From Synechococcus sp. PCC 6312 (GTDB taxonomy: Bacteria > Cyanobacteriota > Cyanobacteriia > Thermosynechococcales > Thermosynechococcaceae), in NCBI RefSeq assembly GCF_000316685.1, contig NC_019680.1:435501-499500 (forward strand): a stretch of 64,000 nucleotides of DNA, written 5' to 3'. The notes beneath the pieces were generated by a model. The model did not search any database. It was not told where the DNA came from and was given only the letters and a program-made list of their open reading frames with translations. Both the position numbers and the translations under genes were made by a program. Every line of letters starts with the position of its first letter. Position 1 is the stretch's first letter. Positions 1 through 64,000 of this stretch are shown piece by piece.

Positions 1-84
1 TTACTAGAATAGTCAGGTGTGTAAGGAATTTTTCCAAGAGATTCTGGTCATGTTTTCCCGCCCATTCAAATCCTCGGATAGTCA

Positions 85-930
85 ATGACTCTTTGGCAAG
101 TAGATTTTTCGGCGCGACCCCTGACGAATCCCCAAGGTCAAACTCTCTGGGAGTTGTTGATTGTTGATCCCCTTGGCCAAATCCTTCACCAGGCCCAATG
201 TTCCCAAGCCCAGGCCCGCCTTGATTGGCTCATCCGGCAATTGGAAATCTGTATCCAAAGAACCGGGTCATGTCCAGAGCGAATCCAGCTATTCCGCCCC
301 CAATGCTTAAGCCTATTTGAGGTGGCGGCCAATGAGTTAAATCTAATGGTAGAGCCAACTCGTCATACCCCCGCTTTAAAACGTCTTCTCGCTGCCCAGG
401 CCGAACATTACCCCACCGCTGCGAATTATACAGGGGAACCCTATCAGCCCTTACACATTACCTCTTTACCCCCGGTGCCGTTGCCAGATTATCTCTGGGG
501 AGAAGGTTGGCAATTTACTGGACTGATGGCTGAGGAACTAGAAACACATTTAATTACCCAACCTATCCCAATTTTGTCGCTCAGGATGGATCTTCTCCCC
601 AGCCAACTGGGCCTGGCAGCTAGTGTCGTCATTCCCGGAATCATCATCTACGGTGGCCGCCGTTCCATGGCCTTAGCCCGTTGGTGTCAAGAACAAAATC
701 CGGCTGAGGTGGAGTTTATTGCCGGACAACCCGATGGTCTAATTATGTCGGCAGGATTGTGGGAACGCTGGGTTTTGGTCACTTTTGATGATCCCCAAGT
801 CAAGCAGTCAGCCCAGGGATTTATGACTCGGCGAGCCGCTGCCCAAGGGTTACATTTCCTGATGATTCAACCGGACGAATCGGGTGTAACCTATACAGGA
901 CTCTGGCTGCTGCAACACTCTAGCTCTTGA
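85..930 (+). CDS. Tab2/Atab2 family RNA-binding protein (DUF1092)
   Basis: A 281-residue protein recognised as Tab2/Atab2: it opens with the family signature around LWQVDFSARPL and ends with the conserved GLWLLQ near the C-terminus. In algae and plants the family binds photosystem mRNAs and supports their translation and photosystem assembly. Cyanobacterial members are soluble and are presumed to do similar work on thylakoid-protein mRNAs, but no target is visible here. Full length for the family, with no signal peptide or membrane segment. The stop codon overlaps by 11 bp the 3' end of the convergent gene at 920-3469. The 84 bases before it show no other gene. Confidence 0.85.
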   Translation: MTLWQVDFSARPLTNPQGQTLWELLIVDPLGQILHQAQCSQAQARLDWLIRQLEICIQRTGSCPERIQLFRPQCLSLFEVAANELNLMVEPTRHTPALKRLLAAQAEHYPTAANYTGEPYQPLHITSLPPVPLPDYLWGEGWQFTGLMAEELETHLITQPIPILSLRMDLLPSQLGLAASVVIPGIIIYGGRRSMALARWCQEQNPAEVEFIAGQPDGLIMSAGLWERWVLVTFDDPQVKQSAQGFMTRRAAAQGLHFLMIQPDESGVTYTGLWLLQHSSS

Positions 931-3469
931 TCTGAGCCACTAGGGCCTGGCGGAGGGGTTCTAGGCTCTCATCTAAAGGGGGCAGGTAATAGGCTGTTGG
1001 CCAAATGGCACCGAGGATATTACTGGTCACTGCATTCTGGGCATCCAAATAAAAATCACTTGGTTGAGGCCCGTCAATGTGCCTGCTCAGAACCCCAAAA
1101 CCAGCGCGGATATATTGCACTCCTTGGCTAGGACTTGTTTGCCGCAACCAGGTATCAAAATCTGGAGATTGTTCTATGGAGGTCATGAGTTGGCTTAGTA
1201 GCACTTCTGGGATTACCGTTTGGGTCGCCCGCAACCAGGCCTGGGCTAAAAGGGTTTTCCGATTAACCGGATCAAGCCAAGCTGCAATCAAGGCCTGGGT
1301 GGGATTCATGGCTTCTAGTCCGACTGCTGGGGGTTGGCCGTGCTGAAAGGTTACGAGCGTAAGGAGATCTGGATGGAGCGAATTGGAGGACTCTTTGACC
1401 AGTTGAGTCAGGGCCTCAGGAATACCTTGCCACCAAATTAACGCGGCATAGGCCTGGCGGGCGTATTGACCCATGGGTTCATTGGGCTGGGTCGCTGTCC
1501 GCAGTTGCCCATAAAAATCCAAAGCCTTTTCAAGTACAGGCTGATAAAAGGGAGCCATGAAGGGTTCGCGCCAAATGGTGCTGGTGATAGTAATGGGCTG
1601 GCGCAGGACTTCGAGATAGAAGCTCTGTTCGGCAAGTTGAGGCTGCTGGGCCGCTAATAAACTTAAACCCAGGCCATAAAAATTTCCCGGCCGGGCCGGC
1701 ATTAGCTGAATCGCACGGGTAAAGGAAAATCTAGCCGCGCTTGGATCTTGCCGTAACAGCAACCAACCTAGGCTATTTTGACCAAACTCTAAATTTGGGG
1801 CTAATTGGTTCCCCCGCTGAAAAGCAGCAATGGCCTGATTTAAAAGTTTTTGTTGATTCTTCTGTGGTTCAGGCATCTCTAAACTGTGCCGCCCCAGATT
1901 CCAGCCCAACTGCAAGGGATAATAGGGTTCCCAAGGGGCGAGGGCCTGCGCCTGTTCCAGCTTAGTCACAAATTCCGGCCACTTTGGCGGTTTGCTGAGG
2001 AGGGCATTAAAGCCTTGACTGGATAGATTCCAGGCCTGGTGAATGGGCCAAACCCAAATCCAAATTCCAATTATTCCCACTAACCCAAACCATCCCAAAC
2101 CATGCACCCATTTTGATCGAGGGGGTGGCGAGTGACTTAACCCTTGGCGAATTAGTGCAGCTAAACCGGCCAAATGCAATGCCAATAGCCCCGCAATCGC
2201 AATGTTATCAACTTGATAATCGGTGAGACTCATAATCCCATAGCTGCCCAAGGCCAGACCAACTCCCACGGCTAACCCTTGATCCGACTCAATCAGATTC
2301 GGTAACCAGGCCCGCCAGCGGATGGCCCAATAAAGCAACACCCCCACCAAAACCAGGCCACTGAGAACTCCCCAAACCCCCAACTCGGCCCAAACTTGCA
2401 CCGGTGTACTGTGGAGTTGATAGGCCATTTCTGCTTCTTTCCCAGCCCAGGCCGGCCGAAACTTTTGGTAAAGCAACGGCACTGATCCCAACCCTGTCCC
2501 AGCCCCCGGTTTTGACCAGCCCATTGACCAGCCAATATTGGCCGTAATCCAGCGATAGGCTAACTCCGACGTTTCATTGCCTTGCAGCAAACCCCAGGCC
2601 GATTGCCGTAACCGGGAAGTACTCCAACCAATGGTCAAGACCACCAGCAAACTCCCCAAGCCCAGCCCCAAGCCCAACCGTTGTCGGCGTTGCAGTTTCA
2701 TCGCTGTGCGAAGTAAAAAGACTGCCAACATCACTGCCCAGGCCAATAGTCCTAGCCAACCCCCGCGGGAATTTGTAAAGTAAAAGTCAATTAAACCAAT
2801 TCCAAGACCTGTTACCCATAGCCAGCGCCGCCGCCCCACCTCCTGCCAGGCCAACACCCCTAACAGTGGCAGCAAGAGTAATAAATATCCAGCCACATAG
2901 TTTTGATGGCCAAAGGGGGCCCAGTTGCGCAGTTCTAAGGCGGTTAAATCCAAATTCAGTCTGATGCCCAATTCCCCCAGGCCTGCCAGGCGGGCATATT
3001 CCGGTAAAATCGTTTCGGTGAACCAGAGAAATAAACTCCAGATACTAAAGACCATCCCCAAATAGCCCTGAAAGACTAAAAGCTGTTGTCGTCGCTCGGG
3101 GGTGCGTAACCAGGCCGTCAAGGCATAGACCGCCGCAATTCCCCCAAAAGCCGCAATGGCATACCAAAGACTTTGGGATCGAAACTCCGCCAGCAAGGTC
3201 GAAATAATGATTCCTAACCCTAAAATACCCAGGCCCCAATCCAAGCCATTCCCCAAAGCAGGCCAACGCCGTTGATACAGCAGCAACCACACCAACCACA
3301 GCAATGGCAGGATCACCGTAAATTGCCAGAGAAAAACCCAGGGCCAAGCGACCATCAAACTATGGCTATCCGGGAGCAGGGTAAAAAGAACATAGCCCCC
3401 CCCCAAAAGTAAGCCGATTAACTTGCCTTCTTGGCGACTAGCCGCATCAAGCCGAGGGAGAGAAGTCAT
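920..3469 (-). CDS. O-antigen ligase/polymerase-like membrane protein with TPR-like tail
   Basis: 849 residues. Residues about 20-450 are a run of roughly ten or more hydrophobic segments, with a large loop carrying the Wzy_C/O-antigen-ligase type stretch (NWAPFGHQNYVAGY around residue 190 and GTGLGSVP around 325). Residues about 480-850 are soluble and contain TPR-like helical repeats (for example ALAPWEPYYPLQLGWNL and AIQLMPARPGNFYGLGLSLL). The family joins or polymerises surface glycans at the periplasmic face; cyanobacterial IctB-type proteins belong to the same superfamily but are shorter. The substrate cannot be told from sequence. It begins 22 bp after the secreted hypothetical gene at 3482-3895 on the same strand, so the two are probably co-transcribed. 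Confidence 0.75.
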   Translation of the reverse strand: MTSLPRLDAASRQEGKLIGLLLGGGYVLFTLLPDSHSLMVAWPWVFLWQFTVILPLLWLVWLLLYQRRWPALGNGLDWGLGILGLGIIISTLLAEFRSQSLWYAIAAFGGIAAVYALTAWLRTPERRQQLLVFQGYLGMVFSIWSLFLWFTETILPEYARLAGLGELGIRLNLDLTALELRNWAPFGHQNYVAGYLLLLLPLLGVLAWQEVGRRRWLWVTGLGIGLIDFYFTNSRGGWLGLLAWAVMLAVFLLRTAMKLQRRQRLGLGLGLGSLLVVLTIGWSTSRLRQSAWGLLQGNETSELAYRWITANIGWSMGWSKPGAGTGLGSVPLLYQKFRPAWAGKEAEMAYQLHSTPVQVWAELGVWGVLSGLVLVGVLLYWAIRWRAWLPNLIESDQGLAVGVGLALGSYGIMSLTDYQVDNIAIAGLLALHLAGLAALIRQGLSHSPPPRSKWVHGLGWFGLVGIIGIWIWVWPIHQAWNLSSQGFNALLSKPPKWPEFVTKLEQAQALAPWEPYYPLQLGWNLGRHSLEMPEPQKNQQKLLNQAIAAFQRGNQLAPNLEFGQNSLGWLLLRQDPSAARFSFTRAIQLMPARPGNFYGLGLSLLAAQQPQLAEQSFYLEVLRQPITITSTIWREPFMAPFYQPVLEKALDFYGQLRTATQPNEPMGQYARQAYAALIWWQGIPEALTQLVKESSNSLHPDLLTLVTFQHGQPPAVGLEAMNPTQALIAAWLDPVNRKTLLAQAWLRATQTVIPEVLLSQLMTSIEQSPDFDTWLRQTSPSQGVQYIRAGFGVLSRHIDGPQPSDFYLDAQNAVTSNILGAIWPTAYYLPPLDESLEPLRQALVAQIKS

Positions 3470-3481
3470 AGGTCAAGCGTA

Positions 3482-3895
3482 CTAATACCCCATTGTGTAG
3501 GGATAGAACCCATCGCCCCACGTCCCAATGGCATCATCTGTGGGTACACCCAATTGCTCTCCATCCACCCAGTTGAAATAATCTGGACTGCCCACATAAT
3601 CGTCATTGACCAGGCCCGCATCTTGAGTTTGGCGAATCAGTTCTGAAGCGGCTTGGCGTTGACTATTGGGGACACCTTGCTGAATAATTTGGTCGGCCCC
3701 CGTTAAGTTGGGTTCCGGTTGGGGTAAGGGCAGCGGTTGGGGTTGATTTGTCAAGGGTTGGCCATCTTGAATGACTGGAGCCGGACTATTTTGGGCGATA
3801 AACCCCTGTGAAGGTCGGGCAGATGTTTCCCCAGGGACTACCATCCCTAACCAGACCAATCCACAAACGGCACTGACCTCTTTCCAATCCATCAT
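3482..3895 (-). CDS. Hypothetical secreted proline/glutamine-rich protein
   Basis: 137 residues from the ATG at 3895; a TTG at 3907 is an alternative, and a second ATG follows directly. The N-terminal 25 residues are hydrophobic and end near a plausible signal-peptidase site (ETSARP), so export is likely. The middle is Pro/Gln-rich (QPQPLPLPQPEPN), followed by a short helical stretch and an acidic-aromatic C-terminus ending YPYTMGY. I do not recognise a family. The adjoining downstream gene is the O-antigen-ligase-like protein, so a cell-envelope role is possible but unproven. Confidence 0.6.
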   Translation of the reverse strand: MMDWKEVSAVCGLVWLGMVVPGETSARPSQGFIAQNSPAPVIQDGQPLTNQPQPLPLPQPEPNLTGADQIIQQGVPNSQRQAASELIRQTQDAGLVNDDYVGSPDYFNWVDGEQLGVPTDDAIGTWGDGFYPYTMGY

Positions 3896-4071
3896 CCTCA
3901 ACCCCAAAACTTCCTCCAGAATAGCCCATCCCAGATGGTTCCCGGCTCTCTAAATTAAATTACTCTCAGTGCGAGGCGTGGAACAAACTATGACGGTGTA
4001 TCTTACCCAAGAATCAGCGAAGATAAAACTTGATAAACGATAGCGCGTTTTGGGGCTGGGAGGCTTGGTTC

Positions 4072-4779
4072 ATGAAGGTTGGCATTGTCGTTTTTCCTGG
4101 CTCTAACTGTGATCGGGATGTGGCCTACGTCACGGGGGAAATCCTCGGTTGGCCGACTCGGATGATTTGGCATCAGGATACCAACCTGGGGGATGTGGAT
4201 TTAGTCGTTTTGCCCGGCGGGTTTAGCTATGGGGATTATCTGCGCTGTGGGGCCATTGCCCGGTTTTCGCCTATTATGCCTGCGATCAAAAACCATGCTG
4301 CCGATGGAAAACTGGTTTTAGGGATTTGTAACGGCTTTCAAATTTTGACAGAGGTGGGCTTACTGCCAGGGGCCCTAGTGCGGAATCGGGACTTGCATTT
4401 TATTTGTGACCAGGCCCAGTTGCGGGTTGAAAATAGCCAAACCCCTTGGACAAATGCCTATACCCCCGGTCAAGTCATTCAATTACCCATTGCCCACGGC
4501 GAAGGCTCCTACTATGCGACCGCAGAAACCCTCAAGGAATTGGAAGCTAATCAGCAAATTCTCTTTCGCTACTGTCAACCGGACGGGGCTTGGGTCGAAG
4601 GGCAAAATCCCAATGGTTCGCTGCATAATATCGCTGGAATTTGTAACCAGGCCAGGAATGCTTTAGGCATGATGCCTCACCCGGAGCGGGCTGCAGATCC
4701 TCTTTTAAGGGGCCTGGATGGTTTAACCCTGTTCCAATCCCTGGTCAATCAAGACTCTTGCCGGCCTATTTCGGTCTAA
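4072..4779 (+). CDS. purQ: Phosphoribosylformylglycinamidine synthase, glutaminase subunit PurQ
   Basis: 235 residues from ATG 4072 (MKVGIVVFPGSNCDRD), the usual PurQ start; a TTG at 4030 would add a non-conserved leader. PurQ is the class I glutamine amidotransferase subunit that feeds ammonia to PurL in step four of purine synthesis, together with PurS. The nucleophile Cys lies in GICNGFQIL, and the catalytic His/Glu pair is in MPHPERA. Full length. purS and purL are not adjacent. Its stop codon overlaps by 4 bp the stop of the convergent pucC-like gene, leaving no room for a terminator between them. Confidence 0.95.
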   Translation: MKVGIVVFPGSNCDRDVAYVTGEILGWPTRMIWHQDTNLGDVDLVVLPGGFSYGDYLRCGAIARFSPIMPAIKNHAADGKLVLGICNGFQILTEVGLLPGALVRNRDLHFICDQAQLRVENSQTPWTNAYTPGQVIQLPIAHGEGSYYATAETLKELEANQQILFRYCQPDGAWVEGQNPNGSLHNIAGICNQARNALGMMPHPERAADPLLRGLDGLTLFQSLVNQDSCRPISV

Positions 4780-6173
4780 TCCAACTCCTGGGCCAAGATT
4801 TTGGTAATGGCGGCCGCTGACTGCTGCTGGAACTGCTTGACATCCACCTGTCCCAAGAGCCAAATCGCCAGGCCCATCCCCAGAATCGGTAAACAAAAGA
4901 CCGTGGCATAAGCGAGTAAGGGTTCACCAAAAAGCCGCCGGCCCACATCCAACGCTGTCCCGCCCAACACCGTCGCTGATCCCCGCGCAATCGCTTGGGC
5001 CAGGCCCCAGGCCCCGATAAAGGTTCCGGCTGTTTCGGCCGCGGTTAAATCTAACATTAAGCTCAAGGCCCCAGTGGTCGTAATTCCGGCTGCAATCCCA
5101 AATAAGACCAGTTCTCCCAACAGCAGGGTTGAATTTCCCGTGAACCCGGCCAAGAGGAGCAACACAAAACTCACAGCCACGGCTCCACAGCCCAAACGCG
5201 TTGTCATCATTTTTCCGAGGCGCGGCACAATTAAAAAGCCGGTTAAGCTCAGACCCAATAGTGTTCCCATCCCCCAATAGGCATTCAGCCGCGTCGTTTC
5301 ACTAATGGTCATCCCAAAAACTTCACCGCCAAAGGGTTCTAAGACCGGCTCCTGGATAAATAAACTGACCGTCATCAAAAGCAAAAAGCCGAAGAAAATG
5401 CCCGTTTGCCGATTAGCCAAAAGAATTCGCAAGGCCCGCCCCAAGGTAATATTTTCTGAGCTTGTCCGGGCCTGGGTGCGCTGACCATAACGGGAAAACT
5501 TAGCTTCAATCCCCCAAGTTCCAGCCACGGCTAAGCCGACAACGAGCAGCAAGACAATCAGGAATAGGCGGTTAATCGCTGCTTGTAAGTCAGCCAAGGG
5601 CGTATTGAGTTCAATTTGTTTGAGTAACCCAGCACTGAGAATCGCCCCAATCACGATCCCCACGGTCAGCATTGACCAAACCACCCCGACCAGTTGACTC
5701 CGGTTTTCCTCATCAGAGACATCCACCAACAGAGCCGCAAAGGGGGTAGAACTGGCACTGACAAAGGCTCCATAACAGGCAAAGAGAAATCCTAAACACA
5801 CCATCCAGAGTGTTGTTGTGCCAGTCCAATTTGTCCCATCCCAGGCCCCGGCGACTTGCCAAATCACCTGTACCGTCAAGAAAGCCACCAGGCTAAAGGC
5901 CACTGCCCCCAACCAGACATAGCCAGTGCGGTGAAACCCTTTAATCGGGTAGGCATCGGACAACTGCCCAAACCAAACCCGGACTGGGGCCACAAACTGA
6001 TGCATGGCAATGGTTAAAACCACCAAGGTGGCTGGAAGGGTTAATTCTTGGATCATGACCCGATTCAGCACCCCCAAGGTCAAAATGGACATCATCCCCA
6101 GGCCCATCTGGAATAGGCCAAGGCGAAACATCTCCCACAGGGGCAATTTGGGCAGGGTGGTATTTTCCGTCAT
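4776..6173 (-). CDS. BCD family (PucC/LhaA-like) major facilitator protein
   Basis: 465 residues with about 12 hydrophobic segments, matching the BCH/PucC branch of the major facilitator superfamily (LGLFQMGLGMMSILTLGVLNRVMI at the N-terminus, QLSDAYPIKGFHRTGYVWLG after the second helix). PucC and LhaA act in assembly of bacteriochlorophyll antenna complexes. Cyanobacterial homologues are thought to handle chlorophyll or chlorophyll-binding proteins in the thylakoid membrane; the exact substrate is not known. Convergent with purQ, overlapping by 4 bp. The 223 bp before its start are shared with the divergent msrB gene. Confidence 0.85.
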   Translation of the reverse strand: MTENTTLPKLPLWEMFRLGLFQMGLGMMSILTLGVLNRVMIQELTLPATLVVLTIAMHQFVAPVRVWFGQLSDAYPIKGFHRTGYVWLGAVAFSLVAFLTVQVIWQVAGAWDGTNWTGTTTLWMVCLGFLFACYGAFVSASSTPFAALLVDVSDEENRSQLVGVVWSMLTVGIVIGAILSAGLLKQIELNTPLADLQAAINRLFLIVLLLVVGLAVAGTWGIEAKFSRYGQRTQARTSSENITLGRALRILLANRQTGIFFGFLLLMTVSLFIQEPVLEPFGGEVFGMTISETTRLNAYWGMGTLLGLSLTGFLIVPRLGKMMTTRLGCGAVAVSFVLLLLAGFTGNSTLLLGELVLFGIAAGITTTGALSLMLDLTAAETAGTFIGAWGLAQAIARGSATVLGGTALDVGRRLFGEPLLAYATVFCLPILGMGLAIWLLGQVDVKQFQQQSAAAITKILAQELD

Positions 6174-6396
6174 GGCCTGTCAGTCATACCTCAACTCAGC
6201 GATTGATCCGTTGATAAAATTGATATCGAGATAACCTTGGTTCCTCCTTTAGCTAGGATGACATATTGGCAGAGGCCGCCAAGCAGATGAACCTCCGGGG
6301 TTTGGGGCAAGTTCTCAGGCATTTCTCAGGCAGGGGGGTTACCTTGAGAAGATAGTGGTTGTAGCTGAGAATTTTAGGCGCGCAAGGGTAAATCCG

Positions 6397-6894
6397 ATGA
6401 ACAAACGGACATTTCTCAAGTTGGGGATCGGTTCACTGGGCCTGGTTGGCATCGCCGAACTTTTAGGGATCAAATTATTTCCGGGGGATGCTCTGGCCAA
6501 CAGCACCTTTGAAGTCACCAAGTCAGAATCAGAATGGCGAAAAATCCTTAGCCCAGGCCAGTATTATGTGTTGCGGATGAAAGGCACTGAACTACCCAAT
6601 AGTAGCCCCTTAGACAAGGAATATCGGGCTGGAACTTTTTTGTGTGCAGGCTGTCAATTACCCTTGTTTAGCTCGAAAGCCAAATATGACAGTGGCACCG
6701 GCTGGCCCAGTTTTACCAAACCAATTTCGGGGGCGATTGCGACCTCTGTGGATAACTCCTTTTTTATGACCCGCACCGAAGTCCATTGTCGCCGCTGTGG
6801 TGGGCATTTAGGCCATGTTTTTTTGGATAATCGCTCAGCTTCGGGATCACGATATTGTATGAATGGCTTAGCCTTGAAGTTTGTTGCCAGTTAG
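6397..6894 (+). CDS. msrB: Peptide-methionine (R)-S-oxide reductase MsrB, exported form
   Basis: 165 residues from ATG 6397 (AAGG about 9 bp upstream); an in-frame upstream start at 6355 lacks support. MsrB reduces methionine-R-sulfoxide in oxidised proteins. Visible family features: zinc-binding pairs CAGC and CRRCGGH, the motif SGTGWPSF, GHLGHVF, and the catalytic Cys in SRYCMNG near the C-terminus. The N-terminus has a lysine-arginine followed by FLK and a hydrophobic stretch (KRTFLKLGIGSLGLVGIAEL) ending near ALANS. This looks like a Tat-like or Sec signal peptide, so the enzyme probably acts in the periplasm or lumen. Confidence 0.92.
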   Translation: MNKRTFLKLGIGSLGLVGIAELLGIKLFPGDALANSTFEVTKSESEWRKILSPGQYYVLRMKGTELPNSSPLDKEYRAGTFLCAGCQLPLFSSKAKYDSGTGWPSFTKPISGAIATSVDNSFFMTRTEVHCRRCGGHLGHVFLDNRSASGSRYCMNGLALKFVAS

Positions 6895-7003
6895 AAGCCG
6901 AGACTTACCAGACTGGGGGCCAGACTAGGGGATTGATCGAGAGTTAGCCCAGGCCTGGATGTTATGCTATGGCTGAGTTTTGCTTTGGGTTGAGGATCTA
7001 ATT

Positions 7004-8659
7004 ATGGGGCGGTCAGTGGGGCAAGTTTTGGGACGTTGGACTAGCAGAGGTCTATCGGCACTGGGAATGTTGGCGAGTGTGCTGATGGCCCCAGGCCTGG
7101 CCGCTGAATCCATCACCATTGCTTTTCCACCCCTGGGTAACTTCGTCTTAACCGTGAAGGACATCGAAACCTTTGCTAAAGAAGGCTCCCCTAGCCCCGC
7201 CCTCGAACGTTTTGTCCGCCTAGTCCCCAAGGAAAACCAGGAACAACTCCGGGAAGCCCTCCAAGAGAGCATGCAGCTATCCCCAAAAACGGTTGAAGAA
7301 GCTGTTAATTCTCCTTTGGGGATTGCCCTTTTTAATCGGATTGGGCAAGTTTTACGCACCGCTGATAACCAAAACGGCTCCGTGGCCCTCAAACAAGCCT
7401 TTGTCACTGCGGCTAAGAATCCGGCCGGAATCAGTATCCTGAATGTGATTCGGGCTTTTCCGAGTCCGACTATCCAAGTTGAGGGGCAATTGGGGTTTAA
7501 AACTCTGCAAGGCTTTGTCCGGGTGACTGAAAATCAAAATCGAGTTGTGGCGGCCCTGGCAAAATCAGCCAGCGCTAGCCGCTCTCCAGCCATCCCCGCT
7601 AACCTCCCTAACCCCGCTGAAAACGGCTCCTACACCTGGGAGAAGAAAAGCCTGACCTTTCTGAATCCCAACCGCGATAACAAGCCAATTCCCGCCGAAC
7701 TCTATTTACCGAAGGGGCTGACCCACCCCACCCCTTTGATTGTCATCTCCCATGGCCTGGCTTCCGACCGGTTTACCTTTACCTACTTGGCGGAACACTT
7801 TGCCTCCCAAGGTTTTCCAGTGGCGGCTATTACCCATCCTGGCTCCGACTCCCAGCGGTTTAAGTTCTTTCTATCGGGGACTGAAATTGACTATCGAATC
7901 ATTCCATCTGACCTCGTTAATCGGCCTCTGGATATCAAATACTTTTTAGATACCCTGTCCAAAACTGCCACACCGGATTGGCAAATTAACCTGAATCAAG
8001 TCGGTGTTTTAGGGCATTCCATGGGCGGTTATACGGCATTAGCGGTGGCTGGGGCGGGGATTGATCGGACTTCTATTCAAAAAGAATGTAACCGCATCCG
8101 GGATGATCTCAATTCCTTCAACATTTCTGCCCTTCTCCAATGCCGGATACTCGGTGTACCCAGTGTGTCCGAACAGTTACGGGATGAACGGGTCAAGGCG
8201 GTGGTGGCCATTAATCCCATTGGCAGCATCATCTTTGGCCAGGCCGGCATCTCTCAAATAAAAATTCCCACACTCATTGTTGCGGGCAGTGAGGATATTT
8301 TTGCGCCCCCCTTAGATGAGCAATTTATCCCCTTTACCTGGCTCACAACACCGGATAAGTATCTGGCGGTTATGAATTTGGGCACCCATTTTTCTGTGTT
8401 GCAACCTGGTGAAACGGGGGTTTTCCCAGTCCCCAATGATTTAATTGGCCCCGATCCCACGAAGGCAAAACCCATGGTTAAAGGGATTACCTCGGCCTTT
8501 TTCCAAACCTACATCACCCCCAATCCAGAATTTCAGGGGTTTTTGGGGCAAAAATTTGCGGGGGGCCTGGCGACTAATCCCTTCTCTCTCTACATGATTC
8601 GGGAACTCACCCAAGCGCAAATTAACGCTGCCATTGCTGGGGGACCAACCCGACCTTAG
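7004..8659 (+). CDS. Alpha/beta hydrolase with N-terminal DUF1400 domain, exported
   Basis: 551 residues from ATG 7004; a TTG at 6980 is also open. A signal peptide ends around APGLAAES. Residues about 25-130 fit the DUF1400 helical domain found before cyanobacterial hydrolases. The rest is an alpha/beta hydrolase with nucleophile elbow GHSMGG, oxyanion region VISHGLASDR and a late His in GTHFSVL. Substrate unknown; related proteins are annotated as lipase-like or platelet-activating-factor acetylhydrolase-like. It ends 7 bp before the 3' end of the convergent epoxide-hydrolase-like gene. Confidence 0.85.
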   Translation: MGRSVGQVLGRWTSRGLSALGMLASVLMAPGLAAESITIAFPPLGNFVLTVKDIETFAKEGSPSPALERFVRLVPKENQEQLREALQESMQLSPKTVEEAVNSPLGIALFNRIGQVLRTADNQNGSVALKQAFVTAAKNPAGISILNVIRAFPSPTIQVEGQLGFKTLQGFVRVTENQNRVVAALAKSASASRSPAIPANLPNPAENGSYTWEKKSLTFLNPNRDNKPIPAELYLPKGLTHPTPLIVISHGLASDRFTFTYLAEHFASQGFPVAAITHPGSDSQRFKFFLSGTEIDYRIIPSDLVNRPLDIKYFLDTLSKTATPDWQINLNQVGVLGHSMGGYTALAVAGAGIDRTSIQKECNRIRDDLNSFNISALLQCRILGVPSVSEQLRDERVKAVVAINPIGSIIFGQAGISQIKIPTLIVAGSEDIFAPPLDEQFIPFTWLTTPDKYLAVMNLGTHFSVLQPGETGVFPVPNDLIGPDPTKAKPMVKGITSAFFQTYITPNPEFQGFLGQKFAGGLATNPFSLYMIRELTQAQINAAIAGGPTRP

Positions 8660-8666
8660 GTTGTGC

Positions 8667-9578
8667 CTAACTGTTTGTTAAGGGCAGGGCATCTCCCCGG
8701 AGGAAGTTAATCAGTTCACGATTGACCAAGTCCGGGACTTCTTGCATGGCCCAATGACCACAATCATTGAGCAGGCGTAATCGCCAAGGGCCGGTTAACA
8801 GGTGTTCTAAACTTTCGGTCAACGAACGACTTACCACGGGATCATCCGCCCCCCAAAGGACAAGTGTGGGGATGTTAATCTGCTGGACTTGGTTGCGAAA
8901 TTGGGGCCACCAGGCCTGGGGCAGAAGGAGATGCCGATAACTTTGAAGGGCCCCAGAAATGGCCCCAGCTTTCTCTAAGGCAGACTGATAGATTTGCAGG
9001 GTGTCATTGGAAAAGGCGGCTTTACGAATCGAGTAGCGTTGAAACCAATCCTGAATAAACCCCCGTAAATTGCTACCTAGCCAATATTCCGCCAGGCCGG
9101 GAACTTGACAAGCCAGGAGGGGCCAGCGCCGCCACAGGTGATCCAACTGGCCCCAAAGTTCCCGAAATAAGCCATCGGGAGGCGGGGCATTGAGGACAAC
9201 CAGCTTACCAAGGGCCTGGGGAAAGTTTTGGGCTAAATACCAGGCAATCACACCGCCGCAATCATGGCCGACAATATGGGCCCGTTCATAGCCGAGGGAA
9301 GTAATTAAGCTTAAAATATCTTGGCTGACGGTCTTGAGATCATAGCCCTGCTTGGTTTTTTCAGAATCGTTATAGCCCCGTAAATCTGGGACGACCACCT
9401 TAAAGTGACGGGCAAGGGCTGGTAACTGGAAGCGCCAGGAATACCAGAACTCAGGAAACCCGTGCAGGAGAATCACTAAATCTCCTTGGCCTTGGGTGAC
9501 ATAGTGTAAGCGAACTTGATTAGTTTGATTAACGTTAATGTACTGATGCTGCCAGGCCTGGGTATCTAATGTCACCAT
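8667..9578 (-). CDS. Alpha/beta hydrolase, epoxide hydrolase-like
   Basis: 303 residues from ATG 9578; the longer reading to 9644 adds a non-homologous leader. The fold signature is complete: oxyanion loop LLHGFPEFWYSW, nucleophile elbow VGHDCGG with Asp as nucleophile, acid residue in LWGADDPVV, and late His in DCGHWAMQE. An Asp nucleophile plus HGFPE is typical of epoxide hydrolases and fluoroacetate dehalogenases rather than esterases. Cytoplasmic. The natural substrate cannot be read from sequence. Confidence 0.85.
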   Translation of the reverse strand: MVTLDTQAWQHQYINVNQTNQVRLHYVTQGQGDLVILLHGFPEFWYSWRFQLPALARHFKVVVPDLRGYNDSEKTKQGYDLKTVSQDILSLITSLGYERAHIVGHDCGGVIAWYLAQNFPQALGKLVVLNAPPPDGLFRELWGQLDHLWRRWPLLACQVPGLAEYWLGSNLRGFIQDWFQRYSIRKAAFSNDTLQIYQSALEKAGAISGALQSYRHLLLPQAWWPQFRNQVQQINIPTLVLWGADDPVVSRSLTESLEHLLTGPWRLRLLNDCGHWAMQEVPDLVNRELINFLRGDALPLTNS

Positions 9579-9713
9579 AATGATCCGAGCGATTAGACAA
9601 AAGCTCGCTCTAATTCCTGTATCCAGGGTAACACTTACTACCAATAGTGTTCGAGTGGTGGCCTCTCAAAAGAGCAGAATATTATGAATAACGATAAAAA
9701 GCGAGCAAGTAAG

Positions 9714-10409
9714 CTATCTTTTTACCCAACCCTTGGCAGTGCATTTGCCGGATGAATTGATTTTGAAGAACTTTTCAGAGCAAAAATATTCATTCCATAG
9801 TTGTACAACACCTGATTTTATATATTTTAAGTCTGAAATTGGATAGCATTCTATTTTTTCCGTTGCAAAGTTTGCGCCGCAGTATTGCTTGTTTTTGATT
9901 TCAATAAACTCGCTGTTGCCAAAGTACCGACCACTAGGTATTTGGGAAGTTGATTGCGAATGATCTGGATACAAATGCACGATGGTATGTTTCACACCTG
10001 TGCTATCTAAAAAAACAAGATCCATTAGAGTTGGAGAATTGAGTCTTTTGATTGGTTTGCCATCATAAAAAGCCCTTCCCGATTTAAATGTAGCAACTTT
10101 GTGAATTTTGCCGCTTTGGGTTCGGTAATAGGTGCATCCGCTATCAATTTCTAACACAAGATACTTTGCTTCTTCGCCGTCAAAAATGGCTCGACCAATT
10201 CCTCCAGTTAAGCCTCCTGTCTTCTGGACTGCGATATATCTTGGAATATTAAAGTAACGATCGCAGTCGGGATAGTTAACCCCACCCCGAAATTGTTCAT
10301 AATCTTTTACTGTAGGAACAGAAATTGCAGGTTCAGCATATATGAGAGCTAGGCAAATAAAAGAAAAGCCCAAGAAAATGTGATGATGTTGGAGTTTCTT
10401 GAAGCTCAC
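9714..10409 (-). CDS. Hypothetical secreted protein
   Basis: 231 residues from a GTG start placed 1 bp after the stop codon of the upstream gene (10411-10866), suggesting translational coupling. An N-terminal hydrophobic segment (FLGFSFICLALIYAEPA) looks like a signal peptide. Several cysteines are spread through the mature part. I recognise no domain. Base composition is visibly more AT-rich than the flanking genes, consistent with recent acquisition. Confidence 0.6.
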   Translation of the reverse strand: MSFKKLQHHHIFLGFSFICLALIYAEPAISVPTVKDYEQFRGGVNYPDCDRYFNIPRYIAVQKTGGLTGGIGRAIFDGEEAKYLVLEIDSGCTYYRTQSGKIHKVATFKSGRAFYDGKPIKRLNSPTLMDLVFLDSTGVKHTIVHLYPDHSQSTSQIPSGRYFGNSEFIEIKNKQYCGANFATEKIECYPISDLKYIKSGVVQLWNEYFCSEKFFKINSSGKCTAKGWVKR

Positions 10410-10410
10410 C

Positions 10411-10866
10411 CTACTTCCCTACCTTAAATCCACTGACTGTCCCATGACATTCAACTTCTTTTCCGCCTTCAATGAAATGTTGCACAAACTGTCCTGATAA
10501 TTGCCCCCGTCGTAACACTCCCTTCATAGAAATATCTCCAGCAGTCCCTACCCATTGCATTGGCTCTGCACTTGGTTCTACCCGCCCCGAAAAAATCCCA
10601 CTCTTTCGACCACCGCCAGACCAGACAAAATCTCCTGAGACCATTGTGCCATCAGGATTGATCTTGATCCCCTTCCACTCTGTTCCTCCAGTTTTGCGAC
10701 AGCCAAAGCGGTTGTTGTCCACGCTATACCATGTTGAAGCTTTCTCAGTTTGAAGAGTAAAGCTATAGGATCCAGCAACATCTACTAAGGGACAGTTGGC
10801 CGCCTCCGCTATAAGGACAAAGCTTAAGGTGAAGAAAACTGTAGAGGATGTGGCAAGTTTAAGCAT
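10411..10866 (-). CDS. Hypothetical secreted protein
   Basis: 151 residues with a clear signal peptide (about 22 residues ending near AEAANC). The mature protein is glycine-rich and predicted mostly beta (GDFVWSGGGRKSGIFSGRV; GVLRRGQLSGQFVQHF), with cysteines that could pair. This resembles small periplasmic lipocalin-like or beta-barrel domains, but I cannot name a family. First gene of a two-gene unit with the protein at 9714-10409. Confidence 0.6.
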   Translation of the reverse strand: MLKLATSSTVFFTLSFVLIAEAANCPLVDVAGSYSFTLQTEKASTWYSVDNNRFGCRKTGGTEWKGIKINPDGTMVSGDFVWSGGGRKSGIFSGRVEPSAEPMQWVGTAGDISMKGVLRRGQLSGQFVQHFIEGGKEVECHGTVSGFKVGK

Positions 10867-11028
10867 GGGGAATTGACAGTGCGACTGAATAATTCATCGT
10901 TATTACGTCTAATCATTTCTCCCTGAATATATTCTCGATTTTAATGAGGCAGTCGGTCAACTAAATAGTTAACTTTGAGACTGACTAAGATTAGCAGCTT
11001 AATGGGACAGATCGATTGCTCCCTTAAC

Positions 11029-11364
11029 TCAGTGGATCAAGGAGACTTGAGGAGATGGGGCCTGGGGTTGCTTGAGCAGATTGGCCAGTTCTTGGAGTTG
11101 ACTGATGGCTTCCGCCCCTTCAAGTTTCATCAATTCCCGGTCATCCCGCATTTCTGTCCAGGTGATCCCGTAATCGGAAACTAAAAACCGAATCAAATGT
11201 CCGTCCGCCAAACTAACCATGAAAGAGGCACTGTTTAACTCTCCTCCACAGGTGTAACAAGAAGCCAAAAGGCCGCGCTGTTCAAGGGCGATAGCCAAGG
11301 CCTGGAGATCAAGCACCAACTCCCGGATAAAACGCCGATGTTGGTCAGCAAGTCGAGTGAACAC
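11029..11364 (-). CDS. DUF1815 family protein
   Basis: 111 residues from a GTG start (MFTRLADQHRRF). It matches the cyanobacterium-specific DUF1815 family over its whole length: LVLDLQALAIALEQRG, then LASCYTCGGELNSASFMVSL and FLVSDYGITWTEMRD. Function unknown. Soluble, with a conserved CxxC pair that might bind metal or form a disulfide. Confidence 0.82.
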   Translation of the reverse strand: MFTRLADQHRRFIRELVLDLQALAIALEQRGLLASCYTCGGELNSASFMVSLADGHLIRFLVSDYGITWTEMRDDRELMKLEGAEAISQLQELANLLKQPQAPSPQVSLIH

Positions 11365-11755
11365 AATAGCGCTCCTGAGTATTTCTACTGTACTGAATCA
11401 TAGCAAATATTAAAACAAAATTAAGAATTTTCAGGTTCTTTAGTAGCCCGATATACTGATTAGAGTCAATTTCAGGCTTTCAAGCTGGGGATCAAGAAAA
11501 ATAGATTCATAGTGTATTGGTTAATAAAAATATAATTAGTGATTCAGCTAGTTAAAAAAGATTTAAAACTGTCACTGCCTAAGGAAGCAGGTTTTTGGCA
11601 AGACGGGCGCAAAAAAACTAAAGTTCCGTCTTCTCAAAGATGATTTCTATTGTACCTTAGGGCATTATGGTTTCTAGATATCGTCATAAAAGTCACCGAT
11701 TGACAATTTTGATACTGTCTTTCATGATTCTCATCGTTTACCGCTTTAACTTGCC
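11365..11755. other. Intergenic region (391 bp), AT-rich
   Basis: AT-rich spacer between two divergent genes. It contains the promoter proposed at 11700-11728 and a weak hairpin near 11570-11590 (CTGC...GCAG followed by a T-run). I see no open reading frame with family similarity and no tRNA-like fold. Confidence 0.5.
11700..11728 (+). promoter_or_regulatory. Sigma-70-type promoter for the Nudix gene
   Basis: A perfect -35 TTGACA at 11700-11705, a 17-bp spacer and a -10-like CATGAT at 11723-11728. The expected transcript start is about 20 bp before the ATG at 11756. Read from sequence only. Confidence 0.5.
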
Positions 11756-12202
11756 ATGCCATCTTTAACGCCTGTGGCAATTGCGATCCTGCACCAAGGT
11801 GGTCAATTTTTGATGCAATTACGGGATGATCTGCCAGGTATTCTCTATCCCGGTCATTGGGGGCTGTTTGGAGGGCATTTAGAAGCTGGTGAATCCCCGG
11901 AAGCTGGCCTGCGGCGGGAACTGTTAGAGGAAATCAGCTATTGTCCTCCCCAGGTGCAATTTTTTCGGATGTACAACGATGAACGGATTAGTCGTCATGT
12001 CTTTTGGGGCCATTTGACGGTGGGCCTGGAGGAACTTGATTTAAGGGAAGGGTGGGATTTGGCCTTGCTCCCAGAAGCAGCGATTCGTCAAGGTTATTTC
12101 TACTCCCCCAAACCCAATGCCGAAAAACCCTTGGGCACTGTCCACCAAAAAATTATCCTCGACTTCATAGATGCAAGCCATCTTCAAGTAAGGCTGGGCT
12201 AA
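11756..12202 (+). CDS. Nudix hydrolase
   Basis: 148 residues. The Nudix box is present at residues about 41-63 as GGHLEAGESPEAG followed by LRRELLEEI, keeping the Gly, Glu, Arg-Glu and Glu-Glu positions that bind magnesium. The family cleaves nucleoside diphosphates linked to another moiety; the substrate (for example NUDIX sugar nucleotides or oxidised nucleotides) cannot be assigned. Its 3' end overlaps by 4 bp the 3' end of the convergent response-regulator gene. Confidence 0.88.
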   Translation: MPSLTPVAIAILHQGGQFLMQLRDDLPGILYPGHWGLFGGHLEAGESPEAGLRRELLEEISYCPPQVQFFRMYNDERISRHVFWGHLTVGLEELDLREGWDLALLPEAAIRQGYFYSPKPNAEKPLGTVHQKIILDFIDASHLQVRLG

Positions 12203-13356
12203 AACTGCACTTGGACGAGGGAGATATCATCTACCCCCATGGCACCTGGTGCACTGATCCCCTGGATTTCCGCAAGAATGATATCCAAGTTGGACTTTTC
12301 GGGATAATGGCGCGCGAGGAGACTGCCAAATTCCTCTAACGTCCAGGCCTGGCCACTAACCGTATTAAATTCATAGATGCCATCACTAAAGACATAGAGC
12401 ATACTTCCAGGGGCGACTGGATGGGTTGCGGTCTGGTACGTAACATCATCAAACATTCCAATTGGCAGGCTAGGGGTCTTGAGGGGGGTAACTTGGATAT
12501 TCTGCTCCAAATCAGGGTGAATTAAGAGGGCAGGGGGATGGCCAGCACTGGCGTAGGTGAGATATTGAGATGACCGGTTATAGACTCCGTACCAGATGGT
12601 GAAATATTTGTCGTTCTGATCGCTCATTTGAAACCCATCATTGAGGAAGGAGAGAATCCGGGCTGGGTGATAAAAATCTTGCGGCACAGACTCTTTTTGG
12701 GAACGCAGCAGATTCAGGAGAGAAACCGAGGGTAAGGCAGCCCCCAGGCCATGGCCAGAGACATCTAATAAAAATAGGACGAGATGGGTTTCATCCAACC
12801 AAAAAAAGTCGCAGCAATCGCCACCCAGTTGACTAGAGGGAATAAAGCGCAGATCAATGTTCAGCGGGGCTGCCACCGGTTTGGGCAAGAGCGACCGGAC
12901 ATAAATCGCCGCCTCGTTGAGTTCTGTTTCGAGGAGGTGCTTTTGTTCTTTTAGTTCTTGGTTGGCCTGATAGAGCCGCAAGCCTGCTTGTACCCTGGCC
13001 CGCAGTTCATCCCGCTCAATCGGTTTTGATAAAAATTCATCAGCCCCTGCATCCAGGCCCCGAATCCGGTCGGCAATATCGTCTTTGGCTGTTAGTAAGA
13101 CAAAAAAGATTGAAGCCAAGTCTGGATCTGCTTTAATCCGCCGACATACCTCTAATCCATCCAGGCCTGGCATCATCCAGTCACAGATAATTAGGGCGGG
13201 CTGAATCTCCCTAGCCGTGCTGATCCCGGCTTCCCCATGATTTGTAGTGGTGACTTCATACCCCTGGTTGCGCAGATTCTTAGCCAGGATCAAGCGGGTT
13301 GTCGGATCATCATCAATAACCAGAATGTGATATGCCACGCCGAAAACCAGTCCCAT
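12199..13356 (-). CDS. Response regulator with PP2C/SpoIIE-type phosphatase output (RsbU-like)
   Basis: 385 residues. Residues about 9-125 form an intact receiver domain: acidic pocket IDDDP, phospho-acceptor Asp in IICDWMMPG, switch Thr/Lys in LLTAKDD and LSKPIERD. A short coiled-coil linker (ELKEQKHLLETELNEA) leads into a SpoIIE/PP2C domain (residues about 160-385) with LGGDCCDFFWL, LLDVSGHGLGAAL and FSDGIYEF, which keep the metal-binding Asp residues. Such proteins dephosphorylate anti-sigma-factor antagonists in partner-switching stress responses. No sensor kinase or STAS protein is adjacent. Confidence 0.88.
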   Translation of the reverse strand: MGLVFGVAYHILVIDDDPTTRLILAKNLRNQGYEVTTTNHGEAGISTAREIQPALIICDWMMPGLDGLEVCRRIKADPDLASIFFVLLTAKDDIADRIRGLDAGADEFLSKPIERDELRARVQAGLRLYQANQELKEQKHLLETELNEAAIYVRSLLPKPVAAPLNIDLRFIPSSQLGGDCCDFFWLDETHLVLFLLDVSGHGLGAALPSVSLLNLLRSQKESVPQDFYHPARILSFLNDGFQMSDQNDKYFTIWYGVYNRSSQYLTYASAGHPPALLIHPDLEQNIQVTPLKTPSLPIGMFDDVTYQTATHPVAPGSMLYVFSDGIYEFNTVSGQAWTLEEFGSLLARHYPEKSNLDIILAEIQGISAPGAMGVDDISLVQVQF

Positions 13357-13579
13357 TCACCACTAGGTTCACCCTCAGACATCGCTAAGCATTGTCTTAC
13401 AGAGACGGGGGGGCTAAACAGGTAAAACCCTCATCCCCTGGCCATTCCCCCACAACTGATGCCTCCTTGTCTGAAGCACAAACTGAGGCGGGCCACAACC
13501 GTGTGGATCAGACAACATCAGCCCAGCTTGCCTTTCAGAATACTTGAACTTTAGCGCAATGGGAAAAATTCTGGAGAAT

Positions 13580-14875
<1,296 letters not shown>

Positions 14876-14927
14876 CTAATATCTGCTTGCCTATCATAAC
14901 TGGATTACTCGGTCTTGCGTTAGGGGG

Positions 14928-15323
14928 CTACTTGGCTGGCCGGCGTCTTGTCCAACTGAGAATCGTGCCGTCAGGGGTCACAGACAGGTGAACGGTGCTA
15001 ATTTCTAGAACGTCACCTTTGCGACTTTGAAAGCGAAATGCACAGAGATCCACCCCAGACAGTTCACAGCCATAGAGTTCTGAGTAGCCCTGTTGATTGA
15101 GAAGATAGCGTTCTAGGGGTTTGAGCCTGGGGGATTCTAAAAGACTGGCATTGGGCAACAAGATCCAGCCCCGGCTCAGTAATTCTTGCCGGACTTGGGG
15201 ATACATGACTCCGGTTTTGATCCTGGGTATGGATTGTCCCCAGGCCTGGCCCATTGAGAGCCAATTGATTCCGAAGAGGATACCCATGAACCCCAGTTTG
15301 GCTAGTCCCAAGCGTCTCATCAC
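14928..15323 (-). CDS. Hypothetical secreted protein
   Basis: 131 residues with an N-terminal signal peptide (hydrophobic GFMGILFGINWLSMG followed by QAWGQS). The mature part has two cysteines separated by five residues (YGCELSGVDLC) and ends in basic residues. Similar short exported proteins are common in cyanobacteria, but I cannot name a family. Confidence 0.65.
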   Translation of the reverse strand: MMRRLGLAKLGFMGILFGINWLSMGQAWGQSIPRIKTGVMYPQVRQELLSRGWILLPNASLLESPRLKPLERYLLNQQGYSELYGCELSGVDLCAFRFQSRKGDVLEISTVHLSVTPDGTILSWTRRRPAK

Positions 15324-15498
15324 GGCGATCTCTGGTTTTTTCTGAGAAGTTAACGCTGGAATCGGGGATGTTTATGCACAGACTGAGGCCAGACTTACCT
15401 GGGGGTGGGGTTTAGCCCCTAGAATTTAAGAGCATGGGCCTGGCTACGGTTGGAGTCCCGCAAATCTTGCCCCTGAAGTTTTTGTTTCTCTATTCCTT

Positions 15499-15789
15499 AT
15501 GTCCGTAACGTCCCAGAAAATCCAACAACACCCCCAGGCCAGCCAAGATCGGGCCATCAGCCAACGGCTGTTAACGGAAGAGCCAACGGATTTGAATTTG
15601 GTGGAACTGGCCCGGCTGCGAATTCGCTATCAAGGATTTCCAGGTGCAACGGATATCAAAGCTGATTTGGATCAAGCTCTGGCCTGCTGGCAACTCTCTG
15701 AACCAGAACTCTTTGCCCGTACCCGTCAACTCCATCAACAGGGGGGGCTATATAAGCCTCGGAGTACAAAGAAGGATGATTGGACATAG
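15499..15789 (+). CDS. DUF3288 family protein
   Basis: 96 residues. It matches the cyanobacterial DUF3288 family: QHPQ near the N-terminus, LNLVELARLRIRYQGFPGA in the middle (which aligns well), LDQALACWQLSEPELFARTRQ, and a terminal DDW. Function unknown; soluble and helical. It is followed 82 bp later by the M23 peptidase on the same strand. Confidence 0.8.
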   Translation: MSVTSQKIQQHPQASQDRAISQRLLTEEPTDLNLVELARLRIRYQGFPGATDIKADLDQALACWQLSEPELFARTRQLHQQGGLYKPRSTKKDDWT

Positions 15790-15871
15790 AGCTAGGGATT
15801 AGACAGGAGCCAAGACGAAGCCTTACCCTAAACCTGAATGACGCTCTCCTAACCACCTGGATGTACCACTG

Positions 15872-16744
15872 ATGAACCAATTGCCATGCTGGTCTAGTTA
15901 CACGGTTATTTCTGGCCTGGTGTTTACTGCTGTGATGTTTGCACCGGTCAGGGCCTGGGGCTTAGAGGCGCAGGTGAGTCCCAGTCAAGCGGTTTTAGGA
16001 GATACCCTGTCGGTCACTATTACAGCGGCAAGTCCAGCGGGGCAGGCTCCAATGCTCCAATTCGGGCACAAAACTTATCCGGCTTTTCCCTTGGCTGATA
16101 GTCGCTGGCGAGCCTTGATTCCAACAACTCCTTTGGATAGCCCTGGCCGGAAACCCTTGACGATTTCTGATGGGGAAACAACTCGTAATCTTCTCGTTTG
16201 GGTCGAGAATCGCAGTTTTCCAGTCCAACGCATTTGGCTACCTCCGGGGAAAGATAACGAGGGGACAGCTTTAGAATTTGATCAGGTGGATGCGTTCAAA
16301 GCCCTCGTCACCCCTGAAAAGTTCTGGCAGGGTCGGTTTGTGCGTCCCAATGCTGGCCCAATCACCACAGGCTATGGGGTACGGCGATACTACAACGGAG
16401 TGTTTGCCCAGGATTATTTTCATCGTGGTTTGGATTATGCAGGCCCAACAGGCTCTCCAGTGGTAGCTGCTGCCCGCGGACGAGTGGCCTTGGTCGGCCG
16501 GGAAAAGGATGGGTTTCTAATTCACGGGAATGTTATTGGCCTGGATCATGGTCAGGGAGTTTTGACTATTTACCTGCATCTCAGCCAAATTCGTGTCAAG
16601 GTGGGGGACTTAGTGACAGCCGGACAGCCGATTGGTACGGTCGGGAATACGGGAGCCTCAACGGGGCCGCATCTGCATTGGGGACTATATGTGGCTGGAC
16701 AGTCCGTTGATCCCCGTTCATGGCTGACACAGGGGTGGGAGTAA
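15872..16744 (+). CDS. M23 family (LytM-type) metallopeptidase, exported
   Basis: 290 residues: a signal peptide at 1-30, a beta-rich N-terminal domain (about 35-120), then the M23 peptidase domain at about 165-285. Zinc ligands are visible as HRGLDYAG (H and D) and TGPHLHWGLYV (HLH). M23 enzymes cut peptide cross-links of peptidoglycan in the periplasm during growth or division. All ligands are present, so it is likely active. Convergent with gyrA. Confidence 0.9.
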   Translation: MNQLPCWSSYTVISGLVFTAVMFAPVRAWGLEAQVSPSQAVLGDTLSVTITAASPAGQAPMLQFGHKTYPAFPLADSRWRALIPTTPLDSPGRKPLTISDGETTRNLLVWVENRSFPVQRIWLPPGKDNEGTALEFDQVDAFKALVTPEKFWQGRFVRPNAGPITTGYGVRRYYNGVFAQDYFHRGLDYAGPTGSPVVAAARGRVALVGREKDGFLIHGNVIGLDHGQGVLTIYLHLSQIRVKVGDLVTAGQPIGTVGNTGASTGPHLHWGLYVAGQSVDPRSWLTQGWE

Positions 16745-16809
16745 AGTTCTCTTGCTCAATCGGAATCAAAAGCCTTTGGGAGACTTCAAAAATGGCAGTT
16801 TCTCTCTTG

Positions 16810-19386
16810 CTAACTCCCTTCTCCTGTTCCTTCGGCTTCGATACTCCCGGGAGGAACAATGGCCGCGGTGACAATCACATCATCCTCATCTAATCGTTGC
16901 AGGCGAACTCCGGTGGCTAAGCGTGATTGAGAAGAAATAACATTCACGGCCTGGCGAATAATAATCCCGCGACTGGTGACAATCATCAATTCATCGTCCA
17001 AATTTACTACCCGCAACGCTGCCAGCTGATCCGCTGTGGTTTTGGATTTGAACTTGGTGGCCATCAACCCCAGGCCCGCCCGATTTTGCAAGCGAAACTG
17101 ATTGACTGGAACCCGTTTGCCAAAGCCATTCGTGGTCACAACCAAAACCCAAGGGCCGGGATAGCTGGTGACGGCCTCGGTATCTTCGGTTTCTGGGGAT
17201 TCCCCCTCGGCCTGATCCGCAAAAGTGTTGACAATTTCCGCGGGAATAATGTCCATCCCCACCAGTTCATCGCCAGCCCGCAAAGCCATGGATTTCACGC
17301 CACGGGTAGCACGACCAAGCGGCCTAAGTTGTTCATGACTGGCCCGGAAATGAATCGCCATCCCAGCCCGAGAGCCGATGATAATGCTGTCTGAGACCTT
17401 GGCCCGCCGTACCCAACGCAACTGATCCCCTTCTTCCAGGGAGATTGCAATGAGGCCATTGGAGCGAATGTTACTAAAGGCAGCCAGGGCCGTTTTTTTG
17501 ATGTAGCCCTTGGTGGTCAGCATTACCAGGTATTCATCTTCAGTAAATTCTTGGACGGCAATTACCGAGGTAATTTTTTCTTCCCGGGGAATGGGTAACA
17601 TTTGCACCAAGGGTGTGCCACGGGCATTTCGGGAGCCAATCGGGATTTGATAGGCCGGCAGGCCATAGACCACTCCCCGATCACTGAAGAACAAAATCTG
17701 GTCATGGTCATTACAGCCAAAGAAATGCTCGACCCCGTCATCTTCTTTAATTTGGGCCCCTTTGCGTCCGCGGCCATCCCGGCTTTGGCTCTCAAAGGTA
17801 TCCACGGGCATCCGCTTGATATAGCCTTGCTGGGTGACTAAAATCACCGATTTTTCATTGGCAATCAAGTCTTTGGTCAGGAGTTCGCCATCGTCTTGAA
17901 TAATGATCGAGCGGCGGGGCGAGGCATATTTGGTTTTGATTTGGGCAATTTCTGTGGCAATGATGTCGAGGACGCGTTCCCGCCGTTGCAAAATGTCCTG
18001 TAAATCAGCAATTTGGGCCTGGAGGTCTTCATGTTCCCGTTCGATTTTTTCGGCTTCCAGGGCTGTTAAACGCCGCAGTTGCATCTGTAAAATCGCATCG
18101 GCCTGGGGTTCACTGAGTCCATAGACTTGCATCAGTTCTTGTCGGGCCAGGCCTGTATCCCCAGACCCCCGAATCAGGTGAATTACTGCATCCAGGTTTT
18201 CCAGGGCAATCAATAACCCTTGAAGTAAATGATCCCGTTCTTCCGCTTTGCGGAGGTTGTGGCGGGTGCGGCGGGCAATGGCTTCTTCACGAAACTCTAA
18301 AAAGACTTCTAAAAACCGTTTCAGTGTTAGGAGTTGGGGGTTACCGTTGACTAGAGCCAGCATATTGGCCCCAAAGTTCATTTGCAGCGGTGTTTGCTTA
18401 AACAGGTTATTCAGCACTACGCGGGGATAGGCATCGCGTTTGAGTTCGATCACCATCCGCAGGCCATCGCGGTCGCTTTCGTCGCGAATATCGGAAATGC
18501 CTTCCAGTTTTTTGTCATTGACTAGTTCGGCAATTTTCTCCATCAAGGCCGCTTTGTTGGTCTGATAGGGCAATTCGGTAATAATAATTGCTTCTCGAGC
18601 TGGCCGGCCCGGGTTTTCCAGGGTTTCAATATTGGCCACCGCCCGCATTGTCACAGAGCCACGCCCAGTCAGATAGGCATCGCGAATCCCAGCTCGTCCT
18701 AAAATTTGCGCGCCGGTGGGAAAATCGGGGCCTGGGATGTATTGCATCAACTCCTGGTCTGTAATCTCAGGATTGGCAATTAAGGCGGTCACTCCATCAA
18801 TGATTTCTCCGAGGTTATGGGGCGGAATATTCGTGGCCATCCCCACCGCAATCCCAGAGGAGCCATTCAGCAATAACTGGGGAATCCGGGCCGGCATGAC
18901 CAGGGGTTCTTGTTGGGAGCCGTCAAAGTTATCGCCAAAGTCAACGGTTTCTTGTTCGATGTCTTGCAGGAGCGCATCACTGGTCAGGGCTTGCAACCGA
19001 CATTCGGTATATCGCATTGCGGCGGGTGGGTCATTGTCAATCGAACCAAAGTTACCGTGACCGTTAATTAAGGGATGCCGCATCGAAAAATCTTGGGCCA
19101 TCCGCACCAAGGCATCGTAAACTGCCGTATCGCCGTGGGGGTGATATTTACCAAGCACTTCCCCAACCACCCGAGCGCATTTCCGAAACGGCCGATCGGC
19201 ACTTAAGCCCAATTCGTGCATGGCATACAAAATCCGGCGATGGACGGGCTTCAGGCCATCCCGCGCATCCGGTAAAGCCCGGCCGACAATCACACTCATG
19301 GCGTATTCGAGATAGGAGCGAGAAATTTCTTCCCGTAGCTCTGTCGGAATAATCCGTTCTGGAGTCGCACCCGAGGTAAATGTCAT
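16810..19386 (-). CDS. gyrA: DNA gyrase subunit A
   Basis: 858 residues, normal for GyrA. The N-terminal breakage-reunion domain starts [38 protein letters not shown], with the catalytic tyrosine in [11 protein letters not shown] long coiled-coil arm follows, then six beta-pinwheel blades in the C-terminal domain. The GyrA box region reads SRDGRGRKG, diverged from the enterobacterial QRRGGKG but retaining the glycine/basic pattern. With GyrB (not in this window) it introduces negative supercoils. A ParC-like paralogue cannot be fully excluded without comparison. Confidence 0.93.
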
Positions 19387-19841
19387 AGGGCAAACCGAAT
19401 TAAATGCACGATGAAAACCTTAGAATCCGCTAGTTTTTGGGGCAATTGGTAAGCTTTGCACGCCAGTTTTAACGAACTCATCAGGTATCTATTTTAACAC
19501 TTTCGTGAACATTTTTTCTCTCCCAGGCCTGGGATTGGCCACAACCTCTGGACTCAAAGAACTCAAGTTTACACATTTTATCTTGAACAAATGCTAGATC
19601 ATTGATCATTGTTAGGCTCTTTGCTCTTAGTCTCATAGTTTTAAAGTTCTAAATGAGTCAGGATGGCATCTAATTATTTGTCCAACTACCTCCGCTCATC
19701 CCCGAACCCGAAGTGGACATGATAAAGTTTGGCAGGAGTAGTCTGTGGATGGTAGTAGGGCTGGCCCTGGGACTGAAGCTTTTTTCAGTGACTTGCCAGG
19801 CCTGGCTATCATGGTTCTCAGGGTGAGGGTGAACAAAAAGG
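19387..19841. other. Intergenic region (455 bp) between divergent gyrA and tolC-like gene
   Basis: Must hold the promoters of both flanking genes. It contains two copies of the palindrome CCAGGCCTGG (19523 and 19796) and a GATCATTGATCATTG stretch near 19600. A 35-codon hydrophobic ORF (19719-19826) ends 15 bp before tolC but has no clear ribosome-binding site. No RNA gene recognised. Confidence 0.5.
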
Positions 19842-21782
19842 ATGCGTTATAAAACCGTATCAACCAGAAATAAGTGTTTCCTGGCTGGGATGGCGATTGG
19901 GTTTAGCCCGCTGATCTCGCTGGTGCCCCCGACAGAAATTGTCGCCGCAAATCCAGTGCCTGGAGACAGGTTATTCTCTGAATCCTCTGAAATTATCTCG
20001 ACTGAACCAGCAACCGCCACCGGGTCAGCCTTCATCCCCACCGACTCCCCTATTTCCACAGGTGAAGATACCCCCATTGCCCAGACCCCCCCAACCCCAA
20101 CTGAGTTACCCCTAACAACCGCTGAACCGTCAATTTCCACTCCCGCCTTGATTCCCCTGAATCCAAATCCTGATCCCCTAGATTTGCCAACTAAGGCCAG
20201 CCAAGTCACCCTCGATTTAACCAAACCAATCACAATGGCCCAGGCCATTGAAGTTGCAACTCGCAATAACTTAGCCTTGAAAACCGCTGAACTCCAACTG
20301 CGCCAAGCTCGGGCCGCACTCAAGGAAGCTGAAGCGAGTTTATATCCCAGTCTTGGCTGGCAAACCACCATGGGACGCGGCGTTTCTCCCACCGGCCAGT
20401 TGATTAGTTTTCCCCTCAATACCCAGCAACAGCAACAACTCCAGCAACAACAACTCCAACAGGCCCAGCAGCAACTTGTCGGACAACAGCAGACTGCTAG
20501 CCAAATTCTTCAAAACCAGTTGAATCGACTCCAGCAGCGGTTTCAGGGGCCACAAATCACCACCTTTAACGATCAACAAAACCTAGAGTTGCAGCAGTTA
20601 ATTCAGCAATTACAAAGTAGTGCTACCCTTGCCGCAACTCCTCCTGTTTTTCAACCCACGACCCTGTCTCCGCTCATCCTTAATGCTCGCAGTTTCAACT
20701 CAATTCCTGGCTTTGCTAGCTTTACTACGCCTAACTCATCCGGCGGAACAATTGTTGGTAACACCTTTAATAGTACGGCCTCTCTAAGCTATAGTCTCTG
20801 GACTTCTGGGAGTCGGGATGGTTCCATTCAAGCGGCCCGCGAACAGGTACGTTTGGCTGAGCTAGAAGTCCGGCGTCAACTGGATCAACTCACCTTAGAT
20901 GTGGTTAATGATTACCTCAACGCTCAACAGGCCAATGTTCAACAACAAATTGGCCAGGCCGCGGTAACCAATGCCGAAATTAGTTTGCGGGATGCGGTGG
21001 CTTTTGAACGAGCAGGGCTAGGAACAATGCTAGATGTTCTCCAAGCTCAAGTTAATGTTGCCAATGCCCGGCAAAATCTCAACCAGGCCCAAAACCTCCA
21101 AGTTACCAGTCGGCGGCAACTAGCCCAACGCTTGAATATTGCTGAAAATGCGAATCTGACTCTTGCCGATCCAGTCCGAGTTGGCCCCGAATGGCCCTTA
21201 TCTCTAGAGGACACCATCACCCTGGCCTTCAAAAATCGGGTTGAACTCCAACAACGGATTGCCCAACGCAATATTGCCCTCCAAAATCGCCGTGTCGCCC
21301 TCGCCGCTATCCAACCCCAAGTCAGTACCTTTGCCAACTTCAATGTTTTTGATCAGCTAACGGACAGTGTTTCTCCTCAATATGGCTATGCAGTTGGGTT
21401 GCAGTTCAGCATGGCTCTTTTTGATGGGGGTAGCGCCAAAGCTAGTGCTGGCCGGCAAGAAAGTTTAGCCGCCAGTGCTGCCCAGCAGTTTGCCAGTACC
21501 CGTGATGAAATTCGGTTTCAAATTGAGCGGGGGTATAACACGCTTGTTGCTAGTAAAGAAAACATTGGCACAGCCCGAACTGCCCTGACCAGCGCGACAG
21601 AGGGACTCCGACTAGCACGGCTTAGATTCCAGGCCGGGGTGGGTACTCAACAGGAAGTCACCAATGCCGAAACCACCCTCACCCAGGCCCAAGGCAACTT
21701 ATTAACTGCCATCCTCAACTACAACCGGGCTTTTGCACTTTTAGAACGGTCAGTTGGTTATGCCAATGAAATTCAGTCTTAG
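19842..21782 (+). CDS. TolC-family outer-membrane efflux/secretion protein
   Basis: 646 residues. An N-terminal signal peptide is followed by a Pro/Thr/Ser-rich linker (about 40-120). Two OEP repeats follow, containing MAQAIEVATRNNLALKTAELQLRQARAALKEAEASLYPSL and, later, EDTITLAFKNRVELQQRIAQ. Between residues about 185 and 250 lies a glutamine-rich insert (QQQQQLQQQQLQQAQQQ). TolC proteins form trimeric channels across the outer membrane for type I secretion or multidrug efflux. No ABC transporter or adaptor gene is nearby, but a large RTX-type protein, a typical type I substrate, is encoded about 1.1 kb downstream on the same strand. Confidence 0.88.
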   Translation: MRYKTVSTRNKCFLAGMAIGFSPLISLVPPTEIVAANPVPGDRLFSESSEIISTEPATATGSAFIPTDSPISTGEDTPIAQTPPTPTELPLTTAEPSISTPALIPLNPNPDPLDLPTKASQVTLDLTKPITMAQAIEVATRNNLALKTAELQLRQARAALKEAEASLYPSLGWQTTMGRGVSPTGQLISFPLNTQQQQQLQQQQLQQAQQQLVGQQQTASQILQNQLNRLQQRFQGPQITTFNDQQNLELQQLIQQLQSSATLAATPPVFQPTTLSPLILNARSFNSIPGFASFTTPNSSGGTIVGNTFNSTASLSYSLWTSGSRDGSIQAAREQVRLAELEVRRQLDQLTLDVVNDYLNAQQANVQQQIGQAAVTNAEISLRDAVAFERAGLGTMLDVLQAQVNVANARQNLNQAQNLQVTSRRQLAQRLNIAENANLTLADPVRVGPEWPLSLEDTITLAFKNRVELQQRIAQRNIALQNRRVALAAIQPQVSTFANFNVFDQLTDSVSPQYGYAVGLQFSMALFDGGSAKASAGRQESLAASAAQQFASTRDEIRFQIERGYNTLVASKENIGTARTALTSATEGLRLARLRFQAGVGTQQEVTNAETTLTQAQGNLLTAILNYNRAFALLERSVGYANEIQS

Positions 21783-21854
21783 AGAATGCTAAATTACACC
21801 TTTATTTTTCATACTTTGGTCTCCTTAACTCCATTATCAGAAAGTATGTAAACG

Positions 21855-21864
21855 GTAACGCTAT
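21855..21864 (-). repeat. Short partial match to the ATAGCGTTAC dispersed repeat
   Basis: Ten bases here, read on the minus strand, equal the core ATAGCGTTAC of the two longer copies at 42706 and 58478. It sits just before the decayed gene at 21874. A match this short could be chance. Confidence 0.25.
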
Positions 21865-21873
21865 CCTCAATTT

Positions 21874-22737
21874 ATAGCTTCTGATAATATCTGCAAATTC
21901 CTAGCTGATACCTATCCGAATGATTTTATCTTTTGGTTGCTGAATGAGGTTGACTTTTCTGGATCACTTTGGGAACCCCTCAAAACCGAACTAGCGGTTG
22001 AACCCATCCGGGCTGATAGTGTTATTATCCTCCAAAAATCTGACAAGCTATTGCAGTTGGAATTTCAAACCCTGCCCCAATCCCAACCGGATTTACCCTT
22101 TCGGATGGTGGATTATTACGTCCGCCTCAAACGCCTGTATCCCCAGAGTCAGATTCACCAAGTCTTAATTTTCCTCAAACCGACCAACGACCCAAGATGT
22201 CAAATCACGGCCTATGAAGATGCCCAACTCAGCCATCAATTTCAAGTCATTCGGATGTGGGAACAAGACCCAGAACCATTTCTGGACAATGCTGGCCTGC
22301 TACCCTCTGTCAAACCAATAATGGTCAAGAACTGTTAGAAATGATTGCGGCCCAAATCAATCAAATTCCGCCTGAACTGGGACGAGCGCAACTGTGGGCC
22401 TGTTGTGATGTGTTGGCGGGGCTAAGATTTGAGAAGGAGTTGATCAAACGTATTTTTCGGGAGGAAGTCATGCAGGAGTCAGTCACGTATCAAGATATTT
22501 TGCAGAAGGGTGTGGAGCGGGGCCTGAAGCAGGGAATACAGCAAGGGATGCAACTAGGGCTACAACTAAGGAGAAACTACGGTTGTAATCCGGCAACTAC
22601 AGCGGCGGTTGGGGGACTTATCTCCAGCGGTGGTCGCTCAGATTAGAGGGTTGCCATCAAATCAACTGGAAGAACTGGCCGATGCTCTCTTAGATTTCCA
22701 GGCCATTGAAGACCTCCAGGCCTGGTTAAACTCCTAA
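21874..22737 (+). pseudogene. Decayed Rpn/PD-(D/E)XK nuclease family gene with DUF4351-like tail
   Basis: Joined over frames, the product reads ASDNICKFLADTYPNDF at the N-terminus, then the family core (EPIRADSVIILQ, LEFQTLPQS, MVDYYVRLKR) and a C-terminal DUF4351-like end (LPSNQLEELADALLDF). This matches the common cyanobacterial family of Rpn-type nucleases linked to transposable elements. Breaks: the expected start codon is ATA (21874); a frameshift lies near 22310 (after LLPSV, continuing QTNNGQELLEM); further shifts lie near 22580 and 22615. At least three lesions make it non-functional. It lies between tolC and the RTX gene. Confidence 0.8.
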
Positions 22738-22880
22738 AAAACTTCTCTACACCTACAATAATTTGGGAGGAAGTGGCGAGAATTTGATTAGTAATCTCTT
22801 AAAGACTTGTGCCGTCTTAACGCATCGTAAAACTGCAATGTCGAGCTAAAATTAAAGGCATCCCAGAGAAATATAGAATA

Positions 22881-25800
22881 ATGGCCATCATCTTTACCAA
22901 CCCCACCAATGCCCCCACCGCCGGCCCCGACACCATTATTGGCGATAACGCAAACGATATCATCAATGGCCTGGATGGAGCCGATCAACTATTTGGTGAG
23001 AGTTTTGTTGGCAGTGTTAGTGGTATGGCGGGATCGGATGACCTCTATGGCGACTCCTTTGCCGGTTCAGTCAGTGGCACGGCCTGGAGCGATATTCTCT
23101 ACGGGGAATATTACACGGACAGTATTACAGGCGGCTCAGTCACGGGCGGCAATGATGCTCTGTATGGGGAATTATACGGCAACAGCATTAGTGGCGGCAC
23201 TGTCACGGGTGGCAATGACACTCTCCACGGTGAGTATTACAACAGCCCTATTACGGGCGGTACGATTACGGGTGGTAATGATCAACTCTCGGGAGAATTT
23301 TACGACGACAGTATTACCGGGGGTATGGTCACAGGCGGTGATGATGCTGTCTATGGGGAGCATTACCTCGACAGTATTACCGGGGGCATTGTTATAGGTG
23401 GCGATGATGTTCTTCTAGGGGAGTATTACAACAACAGGATTACGGGTGGCACGGTCACAGGGGGGGATGATCAACTCTTCGGGGAGTCCTACAACAGTAT
23501 TACGGGCGGCACAATCACTGGTGGCGATGATGCTCTAATCGGAGACTTTTATACAGGCGATATCACCGATGGGACAGTCACGGCTGGCAACGATACCGCT
23601 TATGGCGAATCTTATCTGGACATCTCAGGTGGCTCAGTTACAGGCGGCAATGATTTTATATATGGGGAGTATTACAGCACCATTAGCGGTGGCTCAGTTA
23701 TCGGGGGGAGTGATACCCTAGCTGGGGAGCAATATGGCGCAATCACGAGCGGGGTTGTGACGGGGGGAGATGACAACCTCTATGGCGAATACTATATCGG
23801 CCCCATTAATAGTGCAGCTTTCGTCAGCAGTGGTTCTGACCAGATTCATGGCGAATACTACAATGGCGCAATTGGTGACAGTTCTGTCCAGGCCGGGAAC
23901 GATACAATTTACGGCGAATACTACAACAGCAACATCAGCACTGGCACGATTACCGGCGGGAATGACACCCTCTATGGCGAAGAATACATCAGTGCAATTG
24001 CCCTAGGGACTATTGTTGCTGGCAACGACATTATTTATGGTGAATACTTCAATGGCAGCATTTCCGGCGCGGTTGTCACTGGGGGTGATGATGAAATTTA
24101 CGGTGAAGCCTTTGCTGCCTTGATTTTAGCCGGTGAGATTATTGCCGGGAGTGACCAGCTTTACGGCGAGTATTTTGATAAAAACATTTCTGGAGCAACC
24201 GTCACCGGCGGCGATGACACCCTCTACGGCAGTCGCTATCTGAGCGGGATTTCCGGCGGCACAATTCAGGGCGGGAACGATACCCTTTATGGTGAATACT
24301 TTAACAGTAGTATTACCGGCGGTGAGGTCACAGGGGGCGATGATGTTCTCCAAGGCGAAGCCCATTTTGCAGTCATTTCTGGTGGCACGATTACGGGTGG
24401 GGACAACACAATTTTTGGTGAGTTTTACGCCGGCCCCATTTCCAATGCAATAGTCTATGGGGGCAATAATGATCTCCTGGGTGAGTCTTACTTAAACCTA
24501 CTCTCTGGAGGAATCATTACCGGGGGCGATGATTTCCTAGTCGGCAACCTGATCAATGGCCCCGTCACCAATGCCACTGTAGTCGGTGGGTCCAACTATG
24601 CGGTCGGAGAGAGCTATGCTGGTAATATTGTTGATGGAGAAATTAGTGGCGGCAACGATACTTTAGTCGGCCAGGCTCTTACCAACTCCGTTACCAACAG
24701 CAGTATTGAGTTAGGGAATAACACTCTCTATGGCGAATACTACCAAGGGGAGATTAGCGGGGGTACGGTTCAGGGTGGGCAAGACCTGCTTTACGGCGAG
24801 TCCCATGGTGGGATTATCAACAGCGATGTTATTGCGGGTTGTGATGACATTTTTGGCGAATACTATGAAGCTGACATTACGGGTGGAGTTGTAATCGGTG
24901 GCAATGATCTAGCCTTCGGGGAATATGTTGAAACTATTACAGACGGCACATTTACCGGCGGGGACAACTACATTGCCGGGGAATATTACGAAGGGGACAT
25001 TACAACAGCCAGTATTCAAGGCGGCAACGATACGCTCTATGGTCAGTACTTTGGAACGATACAGGGTGGGGAGATAGTTAGTGGTAGTAATGGCCTGTTT
25101 GGGGAAGATTACGAAGGCATTATTACCAATGCCACGGTTCAGGGGGGAGACGATGTTCTTTACGGTCAATACGTTGGCAACGTATCCGGCAATGGATTCT
25201 TCGTTAATGGTGGCCTGGGCCTGTTTGGTGAGTTTTATTTCGAGGAGATTATCGCATCCGAAATTTATGGCGGTAACGACACTCTCTATGGAGCTTACTA
25301 CGGCACGATTTCCGGTGGGACAGTTGTCACTACGTCTAATGATTTATTGGGTGAAGGTTTTGACTATGCCATCACTAATGCCACAATCCAGGCCGGAGAT
25401 GATGTTATCTATGGGGCTTACTACGGAGACATTACGGGTGGTGAAGTTGCCAATGGGTTTAATTTCATCTACGGCGAAGACTATTTGGGTGACATTACCG
25501 ATTCATCCATCCAACAAGGCAATGACACGATCTACGGGGCCTATTACGGCACGATTTCGGGCGGCATAGTTACTGGAGGTGGAAACTATATTTCCGGTGA
25601 TGAAGAACAGTGTGGCTGTGGGGTTGTCACTAATTCGACCATTCTTGGCGGAGATGATGTTCTCTATGGCGACTACTACGGGGACATTTTAGGCGGTGAG
25701 GTGACGGCTGGGGATGATGGGCTTTATGGTGGCGGCGGGAACGATACCCTGGCCGGTGAATATTATTCTGGCTCCATTGTTCCCAGTGCGACTATTGTGG

Positions 25801-27758
25801 CGGGGGATGATGTTTTAGACGGTGGGGCTGGCATTGATACAGTTGACTACACCACGGTTTTATCTGGGGTAATTGCAGATTTAGAGGCGGGAACAGCTCA
25901 GGGTGGGTCTGGGTATGATGACCTCTACGATATTGAAAATCTCTTAGGTTCGGCGTTTGATGATTCCTTCGGTGGGACTGCTGATACCAACAGCCTAGTT
26001 GGGAATGGCGGTAGTGATACGTTGCTAGGGCTAGACGGCAATGATTATCTAAATGGTGGTGTTGATGCCGATACGATGGTGGGTGGCATTGGTAATGATA
26101 CCTATGTTGTGGATAATTCGGGCGATAACGTTACGGAAAACTCTAGTGAAGGGATTGATTTAGTCCTCTCATCCATTACCTATAGTTTGACGAACAATGT
26201 TGAGAATTTAACCTTAACGGGAACCGCTAACCTCAACGGCACGGGGAATGAGTTAGAAAACACGATTCTGGGAAATTCAGGGAATAATACCCTTAATGGC
26301 TCCACTGGGGCTGACCGGATGATTGGCGGGTTAGGGGATGATGGCTATCTGGTGGATAACGTTGGGGATGTGGTGGTTGAAGGGGTGGGAGAAGGGCTGG
26401 ATATCGTCTTTACAACCGTTACCTATAGCCTTAGTGCCAATGTAGAGAACATGACCCAGGCTGGCAGCAGCAATATTGATGGTACCGGGAACGACCTTAA
26501 TAATACGATTCTGGGGAATACCGGGAATAATATTCTCTCGGGTTTAGATGGCGATGATAACCTGAGTGGACGAGGGGGCAACGATACCTTACTGGGTGCC
26601 ATTGGGAATGATTATCTAGACGGTGGCTCCGGTACAGACCTGATGGAGGGGGGGATTGGCGATGATACCTATGTCGTGGATAACGTTGGGGATGTGGTTA
26701 GCGAGTTGCCCAATGAAGGGATTGACTTAGTTCTCGCTTCCATCAGCTATAGTTTGACGGCTCATGTGGAGAACTTAACGTTGACGGGGGGTAGCAGTCT
26801 CAACGGAACCGGAAATAGCCTCGCTAATACACTTTGGGGGAATACCGGGAATAACTCCCTCAATGGCTGGACAGGAGCCGACTTTATGGCTGGGGGCCTG
26901 GGTAATGATACTTATGTGGTAGATAACGTTGGAGATGTCGTAGTTGAAAACTCATCAGCGGGGGTTGACCGAGTATTTTCTTCGATTAGCTACAGCTTGA
27001 CCGCTAATGTTGAGAACCTCACTCTAACCGGAATCGATAACCTGAATGGCACGGGCAATGACCTCAACAACACCCTTACCGGAAATTCTGGAAATAATAC
27101 CCTCAATGGCTTGACGGGGGCTGACCGGATGATTGGCGGGTTAGGCGATGATAGCTATCTGGTGGACAATGTCGGTGATGTGGTGGTTGAAGGGGTGGGA
27201 GAAGGGCTGGATATCGTCTTTACAACCGTGACCTATAGCCTTAGTGCCAATGTCGAGAACATGACCCAGGCCGGCAGCAGCACTATAGATGGAACGGGTA
27301 ATGCTCTGACCAATACCATTCTGGGAAACTCTGGAAATAATATTTTATCCGGTTTAAATGGAGATGATAGTCTCAATGGGCGAGTGGGGAACGATACCTT
27401 AGTGGGGGGCTTCGGACTGGATGTTTTGACTGGGGGGCCTGGCAATGATGCGTTTCGATTTAATGCGCCAAATCAAGGATTGGATACCCTCACTGACTTT
27501 ACTAAAGTGTCGGGGAACTTTGACCAGCTCCAGGTGTTGGCGACTGGGTTTGGGGGTGGCTTGACGATAGGGGTTTTACTGGCTAATCAGTTCCATTTAG
27601 GGACTGCGGCTACAACAACAACCCAGCGGTTTATCTATAACCAACCCAATGGATTTTTATTCTTTGATGTGGACGGGTCAGGCAGTGCTTCTCAAATCCA
27701 CTTTGCCACTCTCAGTAATCGCCCGAGTTTGACCAATACAGATATTGTCGTTGTCTAA
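22881..27758 (+). CDS. Giant repeat protein with RTX-type calcium-binding C-terminus, type I secretion substrate candidate
   Basis: 1625 residues, acidic and glycine-rich, with no N-terminal signal peptide. Residues about 34-975 are roughly 45 tandem copies of a 20-22-residue unit with consensus NDTLYGEYYNSSITGGTVTG. Residues about 976-1510 hold RTX nonapeptides (GGxGNDxLxG) alternating with longer blocks built on GNDTYVVDNVGDVV, YSLTANVENLTLTG and LNGTGN. The last about 110 residues resemble the serralysin-type secretion end (DAFRFNAPNQGLDTLTDF) and finish with hydrophobic DIVVV. Such proteins are exported in one step by type I systems and fold on binding calcium outside. The role may be surface or matrix. 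The long N-terminal repeat is not a standard RTX repeat. The start is supported by position only; the ribosome-binding site is weak. Confidence 0.85.
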   Translation: MAIIFTNPTNAPTAGPDTIIGDNANDIINGLDGADQLFGESFVGSVSGMAGSDDLYGDSFAGSVSGTAWSDILYGEYYTDSITGGSVTGGNDALYGELYGNSISGGTVTGGNDTLHGEYYNSPITGGTITGGNDQLSGEFYDDSITGGMVTGGDDAVYGEHYLDSITGGIVIGGDDVLLGEYYNNRITGGTVTGGDDQLFGESYNSITGGTITGGDDALIGDFYTGDITDGTVTAGNDTAYGESYLDISGGSVTGGNDFIYGEYYSTISGGSVIGGSDTLAGEQYGAITSGVVTGGDDNLYGEYYIGPINSAAFVSSGSDQIHGEYYNGAIGDSSVQAGNDTIYGEYYNSNISTGTITGGNDTLYGEEYISAIALGTIVAGNDIIYGEYFNGSISGAVVTGGDDEIYGEAFAALILAGEIIAGSDQLYGEYFDKNISGATVTGGDDTLYGSRYLSGISGGTIQGGNDTLYGEYFNSSITGGEVTGGDDVLQGEAHFAVISGGTITGGDNTIFGEFYAGPISNAIVYGGNNDLLGESYLNLLSGGIITGGDDFLVGNLINGPVTNATVVGGSNYAVGESYAGNIVDGEISGGNDTLVGQALTNSVTNSSIELGNNTLYGEYYQGEISGGTVQGGQDLLYGESHGGIINSDVIAGCDDIFGEYYEADITGGVVIGGNDLAFGEYVETITDGTFTGGDNYIAGEYYEGDITTASIQGGNDTLYGQYFGTIQGGEIVSGSNGLFGEDYEGIITNATVQGGDDVLYGQYVGNVSGNGFFVNGGLGLFGEFYFEEIIASEIYGGNDTLYGAYYGTISGGTVVTTSNDLLGEGFDYAITNATIQAGDDVIYGAYYGDITGGEVANGFNFIYGEDYLGDITDSSIQQGNDTIYGAYYGTISGGIVTGGGNYISGDEEQCGCGVVTNSTILGGDDVLYGDYYGDILGGEVTAGDDGLYGGGGNDTLAGEYYSGSIVPSATIVAGDDVLDGGAGIDTVDYTTVLSGVIADLEAGTAQGGSGYDDLYDIENLLGSAFDDSFGGTADTNSLVGNGGSDTLLGLDGNDYLNGGVDADTMVGGIGNDTYVVDNSGDNVTENSSEGIDLVLSSITYSLTNNVENLTLTGTANLNGTGNELENTILGNSGNNTLNGSTGADRMIGGLGDDGYLVDNVGDVVVEGVGEGLDIVFTTVTYSLSANVENMTQAGSSNIDGTGNDLNNTILGNTGNNILSGLDGDDNLSGRGGNDTLLGAIGNDYLDGGSGTDLMEGGIGDDTYVVDNVGDVVSELPNEGIDLVLASISYSLTAHVENLTLTGGSSLNGTGNSLANTLWGNTGNNSLNGWTGADFMAGGLGNDTYVVDNVGDVVVENSSAGVDRVFSSISYSLTANVENLTLTGIDNLNGTGNDLNNTLTGNSGNNTLNGLTGADRMIGGLGDDSYLVDNVGDVVVEGVGEGLDIVFTTVTYSLSANVENMTQAGSSTIDGTGNALTNTILGNSGNNILSGLNGDDSLNGRVGNDTLVGGFGLDVLTGGPGNDAFRFNAPNQGLDTLTDFTKVSGNFDQLQVLATGFGGGLTIGVLLANQFHLGTAATTTTQRFIYNQPNGFLFFDVDGSGSASQIHFATLSNRPSLTNTDIVVV
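22980..25805 (+). repeat. Tandem array of about 45 coding repeats, 60-66 bp each
   Basis: Each unit encodes [N/D]D-x-[L/I]-[Y/F]-G-E-x-Y, then three or four variable residues, then I-[T/S]-G-G-x-V-x-G-G. Unit length is mostly 21 codons, with 20- and 22-codon variants. Early units are most alike; later ones diverge and alternate between two types. Confidence 0.9.
26311..26475 (+). repeat. Long direct repeat inside the RTX gene, copy 1
   Basis: About 165 bp nearly identical to 27121-27285, exactly 810 bp (270 codons) downstream and in the same frame. It encodes the block from ADRMIGGLGDD to YSLSANVENMTQAG. Differences are few and mostly silent. Confidence 0.88.
27121..27285 (+). repeat. Long direct repeat inside the RTX gene, copy 2
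   Basis: Second copy of the block at 26311-26475, offset by 810 bp. High DNA identity suggests a recent intragenic duplication or gene conversion. Confidence 0.88.
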
Positions 27759-27827
27759 AATCGAATATTGTTGTAGTGTGTTGGCAGCATTGTTAACTTT
27801 TATATCCCCAAAGCAAAGGGCAACTCT

Positions 27828-27983
27828 ATGGAAGATATGCAAAAACAGCCCAAGCGGCTCCCCTATACTTCACCAAAGTTAGTTGTGCTTGGGAAAGTGG
27901 ATACTCTGACGCAAGTTGAGTGTGGCGGTGGTGATGATGGTTTGGGTTCTGGTACCGGGCCGGGTGGGTGTAGTGCTCCCTAG
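27828..27983 (+). CDS. Lasso-peptide-type precursor (RiPP), 51 residues
   Basis: A 51-codon ORF from ATG 27828 with AAAGGG about 8 bp upstream. Residues 13-28 read YTSPKLVVLGKVDTLT, an exact fit to the lasso-precursor leader pattern Y-x2-P-x-L-x3-G-x5-T, which is the part bound by the PqqD-like leader-recognition protein. The residues after it (30-51) form a glycine-rich core: it starts V-E-C, has two adjacent Asp at core positions 7 and 8, a second Cys at position 19, and ends S-A-P. Asp at 7 or 8 fits lasso ring closure. A valine at core position 1 is unusual. No B1, B2 or C maturation genes are in the window. It lies 69 bp after the RTX gene. Confidence 0.65.
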   Translation: MEDMQKQPKRLPYTSPKLVVLGKVDTLTQVECGGGDDGLGSGTGPGGCSAP

Positions 27984-28090
27984 TTGTTAAAATCAACTCC
28001 ACATCCACCATGACTCAATACAAACACACCTACTGATCCGGGGAAGCTCAGGATAACTCTCCAGTTTTTAATCACTTTGGGTAAATTCCC

Positions 28091-28127
28091 CGCCCCTATA
28101 GCCCTTCGGGCATTCAAGAAAGGGGCG
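28091..28127. repeat. Imperfect palindrome at the left end of an IS200-type remnant
   Basis: CGCCCCT at 28091-28097 pairs with AGGGGCG at 28121-28127, enclosing an inner AGCCC-TTC-GGGC-type hairpin. Subterminal hairpins of this kind are recognised by IS200/IS605 transposases. It sits 13 bp before the tnpA fragment. Confidence 0.6.
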
Positions 28128-28139
28128 TAATCTTGAGCA

Positions 28140-28445
28140 ATGAGTGAGTACATCCATAAGAGTCATAACGTCACAGCTTTCCTATATCACCTAGTATTTC
28201 CGGCTAAATATCGACGAGCTGTAATCGATGAACGAGTGGATGAGGTATTGAGAGAAGTCTGTTTAGACATAGAAAAACGCTATGAGATTAAATTTGTTGA
28301 GATTGGTGTAGATAAAGACCATGTTCATTTTTTAGTGCAGTCAGTGCCAACGTATTGTGACGAAATTAGTAACGATGCTCAAGAGTTTGACAGCTCGGGA
28401 AATTTTTAAGCAATGCCCTCAAGTTAAGCGACAGTTGTGGGGAGG
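28140..28445 (+). pseudogene. IS200/IS605-family transposase TnpA, frameshifted and truncated
   Basis: The N-terminal two thirds of a Y1 transposase: SEYIHKSHNVTAFLYHLVFPAKYRR, CLDIEKRYEIKFVEIG and the metal-binding HVHFLVQS motif. A frameshift occurs after SVPTYCD (about 28362); the other frame continues KLVTMLKSLTAREIF to KRQLWGG. The alignment then stops at about 28445, where hicB sequence begins on the other strand. The C-terminal catalytic tyrosine is missing, so it cannot transpose. Confidence 0.85.
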
Positions 28446-28740
28446 CTTCATTTCCTCTAAGGTTTCTCCTTGGGCTAAACATCCGCTCAAGGCCGGGACT
28501 TCAGCCACAAATCCTCCTTCTGGGGAGGGATAAATTACAGTCGGGTAATGGTGTCTCTCCTGCAATGTAACTTGATAACTCGCTTGATATAGGGTAATTT
28601 TACTCTTTTTAAAAATATGATGACTACCGGAAACTCTCTCTAAAATAAAGCCCTCTAATTCCAAACGTTGACGAACCTCTGCAAAGGTGATGTTGTTTGG
28701 ACTATTTTTTAAGGTCTCTAGGATTTTATCTTTCTTTCCT
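28445..28740 (-). pseudogene. Fused remnants of a hicA-hicB toxin-antitoxin pair
   Basis: Read on the minus strand, the first part (GKKDKILETLKNSPNN, then RLELEGFILERVSGSHHIF) is the N-terminal part of a HicA-like mRNA interferase including the GSHHIF motif with its His. Its expected start codon reads ATA. After KKSKIT the HicA sequence decays and runs in frame into a HicB-like antitoxin N-terminus (YPTVIYPSPEGGFVAEVPAL, then GCLAQGETLEE) without its own start codon, although an AGGAG-like site remains before it. HicB is cut off where the tnpA fragment joins. Neither protein can be functional. Confidence 0.75.
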
Positions 28741-28815
28741 ATGAATCTCTAGCTCAACGGAGGAGAACTAACGGGAACAAAACACCCATCAAACTCAATT
28801 TCAGCCTTAACAGGT

Positions 28816-29205
28816 TTAAACTTCACCTTCAACAAGGGCCTGGTATTCGGCGGCACTCATGGCATCGGCAATATCATCATCATTAATCCGCACCTTCATG
28901 AGCCAGCCTTCCCCATAGGGGTCTGTTGCAATATCTTCGGGGGAGTCCACAATGGCCTGGTTCGTTTCAATCACCGTGCCGGAAACCGGAGCATAAAGTT
29001 CTTCCACGGCTTTCACGGATTCAATGGTGCCGAGTCGCTCTCCTTGCTCGATGCTATCTCCTTCTTGGGGGAGTTCAACAAAGACAATATCCCCTAATTG
29101 ATCCACAGCAAAGGCACTGATTCCAATGGTGGCAATTTCTCCTTCAAGACGCACATATTCATGACTATCGAGGTACTTCAGATCTTCGGGATATTCCAAG
29201 CTCAT
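28816..29205 (-). CDS. gcvH: Glycine cleavage system H protein
   Basis: 129 residues, full length. GcvH carries the lipoyl arm that shuttles the aminomethyl group from the P protein to the T protein in glycine breakdown, which in cyanobacteria is part of photorespiration. The lipoylated lysine is in [15 protein letters not shown]; other conserved parts are [12 protein letters not shown] and [12 protein letters not shown]. gcvT lies 67 bp upstream on the same strand, so they probably form an operon. gcvP is not in the window. Confidence 0.96.
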
Positions 29206-29272
29206 AGGAGGCTCACAGAATTTAATTGATGGAATGGATAAATGGATGCCTTGGTTAGCTTACCTAATTTTT

Positions 29273-30400
29273 TCAGGATTTTGGGCGGCGATAAAACGGA
29301 CGGGGGACAATTTTGGCTGAATGGACTTTCCCGCGGATTTCAACCCCAATGTCTTGCCCGATGTTGGCCAGGCCAGTACGGACATAGCCCAGGCCCAGGG
29401 GTTGAGCAATCGTTGGCGGTAAACTCCCACTGGTGACACTGCCCACGGTCTGACCCTCCACAACGATCAAATAATGGGGCCGAGGAATTTGTCGCTCCTC
29501 CATGAGAAAACCAACCAATTGCCGAGAGACTCCAGTTTCTTTTTGTTGTTCTAGGGCAGAGCGACCAATAAAATCCCCTTTTTCCCAATTAACTAGCCAG
29601 CCCAGGCCCGCTTCTAAGGGGGTTGTCGTTTGGTCAATATCCTGTCCGTACAAGGCCATAGCAGCCTCTAGACGCAGTGTATCCCTTGCTCCCAGGCCAC
29701 AGGGGGTCACTCCAGACTTTTGCAAGGCTTGCCAGAGGTCTTGGCCCACAGTCTTTGGCACCATGATCTCAAATCCATCTTCGCCGGTATAACCCGTCCG
29801 CGCAATCCAACCGGGAACTTGGGGAAAGGGGGAATCTGGGGGTAAATGGATCGTCGCGGGCTGGTGGTGATAGTTTTTAAGACCGTCTAGGGGAATATCA
29901 ACAAGGGGTTGTAAGGCTTGGACTGCTTTTGGGCCTTGGAGGGCAATTAGGACGAGGGTGTCCGTCTGATTTTCTAAAGCCAGTTCGGTTGTATTCAAGT
30001 GTGCTTGTAGCCAGGCCCAGTCTTTAGCGGTTGTGGCGGCATTGACGATTAAGGAAACCAAGTAACGACTGTGACAATAGACAATCAAATCGTCAACAAT
30101 TCCCCCCTGATGGTTGAGGAAAACGGTGTACTTGGCCTGGCCGGGTTGAAGCTGGCTTAAATCAGTGGGGACGAGGGGTTGAAGGGCTGTTAGGGGATTT
30201 TCGCCTTTGAGATCAAATTTACCCATGTGGGAAATATCAAACATCCCCACCCCCTGACGCACGGCCTGGTGTTCGGCCACAATTCCTTGATACTGCACGG
30301 GCATTTCCCATCCTGAAAATTCCACAATCCGGGCCTGGGATTTCTTGTGGAGGTCAAACAAGGGCGTGCGCAACAAGGTTGGAGAGGTTGAATGGGTCAT
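29273..30400 (-). CDS. gcvT: Glycine cleavage system aminomethyltransferase (T protein)
   Basis: 375 residues from ATG 30400 (MTHSTSPTLLRTPLFDLH); the reading to 30469 adds a non-conserved hydrophobic leader. GcvT releases ammonia and transfers the methylene group from GcvH to tetrahydrofolate. Motifs: VEFSGWEMPVQYQGI, MFDISHMGKFDLKG, the folate-binding Asp region, RTGYTGEDGFEI and GLGARDTLRLEAAM. Complete. Followed by gcvH. I see no glycine-riboswitch pattern in the 266 bp upstream. Confidence 0.96.
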   Translation of the reverse strand: MTHSTSPTLLRTPLFDLHKKSQARIVEFSGWEMPVQYQGIVAEHQAVRQGVGMFDISHMGKFDLKGENPLTALQPLVPTDLSQLQPGQAKYTVFLNHQGGIVDDLIVYCHSRYLVSLIVNAATTAKDWAWLQAHLNTTELALENQTDTLVLIALQGPKAVQALQPLVDIPLDGLKNYHHQPATIHLPPDSPFPQVPGWIARTGYTGEDGFEIMVPKTVGQDLWQALQKSGVTPCGLGARDTLRLEAAMALYGQDIDQTTTPLEAGLGWLVNWEKGDFIGRSALEQQKETGVSRQLVGFLMEERQIPRPHYLIVVEGQTVGSVTSGSLPPTIAQPLGLGYVRTGLANIGQDIGVEIRGKVHSAKIVPRPFYRRPKS

Positions 30401-30666
30401 GGATTGACAAATACCGCCTAACTTTGAAAATATTATATAACAGAAAAATAAGAGACTGATTAGGTTCAATACTTTGAAGAATAAATAGCCACTACCATTA
30501 TAAAAATACTTTCGATAAATCTTATTTTTTACATTAGTGATTCAGAAACCAAATATTGTTATGTGTTTTCATTATTGCCATGTTTATGTGTAAAATTTTA
30601 TTTCGGAATTTGGCAATCCCAAATTAGTTATCTTAACTTATGTTTCAATAGCAATTTTCTTGATCG

Positions 30667-32205
30667 GTGATTGATTTCAAGTCTTTCTTAGATGCGTGTT
30701 TTCTTTCATTTGTAATAGTGCAGACAATTATGAAAATCAGTAGCGACTCAATAGCTAATACATTTTTAAGTGTCTTTTCTGTAGCTGGATGTTTTGCTTC
30801 AGTTATGACCAATCAAATGATTTATTTAGCAGCACCAATAACATTAACGCTTTCCTATGGGCTATTTCATCAAAGACGACTAGCGGCAAGTTCAGAAAGT
30901 GATCGGGATAACTTACAAGTCTTAATTAGTGAATTTAGAGATTTTCAAAGACAAGAGGCTAAAAGAGAAATCGAACTAAAAGAACTAATAAATACTGAAA
31001 TTCAAATCTCAAGCCAGCCTTCACCGGAATTTGAGAGACTTTATCAACAACTCAATAATCGCAATATGCAACTTCTGAAACTTGTAGTTCATAATCTAAA
31101 AGAGGATTATAAGTATCAACTCACTGAAACAGAAAAGAAACTATCAAAAAACTCGGAAAGTATTTCAAAATCTCTTAAAGCAGAAATAGAAATCTTAAAA
31201 TCTCAAATTAAGAACTTTAGCTATGAATTAGATTTAAATCTTGAATTATCTCGAAATATATTAGAATTAGAAAATCACCATAAGATGAAATTAAATAGTT
31301 TAGAAGAAGAGCTAAATGGAAATTCAGGATATATTTTGCAATTATTGATAGATAATTTAGACAATCTTGAATCACAGTTTAACAACTTGAAAAACTTCAA
31401 TACAGATTCTGAAGTGATTCTAAATTCTCTAAAGATCCAGATTGATTCCATTCATAGGCGTTTAGACAATTTAAATAGAAAAATTAATCAAAAATCAAAC
31501 GATATTAAAGCATTAATTTATACGGAATTTAGAAATGTTGAATTTATTGGAAGATATAAAATAATTAAAGATAGAAATGGGAGTCGTCAAGCATTTTTAC
31601 AAGCCCTTGATAAAACCCAAAAGCATTTAAGGATTGTTTGTCCTTGGCTCAGAAAGTCCGCAATTGAAGGAGAGGTCTTTGATAAAATGAAAGTTCTTTT
31701 AGATAGAGATGTAAAGATCGAACTTTGCTGGGGCAACTTGGGAGATGCAAGAAACAATATTGATAATCTTAATTTAGCCACTTTCATGAAACGCCATAAT
31801 GCCTGGAAATATGATGGTTTACTCTTATTAGATGAGTTGCAAAAAGCGTATCCAGAGCAATTTATTTCCAAAATGATCGGAACCCATGAAAAGTATTGGA
31901 TCAGTGATGAATGTTATTGTTGTATTGGCAGTCATAACTTTCTCTCGTCCGGTGTAAGCAGTTCAGAATTAGAAATTGGCATTAAAACAAGTAATCCTAG
32001 AATTATTGCAAGCCTATTTGAGCGATTTCATAAGTATCAGGGAAAACTCTATGAACCTAGAGATACAGAAGAACTTGAGGGTTCCATCCAACTGAGTTTT
32101 GAGTTTGTAAAAGGAGTAATCCAAGATATTGAACAACGTGACAAAGAACTGATTCCTCATGAAGATTTGATAAAAATTATAGAATCTCAAACACAAGATG
32201 ATTGA
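30667..32205 (+). CDS. Membrane-anchored coiled-coil protein with C-terminal PLD-like (HKD) domain
   Basis: 512 residues from GTG 30667; ATG 30730 is an equally possible start. One or two hydrophobic segments lie near the N-terminus (FLSVFSVAGCFASVMTNQMI and YLAAPITLTLSYGLF). About 230 residues of coiled coil follow (roughly 80-300), then a PLD-type domain: RIVCPWLRKSAIEG around residue 320 and a complete HKD half-motif with H407, K409, D414 and GSHN from 421. PLD domains serve nucleases and phospholipases, often as dimers when only one HKD is present. The gene is strikingly AT-rich compared with both neighbours, suggesting horizontal transfer. Role unknown; defence is a speculation. Confidence 0.75.
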   Translation: MIDFKSFLDACFLSFVIVQTIMKISSDSIANTFLSVFSVAGCFASVMTNQMIYLAAPITLTLSYGLFHQRRLAASSESDRDNLQVLISEFRDFQRQEAKREIELKELINTEIQISSQPSPEFERLYQQLNNRNMQLLKLVVHNLKEDYKYQLTETEKKLSKNSESISKSLKAEIEILKSQIKNFSYELDLNLELSRNILELENHHKMKLNSLEEELNGNSGYILQLLIDNLDNLESQFNNLKNFNTDSEVILNSLKIQIDSIHRRLDNLNRKINQKSNDIKALIYTEFRNVEFIGRYKIIKDRNGSRQAFLQALDKTQKHLRIVCPWLRKSAIEGEVFDKMKVLLDRDVKIELCWGNLGDARNNIDNLNLATFMKRHNAWKYDGLLLLDELQKAYPEQFISKMIGTHEKYWISDECYCCIGSHNFLSSGVSSSELEIGIKTSNPRIIASLFERFHKYQGKLYEPRDTEELEGSIQLSFEFVKGVIQDIEQRDKELIPHEDLIKIIESQTQDD

Positions 32206-32208
32206 TCT

Positions 32209-32826
32209 CTAGAATAATTCTGCTGATGAAAGAATCTGTTTTAACTTGGGTAATATTCCGGCCAAGGCAACCCCTCGATGACTGATGTGGCGTTTTGTTT
32301 CGGCACTCATTTCGGCAAAGGTGCGGGCCTGGCTGGGGACATAAAAAATTGGGTCATAACCAAAGCCGTTTTCACCTCTGGGGCCCGACAAAATTTCTCC
32401 TGCACAGCGGCCAACTTCGGTTAAGGCAATTTGACCATTAGGACGGGCTAAGGCTAAGGCACAAGTAAACCAGGCCTGGCGATTTAACTCTCCTCCTAGT
32501 TCGTTTAGCAACCGCTGAATCCGTTCTGGATCTGTTTGGCCATAGCGGGCTGAGTAAATTCCGGGCGCACCAGCCAAAGCCGCCACCTCCAGGCCAGAAT
32601 CATCAGCAATGGCCCAATCTCCCGTGGCCTGGGCAACAGTAGCGGCTTTCAAACAGGCATTTCCTAAAAAAGTCGGTTCAGTTTCAGGAATATCTAAGTC
32701 CGCAGGCATCAAGCAAACGTCCCAGGCCAAGTCTGCTAAATAAGTCTGAAATTCTCGCAATTTGCCTGGGTTTTGACTGGCAATAACCAAGCGTGGTTGT
32801 GTGGGAGGGGAGCTAGGGATAGACAA
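32209..32826 (-). CDS. rdgB: dITP/XTP pyrophosphatase (RdgB/HAM1)
   Basis: 205 residues from a TTG start. RdgB hydrolyses non-canonical purine triphosphates (ITP, dITP, XTP) to keep them out of DNA and RNA. Family motifs: VIASQNPGKLREF, TFLGNACLKAATVA, ADDSGLEVAALAGAPGIYSARYG, GENGFGYDPIFYVPS and HRGVA near the end. Its stop lies only a few bases after the stop of the PLD-like gene, convergently. Confidence 0.93.
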   Translation of the reverse strand: MSIPSSPPTQPRLVIASQNPGKLREFQTYLADLAWDVCLMPADLDIPETEPTFLGNACLKAATVAQATGDWAIADDSGLEVAALAGAPGIYSARYGQTDPERIQRLLNELGGELNRQAWFTCALALARPNGQIALTEVGRCAGEILSGPRGENGFGYDPIFYVPSQARTFAEMSAETKRHISHRGVALAGILPKLKQILSSAELF

Positions 32827-32936
32827 TGGATCAGGCTCTTAATGGATGACAATACAAAGCCTAAAAGATTGTTAGCGAGAGCGTCAAAAAATTAAGATCA
32901 ACCCCTATCCGTCATTTCTGGAACCTGACTCTACCT

Positions 32937-33497
32937 ATGCCGACTTCGCCCCTAGTTTTAGTGACTGGCCCCGCCAGTTCTGGCAAAAGTGAATGGGCAG
33001 AATCCCTTGCGGATCAAAGTCGCCGCCGAGTTATTTATATTGCCACCGCCCAACGCATGGCCACCGACCCGGAATGGGAAGCCAAAATTAAGGCCCATCA
33101 ACAACGCCGTCCCCCCCATTGGCAACTGTGGGAAATTCCTCAGGATCTTGCCCCAGGCCTGGCTGATGCCCCGGCAGATAGTTGTGTGCTCATTGATTCT
33201 CTCGGCACTTGGGTTGCCAATCAGTTAACAATCTCCGACCCGGCCTGGGAGAAATTGGTTCAAGAGTTACTGGCCACCTTAAAAGAGTTGCCTGCGATTA
33301 AAATCTTGGTGGCGGAAGAAACAGGCTGGGGGGTCATTCCTGCCTATCCACTGGGCCGCTTATTTCGTCAACGCCTGGGGACACTGACGCGCAAGATTGG
33401 GATCATCGCCGATGAAGTTTACCTCGTAACGGGTGGCTATGTTCTGCCCCTTCATCACCTGGGCATGCCCCTCGACTCGACCCAACTGATGATTTAG
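32937..33497 (+). CDS. cobU: Adenosylcobinamide kinase/adenosylcobinamide-phosphate guanylyltransferase
   Basis: 186 residues. CobU phosphorylates adenosylcobinamide and then attaches GMP during assembly of the lower part of vitamin B12 or pseudo-B12. P-loop GPASSGKSEWAE at the N-terminus, YIATAQ, the guanylylated-His region around HQQRRPPHW, VLIDSLGTWVAN and VAEETGWGVIP. No other cob gene and no cobalamin riboswitch are visible beside it. Convergent with lpxA. Confidence 0.92.
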   Translation: MPTSPLVLVTGPASSGKSEWAESLADQSRRRVIYIATAQRMATDPEWEAKIKAHQQRRPPHWQLWEIPQDLAPGLADAPADSCVLIDSLGTWVANQLTISDPAWEKLVQELLATLKELPAIKILVAEETGWGVIPAYPLGRLFRQRLGTLTRKIGIIADEVYLVTGGYVLPLHHLGMPLDSTQLMI

Positions 33498-33516
33498 TTC
33501 AATGTTTTCGAGAAAA

Positions 33517-34341
33517 TTAATAGTCCTCAGGCCCGGTCTGGGGTGGGCGTAAGCCTACCGTAGGTGTAATGAACCGACAAATACCGCGCTGGGATTGGGC
33601 AATAAACTCAGATAGTTCTTGGACGAGGGGGTCGGCAAACTTGGCCTGGAGAACGGCGAGGGCCTGGGTAATGTTTAGTTTTGGGTTGTAAAGCTCATGA
33701 AGAGCCTCTTTGAGAATTTGCCGCTCTGCCAGGGTAAAGCCTGCCCGCTTCAGACCGACGGTATTCAGACCCATGACGGTATTGGTGCTGAGGCTGCGGG
33801 TCATACAGAAGGGGGGGACATCTTTTTGGGTGGCCGTTCCCCCGGAGAGCATCGCCAAACGGCCAATGCGGGTAAATTGATGGACTAAGCAGTTCCCACT
33901 GATGAAAGCCCGATCCCCCACCTGGACATACCCCGCTAAGAGGGCATTATTCGCGAGGGTGACTTGATTGCCGATACAGACATTGTGGGCTAAGTGACTG
34001 TTGGCCATCAGTAGGCAATGATTTCCCACTAAGGTTTGGCTGTCTGCCCCTGTGCCCCGATGGATGGTCACCCCTTCCCGAATCTGACACTGATCGCCAA
34101 TCTGGACATAGCTGCGGCCCCCTTGGTAGGCAAAATCTTGAGGCAAATCACCAATCACGGCCCCACTGTGGATTTGACAATTTTGGCCAATGGTTGTATG
34201 CCCCAGGAGGGTGACATGGGGCCCTAGTATGGTTCCAGGCCCAATTTCAACGGTGGCGGCAACATAGCAGAAGGGGCCAATTTCTACCCCAGCCCCGAGC
34301 TTTGCCCCCGATTCGATGATGGCGGTTGGATGAATACCCAC
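33517..34341 (-). CDS. lpxA: Acyl-ACP:UDP-N-acetylglucosamine O-acyltransferase LpxA
   Basis: 274 residues from a GTG start (MGIHPTAIIESGAKLG). A left-handed beta-helix of hexapeptide repeats (IGPFCYVAATVEIG, IGDLPQDFAYQG, NSHLAHNVCIGNQV) with the catalytic His in HLAHN, then a helical C-terminal domain (LNTVGLKRAGF). It catalyses the first step of lipid A synthesis in the cytoplasm. In many cyanobacteria it sits with lpxC, fabZ and lpxB; here it stands alone, next to cobU and a DUF3685 gene. Confidence 0.93.
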   Translation of the reverse strand: MGIHPTAIIESGAKLGAGVEIGPFCYVAATVEIGPGTILGPHVTLLGHTTIGQNCQIHSGAVIGDLPQDFAYQGGRSYVQIGDQCQIREGVTIHRGTGADSQTLVGNHCLLMANSHLAHNVCIGNQVTLANNALLAGYVQVGDRAFISGNCLVHQFTRIGRLAMLSGGTATQKDVPPFCMTRSLSTNTVMGLNTVGLKRAGFTLAERQILKEALHELYNPKLNITQALAVLQAKFADPLVQELSEFIAQSQRGICRFITPTVGLRPPQTGPEDY

Positions 34342-34455
34342 GTGTAGCAGGACGACCGATTGCTTTGTGACTTTACGGCCCTGGGAATACAGCCGTCAAT
34401 AGAGCCTCCCTAGGACATGGGCGCGCTTGGCTGAAAATGCTGAGTCAACCGGACT

Positions 34456-36150
34456 TTAAGGCTTTGGTCTAGCCCGTTTAACATCCAGCGCAAACGTCTG
34501 CCCCAGGCCCTGGAGAATCCCCCGCCCAATTAGTCCAATCCCCCGCCCAATCACTTGGGTCAAGACATAGACAACTCCCTGACCAATCAAGGCAATGGCT
34601 GCTCGCAACGGTGGGGAAACCGCATCTCGGGCTTCTAAGGCCAGGGTGACTCCATAGCGAAGACCCTCCAGTTGCTCCAGTTCGGGAATCCGAGGTAAAT
34701 AGAGGGAGGTTTTACTAATACCCGTGGCGGAAAGAACCAGCAAACTGACTCGGCTTTCAAAAATCTCTTGGGGTTCAATCACGAGGGTCTGCCAGCGATA
34801 TTTCCAGGAGAGGGCATTGCGAAACCGTTCCATATCTCGGAAGGACAAGACGCGCCGATCGTAAAAAAGCCCCTTGATGGCATCCTCATGGGCAAAGCGA
34901 TTGAGAAGGGGGTGGATCACCGCATTGGCCATTTGCAGGATGAGATTATCCAAGATTTGACTTAGGTGTGCGAGGGCGGTGGGTGTTCCCCAGGCCTGGA
35001 GACTGTTCTCAATCATCAAGGGCTGCTGCCACAGTAAATGGGCCATCAGTTGATCGACTAGGGGAATTTTTTGGAGAAATTCGCTTTCGATGCTGGCCTG
35101 GGCCTGGAGCAGGGTCGCCGTAACCTCCTGTTGGTTAGGCAAGGTGGCATAGGGGCCAAAAAACTGCCGGATACTTTGCTGCCAAAGGTCTAACAAAATT
35201 TGGGGGCGTTTTTCCTGGAGTTGGGCGATTGTCAGGCCAGAAGATTGCAACGCCGTGAGGATGTCTTCCCACTGTTTGAGGATCACCAGGAGTAATTCCA
35301 ATCTTTTTTCGGTTTTGAGGATATCTAACTCCAACGGTTCCCCCGTTTGATTGACCAGGCCGGCTTGGCAGCGGGAGACAAATTGATCCAGAAGTTGGGC
35401 GGGTAAGGGCGGCGGGGGCGGTGGTGGGGCGGGCGGTGGTGGGCTGGGGATGACTCGGCGGGGTTGGGGTAACCAGTTGGCCACAAGGGCCCGCGCGACA
35501 CGCATTTCCCGCTGGCGACCTTGACAGACCAAACGTTCCAGACCAGACAGTTGCGGTTGTCCCAGGTGGGTTTGAAGCATCGCCAGCAGAGTATCCATTT
35601 CCGTTAACCCCGATTGAATCAGGTGGTACTGCCAACGGGTCAGGAGATTGGGATATTGGGAGCTTAAGCTGGGTTGTGGGGCCTGGAGGGTATAGATTTT
35701 TTCACCCAAACGCAACGTATTCACCGCGGCGACAATTTCACTGATGTCACTGCCTTTGGCAATAAAGCCTTCAACTCCCATGGCCTGGGCTGTGTCCACA
35801 AGACTGACGGCGGCCGGCCCCCCCAGCAAGAGGAGCGCAAGTTGGGGATATTGCTGTTTCAAACGTTGCCAGAGCCAAGGAGTAGCCGGATCGTTGAGGG
35901 TGAGTTGAGCCTCAAGGATGACTAACTTGACATGACTCCTGACCCCCACTAGGTTTTCTTGCTGCGGTAAAAGTCCCGCCAGTTGGGCCAGGGCCAGTTG
36001 ACTATCCCCTGCTTCTGCCACAATCTCCAGTCCGGGAGTCTGGGTTAGCCCTGCCCGTAGCCCCAAGCGAAAAATTGGATCCGGATCCACCAAAGCAATT
36101 GGGTAAGCCGAATCGCCTGGAGAAGCCACAGTAGGAGCGACAGAGATCAA
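34456..36150 (-). CDS. Pseudo-receiver plus DUF3685 (Ycf55-like) protein
   Basis: 564 residues from a TTG (36150) or a GTG seven codons in. Residues about 15-145 form a receiver fold (IALVDPDPIFRLGLRAGL and IAKGSDISEIVAAVNTL), but the phospho-acceptor position reads VILEAQL, with Glu in place of Asp. A linker with a long proline run (about residues 230-250) leads to the DUF3685 region that matches plastid Ycf55 (RFRNALSWKYRWQTLVIEPQEIFESRVSLLVL). Function unknown; conserved in cyanobacteria and some red-algal plastids. The short C-terminal tail is basic. Confidence 0.8.
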   Translation of the reverse strand: MISVAPTVASPGDSAYPIALVDPDPIFRLGLRAGLTQTPGLEIVAEAGDSQLALAQLAGLLPQQENLVGVRSHVKLVILEAQLTLNDPATPWLWQRLKQQYPQLALLLLGGPAAVSLVDTAQAMGVEGFIAKGSDISEIVAAVNTLRLGEKIYTLQAPQPSLSSQYPNLLTRWQYHLIQSGLTEMDTLLAMLQTHLGQPQLSGLERLVCQGRQREMRVARALVANWLPQPRRVIPSPPPPAPPPPPPPLPAQLLDQFVSRCQAGLVNQTGEPLELDILKTEKRLELLLVILKQWEDILTALQSSGLTIAQLQEKRPQILLDLWQQSIRQFFGPYATLPNQQEVTATLLQAQASIESEFLQKIPLVDQLMAHLLWQQPLMIENSLQAWGTPTALAHLSQILDNLILQMANAVIHPLLNRFAHEDAIKGLFYDRRVLSFRDMERFRNALSWKYRWQTLVIEPQEIFESRVSLLVLSATGISKTSLYLPRIPELEQLEGLRYGVTLALEARDAVSPPLRAAIALIGQGVVYVLTQVIGRGIGLIGRGILQGLGQTFALDVKRARPKP

Positions 36151-36255
36151 AAATTCAACACCTCACCAGGCCCACAGTTGAGAATACAGGCCGCCCATTG
36201 GAGATTATGCTATAGCACGGGACACCGGATTGAAGCCAAAACCCCTGAAAAGCGG

Positions 36256-36546
36256 CTAATTCCCCTTGGCCAATGTGGAGAGGATGCCGATTAGCCGGGT
36301 CTGTTTTTCCTGATCAACCACTTGCCTGGGTGTGACTAATTTCTGTTGATTATTTGCTTTTTTCCGTGGGGTTCCAAATCCCTCAATCGGTTCTCGGGCC
36401 TGAGTAATGTTTTGTAATCTTGAGCGAAGCCACGGAGGATTCTGCCAAAATTTCCTAAGATGGGCCTGGGGGAAGCAGGACTCCAGTTGATTCAATCTTC
36501 TCTGGCTGCGGGGGACGTACCTTGATCGCCATAGCATGACACTCAC
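36256..36546 (-). CDS. Hypothetical basic protein
   Basis: 96 residues, rich in Arg, Lys and Gln, with no recognisable domain, signal peptide or membrane segment. It fills most of the 484-bp gap between the DUF3685 gene and the divergent diguanylate cyclase. It may be real or a chance open frame; I see no homologous pattern. The rest of the gap (36547-36634 and 36151-36255) shows nothing else. Confidence 0.35.
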   Translation of the reverse strand: MSVMLWRSRYVPRSQRRLNQLESCFPQAHLRKFWQNPPWLRSRLQNITQAREPIEGFGTPRKKANNQQKLVTPRQVVDQEKQTRLIGILSTLAKGN

Positions 36547-36634
36547 TGGCCTAATTTCATCAGCACCGAAGCAATGATTGCCGAGCTATTCCCCCTTGAT
36601 TGACTCCTGTCCAGCCCCAAATGGGTAACACAAT

Positions 36635-39025
36635 ATGATCAGCCCATTATCGCCGCCCCTTGCATCTGGCTCAAATCTTCTCCAGGTGGTGAAAACGGCT
36701 GTTCAAACGATCACCCCCCAAGCCACCATGCACCAGGCCTTGCAACACATTCGGCGTGACCAAGGCAACTGCTTACCCGTAATTGACCCCATGAATGGGA
36801 TGTATCGGGGCCTGGTGACCGAGCGGGAACTGGTCAAAGCGATTGCTCACCCCCTACCCTTAGCAGAATTAACTGTAGCTGATGTCATGCGGGATGCCCA
36901 GACCCATCTCAACTTGGCAACCCTTGATCAGCCGATGCAGGTCTTGCACGCTTTTCGTCAGTTTCAGTGCAATGCTCTCCCCGTTGTCGATCCTCAAGGA
37001 CGGTTGCAGGGCATTCTCAATCGTCAAGACTTTCGGAATACCTTAGAACCCACAGATCTCCTGAAGTTGAAGCGGGCCGAGGAAGTTATGGTGTCGGACG
37101 TGCGGGTGATTAGCCCAACCCAATCTTTAGCAGAGGCGGCGGCCATCTTGGGGGCTGAAGAGATTAGCTGCTTGGTGGTGGTCAGGGAAGCAGAACCAGA
37201 TTATCCCCTGGGTATCCTCACGGATCAAGATATTCTCAACTACTATCAACAAACTCCCAATTCTGCGACTCTCCCGATCCAGGCCTGTATGAATGCGTCG
37301 GTGATTACCGCCCAAACCCAGGACTCCATTTGGCAGATTCATACCCTCATGGCTCAGCATCAAGTCCGGCGGATTGTGATTGTCAATGAACAGGGAAAGC
37401 TGGCCGGCCTGGTCACCCAAAGTAGTATTCTCTGGGCCATTGATAGCCAAGAAGCGGGCTGGATCATTCACCTGCTCCAAATCGAACTCCAGCAGGCCAC
37501 CAGCGAACTGCGCGCTTCCCTCAGCCAACACCAGGCCTTAACCGCCGCCATTACCCAACGGGAACTCCAGTACAACACGCTCCTGGGTCAACTCCCTGCG
37601 GTTATCTATCAACGCGGTTTGGAGCCAGACTGGAGGTTGATCTATACCAGTGACTATTGGGAAACTCTCAGCGGTTATCGGCCAGGCATGATTGGAGAAA
37701 TGGCCTCCCTGATTCTGCCAGAGGACTATGAGCGGGCCAAACTCCAAATTCAAAGCGCAATCCTCCAAAAGCAACCCTATGTCGTTGAATATCGCTGCCG
37801 CCATCGCAATGGAACCCTAATTTGGATTCAAGACCGGGGCCAGCGGGAACCCGATCAACCAATCCTGAGTGGAATTCTCCTGGATGTCACCGCCCAACGC
37901 CGCCAAGAAGAATTACTCCAACGCTATTTGCAACGGGAGTTACTCATCAGCACCATCAGTCAAAATATTCGCCGCTCTCTGGATTTAACCCAGGTGATGC
38001 AAAGTGCAGCCGATGATGTCCGCCAAATTCTCCAAACCGACCGGGTATTAGTTTTTCGTCTTTTGCCCAATGGCCTGGGGGTTGTCGAAGTTGAATCCCT
38101 GGCCCATCCTGAGCAGTCAATTCTCGGCCGGTTTATTCAGGATCCCTGCTTTTTAGACAACCTCAGTCGCAAACTTACATCGGGTTATACCGCCACCATC
38201 AGTGATAGCCACCAGGCCAAGCTGCATCCCTGCCATCGGGAACTTTTACTAAACCTAAATGTCCGGGCGAATTTAGTCGTCTCCATCCACCAAAATGAAC
38301 GAATTTGGGGGTTACTCATTGCCCATCAATGTCACAGTCCCCGGCTTTGGCTCACCGATGAGATTCTGTTATTACAACGGATTGGTGAAGCCTTAGCCAT
38401 TGCGGTCAATCAGGCCGAGCTTTATCAACAACTGGCCCAAGCCAATCAAGAACTCCAGCAACTCGTCTATGTAGATGGCTTAACCCAAATTGGGAATCGG
38501 CGACAGTTTACGGATATTTCCTTAGCAGAATGGCGACGGGCGGCCCGAGAGCAAACCCCCATCAGCCTAGTTTTAGTGGATATTGACTATTTCAAACTTT
38601 ATAACGACCACTACGGCCACCAACAGGGAGATGTCATCCTCTATCGGATTGCCCAACAATTGGCGGCAGGGTTACAACGGCCGGGGGACTTGGCCACGCG
38701 TTATGGCGGCGAGGAATTTGCCCTGATCTTGCCAGATACTCCAGAGGCCGGGGCTATCCAAGTGGTTGAACAAATCCAAGAAGCCATTGCAACCCTGGCC
38801 ATTCCCCACGCCGCTAGTTCAATCGCCCCCCACCTCACCCTCAGTTTTGGCATCGCAACCCTGATTCCCCAACCCACCCAGGCCCTCGACCTCTTACTGA
38901 CGGCGGCGGATCAAGCCCTCTATCAAGCTAAGGCCCAAGGACGTAACACCTATTGTATCCACACCCCCACGACAGGGGATATCCAAGGCCAGCCAGCCCC
39001 CCAGCCAGCCCAAAAACTGGAATAG
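36635..39025 (+). CDS. Light-sensing diguanylate cyclase: CBS x4 - PAS - cyanobacteriochrome GAF - GGEEF (SesA-like)
   Basis: 796 residues, cytoplasmic. Four CBS motifs (about 20-270, two Bateman pairs), a coiled segment, a PAS domain (about 315-420), a GAF domain (about 435-595) and a GGDEF domain (about 608-775). The GAF domain has the cyanobacteriochrome hallmark Cys-His at 533-534 (KLHPCHRELL) followed by VRANLVVSI and IWGLLIAHQC, plus DPCF at 503-506, which fits the second cysteine of DXCF-type photoreceptors (blue/green sensing). The GGEEF signature (691-695) is intact, and an RxxD product-inhibition site (682-685) lies five residues before it. It should make cyclic di-GMP under light control, as Thermosynechococcus SesA does. 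A co-directional gene follows after 89 bp. Confidence 0.85.
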   Translation: MISPLSPPLASGSNLLQVVKTAVQTITPQATMHQALQHIRRDQGNCLPVIDPMNGMYRGLVTERELVKAIAHPLPLAELTVADVMRDAQTHLNLATLDQPMQVLHAFRQFQCNALPVVDPQGRLQGILNRQDFRNTLEPTDLLKLKRAEEVMVSDVRVISPTQSLAEAAAILGAEEISCLVVVREAEPDYPLGILTDQDILNYYQQTPNSATLPIQACMNASVITAQTQDSIWQIHTLMAQHQVRRIVIVNEQGKLAGLVTQSSILWAIDSQEAGWIIHLLQIELQQATSELRASLSQHQALTAAITQRELQYNTLLGQLPAVIYQRGLEPDWRLIYTSDYWETLSGYRPGMIGEMASLILPEDYERAKLQIQSAILQKQPYVVEYRCRHRNGTLIWIQDRGQREPDQPILSGILLDVTAQRRQEELLQRYLQRELLISTISQNIRRSLDLTQVMQSAADDVRQILQTDRVLVFRLLPNGLGVVEVESLAHPEQSILGRFIQDPCFLDNLSRKLTSGYTATISDSHQAKLHPCHRELLLNLNVRANLVVSIHQNERIWGLLIAHQCHSPRLWLTDEILLLQRIGEALAIAVNQAELYQQLAQANQELQQLVYVDGLTQIGNRRQFTDISLAEWRRAAREQTPISLVLVDIDYFKLYNDHYGHQQGDVILYRIAQQLAAGLQRPGDLATRYGGEEFALILPDTPEAGAIQVVEQIQEAIATLAIPHAASSIAPHLTLSFGIATLIPQPTQALDLLLTAADQALYQAKAQGRNTYCIHTPTTGDIQGQPAPQPAQKLE

Positions 39026-39114
39026 TCTGCCCCAGTCTGGTCTGAAAAACCATGCTACGTTCTAACCACATAATTTTCTAAGTGTCATGGTGTGAACGGG
39101 ACAAGGGGCGGGCA

Positions 39115-41550
39115 ATGACCATCGCGACTGACTCTATCGGGATAAATAATCCCCAAGAATTAGCCCAAGTCTTGAGCCAAATCTTTGCCCCCCAAGCCAT
39201 AACGGCCCGCATTGCCTACCAACCGGATCGGTGGCGGATTTTATTAGAAGCGCCGGAGCCTCCCGATCGCCGCCAGTCCTTGCAAACATTACAAAAATTT
39301 TTTCAAACCGTTGCCCTACCTCCAGGCCTTGAAGTGTATGGACGAGAAGCGGGGGAAGAAGCACCGGCCTGGGGAGTCCGCATTCAGCCCAAAATAGCCA
39401 CCCCTGTTTCTTTAAGTCCAGTGGGCAAAGCCGCCCCCGCACCAGAGCCAGTCTGTTTAGTGAATCCTCTCACCGCAGTTCCCCAGGCCAAGGTTGAGCA
39501 AGATCCTGGGGTTGGCCTATTTGTTTCCAGCTTGGGCCTGTTATTTGCTCTCGCCACTGGCCTGTGGTGGTTATCCCCAACGACCTGGATTCAGTCGGCA
39601 CCTCCGGCCAATTCGACTCAAATCCGTGATCTAATCACCACCATTGCATCCGATGTTAACCGCCGTTATCCACTCCCATCCCCTCAGGTTGATCTAGTCC
39701 CGCCGCCCCCATTTCGAGGGAAAACTATCAATCAAGTTAGCTTGCCACCGGAGCATAAAGTTGTTGCCCTCACCTTTGATGATGGCCCAGATCAACCCCA
39801 AACCTTACAAGTTCTAAACATCCTCAAGGCACACAAGGCTAAGGCCACATTTTTTGTGATTGGCCGCAGCGTTCAGAAGTACCCCAACATTGCCGCCAAA
39901 ATTGTTGAGGAAGGACATACCATTGCTAACCACAGTTGGTCTCATCGGTATCAGCAATTTTCACCCCAAGCCGCCGCCACAGAATTTACGCGTACTGATC
40001 AGATCATCCAAGCGGTGACAGGAGTTAAGAATTACTGGTTTCGTCCGCCAGGGGGCCGCCTCAACAATGGCCTGGTGGACTATGCCAAAACCCAGCAACT
40101 CCCAATCTTAATGTGGTCGGTGGATTCGCGGGATTGGCAACCCGGCCGTTCTCCTGCCCAAATCAAAGCCGCTGTCCTCCAGCAAACCCGGCCGGGGGGG
40201 ATTGTCTTGCTTCATGATGGCGGTGGCCCCAGACAGGCGATGATCCAGGCCCTGCCAGGGATTCTAACCGTCCTTAAAAAACAGGGTTATGAGTTTGTGA
40301 CGATTCCCCAACTTCTGCATCTAAAACAGGAGAGTCTTGACCCCACTCCCCCACCCCCAGCCTGGCTTGGCTTACACTCCATCACCCAGGTAATTGCTGC
40401 CCATAGTCAACTGAGTCAAGAGCAAGCCACTTTATATCAATCCCTTGTTAATGCCTCTCCAATTGCTATTGATGAACGGGAAACCTTGGCTGCTAAATAC
40501 CAAACTACTCAGCAAGCAGTCCGTTGGGTGAGTCAACGCCTCAGTATGGAGCAACAAGCACAGCAATCTTGGGATCAAGCTCTTAACTTTAGCCAGGCAG
40601 CCATGAACGCGGTGCAAAGGGGACAACTGAAGCAGGCTAAGGATAGTTGGCAACAGACTATTGCAACCCTCAAGACTGTTCCCCATCAGTCTCTTATGTT
40701 TTCCCAGGCCCAGGCCAAAACAGAAGATTCTCAACAGCAGTTGCAACGGGTTCAGCATCAATTTGCACAACAGCAATCAAGATTTTTAATTCCCCTCGCC
40801 AAAAGTGCTGGTCTCAGCAACAATGCCGCCGTTAGTTTATGCAGCCCCAATGGCCAATGCTACTCACTCCGGGGGGATATTGTTCCAGATAGTGCCGCCA
40901 GTCTGATTAAACTTCCCTTAGCAGTTGTTACTTTACATTGGGCCCAAGAACATCAGTATTCTCTAGAGCATCCCTTCGCCATTCAGCCCCAGAATAATAC
41001 CGAAGATGCCTCCATCATCCGGGTTGGGCAACGTTATCCTCTGAAAACCGTGATTGGTCAAATGATTAGCCGCAGTAGTAATATTGCCCCCAATCAACTC
41101 ATGGATACTTTGGGTTGGGACTATATCAACCGAGTCATGCAGGGGTATGGATTTAAGACCATTAAAATTTATTCAAAATTGGTTGGCCAAAGTCGGCAGC
41201 CTGCGAACCTAGGACGACAATCCAACGGTAGCAGTATGCAGGAACTCAGCCAGTTGATGGGCAAAATCTACCAAAACCAACTGCCCCATGCCCCGTTCCT
41301 CCAAACAGTCCTAGCCCAGCAAACTGACCGAGAGATTGGCTTTAAGGCCTTGAAAAGTACCCAGGCCGAGTGGATCGGGGAAAAAACAGGACAAAATTCC
41401 TTGGTCTTGGGGACGGTCTTGGCCTTCAAAGTTAAGGGGGAAATTTATACCCTAGCCATTATGGATCGCAATCAAGTCGGCCTATCCGCGCTACAAAATG
41501 CGATTCGCAACATCGTCAACTATGCCACGACCCACAATCTCCGTTCCTAG
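39115..41550 (+). CDS. Membrane-anchored polysaccharide deacetylase fused to a class A beta-lactamase-like domain
   Basis: 811 residues from ATG 39115. A cytoplasmic N-terminal domain (1-110, I do not recognise it) and one membrane segment (about 134-153) are followed by a NodB deacetylase domain (about 214-400). That domain has TFDDGP (D222, D223), HSWSH (H273, H277), RPPGG, DSRDW and VLLHDG. A Gln-rich helical linker (about 430-555) leads to a beta-lactamase/serine-hydrolase domain (560-811) with SLIK (S596, K599), SSN (654-656) and KTG (757-759). Both halves keep full catalytic sets. Expected outside the membrane, acting on peptidoglycan or surface glycan; the fusion is unusual. Probably co-transcribed with the diguanylate cyclase. 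Confidence 0.85.
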   Translation: MTIATDSIGINNPQELAQVLSQIFAPQAITARIAYQPDRWRILLEAPEPPDRRQSLQTLQKFFQTVALPPGLEVYGREAGEEAPAWGVRIQPKIATPVSLSPVGKAAPAPEPVCLVNPLTAVPQAKVEQDPGVGLFVSSLGLLFALATGLWWLSPTTWIQSAPPANSTQIRDLITTIASDVNRRYPLPSPQVDLVPPPPFRGKTINQVSLPPEHKVVALTFDDGPDQPQTLQVLNILKAHKAKATFFVIGRSVQKYPNIAAKIVEEGHTIANHSWSHRYQQFSPQAAATEFTRTDQIIQAVTGVKNYWFRPPGGRLNNGLVDYAKTQQLPILMWSVDSRDWQPGRSPAQIKAAVLQQTRPGGIVLLHDGGGPRQAMIQALPGILTVLKKQGYEFVTIPQLLHLKQESLDPTPPPPAWLGLHSITQVIAAHSQLSQEQATLYQSLVNASPIAIDERETLAAKYQTTQQAVRWVSQRLSMEQQAQQSWDQALNFSQAAMNAVQRGQLKQAKDSWQQTIATLKTVPHQSLMFSQAQAKTEDSQQQLQRVQHQFAQQQSRFLIPLAKSAGLSNNAAVSLCSPNGQCYSLRGDIVPDSAASLIKLPLAVVTLHWAQEHQYSLEHPFAIQPQNNTEDASIIRVGQRYPLKTVIGQMISRSSNIAPNQLMDTLGWDYINRVMQGYGFKTIKIYSKLVGQSRQPANLGRQSNGSSMQELSQLMGKIYQNQLPHAPFLQTVLAQQTDREIGFKALKSTQAEWIGEKTGQNSLVLGTVLAFKVKGEIYTLAIMDRNQVGLSALQNAIRNIVNYATTHNLRS

Positions 41551-41637
41551 AACAGTTCATTCCTGTGGCAACTGTCAAGGGGCAGATTTGCAACAATCCC
41601 TTATAATCGTCATGATACGAGGTGACTTAGGAGTATC

Positions 41638-41655
41638 TGCGGGAGAAAAACATGG
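41638..41655 (+). promoter_or_regulatory. Ribosome-binding site of the YaaW gene
   Basis: GGGAG at 41641-41645 lies 6 bp before the ATG at 41652 and supports that start. Confidence 0.55.
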
Positions 41656-42428
41656 ATGAACTCAGGGCAGCCCTCGAGTTAGCCACGGAGCAGGAACTCC
41701 AAGAGTTGACCGAAATTCTATTCCAACGCAAACTAAATCCCTGGGATTACTTTCATACCCCCGACCCGATTACTGTCCAAGCCCAAGATCGCGACTGCTG
41801 GTTAGATGCCATTGAGCAACGATTCCGCTTTCTGGCCGCCGATGGTATGACGGTTCTCAAAGGTCAAAGCCAAACGATCAGTTATCGGCAAACCTTAATG
41901 CGCGTCTGTCGGTATCTCAAGATTCCCTTTCGCCCCAGTTGGACAACCTCAGAATTGGAATCGGAAATTTTTCTCGCCCTCTTGCAACGGATGTGGGCCA
42001 AACTTCCAGACCAAGACCGTCAAGTGATGAGTAAGGAAGTCCAAAAGTCCTTGCCCCAACTGGCCCAGCACCCAGACTTTACCCTCCAAAATATTCGCCT
42101 CTTACTGGAAGGCAGTGCAGCCATTGCCATGAGTTCGCTGATGCGGCGGTTAATTGTCCAACAGGTCACACGCCAATTTGCCCTCCAACTCACCGGCCAG
42201 CAATTTACCCGGGGACTCTTTTCTGCTCAGGGGGCCACTTTAGGAATAACTCGCTTTGCCGTTGCCCGCAGTGCCCTGGTGTGTTTTAGTACTGCCCTTT
42301 GGATTTGGTTCATTGCGGATCTCGGGTGGCGGGCCATTGCAACCAACTATGGGCGGATTATTCCGACAATTTTTACCATTGCCCAAATTCGCTTGACCCG
42401 TGGGGAAGAGTGGCTACCGGCCTATTAG
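41652..42428 (+). CDS. YaaW family protein
   Basis: 258 residues. The N-terminal helical part (ELRAALELATEQELQELTEILFQRKLNPWDY) and the C-terminal hydrophobic region match the YaaW family, which is found in cyanobacteria and enterobacteria with no settled function. About two membrane-prone stretches lie near the C-terminus (ARSALVCFSTALWIWFIADLGW). Preceded by a good ribosome-binding site. Confidence 0.75.
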   Translation: MDELRAALELATEQELQELTEILFQRKLNPWDYFHTPDPITVQAQDRDCWLDAIEQRFRFLAADGMTVLKGQSQTISYRQTLMRVCRYLKIPFRPSWTTSELESEIFLALLQRMWAKLPDQDRQVMSKEVQKSLPQLAQHPDFTLQNIRLLLEGSAAIAMSSLMRRLIVQQVTRQFALQLTGQQFTRGLFSAQGATLGITRFAVARSALVCFSTALWIWFIADLGWRAIATNYGRIIPTIFTIAQIRLTRGEEWLPAY

Positions 42429-42503
42429 GGAACTTTGACCCAGGTTTTTAAGGTTCTCGTGACTCGATTCAGTCCGCGTCCGGTCAGAGCCTATGAGTGA
42501 CCC

Positions 42504-43103
42504 TTGATGGTAGATTTACCCTCCCTCTTCCAGGCCATTGATCGGGCCATGGATCGGGCGATTGATTCCCGGAGTTCCCGTTACGGACGACTCTTGATCT
42601 GGCAGAACGGGGATCATCCTCTTGCCCAGCAACGTTTATCGGATTCTTGCAGATGTCTATGGAAGAGAAAGCATCCCTATCTGTTTAAGGCCAAAACCTT
42701 TGATTTATAGCGTTACGCAGCCTGTTCTGAGAGATTCGAAATCTTCAAAAGACTGTCCGTAAAGCATTGTCTGACTTGTCCCCATAGGAGTCCTAAAGAA
42801 GTAGCACTATAGCCGGTGATTGAGTCAAAAGTGGTGTGGATACAGTCTGAACTAGCTCTGATTCAGAAAAGAATTATTATGAATATGCAGGGCGGGATTT
42901 CTGGGTTTTCATTTCTGGTGATGATAATTTGTATGCCGAAATGATCCAGCCGATTGACCAGGAAGCTTGCCAAAAAGATGAGCTATTTCAGAAAGCTTAT
43001 GCGGTCAAGGTGAATCAGATGACTCAAGAGTTTATGCAAATATTGATGGTCGATCATCAATCATCAGATAGACTGGCTCAAGCTAGCAAATTTTTTTCTC
43101 AGT
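42504..43103 (+). pseudogene. Remnant of a PmeII-like type II restriction endonuclease gene
   Basis: A 68-codon ORF (42504-42710) ends in KRKHPYLFKAK, a motif near the N-terminus of PmeII-type restriction endonucleases. After about 150 bp of non-coding sequence, an open stretch (about 42866-43103) encodes the C-terminal end of the same family: YYEYAGRDFWVFISGDDNLY, then AYAVKVNQMTQEFM. The middle, including the catalytic core, is missing. A short dispersed repeat (42706) lies exactly at the break. The first about 45 codons of the ORF (MVDLPSLFQAIDRAMDRAID) are unrelated and unrecognised. No methyltransferase gene accompanies it. Confidence 0.65.
42706..42746 (+). repeat. Dispersed repeat, copy 1
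   Basis: About 40 bp beginning TATAGCGTTACGC and continuing through GTTCTGA to AATCTTC. It matches 58478-58516 apart from small gaps. It provides the stop codon of the truncated restriction-gene fragment and may mark the end of a lost insertion. Confidence 0.5.
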
Positions 43104-43121
43104 GAAATGCGAGTGCTTAAA

Positions 43122-45026
43122 ATGTCTCAACCGGCCTGGCAAGATTCCTTTGATGTGATTGTGGTTGGGGCTGGCCATGCTGGCTGTGAAGCGGCTCTGG
43201 CAACAGCGCGTTTGGGCTGTAAAACCCTTCTCTTAACCCTCAACCTCGATAAAGTTGCTTGGCAACCTTGTAATCCAGCCGTGGGAGGGCCAGCCAAGTC
43301 CCAACTGGTGCATGAAGTGGATGCCTTGGGGGGCGAAATTGGGCGGATGACAGATCGTACCTATCTGCAAAAGCGCCTTTTGAATAATTCTCGCGGGCCA
43401 GCGGTCTGGGCATTACGGGCACAAACCGATAAACGGGAATATGCGGCTCTGATGAAGCAAATTGTCGAAAATGAACCCAACCTCTTAGTCCGCGAGGGGA
43501 TGGTGACGGATCTAGTCCTTGGCCCCAATGATGAGATTCAAGGGGTGCAAACCTATTTTGGGGTCGCCTTTGGTTGCCAGGCCGTGGTTTTAACAACCGG
43601 AACCTTTCTCGGTGGGCGCATCTGGGTCGGGAATAAATCCATGGCAGCGGGCCGGGCCGGGGAATTTGCGGCAGAGGGACTGACGGATACCCTAAAAAAC
43701 CTGGGCTTTGAAATTGGGCGATTGAAAACCGGAACTCCAGCGCGGGTGGATAAACGCTCCGTTGACTATGACCAGATGGAAGCACAACCCCCAGATGATC
43801 AGGTGCGCTGGTTTAGTTTTGACCCCCAGGCCTGGATCGAGCGGGAACAACTCAACTGCTATCTGACCCACACCACGGCAGCCACCCACCAACTGATTCG
43901 GGATAACTTGCACTTAACGCCAGTGTATGGGGGTTGGGTCGATGCCAAAGGCCCGCGCTATTGCCCGAGTATTGAAGATAAAATTGTCCGTTTTGCCGAT
44001 AAAGCCAGTCATCAAATTTTCATTGAACCAGAAGGGCGGGATACCCCAGAACTGTATATTCAAGGCTTTTCCACCGGACTTCCTGAAAATTTGCAGTTAG
44101 AGCTTTTAAGGACACTTCCAGGCCTGGAACATTGCATCATGTTGCGCCCGGCCTATGCTGTGGAATACGACTATTTACCCGCAACCCAGTGCTACCCAAC
44201 CTTAATGACGAAAAAAATTAACGGCCTGTTTTGTGCGGGACAAATTAACGGCACCACGGGCTATGAAGAAGCAGCGGCCCAGGGATTAGTGGCAGGAATT
44301 AATGCCGCGAGATTGGCTAAAGGACAAGACTCGGTGATTTTTTCCCGTGAACAAAGCTATCTTGGCACGTTAATTGATGATCTCTGTACGAAAGACTTGC
44401 GAGAACCCTATCGGATGTTGACCAGCCGCTCGGAATATCGCTTGATTTTGCGCTCGGATAATGCTGATCAACGGTTAACGCCCCTCGGCCGGGAGATTGG
44501 TTTAATTGATGATCGTCGCTGGGACATTTACCAAGCCAAACAAACCCAAATGCGGGCCGAAACCCAACGCCTCGAACAAACCCGGATTAAAGAGCAAAGC
44601 CCCGCGGGACAAGCCATTACCCAGGCCACGGGTTCCGCCATTAAAGGTTCAATGACCCTAGCAGAATTACTCCGGCGGTCGGGATTTCACTATCAGGATT
44701 TAGAACGGTATGGCCTGGGAGATGTCACGTTGGATCGGGCGGTGAAAGAAGGGGTGGAAATTGCGATTAAATATGCCGGATATATTGAGCGCCAACAACG
44801 GCAAATTGATCATGTGGCCCGCCAAGAAAACCGCAAACTTCCCCCAGATTTGGACTATAACCAGATTGAAACCCTAGCCAAAGAGTCACGGGAAAAATTA
44901 ATGCAGGTGCGGCCCCTCACCATTGGCCAGGCCAGTCGGATTGGTGGCGTTAACCCAGCCGATATTAATGCCCTCTTGTTGTACTTAGAAGTGCAGGCGG
45001 CTCGCAAAGAACTGGTTTTGTTATGA
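43122..45026 (+). CDS. mnmG: tRNA uridine-5-carboxymethylaminomethyl modification enzyme MnmG (GidA)
   Basis: 634 residues from ATG 43122 ([18 protein letters not shown]); ATG 43107 is an alternative. MnmG is an FAD enzyme that, with MnmE, modifies the wobble uridine of certain tRNAs. Dinucleotide-binding [12 protein letters not shown], the family signature [11 protein letters not shown], a second Cys region [19 protein letters not shown]-like (written [15 protein letters not shown]), and the C-terminal helical domain (YAGYIERQQ). Full length and highly conserved. It starts 18 bp after the restriction-gene remnant. Confidence 0.96.
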
Positions 45027-45146
45027 GGTGATGCGGGGTTAGCCTCCTGGGAGCAAACTTGTTACCTTAGATGCCTCAGCCCCTCCCGAAATTCAAGCCG
45101 CAGCCGTGTTCCAATTGTGAATTTTTCCCACTCATCGGTAAACTTT

Positions 45147-46703
45147 ATGGCATCCCCCACAGAGCAAGACAATCCCCCATCTCCCCAGGCCTGGGACTTG
45201 GGCCGCTTTACCCAAACCTTGGCTTTTTTTATCGACCCTAGGTCGTTCATAGAAACCCTCCCATTGGTAGGCAGTCTTAGTCAGTGGCCGGCCTGGTTGA
45301 CTCCCTTTTTACCCCCAGAATTACAGCCCATATCGAATACGCCCCAATCAACCGTCTTAGTCCTCGGAGCTACGGGCAATCTTGGGCGGCGGGTCGTGGC
45401 ATTATTATTAGCGCAGCAGTATCGAGTCAAAGCCCTAGTGCGCAACCCGGCCCGGGCCAATGACATCTTAGGAACTTCAACTCTGTCCCCAGCCCAGCAG
45501 GCCCAGTTAACCCTAATGGTGGGCGATGTAACCCAGGCCGAGAGTTTACCTGCTGATTTATTGACCGATGTGGATGCCGTCATTTCCTGTTTGGGTGCGA
45601 TTGTTCGTCCCGCTAATCCTGAAAACCGTGAAGCCAAGTACACCGAAGGCACGACTTATTATGAGCCAGCCCTAATCGAAGCCACCCCGGAACAAGTGGA
45701 ATATCAAGGCATTCAAAATCTCTTAAACCTAGCCCAACCCCATTTTCAGGCAACTTCTGGCCAGCGGATTATTTTTGATTTTTGTCCGCCCAATGAAGCC
45801 AATGCCCAACTCTGGGGAGCCTTAGATGATGTGGTCATGGGCGGCGTGAGTCAAAGTGGCTTACGGATATTAACCACCTCTGCCCTGTTTACGGGAGTGG
45901 TTTCGACTGCCAATTCTGGTGGCTTTGTGTCCATCAGAACTAAGAACTTCCAACCTCCCCTAGATTTAAGTCGCTTTGAGGGCATCCAGTTACGCCTCAA
46001 GGGAGATGGGCAACGCTATAAATTTTTTATCAGGAGTTCCCCGGCCTGGGATGGAGTTGGTTATGCCTTTTCCTTTGATACGGTGGCGGATCAGTGGCAA
46101 ACTCTCAAAATTCCCTTTGAGCAGTTAACTCCAGTGTTCCGAGCCAAGCGCAATCCTGCTGCGCCTCCTTTTGAGCCAACAACGGTTTATTCTCTTCAGT
46201 TAATGCTCAGTAAGTTTGAATATGATGGTGGGCTCAATCCTCACTTCCAGCCCGGCCCCTTTGCCCTAGAACTTGAAACCATCAGCGCTTATCTAGATCA
46301 TCACCCCCTCCCCCGCTGGATTATGGTGAGTTCTGCCGGAGCCACCCGACCAGGCACCCCAGAAGCAGCCACCGATCCCCGCCCGATTGTTCGCCTAAGT
46401 GAGCAACTGGGAGGCATTTTGACCTGGAAATTCCGGGGAGAAGAATTGATTCGCCAGAGTGGGATTCCCTATACCATCATTCGCCCCACGGCCTTAACTG
46501 AAGCAACCGGGCAACAACCGCTGATCATGTCCCAAGGGGATACCTTAGCCGGAAAAGTCAGTCGCCAGGATGTGGCTCAACTCTGTGTCCAGGCCTTGAA
46601 ATGGCCCGCCGCGGTTCAAAAAACCTTGGAAATTGCCGCAGGGGATGGCGGGATTGTGCCTCAGGACTGGGGGCGGGGGCTGGAGTTACTAAAAGCCGAT
46701 TAG
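45147..46703 (+). CDS. NAD(P)-binding (NmrA-like) protein with inserted CIA30 domain
   Basis: 518 residues from ATG 45147. An N-terminal Rossmann fold begins LVLGATGNLGRRVVALLL (about residue 70) and runs to about 200. Residues about 215-395 form a CIA30 domain (RIIFDF, GALDDVVMGGVSQSGL, FFIRSSPAWDG), and then the Rossmann/SDR part resumes (WIMVSSAGATRPG, GIPYTIIRPTALTE). CIA30 is an assembly factor for mitochondrial complex I; cyanobacteria use this split architecture in proteins of unsettled function, perhaps for NDH-1 or photosystem maintenance. Soluble. Convergent with the flavoprotein-like gene. Confidence 0.85.
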   Translation: MASPTEQDNPPSPQAWDLGRFTQTLAFFIDPRSFIETLPLVGSLSQWPAWLTPFLPPELQPISNTPQSTVLVLGATGNLGRRVVALLLAQQYRVKALVRNPARANDILGTSTLSPAQQAQLTLMVGDVTQAESLPADLLTDVDAVISCLGAIVRPANPENREAKYTEGTTYYEPALIEATPEQVEYQGIQNLLNLAQPHFQATSGQRIIFDFCPPNEANAQLWGALDDVVMGGVSQSGLRILTTSALFTGVVSTANSGGFVSIRTKNFQPPLDLSRFEGIQLRLKGDGQRYKFFIRSSPAWDGVGYAFSFDTVADQWQTLKIPFEQLTPVFRAKRNPAAPPFEPTTVYSLQLMLSKFEYDGGLNPHFQPGPFALELETISAYLDHHPLPRWIMVSSAGATRPGTPEAATDPRPIVRLSEQLGGILTWKFRGEELIRQSGIPYTIIRPTALTEATGQQPLIMSQGDTLAGKVSRQDVAQLCVQALKWPAAVQKTLEIAAGDGGIVPQDWGRGLELLKAD

Positions 46704-46711
46704 TCAGTTGT

Positions 46712-47908
46712 TCAAATAGCCTGGTGTTGGCGGGGATGGATCGCAACTTCCCAACCGGCGGCGGCTAAACAGTCCTGAGCCGAGGTCGTTTCGATTCCCA
46801 GACCAAGGGTTCTAACCGCAGCAATTGCCCCCTCTCCCCAGAGTGTGGCCCCCAGCAGGCGCTGATTGGCGTTCACGACAATTTGTCCATAACCCAAGCC
46901 AAAATGTTCTGCTTGAACCGGATAGGTATAAATCTCCTGTGAAAATGCTCTTTGTGCCTTTTGGGAATGCCAACCGATCCGGGCAATGGGCATTGGGGAT
47001 GGGAACCACCAAGGCAGAGTTTTGTAGTTGAGGGGCTGTTGCTGTGACCGTGGGATCAACCCTTGGATTAAATACTTGACTTCTGCCCGCGTGATCATCG
47101 GGAGGTCATAGCCCCCTAACCAAGAGCCACAGGCATAGATCTGCGGCTGTGCTGTTTGGAGATTGGGATTAACGTTAATCGGCCCAGCCATTGTTGCCAG
47201 GTCTGAGAGGTTGAGACGAGTCAAGCCTTGATGCACTGGTTCTAGGGTAGTAGCCAGCTTAAGGGGTGTTTCTGGGCAGTTCTGGGCCTGGGAGTTGCCC
47301 TTCTCCAAGTCCACCGCTAACCAAGCAATCACCAGGGGATCCTCATGGGGCAAAAGCTGACGTAAATCTCCTCCCCAGGCCACCGGGATCTCCAACTGCC
47401 GGCAAAGCCTGACCAACCCTAAGTCGGCAAGCTGTTGACCAGGAACATGAATCAAAGGCGGGGGCGACTCGGCGAGAAATTGCAGGAGACGGTCTGGAGA
47501 TGTGGGGCATTGGTTGATTACCAACGAAAGGGGTCGATCCACCAAGATAAAGGCGGGGGCCTGGAGATAATCGTTCCCAACCACATAGTTCAGTGGGCCA
47601 GAGCCGGAAATTTTTTCAAAAGACCCATTGCCCTGAATTACATCCACCCCGGCCTGGGCTAAGGTTCCGAGGGAATATCGCTCCTGACAGCGACTTAAAT
47701 GTCCTTTAATCCAGAGGTGTTTTTGGCTTAGTTCTAGGGATGCGGGCAATGTTTCGAGGGCGAGAATGAAACCATCAACGTCTAATTGCCCACTAGCCCC
47801 AATCACTAAGCCAACCCGACAAACTGTGGCAGCCCAAATAGCCCCCTGAATCGCCGCCAGAGAGTTGCCAATAATCACTAAATCGTAGCTCCAGCGCACA
47901 GGCCCCAT
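46712..47908 (-). CDS. FAD/NAD(P)-binding oxidoreductase-like protein, diverged
   Basis: 398 residues from ATG 47908; a GTG at 47971 would add 21 residues. It begins YDLVIIGNSLAAIQGAIWAA, which keeps the fold of an FAD-binding GxGxxG motif but with Asn-Ser in place of the second glycine region. Later IYACGSWLGGYDLPMITRAEVKYLIQ resembles the second FAD contact of pyridine nucleotide-disulfide oxidoreductases. The redox-active CxxxxC pair of that family is absent. It is therefore a relative of mercuric/dihydrolipoamide reductases, probably with a different or non-redox role. Confidence 0.6.
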   Translation of the reverse strand: MGPVRWSYDLVIIGNSLAAIQGAIWAATVCRVGLVIGASGQLDVDGFILALETLPASLELSQKHLWIKGHLSRCQERYSLGTLAQAGVDVIQGNGSFEKISGSGPLNYVVGNDYLQAPAFILVDRPLSLVINQCPTSPDRLLQFLAESPPPLIHVPGQQLADLGLVRLCRQLEIPVAWGGDLRQLLPHEDPLVIAWLAVDLEKGNSQAQNCPETPLKLATTLEPVHQGLTRLNLSDLATMAGPINVNPNLQTAQPQIYACGSWLGGYDLPMITRAEVKYLIQGLIPRSQQQPLNYKTLPWWFPSPMPIARIGWHSQKAQRAFSQEIYTYPVQAEHFGLGYGQIVVNANQRLLGATLWGEGAIAAVRTLGLGIETTSAQDCLAAAGWEVAIHPRQHQAI

Positions 47909-48079
47909 CCATCTATCAAAAATTAAAGACAAAGCAATCCAGCTTACCCCAAACAGAGGAGCTAAGTTCACCTAGACGGGGGAAGACTCTCACCCCTGTA
48001 ATGGGGCAAAGTATAGACAGTGGTAGGCTAAAGACTGCTTTACCATTGACTTCCTAAGTCCTTTCAGAAAATAGATTGT

Positions 48080-48277
48080 ATGTTAGCGAGCCTTATGCCC
48101 CGAATCCAACCTAGCTTTGAAGTCGGTGAAACCCTGTATTTTCGCTCGGAACCCTTTGTAATTGCGGCCCTACGCCAAGAGGTTGTTCTCGTTAAGTCGC
48201 TGCAACGTCAAGAATTATGCTGGGTTGTGCCGCAACAGGATTTACTAAAATACTTTCGTCGTGCCGTTAGTCAGTAA
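48080..48277 (+). CDS. Small hypothetical protein
   Basis: 65 residues (or 60 from the internal Met). Predicted mainly beta: FEVGETLYFRSEPFVIAAL and VVLVKSLQRQELCWVVPQQD, like a small SH3-type barrel. The composition is typical of small conserved cyanobacterial proteins, but I cannot name the family. Confidence 0.55.
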   Translation: MLASLMPRIQPSFEVGETLYFRSEPFVIAALRQEVVLVKSLQRQELCWVVPQQDLLKYFRRAVSQ

Positions 48278-48451
48278 TCTTGATCAAAACGCATATCCCA
48301 ACTGCCTTGTTCAGGCTTTAAGGTTGTTGATGAACTTACCAGACATGATTCAAGATCACAATATTTTCTCCTGATTGGGACAAGACAAATTTAGTCCCCG
48401 TTCAGTCTCCTGGGTTTATTGGCGCAAGAAGGCTTCAGTTTCTCTCCTCAA

Positions 48452-49627
48452 TTAACCCAGGCCTTGGACTATCCTCCCCACCTGATTGAGCCAAATTAAT
48501 AGTTCCTGTTCACTCAATTTTTCGGGAACCGGGCCAAGCACCAATAACAACTTCCCTGGATCCTGCCCGGTTTGTAAACTCCAGGCCTGGGCTAATTCCT
48601 GATCACTGAAAATCTGTTGATGTCCTGACCAGGCCCCCCGTAAGCCTAATTTCTCGGCTAGTTCTTCTCGGAAGCGTTGACTCAGTTGGGCCTGGACAAA
48701 ATCATGATGCTGGGCTTGATGGAGTACTCCCGCCAGTGCTTGAATATACTGCTCACTATTGGCCTGGGTGGTTTCGTGGGCTTGAGTCAAGGAACCCAGG
48801 CGGTGATTTTTACCCCAGATTATGATAACTCCCAGCACAATGGCCTGGATTAGGACTAACAGCCAAGGGGTGCGGCGTAAATAATCCCAGATAGTGCCAT
48901 AACTGCCTTCAGACGCTTCCTGAGAATCTTTAACCCGATAACCATGTAACCATTCATCAAACCAAATTTTCTCACCCTTGGCCTGGGCTAGTGCGGCAAA
49001 ATAAGCAAAGTTAGCCGAATTTGAACCACTATAGGCATTAGCCACAAGCCAAGGATAAACCCCAAAGATTTTTCCGCCTGCTTTTGTTTGGATCGACCAG
49101 GCCACGGCTCCAGCATCATCCCCAAGAACCATTACTGCTTGGCCAAGGTCGAAAGCCTCTAAATTGTTCTGGAAATCTACCCGCCGCCGTGTATCTACCC
49201 TCACATGGCCTTGGGGGGTTGCCAAGCGTGTTTGGGCATCTGGACTTTTAACTACGCCCCCCCAATTCAGGCGGATCAGGGTATTTCCTTGGGCCAGCCA
49301 TTTTTCAATATCCGGATCTAAACTCCAGGGATCTTGCCATCGCGGCTGATCGGTAATTTGCAAGAGAACTTGATTGCGACCGGATAGGTTTTTATAAGCC
49401 CGTTGCCAGCGTTGAATTGCGGTGGGTTGATTTCCCTGTTGCTGAAGATACTGATAAAACTCACTCGTTCCCCAAGGTGAGCGATCCAGACTTGAACCCG
49501 CTTTTCCTGATGGAGCCAACGCCATAATCATCAAGGCCACCCCTAACAAAACTCCCAGGCCAAACAACCAAATCAAGATCTGGCGAGAGGCATTTTTACG
49601 GCGGGAGAGATTGCCAGTTTGGCTCAT
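48452..49627 (-). CDS. DUF4350 domain protein, membrane-anchored
   Basis: 391 residues. One membrane segment lies near the N-terminus (ILIWLFGLGVLLGVALMIMALAP) and a second near residue 270 (WLLVLIQAIVLGVIIIWG). The DUF4350 domain lies between them (SPWGTSEFYQYLQQQGN; QGNTLIRLNWGGVV; WFDEWLHGYR). In many bacteria DUF4350 genes sit beside DUF4129 and MoxR/DUF58 genes. Here a DUF4129 protein lies about 4 kb away on the same strand, separated by unrelated genes. Function unknown. Confidence 0.8.
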   Translation of the reverse strand: MSQTGNLSRRKNASRQILIWLFGLGVLLGVALMIMALAPSGKAGSSLDRSPWGTSEFYQYLQQQGNQPTAIQRWQRAYKNLSGRNQVLLQITDQPRWQDPWSLDPDIEKWLAQGNTLIRLNWGGVVKSPDAQTRLATPQGHVRVDTRRRVDFQNNLEAFDLGQAVMVLGDDAGAVAWSIQTKAGGKIFGVYPWLVANAYSGSNSANFAYFAALAQAKGEKIWFDEWLHGYRVKDSQEASEGSYGTIWDYLRRTPWLLVLIQAIVLGVIIIWGKNHRLGSLTQAHETTQANSEQYIQALAGVLHQAQHHDFVQAQLSQRFREELAEKLGLRGAWSGHQQIFSDQELAQAWSLQTGQDPGKLLLVLGPVPEKLSEQELLIWLNQVGRIVQGLG

Positions 49628-49642
49628 CAGAAGTTAGGGTAG

Positions 49643-49673
49643 CAAAAATAAAACGGCCTGGCCTGGAAGCCAG
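49643..49673 (-). terminator. Possible rho-independent terminator after dps
   Basis: On the minus strand, CTGGC pairs with GCCAG across a 6-base loop (49658-49673), followed after 4 bases by a T-rich run (complement of CAAAAATAAAAC). Position 45 bp after the dps stop fits termination of dps. The stem is short. Confidence 0.4.
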
Positions 49674-49717
49674 AGATGATTTAATCTGGTCAAGTCCCAG
49701 GCCCCGCACTCTCAACC

Positions 49718-50197
49718 TTAGCTCACCAGGCCATCCCCTTTGGCCAAAAATTCCTTCAGGAACCAGCGGTGTTTTTGATGGACTTGGACAAGCCGAGTAT
49801 AGAGATCTGCTGTGCCAATATCGCCGGCCGCAGTGGCAACTTCTGCATCCTCGTGCATTTCCCCAATGATCAGTTCATGGGTAGCAATCGCCTCACTGAG
49901 CATGGCTTTAGGGTTCAACTCCCCTTGGGAAGGGCTGACGGTGGCGGCAGGGATGTAGTCGGCCGGATCCGCAATCGGCTGACCATCCAACATCAAGCTG
50001 CGCTCGGCCAATTCATCCAAGCTGGCAAAGACTTCACCCCCCTGTTCTTCAAATAACAAATGTAAATCCCGAAAGAGAGGGCCAAAGGTGAGCCAATGAT
50101 ATTTTTTGTAGTTGAGGTAAGCAACCAAGGCATTAGCTTGTTGGCGGTTGAGGGTGGCAACCACAGCGTTGGCAGGTTTAGTCAGGGTAGCGACCAT
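49718..50197 (-). CDS. dps: Dps-family ferritin (DpsA-type)
   Basis: 159 residues. Dps proteins form dodecamers that oxidise and store iron using peroxide and protect DNA. Motifs: NYKKYHWLTFGPLFRDLHLLFEE and SLDELAERSLMLDGQPIADPADY, then EMHEDAEVATAAGDIGTADLYTRLVQVHQKHRWFLKEF. The whole sequence closely follows the DpsA of Thermosynechococcus, whose ferroxidase site includes extra histidine and zinc. The ferroxidase acidic residues appear present. A strong ribosome-binding site precedes it. Confidence 0.92.
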   Translation of the reverse strand: MVATLTKPANAVVATLNRQQANALVAYLNYKKYHWLTFGPLFRDLHLLFEEQGGEVFASLDELAERSLMLDGQPIADPADYIPAATVSPSQGELNPKAMLSEAIATHELIIGEMHEDAEVATAAGDIGTADLYTRLVQVHQKHRWFLKEFLAKGDGLVS

Positions 50198-50203
50198 AGC
50201 AGT

Positions 50204-50210
50204 TCTCCTT
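50204..50210 (-). promoter_or_regulatory. Strong ribosome-binding site of dps
   Basis: AAGGAGA on the minus strand, 6 bp before the ATG at 50197. It is better than most sites in this window, in keeping with a highly expressed stress protein. Confidence 0.6.
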
Positions 50211-50414
50211 AAAGTTCAAATCTTCAGTAACAATGCCCGTTAAATCTGTCCTCACCTAATTCTATGGGAGTAGCGCAATAGTTCATTGGGGCCTGGCCTG
50301 GGGCAAAGAACGCAACCTGACGACAAGATTCTATTACGCTCCCCTTAATCATAGTCGTTATGACTTTGTATAGCAAGTTTGAGCGGGATCAAGCCTAGGG
50401 ATTCAAATGATCTT

Positions 50415-51284
50415 CTAGGCCAGGCCCTGGGACATCCGCCGCTCTAGGTAACGGGCCAGTAGGGAAAGGGGATAGCAAAGGCTGAGGTAGAACAAGGCCC
50501 CTAAGACATAGACAAACAGCTTTGTATCACCATCTGTAATCGGGTTAGCAAAGGAATTTGTCATGTTTTGCAATTCTGGCACACCGATTACTGAAAGTAA
50601 GGCGCAATCTTGGATCAGGGTAATAAAATTATTCGTAAATGGAGGAATGATCAAAGCTAAACCTTGGGGAATAATAATTCTGCGCATGGTTTGTCGGCCC
50701 GTCATCCCCAAACTTAAGCCAGCTTCTGTTTGTCCTTTATCAATGGTGGTAATCCCGGAGCGGAACACTTCTGTCAGGTAAGCCCCATAGTTGAATCCCA
50801 GGCCAATGATCCCGTAAAAAATAAAGTTAAACAGCGGCGAAACGAGACTATTACTTTGCAAGACCGTCATGACATTAAAGGCAATTTGGCGGGGATCAAA
50901 ACCCACTTGGGAGAGTAGCCCACCGACACCAAAGCCCCAAATCAACATCTGGACTAGAGTGGGTGTGCCGCGAATAAATTCCACATAAACCGTGGCAATG
51001 GATTGGGGGATTTTTCCGCCGGATAGCTTACCCCAGGCCCCAATTGCGCCCAAAAGTACGGCCAAGATGATGCTACAAATCGCAATCAAAACGGTGGTAA
51101 TTGTTGCCCGCAAAAGAAACGGCCCATAGAGGCTGATGGTTTGCCGAAAAGTAAATAAATAGGTGGCAAAAGCAATAATCCCCAGGCCAATGACACCAAA
51201 GAAAATCCAATTGGCAATTTTCACCCAGGCCGGGGTATCCGGGGCAACCGTAGTTCGCAAAAAAGCGGGAACTTGCACAGTCAT
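50415..51284 (-). CDS. Polar amino-acid ABC transporter permease
   Basis: 289 residues from ATG 51284 (MTVQVPAFLRTTV). About six membrane helices and the HisM/GlnP-type features: FLLRATITTVLIAICSI, VEFIRGTPTLVQMLI and the EAA loop GQTEAGLSLGMTGRQTMRRIIIPQ that contacts the ATPase. It imports glutamine, glutamate or basic amino acids with partner proteins. No ATPase or binding protein is adjacent, so they must be encoded elsewhere. Confidence 0.88.
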   Translation of the reverse strand: MTVQVPAFLRTTVAPDTPAWVKIANWIFFGVIGLGIIAFATYLFTFRQTISLYGPFLLRATITTVLIAICSIILAVLLGAIGAWGKLSGGKIPQSIATVYVEFIRGTPTLVQMLIWGFGVGGLLSQVGFDPRQIAFNVMTVLQSNSLVSPLFNFIFYGIIGLGFNYGAYLTEVFRSGITTIDKGQTEAGLSLGMTGRQTMRRIIIPQGLALIIPPFTNNFITLIQDCALLSVIGVPELQNMTNSFANPITDGDTKLFVYVLGALFYLSLCYPLSLLARYLERRMSQGLA

Positions 51285-51412
51285 AGGAGACAGCCGCAGC
51301 AAAATTTTCTCGACTCTAGCATAATCTGCCTAGCTGAGAAAGTAATGCCAAGCGGATAGCTGCCTCGCCCGAAGCGACCCTCAAACCCCAAAAAATTCTC
51401 GGAAACCTTGAG

Positions 51413-51898
51413 TTAAATACCTGGTGGAATAATTTCAATGCCATATTGGGGAGCCGTCGCCAAAAGTTTCTCCAAATCAGCCGGACTTAATTCACCCCCA
51501 GGAGTGATTACGCTATCTGCTGGCCGCCCCACCTCCGCCATAAACCGCTCAAAACCCGCCGGAGTCACCCAAATCAGCATCTTGGCTGTGGTCGTTGTCT
51601 TGTTGGTGAAGCAATGTTTTTGTCCTTTGGGGGAATGAAGAAATGTCCCCGGCGTCGCAATCACAGTGGCATCATCTAAAAGAAATTCAACTTCACCCTC
51701 TTGAATGTAAAATGCTTCGTCTTCGCGGTGGTGGCGATGGGGCGGGGAACCTCCTTGGGGCGGAATAATGGCTTCACAAAGGGCATAGGCCTGGCCGGTT
51801 TCTTCACCAATAGCCTTGAAGATATAGAGATCTAAGCCAAAATAATAGGCTCGCCCTTGGCCTGGGTTAACAACTAATCCTTGTTGGGGAATGGTCAT
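51413..51898 (-). CDS. Cupin-domain protein
   Basis: 161 residues. A single cupin fold with metal-binding motif 1 HRHHREDEAFYIQEGEVEFLL and motif 2 GTFLHSPKGQKHCFTN. The His-His-Glu-His set is complete. Such small cupins include quercetin-dioxygenase-like enzymes and regulatory binding proteins; the substrate is unknown. Divergent from the sugar-binding lipoprotein at 52096. Confidence 0.82.
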   Translation of the reverse strand: MTIPQQGLVVNPGQGRAYYFGLDLYIFKAIGEETGQAYALCEAIIPPQGGSPPHRHHREDEAFYIQEGEVEFLLDDATVIATPGTFLHSPKGQKHCFTNKTTTTAKMLIWVTPAGFERFMAEVGRPADSVITPGGELSPADLEKLLATAPQYGIEIIPPGI

Positions 51899-52095
51899 AG
51901 CAATTCACTCGTAAATATAAAAAGGCTATTCTCGAAACTCCGGGAGTATAAATGAATTCATCCTAAAAACCCATTACAAGGATACTTAACCTAGGCCTGA
52001 TCTGACTCCTGTAGAATCGTGATCATTATGCTGCGATTTGTTAAGCATTTGCCGCTCAAGCCAGTCCCCCAAACCGTTTCTTGGTGAGATTCTCC

Positions 52096-53382
52096 ATGGC
52101 CCCCTTGTTCCGAAATCGCTTCTGTCGTTGGTTCTGTTTTGTTCTGCTGGGCATGAGCTTGACCCTTCTCCCCAGTTGCTTTGGGCCACCGCCGACCACC
52201 GGGCCACAGATTGAATTTTGGACCATGCAACTGAAGCCGAAGTTTACGGACTACTTCAATCGACTCATTGCTACCTTTGAACAGGAGCATCCTGGGGTGA
52301 AGGTGCGCTGGGTGGATGTGCCTTGGACGGCGATGCAAAGTAAAATTCTGACGGCGGTTTCGGCCCGAACGGCCCCCGATGTGGTGAATCTCAATCCAGA
52401 TTTTGCTTCCCAGTTGGCGGCGCGCAAGGCCTGGTTAGACCTAAATGGACGCGTCACGGCCTCGGAACAAGCGGCATATCTGCCAAAAATTTGGGATGCA
52501 TTAACGCTTAATAGTCAAAGTTTTGGACTGCCTTGGTATCTCACCTCCCGAATTACAATCTATAACCAAGAGCTTCTAACCCAGGCCGGGATTAGCCAAC
52601 CGCCCCAAACCTTTGCCGAACTGGCCCAGGCCGCGCGCCAAATCAAAGCCAAAACGGGGAAATATGCCTTTTTCATCACTGTTGTTCCAGAAGATTCGGC
52701 TGAATTGATGGAGTCTTTAGTGCAGATGGGGGTGGAGCTGGTGGATGCCGGGGGCAAAGCTGCCTTCAATAGTCCGGTGGGCAAAGCCGCAGTCCAGTTT
52801 TGGGTCGATTTATATCAACAGGATTTATTACCCCCTCAGATTCTCACGGAGGGCCATCGCCAAGGGATTGAACTGTACCAGGCCGGGCAAACGGCGATCC
52901 TACTCTCCAGTCCAGAGTTTTTAAACACAGTGGAAATTAATGCCCCAAGCATTGCCAAAGTTTCCCGAAGCAGCCCCCAAATTACGGGTGAGACGGGCAA
53001 AAAAAGTGTTGCTGCCATGAATCTGGTTATTCCCAAAGACACGAAACAGCCCGAATTAGCCCTTAAGTTTGCTCTGTTTGTCACCAGTGATCAAAATCAA
53101 CTGGAATTTGCCAAAGCTGCCAATGTTTTACCCTCGACTGTGGCGGCCCTGGGGGATCCCTATTTCACGAATTTACCCCCGGATGCTACCCCAATTCAAA
53201 GAGCTAGAGCGGTCAGTGCCAAACAGATGAACCAAGCCACCATCTTAATTCCAGCCGTTAAAGATGTGAAGCAACTCCAAAAAGCCCTCTATGAAAATAT
53301 CCAGGCGGCGATGTTAAAGCAAAAAACTGTGGATCAAGCCCTCGCCGATGCGGCCCAGGCCTGGGATCAGCGCGGCTCATAA
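52096..53382 (+). CDS. Extracellular solute-binding lipoprotein, sugar ABC type
   Basis: 428 residues from ATG 52096. A lipobox LLPSC follows a hydrophobic signal. The mature part matches UgpB/MalE-like binding proteins: QIEFWTMQL, FNRLIATFEQEHPGVKVRWVDVPW, and later NLVIPKDTKQPELALKFALFV. It should capture a sugar or glycerol-phosphate-type substrate in the periplasm. No permease or ATPase is adjacent (an orphan), so it may share transporters encoded elsewhere. Its stop overlaps by 6 bp the stop of the convergent DUF4129 gene. Confidence 0.85.
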   Translation: MAPLFRNRFCRWFCFVLLGMSLTLLPSCFGPPPTTGPQIEFWTMQLKPKFTDYFNRLIATFEQEHPGVKVRWVDVPWTAMQSKILTAVSARTAPDVVNLNPDFASQLAARKAWLDLNGRVTASEQAAYLPKIWDALTLNSQSFGLPWYLTSRITIYNQELLTQAGISQPPQTFAELAQAARQIKAKTGKYAFFITVVPEDSAELMESLVQMGVELVDAGGKAAFNSPVGKAAVQFWVDLYQQDLLPPQILTEGHRQGIELYQAGQTAILLSSPEFLNTVEINAPSIAKVSRSSPQITGETGKKSVAAMNLVIPKDTKQPELALKFALFVTSDQNQLEFAKAANVLPSTVAALGDPYFTNLPPDATPIQRARAVSAKQMNQATILIPAVKDVKQLQKALYENIQAAMLKQKTVDQALADAAQAWDQRGS

Positions 53383-54048
53383 ATGGCTTGGATTAGTTTC
53401 GGTTCTCTTCTCCGGTGCTGGGGGCTTAATTAGGTCTGGTTCGACTTGAAAATAGGCCTCTCGGCATTGGGCCATGGTTTCTTGGGAAATGTCTTGAGCC
53501 CCATAATAAAGCCGGGAGTGGGTCTGGAATAATTGCTGGATTGGCTGTCGTAGGCGGGGGGGATGGTGTCCCAAGGCCCAGGCCACCTCTAGTTCCTGCC
53601 AATATTCGCCGTTGGTAAATGCTTCGCCCCGATTCAGCCAATTGACTGCCCGCAAGCGGAAAATTAAGGCCATGTAATAGGCACGACAGGCTCCCCCATA
53701 ATCTCCTTGGGCTTGGGCTGCCTGGGCCTGGCGTAACCATGCTTGAACGGACTGGGAGGCGGGAGTTGCAACTAAGTCTCCGTTGGTGAGAGTCGCCTGC
53801 TGCTTTTGCCATTTTCGCCACAACCACTGCCCCAGACGAAAAACACCGACCCCCAACACTAACCCCACTAACAGCACCGCCAGCAATTTTGCCAAGGGTT
53901 CAAGCCAGTTCAGATCAGTTTGAGAGTCGGATTGGGGGGCACTCAGAAATTGAGTCCACCAGTAGGCTAAGGTTTCTGTGGTTTGTCGCCATTGTTGATC
54001 CAGTTCCCAGCGGGCCTGGTCAGGCAGGTTAAGGGCCAAATTTGTCAC
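53377..54048 (-). CDS. DUF4129 domain protein
   Basis: 223 residues from a GTG start. One membrane segment (LAKLLAVLLVGLVLGVGVFRL), then a cytoplasmic DUF4129 domain at the C-terminus (GDYGGACRAYYMALIFRL; NRGEAFTNGEYWQEL). DUF4129 occurs with transglutaminase-like and DUF4350 proteins. Function unknown. The next gene on the strand, upstream, encodes a DUF1269 protein. Confidence 0.78.
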   Translation of the reverse strand: MTNLALNLPDQARWELDQQWRQTTETLAYWWTQFLSAPQSDSQTDLNWLEPLAKLLAVLLVGLVLGVGVFRLGQWLWRKWQKQQATLTNGDLVATPASQSVQAWLRQAQAAQAQGDYGGACRAYYMALIFRLRAVNWLNRGEAFTNGEYWQELEVAWALGHHPPRLRQPIQQLFQTHSRLYYGAQDISQETMAQCREAYFQVEPDLIKPPAPEKRTETNPSHL

Positions 54049-54100
54049 CTTCTCAACAGCTTGGTTTTAGATACCCCCACCAGGCTTGGGACTGTAAGGT

Positions 54101-54601
54101 TTAGGCTTCCCCTGAGTTACCCTTGTTGAGGGCTTCTTGGAGTTTAGCTTCATCTTCTTTAGAGAGAGATGTCCGCAGAACTTTGCCACCATAGCCACTA
54201 ATCTCTTCCAAAACCTTATCAGGGGTGGCCTGGCGCACCAAGGTAAAAATGGCGGAGTGGCCCGGAGTCAGGGTTTCCCCCAGTTCTTTGATAAAGTTGT
54301 CATCAATACCAATATCCGTAAATTTGCCAGAAATCGCCCCAGCCACCAGGCCGGCCGCCCAGCCCAAGAGGGGGTTAAAGAAAATTAAGCCGAGTAAAAG
54401 TCCCCAAAAGCCACCGCTTAAGGCCCCGGTCAAGGTCAAATCTTGGGTTTGATTAATCTTAATTTTCCCCTCTTGGGTGCGCACAACCACCGCTGCATCT
54501 TCTAGGTCTAGGAGGTGTTCCCGTTGGAGTTTTAGAAGCTCCAGCAAGACTTCATTGGCTTTGTATGGGTTATCAAAGTCCACCACAATCAGGGTACTCA
54601 T
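54101..54601 (-). CDS. DUF1269 family membrane protein
   Basis: 166 residues from ATG 54601 (MSTLIVVDFDNPYKANEVLL). It matches DUF1269: LLDLEDAAVVVRTQEGKIKINQ, then a glycine-rich double hydrophobic hairpin (GALSGGFWGLLLGLIFFNPLLG; GLVAGAISG) and a conserved DIGIDDNFIKELGETLTPG. Probably a small membrane-associated protein; similar proteins are stress-induced, but the biochemical role is unknown. Confidence 0.82.
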   Translation of the reverse strand: MSTLIVVDFDNPYKANEVLLELLKLQREHLLDLEDAAVVVRTQEGKIKINQTQDLTLTGALSGGFWGLLLGLIFFNPLLGWAAGLVAGAISGKFTDIGIDDNFIKELGETLTPGHSAIFTLVRQATPDKVLEEISGYGGKVLRTSLSKEDEAKLQEALNKGNSGEA

Positions 54602-54740
54602 ACCAGGCTCCTTTAGTTCAGGTTTGTCCCTACGGTATAACGGTAGCATTATTTTTCAATGGATTTTGTGACGATATGGGAGGACGCGAGGGAGGTTGTC
54701 AGGTTAAGCTCAAACTAAAGTGTTAAGGATTGCTAAGACT

Positions 54741-55691
54741 ATGGGGCCAATGTTGGTCACCTCTGATCTGCAAGATGTTGATCGCAAAACAGCCATTGCC
54801 CTAGGCAACTTTGATGGGTTACATCTGGGGCATCAAGCGGTGATTGGCGCATTGGCCCAGGCCCCGTCTCATCTCCAGCGAGCCCTCGTCACCTTTACCC
54901 CCCATCCCCAGGCCTTTTTTCAGGGCATCACCCGCCCCTTACTCACCCCCCTAGCCGAAAAGGTGCCAATCTTAGCGGGCCTGGGCATTGAACAATTGAT
55001 TCGGATTCCCTTTACCCAGTCCCTGGCTCAACTCAGTCCTGAGGGCTTTGTCAAAGATATTTTAGTCGCTCAACTCCAGACCCAGTTTATTGCGGTGGGG
55101 TTTAACTTTGGCTTTGGGGCGAAACGGGCCGGGACAGCGGCAGATCTGCAAAACCTGGCCACGGATTTTGGGATTCCGGTGGTGATTGTTGAACCCCAAC
55201 GCTTTGGCCCGGATCGGATTAGTAGTTCGGCAATTCGCCAGGCCTTGGGGGAGGGGCATATTTTCCTAGCCCAAAAACTCCTGGGCCGGCCCTATCGTCT
55301 TGAGGGGACTGTGATCCGGGGGCAGCAATTAGGGCGGTCATTAGGGTTTCCCACAGCTAATTTAGCCTTGGATCCCGAAAAATTTTTGCCACGGCAAGGA
55401 GTATATGTGGTGACTGTCCAGGGAGATGGTTGGGATCGCCCTTGGCCGGGGGTCTTGAATCTAGGCACTCGCCCCACCTTGTCTGGAGATTATCTGACAG
55501 GGGAAGTCCATTTGCTGGATTGGCAGGGTGATTTATATGGACAAATTTTAAGGGCTGACTGCTACCATTTCCTACGTCCCGAACTCAAATTTGCCTCCCT
55601 AACAGAGTTACGCCAACAAATCAGCCAAGATTGTTACCAGGCCCGCGATTGGTTTGAGGCAAACCTGACCCCAACCAAACAGACGGTTTAA
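54741..55691 (+). CDS. ribF: Bifunctional riboflavin kinase/FAD synthetase
   Basis: 316 residues from ATG 54741; a GTG at 54720 is an alternative. The N-terminal FMN adenylyltransferase domain has ALGNFDGLHLGHQAVI, TFTPHPQAFF and NFGFGAKRAG. The C-terminal riboflavin kinase domain has GTVIRGQQLGRSLGFPTANL and GVLNLGTRPT. It makes FMN and FAD in the cytoplasm. Complete. The M16-like gene follows after 25 bp on the same strand. Confidence 0.95.
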   Translation: MGPMLVTSDLQDVDRKTAIALGNFDGLHLGHQAVIGALAQAPSHLQRALVTFTPHPQAFFQGITRPLLTPLAEKVPILAGLGIEQLIRIPFTQSLAQLSPEGFVKDILVAQLQTQFIAVGFNFGFGAKRAGTAADLQNLATDFGIPVVIVEPQRFGPDRISSSAIRQALGEGHIFLAQKLLGRPYRLEGTVIRGQQLGRSLGFPTANLALDPEKFLPRQGVYVVTVQGDGWDRPWPGVLNLGTRPTLSGDYLTGEVHLLDWQGDLYGQILRADCYHFLRPELKFASLTELRQQISQDCYQARDWFEANLTPTKQTV

Positions 55692-55716
55692 CTCACTCCT
55701 TCCATTTACCCCCGCT

Positions 55717-57180
55717 ATGATCAGCAATCGCCAGACTTTTCGCTATGCAACTCTTTTTCTTCTGTTCCTGACATTTTTCTTCTTTTGGGGAGGCCCGACT
55801 TTGACCCTTGCTGCCAGTCCTAAACACTATCGGGATTTAACCTTGCCGCCTTTGCCTGAAATTTCCTTACCAAAGTATGAACGCTACCAACTGGCTAACG
55901 GATTAACCGTCTATTTGCTCCCAGATCATGATTGGCCAATTGTGCGCGGCACAGCCCTAATTCGGGTCGGTAGTCGCTGGGAACCAGCCAATCAGGCGGG
56001 TCTGGCGGATTTGACGGGGGACTTAATGCGCAACGGTGGAACTCGCTCCCATCCCATTGAGGAACTGGATGCGCTCTTAGCGGATCGGGCTGCCACCATT
56101 GAAGCTGGGTTTGGGGTCACGGCAGGACAGGTCAGCTTTACGGCCTTGCGAGAGCATGTCAGCTATGTGTTTAGTTGGTTTTCGGAAGTGCTCCAAGAAC
56201 CGGCCTTTGACCCGGAACGAATTGCGGTGGCTCAACAACGGCGGCGGGGGCAAATTGCGCGCCGTAACGATACCCCAGAATCCATTGCCAGTCGGGAGTT
56301 TTATCGGTTGATCTATGGCCTAGACAGCCCCTATAGCCGCCGCCCTGAATATGCCACCCTAGCCCGAATTGATCGCCAGGCCCTAGTTAAATTTGCCCAC
56401 ACCTATGTACAGCCGAGTCAGATGATTTTGGGCATTGTTGGGGATTTTGAACCCAAGGAAATGCGAACCCTGATTCAAACCCACTTCGGCCCATGGGAAC
56501 CTACTCCTCAGCCTCTTCCGCCCATTCCCACCGTGGAGCAACCCTCGCCACCGGGCACATTCATCATCAATCAACCCCAACTCAGTCAGAGTTACATTTA
56601 CACCGGCCATCTGGGAGATACACTCCGGGATGCCGATGTTTTTTCTCTCTACGTCATGAATGGAGTTTTGAATGGCTTTGGCGGCCGACTCTTTAATCAG
56701 ATTCGTTCCCAACAAGGCCTGGCTTACTCGGTCTACGCGGCCTGGAATCCTGAATATGACTATCCGGGGGTCTTTTTTGGGACTGGGCAAACCCAAACTG
56801 TGGCCACCTTGGCCTTTTTGAAATCCCTCCAGCATGAGTTTCAACGTCTTCAAACCGAACCGATCCAACCGGCGGAATTAGCCTATGCCCAGGATGCGAT
56901 TTTGAACTCCTTTATCTTTAATTTTCGCAGTCCGGCCCAGACCCTCTATCGGCTGATGCGCTATGAATATTTCGGCTATGACAGTGACTTTATTTTTCAA
57001 TATCAGCGGGGTGTGAAAGCCACAACCATTGCCGATGTTCAGCGAGTTGCCCAGGCCCATCTCCAGCCGGAACACCTAACAACCTTGATTGTGGGGAACC
57101 AGCCAGCCCTCACCCGAGAACTGCCTCAATTTCCACAGCCAATTGGAGAGATTGATATTACGATTCCCAACCTGAGCTAG
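55717..57180 (+). CDS. M16 family peptidase-like protein lacking the zinc motif, exported
   Basis: 487 residues with a signal peptide (FLLFLTFFFFWGGPTLTLAAS). The M16 fold is clear: YQLANGLTVYLLPDHDWPIV at the N-terminal domain start and, in the second half, GGRLFNQIRSQQGLAYSVYAAW. At the place of the catalytic HxxEH it reads LADLTGDLMRNGGT, so the zinc ligands are absent. This is the pattern of the non-catalytic partner in two-subunit M16 proteases. A catalytic partner is not in the window, unless encoded elsewhere. Probably periplasmic. Confidence 0.85.
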   Translation: MISNRQTFRYATLFLLFLTFFFFWGGPTLTLAASPKHYRDLTLPPLPEISLPKYERYQLANGLTVYLLPDHDWPIVRGTALIRVGSRWEPANQAGLADLTGDLMRNGGTRSHPIEELDALLADRAATIEAGFGVTAGQVSFTALREHVSYVFSWFSEVLQEPAFDPERIAVAQQRRRGQIARRNDTPESIASREFYRLIYGLDSPYSRRPEYATLARIDRQALVKFAHTYVQPSQMILGIVGDFEPKEMRTLIQTHFGPWEPTPQPLPPIPTVEQPSPPGTFIINQPQLSQSYIYTGHLGDTLRDADVFSLYVMNGVLNGFGGRLFNQIRSQQGLAYSVYAAWNPEYDYPGVFFGTGQTQTVATLAFLKSLQHEFQRLQTEPIQPAELAYAQDAILNSFIFNFRSPAQTLYRLMRYEYFGYDSDFIFQYQRGVKATTIADVQRVAQAHLQPEHLTTLIVGNQPALTRELPQFPQPIGEIDITIPNLS

Positions 57181-57284
57181 GAGATAGGTGAGCCGACCCC
57201 TGTAACGGAATAGGTCGTTAATCCAGACGTTTATGGTACATTAGCTATTGAGAATTTTTCCTATCTCTATCTTGATAAGAACCT

Positions 57285-58037
57285 ATGAAGACAAAAATTT
57301 GGGTTGCAATTGGCGTGTCACTACTCACTAGCTCTAGCATCACCCAAGGTGCCACGGCTGCTCCTGTCTCTAAAGTTGCCGAACAGATTTCTACACCAAC
57401 TGGTTTAGAACCCCAGCTGATCAATGGCTGGATGATGGCTCAGGGGGGTGAAGGAGGCGAGGGGGGCGAAGGTGCGGCCCCAGCTTTTCAAAATAAGTTA
57501 AGCGGCCCTGCTCTCTTGGCGACCCTACGTCAGGGCGGAACGGTAATCTTTTTCCGTCACGGACAAACTGAGATTGATTATGCTGACCAGATCACCGCCA
57601 AAATGGGGTATTGCAACACTCAGCGGATGCTCAGTGAAAGAGGTTGGCAACAAGCTCGGACGATTGGCAAGGCCTTTCAGTCCCTAAAAATTCCTGTTGG
57701 TGAAGTATATGCTAGTGAATATTGTCGGGCCTGGCAAACAGCGGATCTGGCATTTGGGAGATACGAAAAGCGATCAGGCCTAAACTTTGCCCCCGCAGAG
57801 GAATATACAGAGGCCCAAATCGAAGATATGCGCCGCGGGATTATGCCATTACTGACAGCCGCCCCAGCCCCAAAAACCAACACAATTATTGTTGGCCATG
57901 ATGATGTATTTGAGGCGGCAACAGGAATTTATCCAGAACCACAGGGCGTTGCTTATATCCTGAAACCCAGTGGTAATGGCGGCTTTGAAATTTTAGCTAA
58001 AGTTCTGCCCGATGAGTGGGCTAAGCTGGGGCAATAA
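57285..58037 (+). CDS. Histidine phosphatase superfamily protein, exported
   Basis: 250 residues. A signal peptide (VAIGVSLLTSSSITQGATAAP) is followed by a glycine-glutamate linker (GGEGGEGGEG) and a phosphoglycerate-mutase-type domain. The phospho-accepting motif is FFRHGQTEIDY; the second catalytic His is in IVGHDD. The family includes acid phosphatases and phytase-like enzymes; the substrate is unknown. Periplasmic. Confidence 0.85.
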   Translation: MKTKIWVAIGVSLLTSSSITQGATAAPVSKVAEQISTPTGLEPQLINGWMMAQGGEGGEGGEGAAPAFQNKLSGPALLATLRQGGTVIFFRHGQTEIDYADQITAKMGYCNTQRMLSERGWQQARTIGKAFQSLKIPVGEVYASEYCRAWQTADLAFGRYEKRSGLNFAPAEEYTEAQIEDMRRGIMPLLTAAPAPKTNTIIVGHDDVFEAATGIYPEPQGVAYILKPSGNGGFEILAKVLPDEWAKLGQ

Positions 58038-58143
58038 ATACCCCTAGTCAGCACACCCGATATAGCTAACGATTAAAACAGTCCATAAGTCCCAGACATC
58101 CCCAAGCAGGAATTCAAACCCCTAGGGGCTAGATTTGGGACTT

Positions 58144-58353
58144 TTATTCACCACTCTCAGAGCGTCCGGCTTTAACTGCGGCAATAAAGGTTCCCAGGCC
58201 CAGGGGGACACTTAAGCTCAAAATAATGATTGTCGGTATCAACCCTAATTGGGCATCACCAGAACTCAGTTCAAAAATGCAACCCGTGACAGCAATGAAA
58301 GCCACGCAGGCCACGCCGAGGTAGAAATAACTTTTGGGATTGACCACATTCAT
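58144..58353 (-). CDS. Small hypothetical membrane protein
   Basis: 69 residues with two membrane segments (YLGVACVAFIAVTGCIF and IPTIIILSLSVPLGLGTFIAAV) and a charged C-terminus (KAGRSESGE). Small two-helix proteins of this sort are common in cyanobacterial thylakoids, but I do not recognise this one. Confidence 0.5.
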   Translation of the reverse strand: MNVVNPKSYFYLGVACVAFIAVTGCIFELSSGDAQLGLIPTIIILSLSVPLGLGTFIAAVKAGRSESGE

Positions 58354-58477
58354 TTACCTTGGTTCATACGTTTTTTGTTAATGGCAATGATTGTGCAAGA
58401 ACCCGAATCGTGTCACCACTTACAGCCCTGACCAGGCCTTCGGCTCGCCAATAAAAATGCTTTGTATATCATAGGCT

Positions 58478-58516
58478 ATAGCGTTACGCCGGCCGTTCTG
58501 ACTCATCACAATCTTC
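58478..58516 (+). repeat. Dispersed repeat, copy 2
   Basis: TATAGCGTTACGC, then GTTCTGA and AATCTTC in the same order and nearly the same spacing as 42706-42746. It lies in the 280-bp gap between the small membrane protein and znuB, a gap in which I see no gene. Confidence 0.5.
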
Positions 58517-58633
58517 GACATTTGGGCAGTAAGACCCTTTCTAATCCCTGCCGACCCCAGTCAGAACCTAAGTTTTAGCATCCTCACTGATCTGGAATAT
58601 CTATCTCAAAGCCAATGAAGCCCCTAAGACTAT

Positions 58634-59473
58634 TCAATGGGCTAATGATTTGAGAGACCGATGAATCGCCGCACTGATAAAAATGAGCATTTGCATACAG
58701 ACAATACTCGGGCCAGAGGGCAAATTGAAGGCCGCGGAAACTAACATCCCGATCACGGCACTACTGGCCCCCAGAAAAGCCGAAAGAATCACATAGGTAC
58801 TAAACTTTTGACTGAGCAAGCGGGCGGCACAGGCCGGGATGACAATAAAGGCACTAATTAACAACACCCCAACAGCCCGAATTGAAACTGCAACCACCAA
58901 GGCCAAAAGGACAATAAAGAGATTTCGTTGCCAATAAACATTAATGCCTTGGGCTTGAGCTAACGGTTCATGGAGGGTAATCAATAATTGAGTCCGTAAC
59001 GTTAAGGCAATAAAAACTACGCAAAGGATGAGTAAAACACTACTGGTCGCTAACTCAATGTTCCGCACCGCCAAAATATCGCCAAATAACAAATTATTCA
59101 GCCCGCCGCGATAGGTTCCCATGAAACTCAGGAGAATAATAGCGGCCGATAAGGAGGACGAATAAATAATATTGAGCAGAGCATCGGAGCTTAACTGGGT
59201 TTTCTCTAGCAGGTACGTGACTCCGAGGGCAAAAATCACCGCAAAGGGTAATAGCATCAAGGTGGGATTGATACCTAAGAACAAGCCGAGACTAATTCCC
59301 AATAGGGCAGAATGTCCCAAGGCATCACTAAAAAATGATAATTGGCGCAGAATCGTGAAACTCCCCAAAATCCCCCCCATCAGGCCGGTTAATATCCCAC
59401 TCAGGACGGCCCGTTGCATGAAGGGGAGTTGGAACAGGTCAATAATTCGGGTGAATTCAGCATTGAAGGACAT
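58634..59473 (-). CDS. znuB: Zinc/manganese-type ABC transporter permease
   Basis: 279 residues, about eight membrane helices. The ABC-3 family signature is clear: MQRAVLSGILTGLMGGILGSFTILRQLSFFSDALGHSALLGI and, later, AVGVLLISAFIVIPACAARLL. Third gene of the znuA-znuC-znuB unit, 38 bp after znuC. Zinc is favoured over manganese by the His-rich loop of the partner binding protein. Confidence 0.88.
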   Translation of the reverse strand: MSFNAEFTRIIDLFQLPFMQRAVLSGILTGLMGGILGSFTILRQLSFFSDALGHSALLGISLGLFLGINPTLMLLPFAVIFALGVTYLLEKTQLSSDALLNIIYSSSLSAAIILLSFMGTYRGGLNNLLFGDILAVRNIELATSSVLLILCVVFIALTLRTQLLITLHEPLAQAQGINVYWQRNLFIVLLALVVAVSIRAVGVLLISAFIVIPACAARLLSQKFSTYVILSAFLGASSAVIGMLVSAAFNLPSGPSIVCMQMLIFISAAIHRSLKSLAH

Positions 59474-59511
59474 GGCAATACCAAACAGTCATGGTAGGGA
59501 TCGGGATGGGG

Positions 59512-60282
59512 TTAATGATGATGGCGATATTGGACAAACTCTGTCCCATAGGCAAGGGCGAGGGTTTCTGGGGCGAGGGCCACATCCGGCGTTCCCTGAC
59601 AGAGCAAGAGCCGATTTAAACAGAGGACTTGATCACAGTGACGGCGCACCATGTCCAGATCATGGGAAATTTGCAGGATCGCCCAGTCTTCTTCTCGTTT
59701 GAGTTGATAGAGGAGGTCGTAAAAATCTGCTTCTCCCCGCACGTCCAGGCCCGCTGGGGCTTCATCCAAAATGAGTAACCGCCGCGGAAACACCAAACAA
59801 TAGGCTAATAAAACCCGCTTGAGTTCCCCGCCGGATAAATGCCCAATGGACTGGTGGTAGAGATGACTAGCATTGACACGAGCCAAGGCCTGGTGAACCG
59901 CCCGTCGCCGTTGTGGCAATTTTAACCAGGGGATTTCCCACTCCATCGCCCCCCAACCCAGGCCAACTAATTCTCCAACCGTAACGGGAATCCGCCGATC
60001 CACTAAAAAGTTTTGGGGCAGATAAGCAATATGTTGGCGGCAACGAGTGGGCAACCAACCCCCAGCCATGAGGGGCGTTCCTAAGACTTGGACTTGCCCA
60101 GACTGATGGGGCAGAATTCCTAAAATGGCCTGGACTAAGGTGCTTTTGCCGGCCCCATTTGGCCCGACAATTGCCGTATCTGTCCCAGCACAAATCTTAA
60201 ATGAGACATTTTCAACCACGGTGTTTTGACCGCGGACAACGGTTAAGCCTTCAACAGCAAGAAGAGGTTCGACCAAGCCCAA
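59512..60282 (-). CDS. znuC: Zinc-type ABC transporter ATP-binding protein
   Basis: 256 residues from a TTG start. Walker A GPNGAGKST, Q-loop YLPQNF, signature LSGGELKR, Walker B LLILDEAPAG and switch His in QISHDLD. Cytoplasmic ATPase that pairs with the ZnuB permease. It starts 3 bp after znuA, consistent with translational coupling. The C-terminus carries a short His-rich end (YRHHH). Confidence 0.88.
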   Translation of the reverse strand: MGLVEPLLAVEGLTVVRGQNTVVENVSFKICAGTDTAIVGPNGAGKSTLVQAILGILPHQSGQVQVLGTPLMAGGWLPTRCRQHIAYLPQNFLVDRRIPVTVGELVGLGWGAMEWEIPWLKLPQRRRAVHQALARVNASHLYHQSIGHLSGGELKRVLLAYCLVFPRRLLILDEAPAGLDVRGEADFYDLLYQLKREEDWAILQISHDLDMVRRHCDQVLCLNRLLLCQGTPDVALAPETLALAYGTEFVQYRHHH

Positions 60283-60285
60283 CTC

Positions 60286-61413
60286 CTAAAATCCAACCTT
60301 GACCATCTGAGACTGCCTAACCTGAGCTGGAAGAATAGCCAGATGGCCCCGCAGCCAATTGATCTGCTGGGATTTAACATTGCCCCCAAACGCGGTGGTT
60401 AAATCCTGAGCATTTTTACGCATCGTATTCAGATAATAGCTAGGTTCTGCCGCTGTTTCTGGGCCAGTTTCCATCGGGTCGAAGATGCTGATTTTGACCT
60501 TTAAGTCCTGAGCGAGGGCCGCAAAGGTATTTTCATTGGCCTGGGGTTCAGTCAAAATAGCCCGCAAGTTTGCCGCATCAACAGCTTTGGTAATCCGACT
60601 AACATCGGCCGGGGAAGGGTTATCTTCGGGAATATCCACCAGATAGGTTGCCTTTAGGTTATAGCTCTGGGCAAAGTAGGAAGCAAAGTCATGGAAAACA
60701 ACAAAGGTTTTACCTTGGAATGGCTGAAGTTGAGTCGCAATGTCCTGATCAAGGCTCTGTAACTGGGCGATAAAGGCGGCGGCGTTGGCTTGATAGATTG
60801 CTTCTCCCCCTGGATCGGCAGCAATTAAACCATTGCGAATATTTTCAACCTGGACAATGGCACGCTTGGGATCCAGCCAAATGTGGGGATTAAACTCGCC
60901 ATGATGATGTCCCTCAGCAGATTTCGTTGTGCCCGCTTCACTGTGGTTGTGGTCATGAACCTGATCGTGATCATCGGCCTCACCCCTGATGGATGCACTG
61001 GTAATCGTCTTAACCCCTTGGCTCGTATTAATCACCTTCAGGTTCGGATTTTCGGCATTGGCGATGATGTTGTCTAAAAAGCTTTCCATCTCCAGGCCAT
61101 TTTTGACTAAGACATTGGCCTGGGTTAAGCGTTGGACATCCCCTGGGCGGGCCTGGTAATCGTGGGGGCCAACATTAGTGGGTAATAGTTGGATCACTTC
61201 TGCCCGGTCTCCAGCAACAGCCTTTGTAAACTGGGTCATGGGCAAGAAGGTCGTAATCACCTTAATTTTGGACTCTGCCGGGGCATTTGCTGTTGGCGGC
61301 TCTCCCTGACACCCAGCAATCATGGACATCATGCCAACCGTAGTGACTATTTTAAAAAATTTTCGGCTGGGCTGGGCCGGGTAGGGGGGGCCTAACAAAG
61401 GCTTAGTCATCAT
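60286..61413 (-). CDS. znuA: Zinc-binding lipoprotein of the ZnuA/TroA family
   Basis: 375 residues from ATG 61413 (a second ATG follows; a TTG at 61425 is also open). Lipobox MIAGC. Binding-site histidines appear in NVGPHDYQARPGDV, the FNPHIWLDPKRA segment and VFHDFASYFAQ. Between the first two lies a His/Asp-rich loop (DDHDQVHDHNHSEAG, then GHHHGEFNPH), the hallmark of zinc-specific members. It captures zinc in the periplasm for ZnuBC. A possible Zur operator overlaps its start region. Confidence 0.92.
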   Translation of the reverse strand: MMTKPLLGPPYPAQPSRKFFKIVTTVGMMSMIAGCQGEPPTANAPAESKIKVITTFLPMTQFTKAVAGDRAEVIQLLPTNVGPHDYQARPGDVQRLTQANVLVKNGLEMESFLDNIIANAENPNLKVINTSQGVKTITSASIRGEADDHDQVHDHNHSEAGTTKSAEGHHHGEFNPHIWLDPKRAIVQVENIRNGLIAADPGGEAIYQANAAAFIAQLQSLDQDIATQLQPFQGKTFVVFHDFASYFAQSYNLKATYLVDIPEDNPSPADVSRITKAVDAANLRAILTEPQANENTFAALAQDLKVKISIFDPMETGPETAAEPSYYLNTMRKNAQDLTTAFGGNVKSQQINWLRGHLAILPAQVRQSQMVKVGF

Positions 61414-61428
61414 ATTTACTACCAACTA

Positions 61429-61442
61429 TGAAAGGATTTTCA
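61429..61442. promoter_or_regulatory. Possible Zur operator upstream of znuA
   Basis: TGAAA-GGAT-TTTCA is a 5-4-5 inverted repeat 16 bp before the znuA ATG. A second inverted repeat, ATTAC-ATAA-GTAAT, lies at 61461-61474. Zur sites in cyanobacteria are AT-rich palindromes of similar size; the match is by form only. Confidence 0.35.
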
Positions 61443-61674
61443 ATTTGGACATACATCAGTATTACATAAGTAATGATAGGTTTTCGGAAAAAGCGGATGA
61501 AAATTTATCTGAAGAGTAGCTTTATTCCGACCCGGCCAAGCCCTGTCCGCCAGCAAACCCAAAACGCGACGGAGATTTTGCCGCACAGTTAAACTACTTC
61601 ATCCCCTCCAGGGTCTTTGATTAACCGCTTTCAGGTTTACCCCTTGGGAAGGCGAGAGTGAACGTGACATTGGG

Positions 61675-62004
61675 CTAAGTCCTTGACTCTGGATCTTGCG
61701 TCCGTTTTTTGCGGCTTCTGCCCTGCCATTGATCGGGCATCTGGGTGTATTTTTCGTTGACATAATTCTGGAGCCATTGGGGAGAAACCTGGACAGCGCG
61801 TGCGATCCCAGCCAAAGAAATATTCTCTAAGAGTAGGCGGTCAATGAGTTCCCGTGTTGCCAAGTCAATCACTTTTTTGGTGGGTCGCTCAACAAATTGG
61901 CGGCCGCAGTCTTGACACTTAAATCGTTGCTTACCGTTATGGATGCGACCGTTTTTGACGGTTTGTGAGGTGGTACAAATTGGACAGGCAGGCATAGGCA
62001 ACAC
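61675..62004 (-). mobile_element. IS1-type transposase fragment (InsA-like)
   Basis: 109 residues: a zinc-ribbon N-terminus (CPICTTSQTVKNGRIHNGKQ and FKCQDCGRQFVE) and a helix-turn-helix (LLLENISLAGIARAVQVSPQWLQNYV), as in the first ORF of IS1-like elements. The catalytic second part (InsB, DDE domain) does not follow: the next bases on this strand do not encode it. I see no terminal inverted repeats. A solitary remnant, possibly still expressed as a DNA-binding protein. Confidence 0.8.
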
Positions 62005-62420
62005 ATCACGACAAACATCTATGGTTCTATCATTACATTACTGCGCTGTCATTACTTTGGGACAATCAAAGAGGTTTATTCATGCCCTTTCGTCCTCCAG
62101 CAGCAATCTCAGCCACGATAGACCTCAAAACTGGGGTCGGCCAATACTTCTCACCCACTTGTTATCCAGGCCAATTTCATCACCGTTGTTTCTTTGATAG
62201 TTAGGACGATGGAGACCTCATGATCCTGTCCTTTAAACTCTTAATGGTTTCTCAGCAAGAAACAGTCCCGGCCTGGGCTAGGCAAATGAACCATCTTTGG
62301 GTAGGATGATTAACGTTCGTATTTCCGGCCGACTTACCGTAGATTACTGATTGAAGGAGTCAAAAGGAGTTTTAGCGGCTGGAAATACCTCAAGATGATT
62401 AGTGTTGTTGGGAGGTGCAA
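62005..62420. other. Intergenic region (416 bp) before sbpA
   Basis: Holds the upstream region of the sulfate operon and the start side of the IS1-type fragment. One 40-codon ORF (62082-62204) is preceded by AGAGG at a good distance. I see no clear sigma-70 boxes or RNA gene. Confidence 0.4.
62082..62204 (+). CDS. Possible 40-residue small protein
   Basis: ATG at 62082 with AGAGG 7 bp upstream. The product starts MPFRPPAAISATIDLKTGVG and ends in an aromatic, His- and Cys-containing stretch (QFHHRCFFDS). No family recognised. It may be chance; only the ribosome-binding site argues for it. Confidence 0.22.
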   Translation: MPFRPPAAISATIDLKTGVGQYFSPTCYPGQFHHRCFFDS

Positions 62421-62423
62421 ATG
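62411..62423 (+). promoter_or_regulatory. Ribosome-binding site of sbpA
   Basis: GGAGG at 62411-62415, 5 bp before the ATG at 62421. It decides the start in favour of ATG over the GTG at 62415. Confidence 0.65.
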
Positions 62424-63476
62424 TTCGGTTTTGGACGAAAGCTGAAGCAGTGGGTAGCCCTATTTATTGTGGGGGCGAGCTTGGCGGGCCTGGTGGCAGC
62501 TTGTGGCCCGAGTGATTCTCCCCAAGGAGGCGGAACATCCACTGAAGCTAAACCCGATGCTGAAATTACTCTGGTTTCTTTTGCGGTGACCAAAGCTGCC
62601 CACGATGCAATCATTCCCCTGTTCAAAGAGAAATGGCAGCAAGAACACAATCAAAACGTGATCTTCAAGCAGAGCTATGGCGGTTCTGGCAGTCAAACCC
62701 GAGCCGTGATTGATGGTTTAGAAGCTGACGTGGTGCACTTAGCTCTGGCAACCGATGTGGATAAAATTGCCGAGGCGGGTTTAACCAGTCCTGAATGGGC
62801 CACAAAAGCCCCGAATAATGGCATTGTCTCGAAATCTGTAGCAGCAATTATCACCCGAGATGGCAACCCCAAAAATATTAAAACCTGGGATGACTTAGCT
62901 AAACCGGGAAATACCTTTATTACCGCTAACCCAAAAACATCCGGTGGGGCGCGTTGGAATTTTCTGGTTCTTTGGGGGGCTAAAGCTCAAACTGGCAGTA
63001 CACCGGAACAGGCCAAGGAATTTGTGGCGGCTGCCTATAAGAATGTCCCAATTCTGGCCAAGGATGCCCGGGAATCTACAGATGTTTTTGCCAAACAAGG
63101 TCAAGGGGATGCCCTGGTGAACTATGAAAATGAGGTGATTTTGGCGAACTTAAACAACGAAAACCTTACCTACATTGTCCCTGATGTCAATATCTCGATT
63201 GATAATCCGATCGCGGTGGTTGACAAAAATGCAGAAAAACACGGAACTCAGGAAGTCGCCCAGGCCTTTGTCGAATTTCTCTATACACCCGAAGCCCAAA
63301 AGGAATTTGCTAAAGTGGGGTTCCGCTCTGTTGATCCAGGCGTTGAGAAAGAATTTGCGACCCAATTCCCGCCAATTAAAACCCTCTTTACTGTCCAAGA
63401 TTTAGGGGGTTGGGAAAAAGTCAATAAGGAATTCTTTGCTGATGGGGCAATTTTTGACCAAATCTATACCAAGTAG
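62421..63476 (+). CDS. sbpA: Sulfate ABC transporter substrate-binding lipoprotein
   Basis: 351 residues from ATG 62421. Lipobox LVAAC after a short signal. The mature part follows SbpA/CysP: ITLVSFAVTKAAHDAIIPLF, QSYGGSGSQTRAVIDGLEADVVHLAL, FITANPKTSGGARWNFL and VNYENEVILA, which form the sulfate-binding site. It captures sulfate (and perhaps thiosulfate) in the periplasm. The permease gene cysT follows on the same strand after 169 bp, the usual gene order. Confidence 0.94.
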   Translation: MFGFGRKLKQWVALFIVGASLAGLVAACGPSDSPQGGGTSTEAKPDAEITLVSFAVTKAAHDAIIPLFKEKWQQEHNQNVIFKQSYGGSGSQTRAVIDGLEADVVHLALATDVDKIAEAGLTSPEWATKAPNNGIVSKSVAAIITRDGNPKNIKTWDDLAKPGNTFITANPKTSGGARWNFLVLWGAKAQTGSTPEQAKEFVAAAYKNVPILAKDARESTDVFAKQGQGDALVNYENEVILANLNNENLTYIVPDVNISIDNPIAVVDKNAEKHGTQEVAQAFVEFLYTPEAQKEFAKVGFRSVDPGVEKEFATQFPPIKTLFTVQDLGGWEKVNKEFFADGAIFDQIYTK

Positions 63477-63645
63477 GACATAGGTTGTGCAACGGAGTAG
63501 ATAAGAATTTTGCATCCCCTGCATTACCCCTGTCTGCTCCGAATTCTGGCTTCGCTGATCAGTTTGAACCAACGTTGACTGAATTTTTACGAGAGACTTA
63601 AATGCGATTGACTGTGCCGCCCATTTAGAATCCTGAAACAGAATT

Positions 63646-64000
63646 ATGACGACTACAACGGCCCCGATTCCCCCAACTCAACCCATCCCAGGCAGTCGGC
63701 CAAAATCCCAAAACTGGCTGTCTAAGCTCTGGCATCTACATTGGACTTGGCGAGTCACCTGGGGCTATCTCGCGGTAATGCTCCTGATTCCGACCGTTTT
63801 GATGCTCTTGAAAGCAATTCAGGAAGGGCCAGGCAAGTTTTGGGAAGTGGCGACCAGTCCAATTGCGCTTTCAACCTACGATGTCACCTTTGTCACGGCT
63901 TTTATTGCAGCGGTGATCAATGGCCTGTTTGGAACACTCATTGCTTGGGTTTTGATCCGGTATACATTTCCAGGTAAGCGATTTTTGGAAGGGGTGATTG
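63646..64000 (+). CDS. cysT: Sulfate ABC transporter permease CysT, 5' part
   Basis: 118 codons from ATG 63646 to the window end, open throughout. After a Pro/Thr-rich leader come the first membrane helix (WGYLAVMLLIPTVLMLLKAI) and the start of the permease core (YDVTFVTAFIAAVINGLFGTLIAWVLIRY), as in CysT/CysU. Partner of SbpA, with CysW and CysA expected beyond the window. Confidence 0.92.
   Translation, partial: MTTTTAPIPPTQPIPGSRPKSQNWLSKLWHLHWTWRVTWGYLAVMLLIPTVLMLLKAIQEGPGKFWEVATSPIALSTYDVTFVTAFIAAVINGLFGTLIAWVLIRYTFPGKRFLEGVI

Follow-up and report, generated by a model that had tools for sequence, protein, structure and literature searches.

A rare cyanobacterial fusion of a NodB deacetylase domain with a PBP-like serine domain

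A single gene of the cyanobacterium Synechococcus sp. PCC 6312 joins two known kinds of enzyme, a NodB-type polysaccharide deacetylase and a PBP-like serine acyl-transferase domain, on one polypeptide. The fusion is real and rare, and its second half is re-identified here: as judged from its sequence, it is most likely a PBP-type DD-peptidase, distinct both from class A beta-lactamases and from PBP-A proper. The gene lies in the window, i.e., the whole stretch of 64,000 nucleotides of DNA that was analysed, and coordinates given without a locus name refer to this stretch.

Gene structure, domain order and membrane topology

The fusion gene (39115..41550, + strand) occupies a single open frame with 0 internal stops that runs from either a GTG at 39082 or an ATG at 39115 to the stop at 41550. 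Translation from the ATG yields 811 amino acids plus the stop; the alternative GTG start yields 822. Since a purine-rich stretch, AAGGGG, was located by eye about 9 nt 5′ of the ATG, the 811-residue product is preferred. A scan for promoters and terminators returned nothing exceeding chance. Operon conservation was checked against G017, a genome of a second genus carrying a homologue, and against the related genus g11, and the neighbours of the fusion gene differ in both. Upstream on the same strand lies a gene (36635-39025, +) encoding four CBS domains, PAS, GAF and a GGDEF (diguanylate cyclase) domain, an arrangement kept in neither G017 nor g11. The product of the downstream gene (41652-42428, +; 258 aa) is weakly similar to MsyB-type PRK10236 (20 bits against a cut-off of 395). 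Another serine-hydrolase gene (L162 1405-2415, − strand; PF13354, 41 bits) is found about 0.5 kb ahead of the start of the window.

The protein consists of an N-terminal domain (aa 1-104; 39115..39426, +), one membrane helix (aa ~130-154; 39502..39576, +), the NodB/CE4 polysaccharide deacetylase domain (aa 209-405; 39739..40329, +), a helical linker module (aa ~406-560; 40330..40794, +), and the PBP-like domain (aa 561-811; 40795..41547, +). Kyte-Doolittle means of 19-residue windows stay above 1.4 over a sustained run at residues 130-154 and nowhere else. From this topology, the N-terminal domain would be cytosolic and the NodB and PBP-like domains periplasmic. A preliminary description of this DNA had proposed the order cytosolic domain, membrane helix, two outside domains; the single helix agrees with that order, which overlooked the helical module between the two enzymes.

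Matches to the N-terminal domain (alignment A2) occur in 79 of 386 cyanobacterial genomes, on proteins of varied length that include one PGA_cap and one TPR protein. No Pfam family scored above its cut-off with this domain, and no significant match was obtained in the PDB. The unit spans about 95 residues (39115-39426 in the window; also in L143-L159), is often repeated within a protein, and has the consensus AIAxLLNRxLQPQGI...VYGRQxG...PAW. An HMM of the helical module, built from stand-alone PBP-like proteins only, matches the protein of the window (iE 7e-16), its homologue in G017 (2e-24), and truncated NodB relatives (5e-7 to 1e-10). It also matches proteins that carry the N-terminal domain but no PBP domain (L145, L148, L149, and a neighbour gene in L150). 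By these matches, the helical module is mobile and common to PBP-like proteins and to membrane proteins with the N-terminal domain. Since both modules also reside on other proteins, the fusion protein is a mosaic of parts occurring elsewhere, and the two represent mobile cyanobacterial modules lacking Pfam families.

Identity of the two halves

The deacetylase half matches PF01522 over residues 212-327 (E 5e-35; 120.6 bits against a curated cut-off of 23.1). All elements required of a NodB/CE4 enzyme are present: the DD pair and the HxxxH that supply metal ligands and base in TFDDGP (aa 220; 39772) and HSWSH (aa 273; 39931), RPP in RPPGG (aa 310; 40042), DxxDW in DSRDW (aa 337; 40123), and LH in LLHDG (aa 365; 40207). 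The solved relatives of the domain in the PDB are mostly peptidoglycan and chitin deacetylases. With its canonical motifs, the domain resembles the CE4 peptidoglycan deacetylases PgdA, PdaA, and PdaC, from which the fusion protein differs in having RPPGG as motif 3 and in the helical and PBP-like domains that extend C-terminal of NodB. It does not reach the NCBIfam equivalog thresholds set for PgdA, PdaA, and PdaB.

The second half matches PF13354 (Beta-lactamase2) over residues 593-760 with E 1e-20. An acylating serine is provided by the SxxK element SLIK (aa 596; 40900), followed by SSN (aa 654; 41074) and KTG (aa 757; 41383), so that the complete motif sets reported at the outset for both halves are confirmed. 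In class A beta-lactamases, Glu166 of the omega loop serves deacylation. The corresponding region of the fusion protein (SKLVGQSRQPANLGRQSN; 41173..41226, +) holds no acidic residue in the alignments: the position of the Glu is occupied by Ala in the fusion protein and by A, F, K, S, T, or W across its family, here termed A1, with an acidic residue in 0 of 19 members. SDN is replaced by SSN in the fusion protein and nearly all members of A1, and by SNN in two. Although the domain shares the PF13354-type architecture and the SxxK, SxN, and KTG motifs with class A beta-lactamases, the missing Glu, the SSN, and a score of 25.8 bits against the NCBIfam class A model NF033103 (cut-off 200) rule out this identity, and the initial designation as a "full class A beta-lactamase-like domain" is withdrawn on the same grounds. 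PF13354 is detected in 19 of 19 family members and PF00905 (Transpeptidase) in 10 of 19. After KTG, the family continues as xNSxVLGTT, giving the full motif EKTGxNSxVLGTT. The fusion protein displays the features that define the family, namely PF13354 preceded by a helical module and carrying SSN, EKTG, and paired cysteines. A single-sequence AlphaFold model of the domain reached a pLDDT of 34 and was left unused.

The best PDB match of the family profile, at 65 bits, is Tll2115 of Thermosynechococcus elongatus (PDB 2j7v, 2j8y, 2j9o, 2jbf), which we take to be PBP-A; the PER- and CTX-M-type class A beta-lactamases among the matches listed score at most 36 bits. PBP-A, which lacks the omega-loop Glu of class A beta-lactamases, has been characterized as a DD-carboxypeptidase and DD-endopeptidase that prefers amidated muropeptides (PMC11189452). 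The fusion's family shares with it the PF13354 fold, the SxxK, SxN, and KTG motifs, the missing Glu, and the cyanobacterial origin. Despite these similarities, several differences exist. While PBP-A has SDN, a short PLPD(M/L)xGTN loop, and HKTGD, the family has SSN, a longer loop, and EKTGxNSxVLGTT, and PBP-A carries no fused deacetylase. Membership of PBP-A is excluded by the tree, in which the 19 sampled A1 members form one clade with 100/100 support, separate from a PBP-A clade with 99/97, and by the profile scores (at least 357 bits for the family, at most 87 for all others). The PBP-A of the source genome itself (L160), encoded elsewhere in the genome, falls inside the PBP-A clade. Taken together, the tree, the match to Tll2115, the Glu and SSN changes, the presence of PF00905, and the low class A score argue for a PBP-type DD-peptidase as the most likely identity.

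Distribution and descent of the fusion

When 386 cyanobacterial genomes were searched with a profile derived from alignment A1 of the PBP-like domain, 20 genes in 18 genomes were recovered at 357-437 bits, the remaining matches scoring no more than 87 bits. The same profile gave no match at E 1e-15 in 150 Pseudomonadota genomes. Eighteen of the 20 genes are devoid of NodB, and most encode proteins of about 440 residues. These stand-alone relatives (L114-L129, L138) share the PBP-like domain, and the helical module is present in almost all of them; unlike the fusion, they start with a signal or anchor segment and lack both NodB and the N-terminal domain. In G304 (L139 721-2640, +), this PBP-like domain forms part of a 639-aa protein whose long N-terminal region is unrelated, a different fusion within the family. 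A PBP-type match within a 2127-aa open frame was seen in another cyanobacterium (G317:C53:48959-49549). A1 stands next to PBP-A as a discrete PBP-like family of cyanobacteria that is apparently uncharacterised, and bears on the origin of class A beta-lactamases.

Among the 29 genomes of the order searched, one other full-length protein of the same architecture was found, in G017 (L084), with 43% identity over residues 12-807. It keeps all motif residues in both halves, and its presence in a second genus excludes a chance joining as well as a sequencing or assembly artefact. The unusual combination of a deacetylase and a penicillin-interacting-type domain on one membrane-anchored chain, pointed out in the preliminary description, is borne out by the counts, since the NodB–PBP-like fusion accounts for 2 of the 20 A1 members in the 386 genomes. 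Of the long frames with a listed PF13354 match in Bacillota (249 genomes) and Actinomycetota (149 genomes), a part was read, and none of these frames shows NodB motifs. Long frames are present among 80 NodB loci, where one motif-regex match (L075, 1134 aa) was taken as chance. Such a fusion was not found in the literature. Within these limited samples and listed matches, the term "very rare" is justified; they do not establish that the fusion is confined to this cyanobacterial family.

Genes comprising the N-terminal domain, the helix, NodB, and the helical module, and ending where the PBP-like domain would start, occur in five of the 11 genomes of genus g11, and no remnant of a PBP-like domain was detected downstream of them. 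Their dN/dS values of 0.11-0.21 are indicative of purifying selection, which suggests that selection maintains the deacetylase half by itself and that the NodB deacetylase functions without the PBP-like domain. Three tandem related genes of about 220 aa each (Uma2-like by eye) lie directly 3′ of the truncated gene in G021 (L167 8453-10499, +). In the shared part, G017 and g11 are 45-48% identical and the protein of the window and g11 41-42%, and in the tree the PBP-like domain of the window's protein has that of G017 as its sister (98/99). These relationships are best fitted by one fusion in a common ancestor of G017 and the genus to which the window belongs, after which g11 presumably lost the PBP-like domain. 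In G022, another g11 genome, a 41-codon remnant of the N-terminal domain with a stop (L165 ~6050-6172), located between a phosphate-transport ABC ATPase gene (pstB-like) and the next gene, is a decayed copy of the locus.

Proposed function and competing explanations

The fusion protein probably acts as a membrane-anchored, bifunctional periplasmic wall editor that combines glycan de-N-acetylation and D-Ala-D-Ala cleavage on one chain. With the N-terminal domain remaining in the cytosol and one helix spanning the inner membrane, both enzymes would face the periplasm. NodB would take N-acetyl groups off the wall glycan (GlcNAc or MurNAc). The PBP-like domain would form a serine acyl-enzyme on D-Ala-D-Ala stems and, like PBP-A, release D-Ala or open cross-links. 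As the deacylating Glu is missing, penicillin is expected to block this domain and not to be hydrolysed by it. The helical module would serve as a spacer between the two enzymes, whose activities would be independent and directed at the same polymer. The topology, catalysis, the sugar target, penicillin binding, the wall as substrate, and any role of the N-terminal domain are all predictions. In support of this assignment, the motifs are intact in both halves, also in the independent homologue of G017. Some observations weigh on the other side: a second DD-peptidase is not obviously needed in a genome that already contains the PBP-A gene L160, and the g11 genes, which presumably lost the PBP-like domain, show that coupling of the two activities is dispensable.

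The occurrence of the N-terminal domain on a PGA_cap capsule-type protein also counts against the wall editor, because the substrate could be another polysaccharide. NodB might then be directed at an exported capsule or sheath polymer with the PBP-like domain only tethering it to the wall, and CE4 enzymes do act on several glycans. This possibility is nevertheless considered unlikely, since, among solved structures, the best relatives of the NodB domain mostly deacetylate peptidoglycan or chitin, and the domain joined to it belongs to a wall-peptide type. Somewhat greater doubt attaches to a role of the PBP-like domain as sensor or tether which, upon acylation by a stem peptide or a beta-lactam, holds or regulates the deacetylase in a BlaR1-like manner. 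The missing Glu would make a long-lived acyl-enzyme plausible, and the cytosolic-side domain is indeed connected via one helix, but PBP-A likewise lacks the Glu and yet turns over peptides (PMC11189452), and the N-terminal domain has no known signalling relative in the PDB or Pfam and a diverse set of partner proteins. The inside-to-wall signalling that the preliminary description read from the domain order received neither support nor contradiction from these results. An elaborated version of the sensor is very improbable: a transmembrane regulator whose PBP-like domain, on being acylated by a stem peptide or a beta-lactam, would control the deacetylase, with coupling through the helix to the cytosolic N-terminal domain; were it true, the cross-linking state of the wall and glycan deacetylation would be tuned jointly.

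One or both domains might instead have lost catalysis and fulfil a structural role. Relatives of intact appearance can be inactive, as exemplified by the NodB-fold proteins BA0330 and BA0331 of Bacillus anthracis, which carry a deacetylase annotation but show no such activity (PMC4505593); moreover, g11 has shed the PBP-like domain, and in G022 the gene as a whole has decayed. However, every motif residue is kept in both fused proteins and the truncated genes evolve under purifying selection, which renders a loss of catalysis improbable. That a sequencing error merely fused adjacent genes can be practically dismissed: nothing was found in its favour, the linker is continuous and homologous to the linkers of stand-alone relatives, and the full-length homologue belongs to another genus.

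If the preferred reading as a wall editor holds, the protein would represent a rare natural union of glycan-strand and stem-peptide editing, the coordination of which becomes testable within one protein. A natural comparison set is available in the genomes that carry the fusion, the truncated gene, or the stand-alone PBP-like protein.
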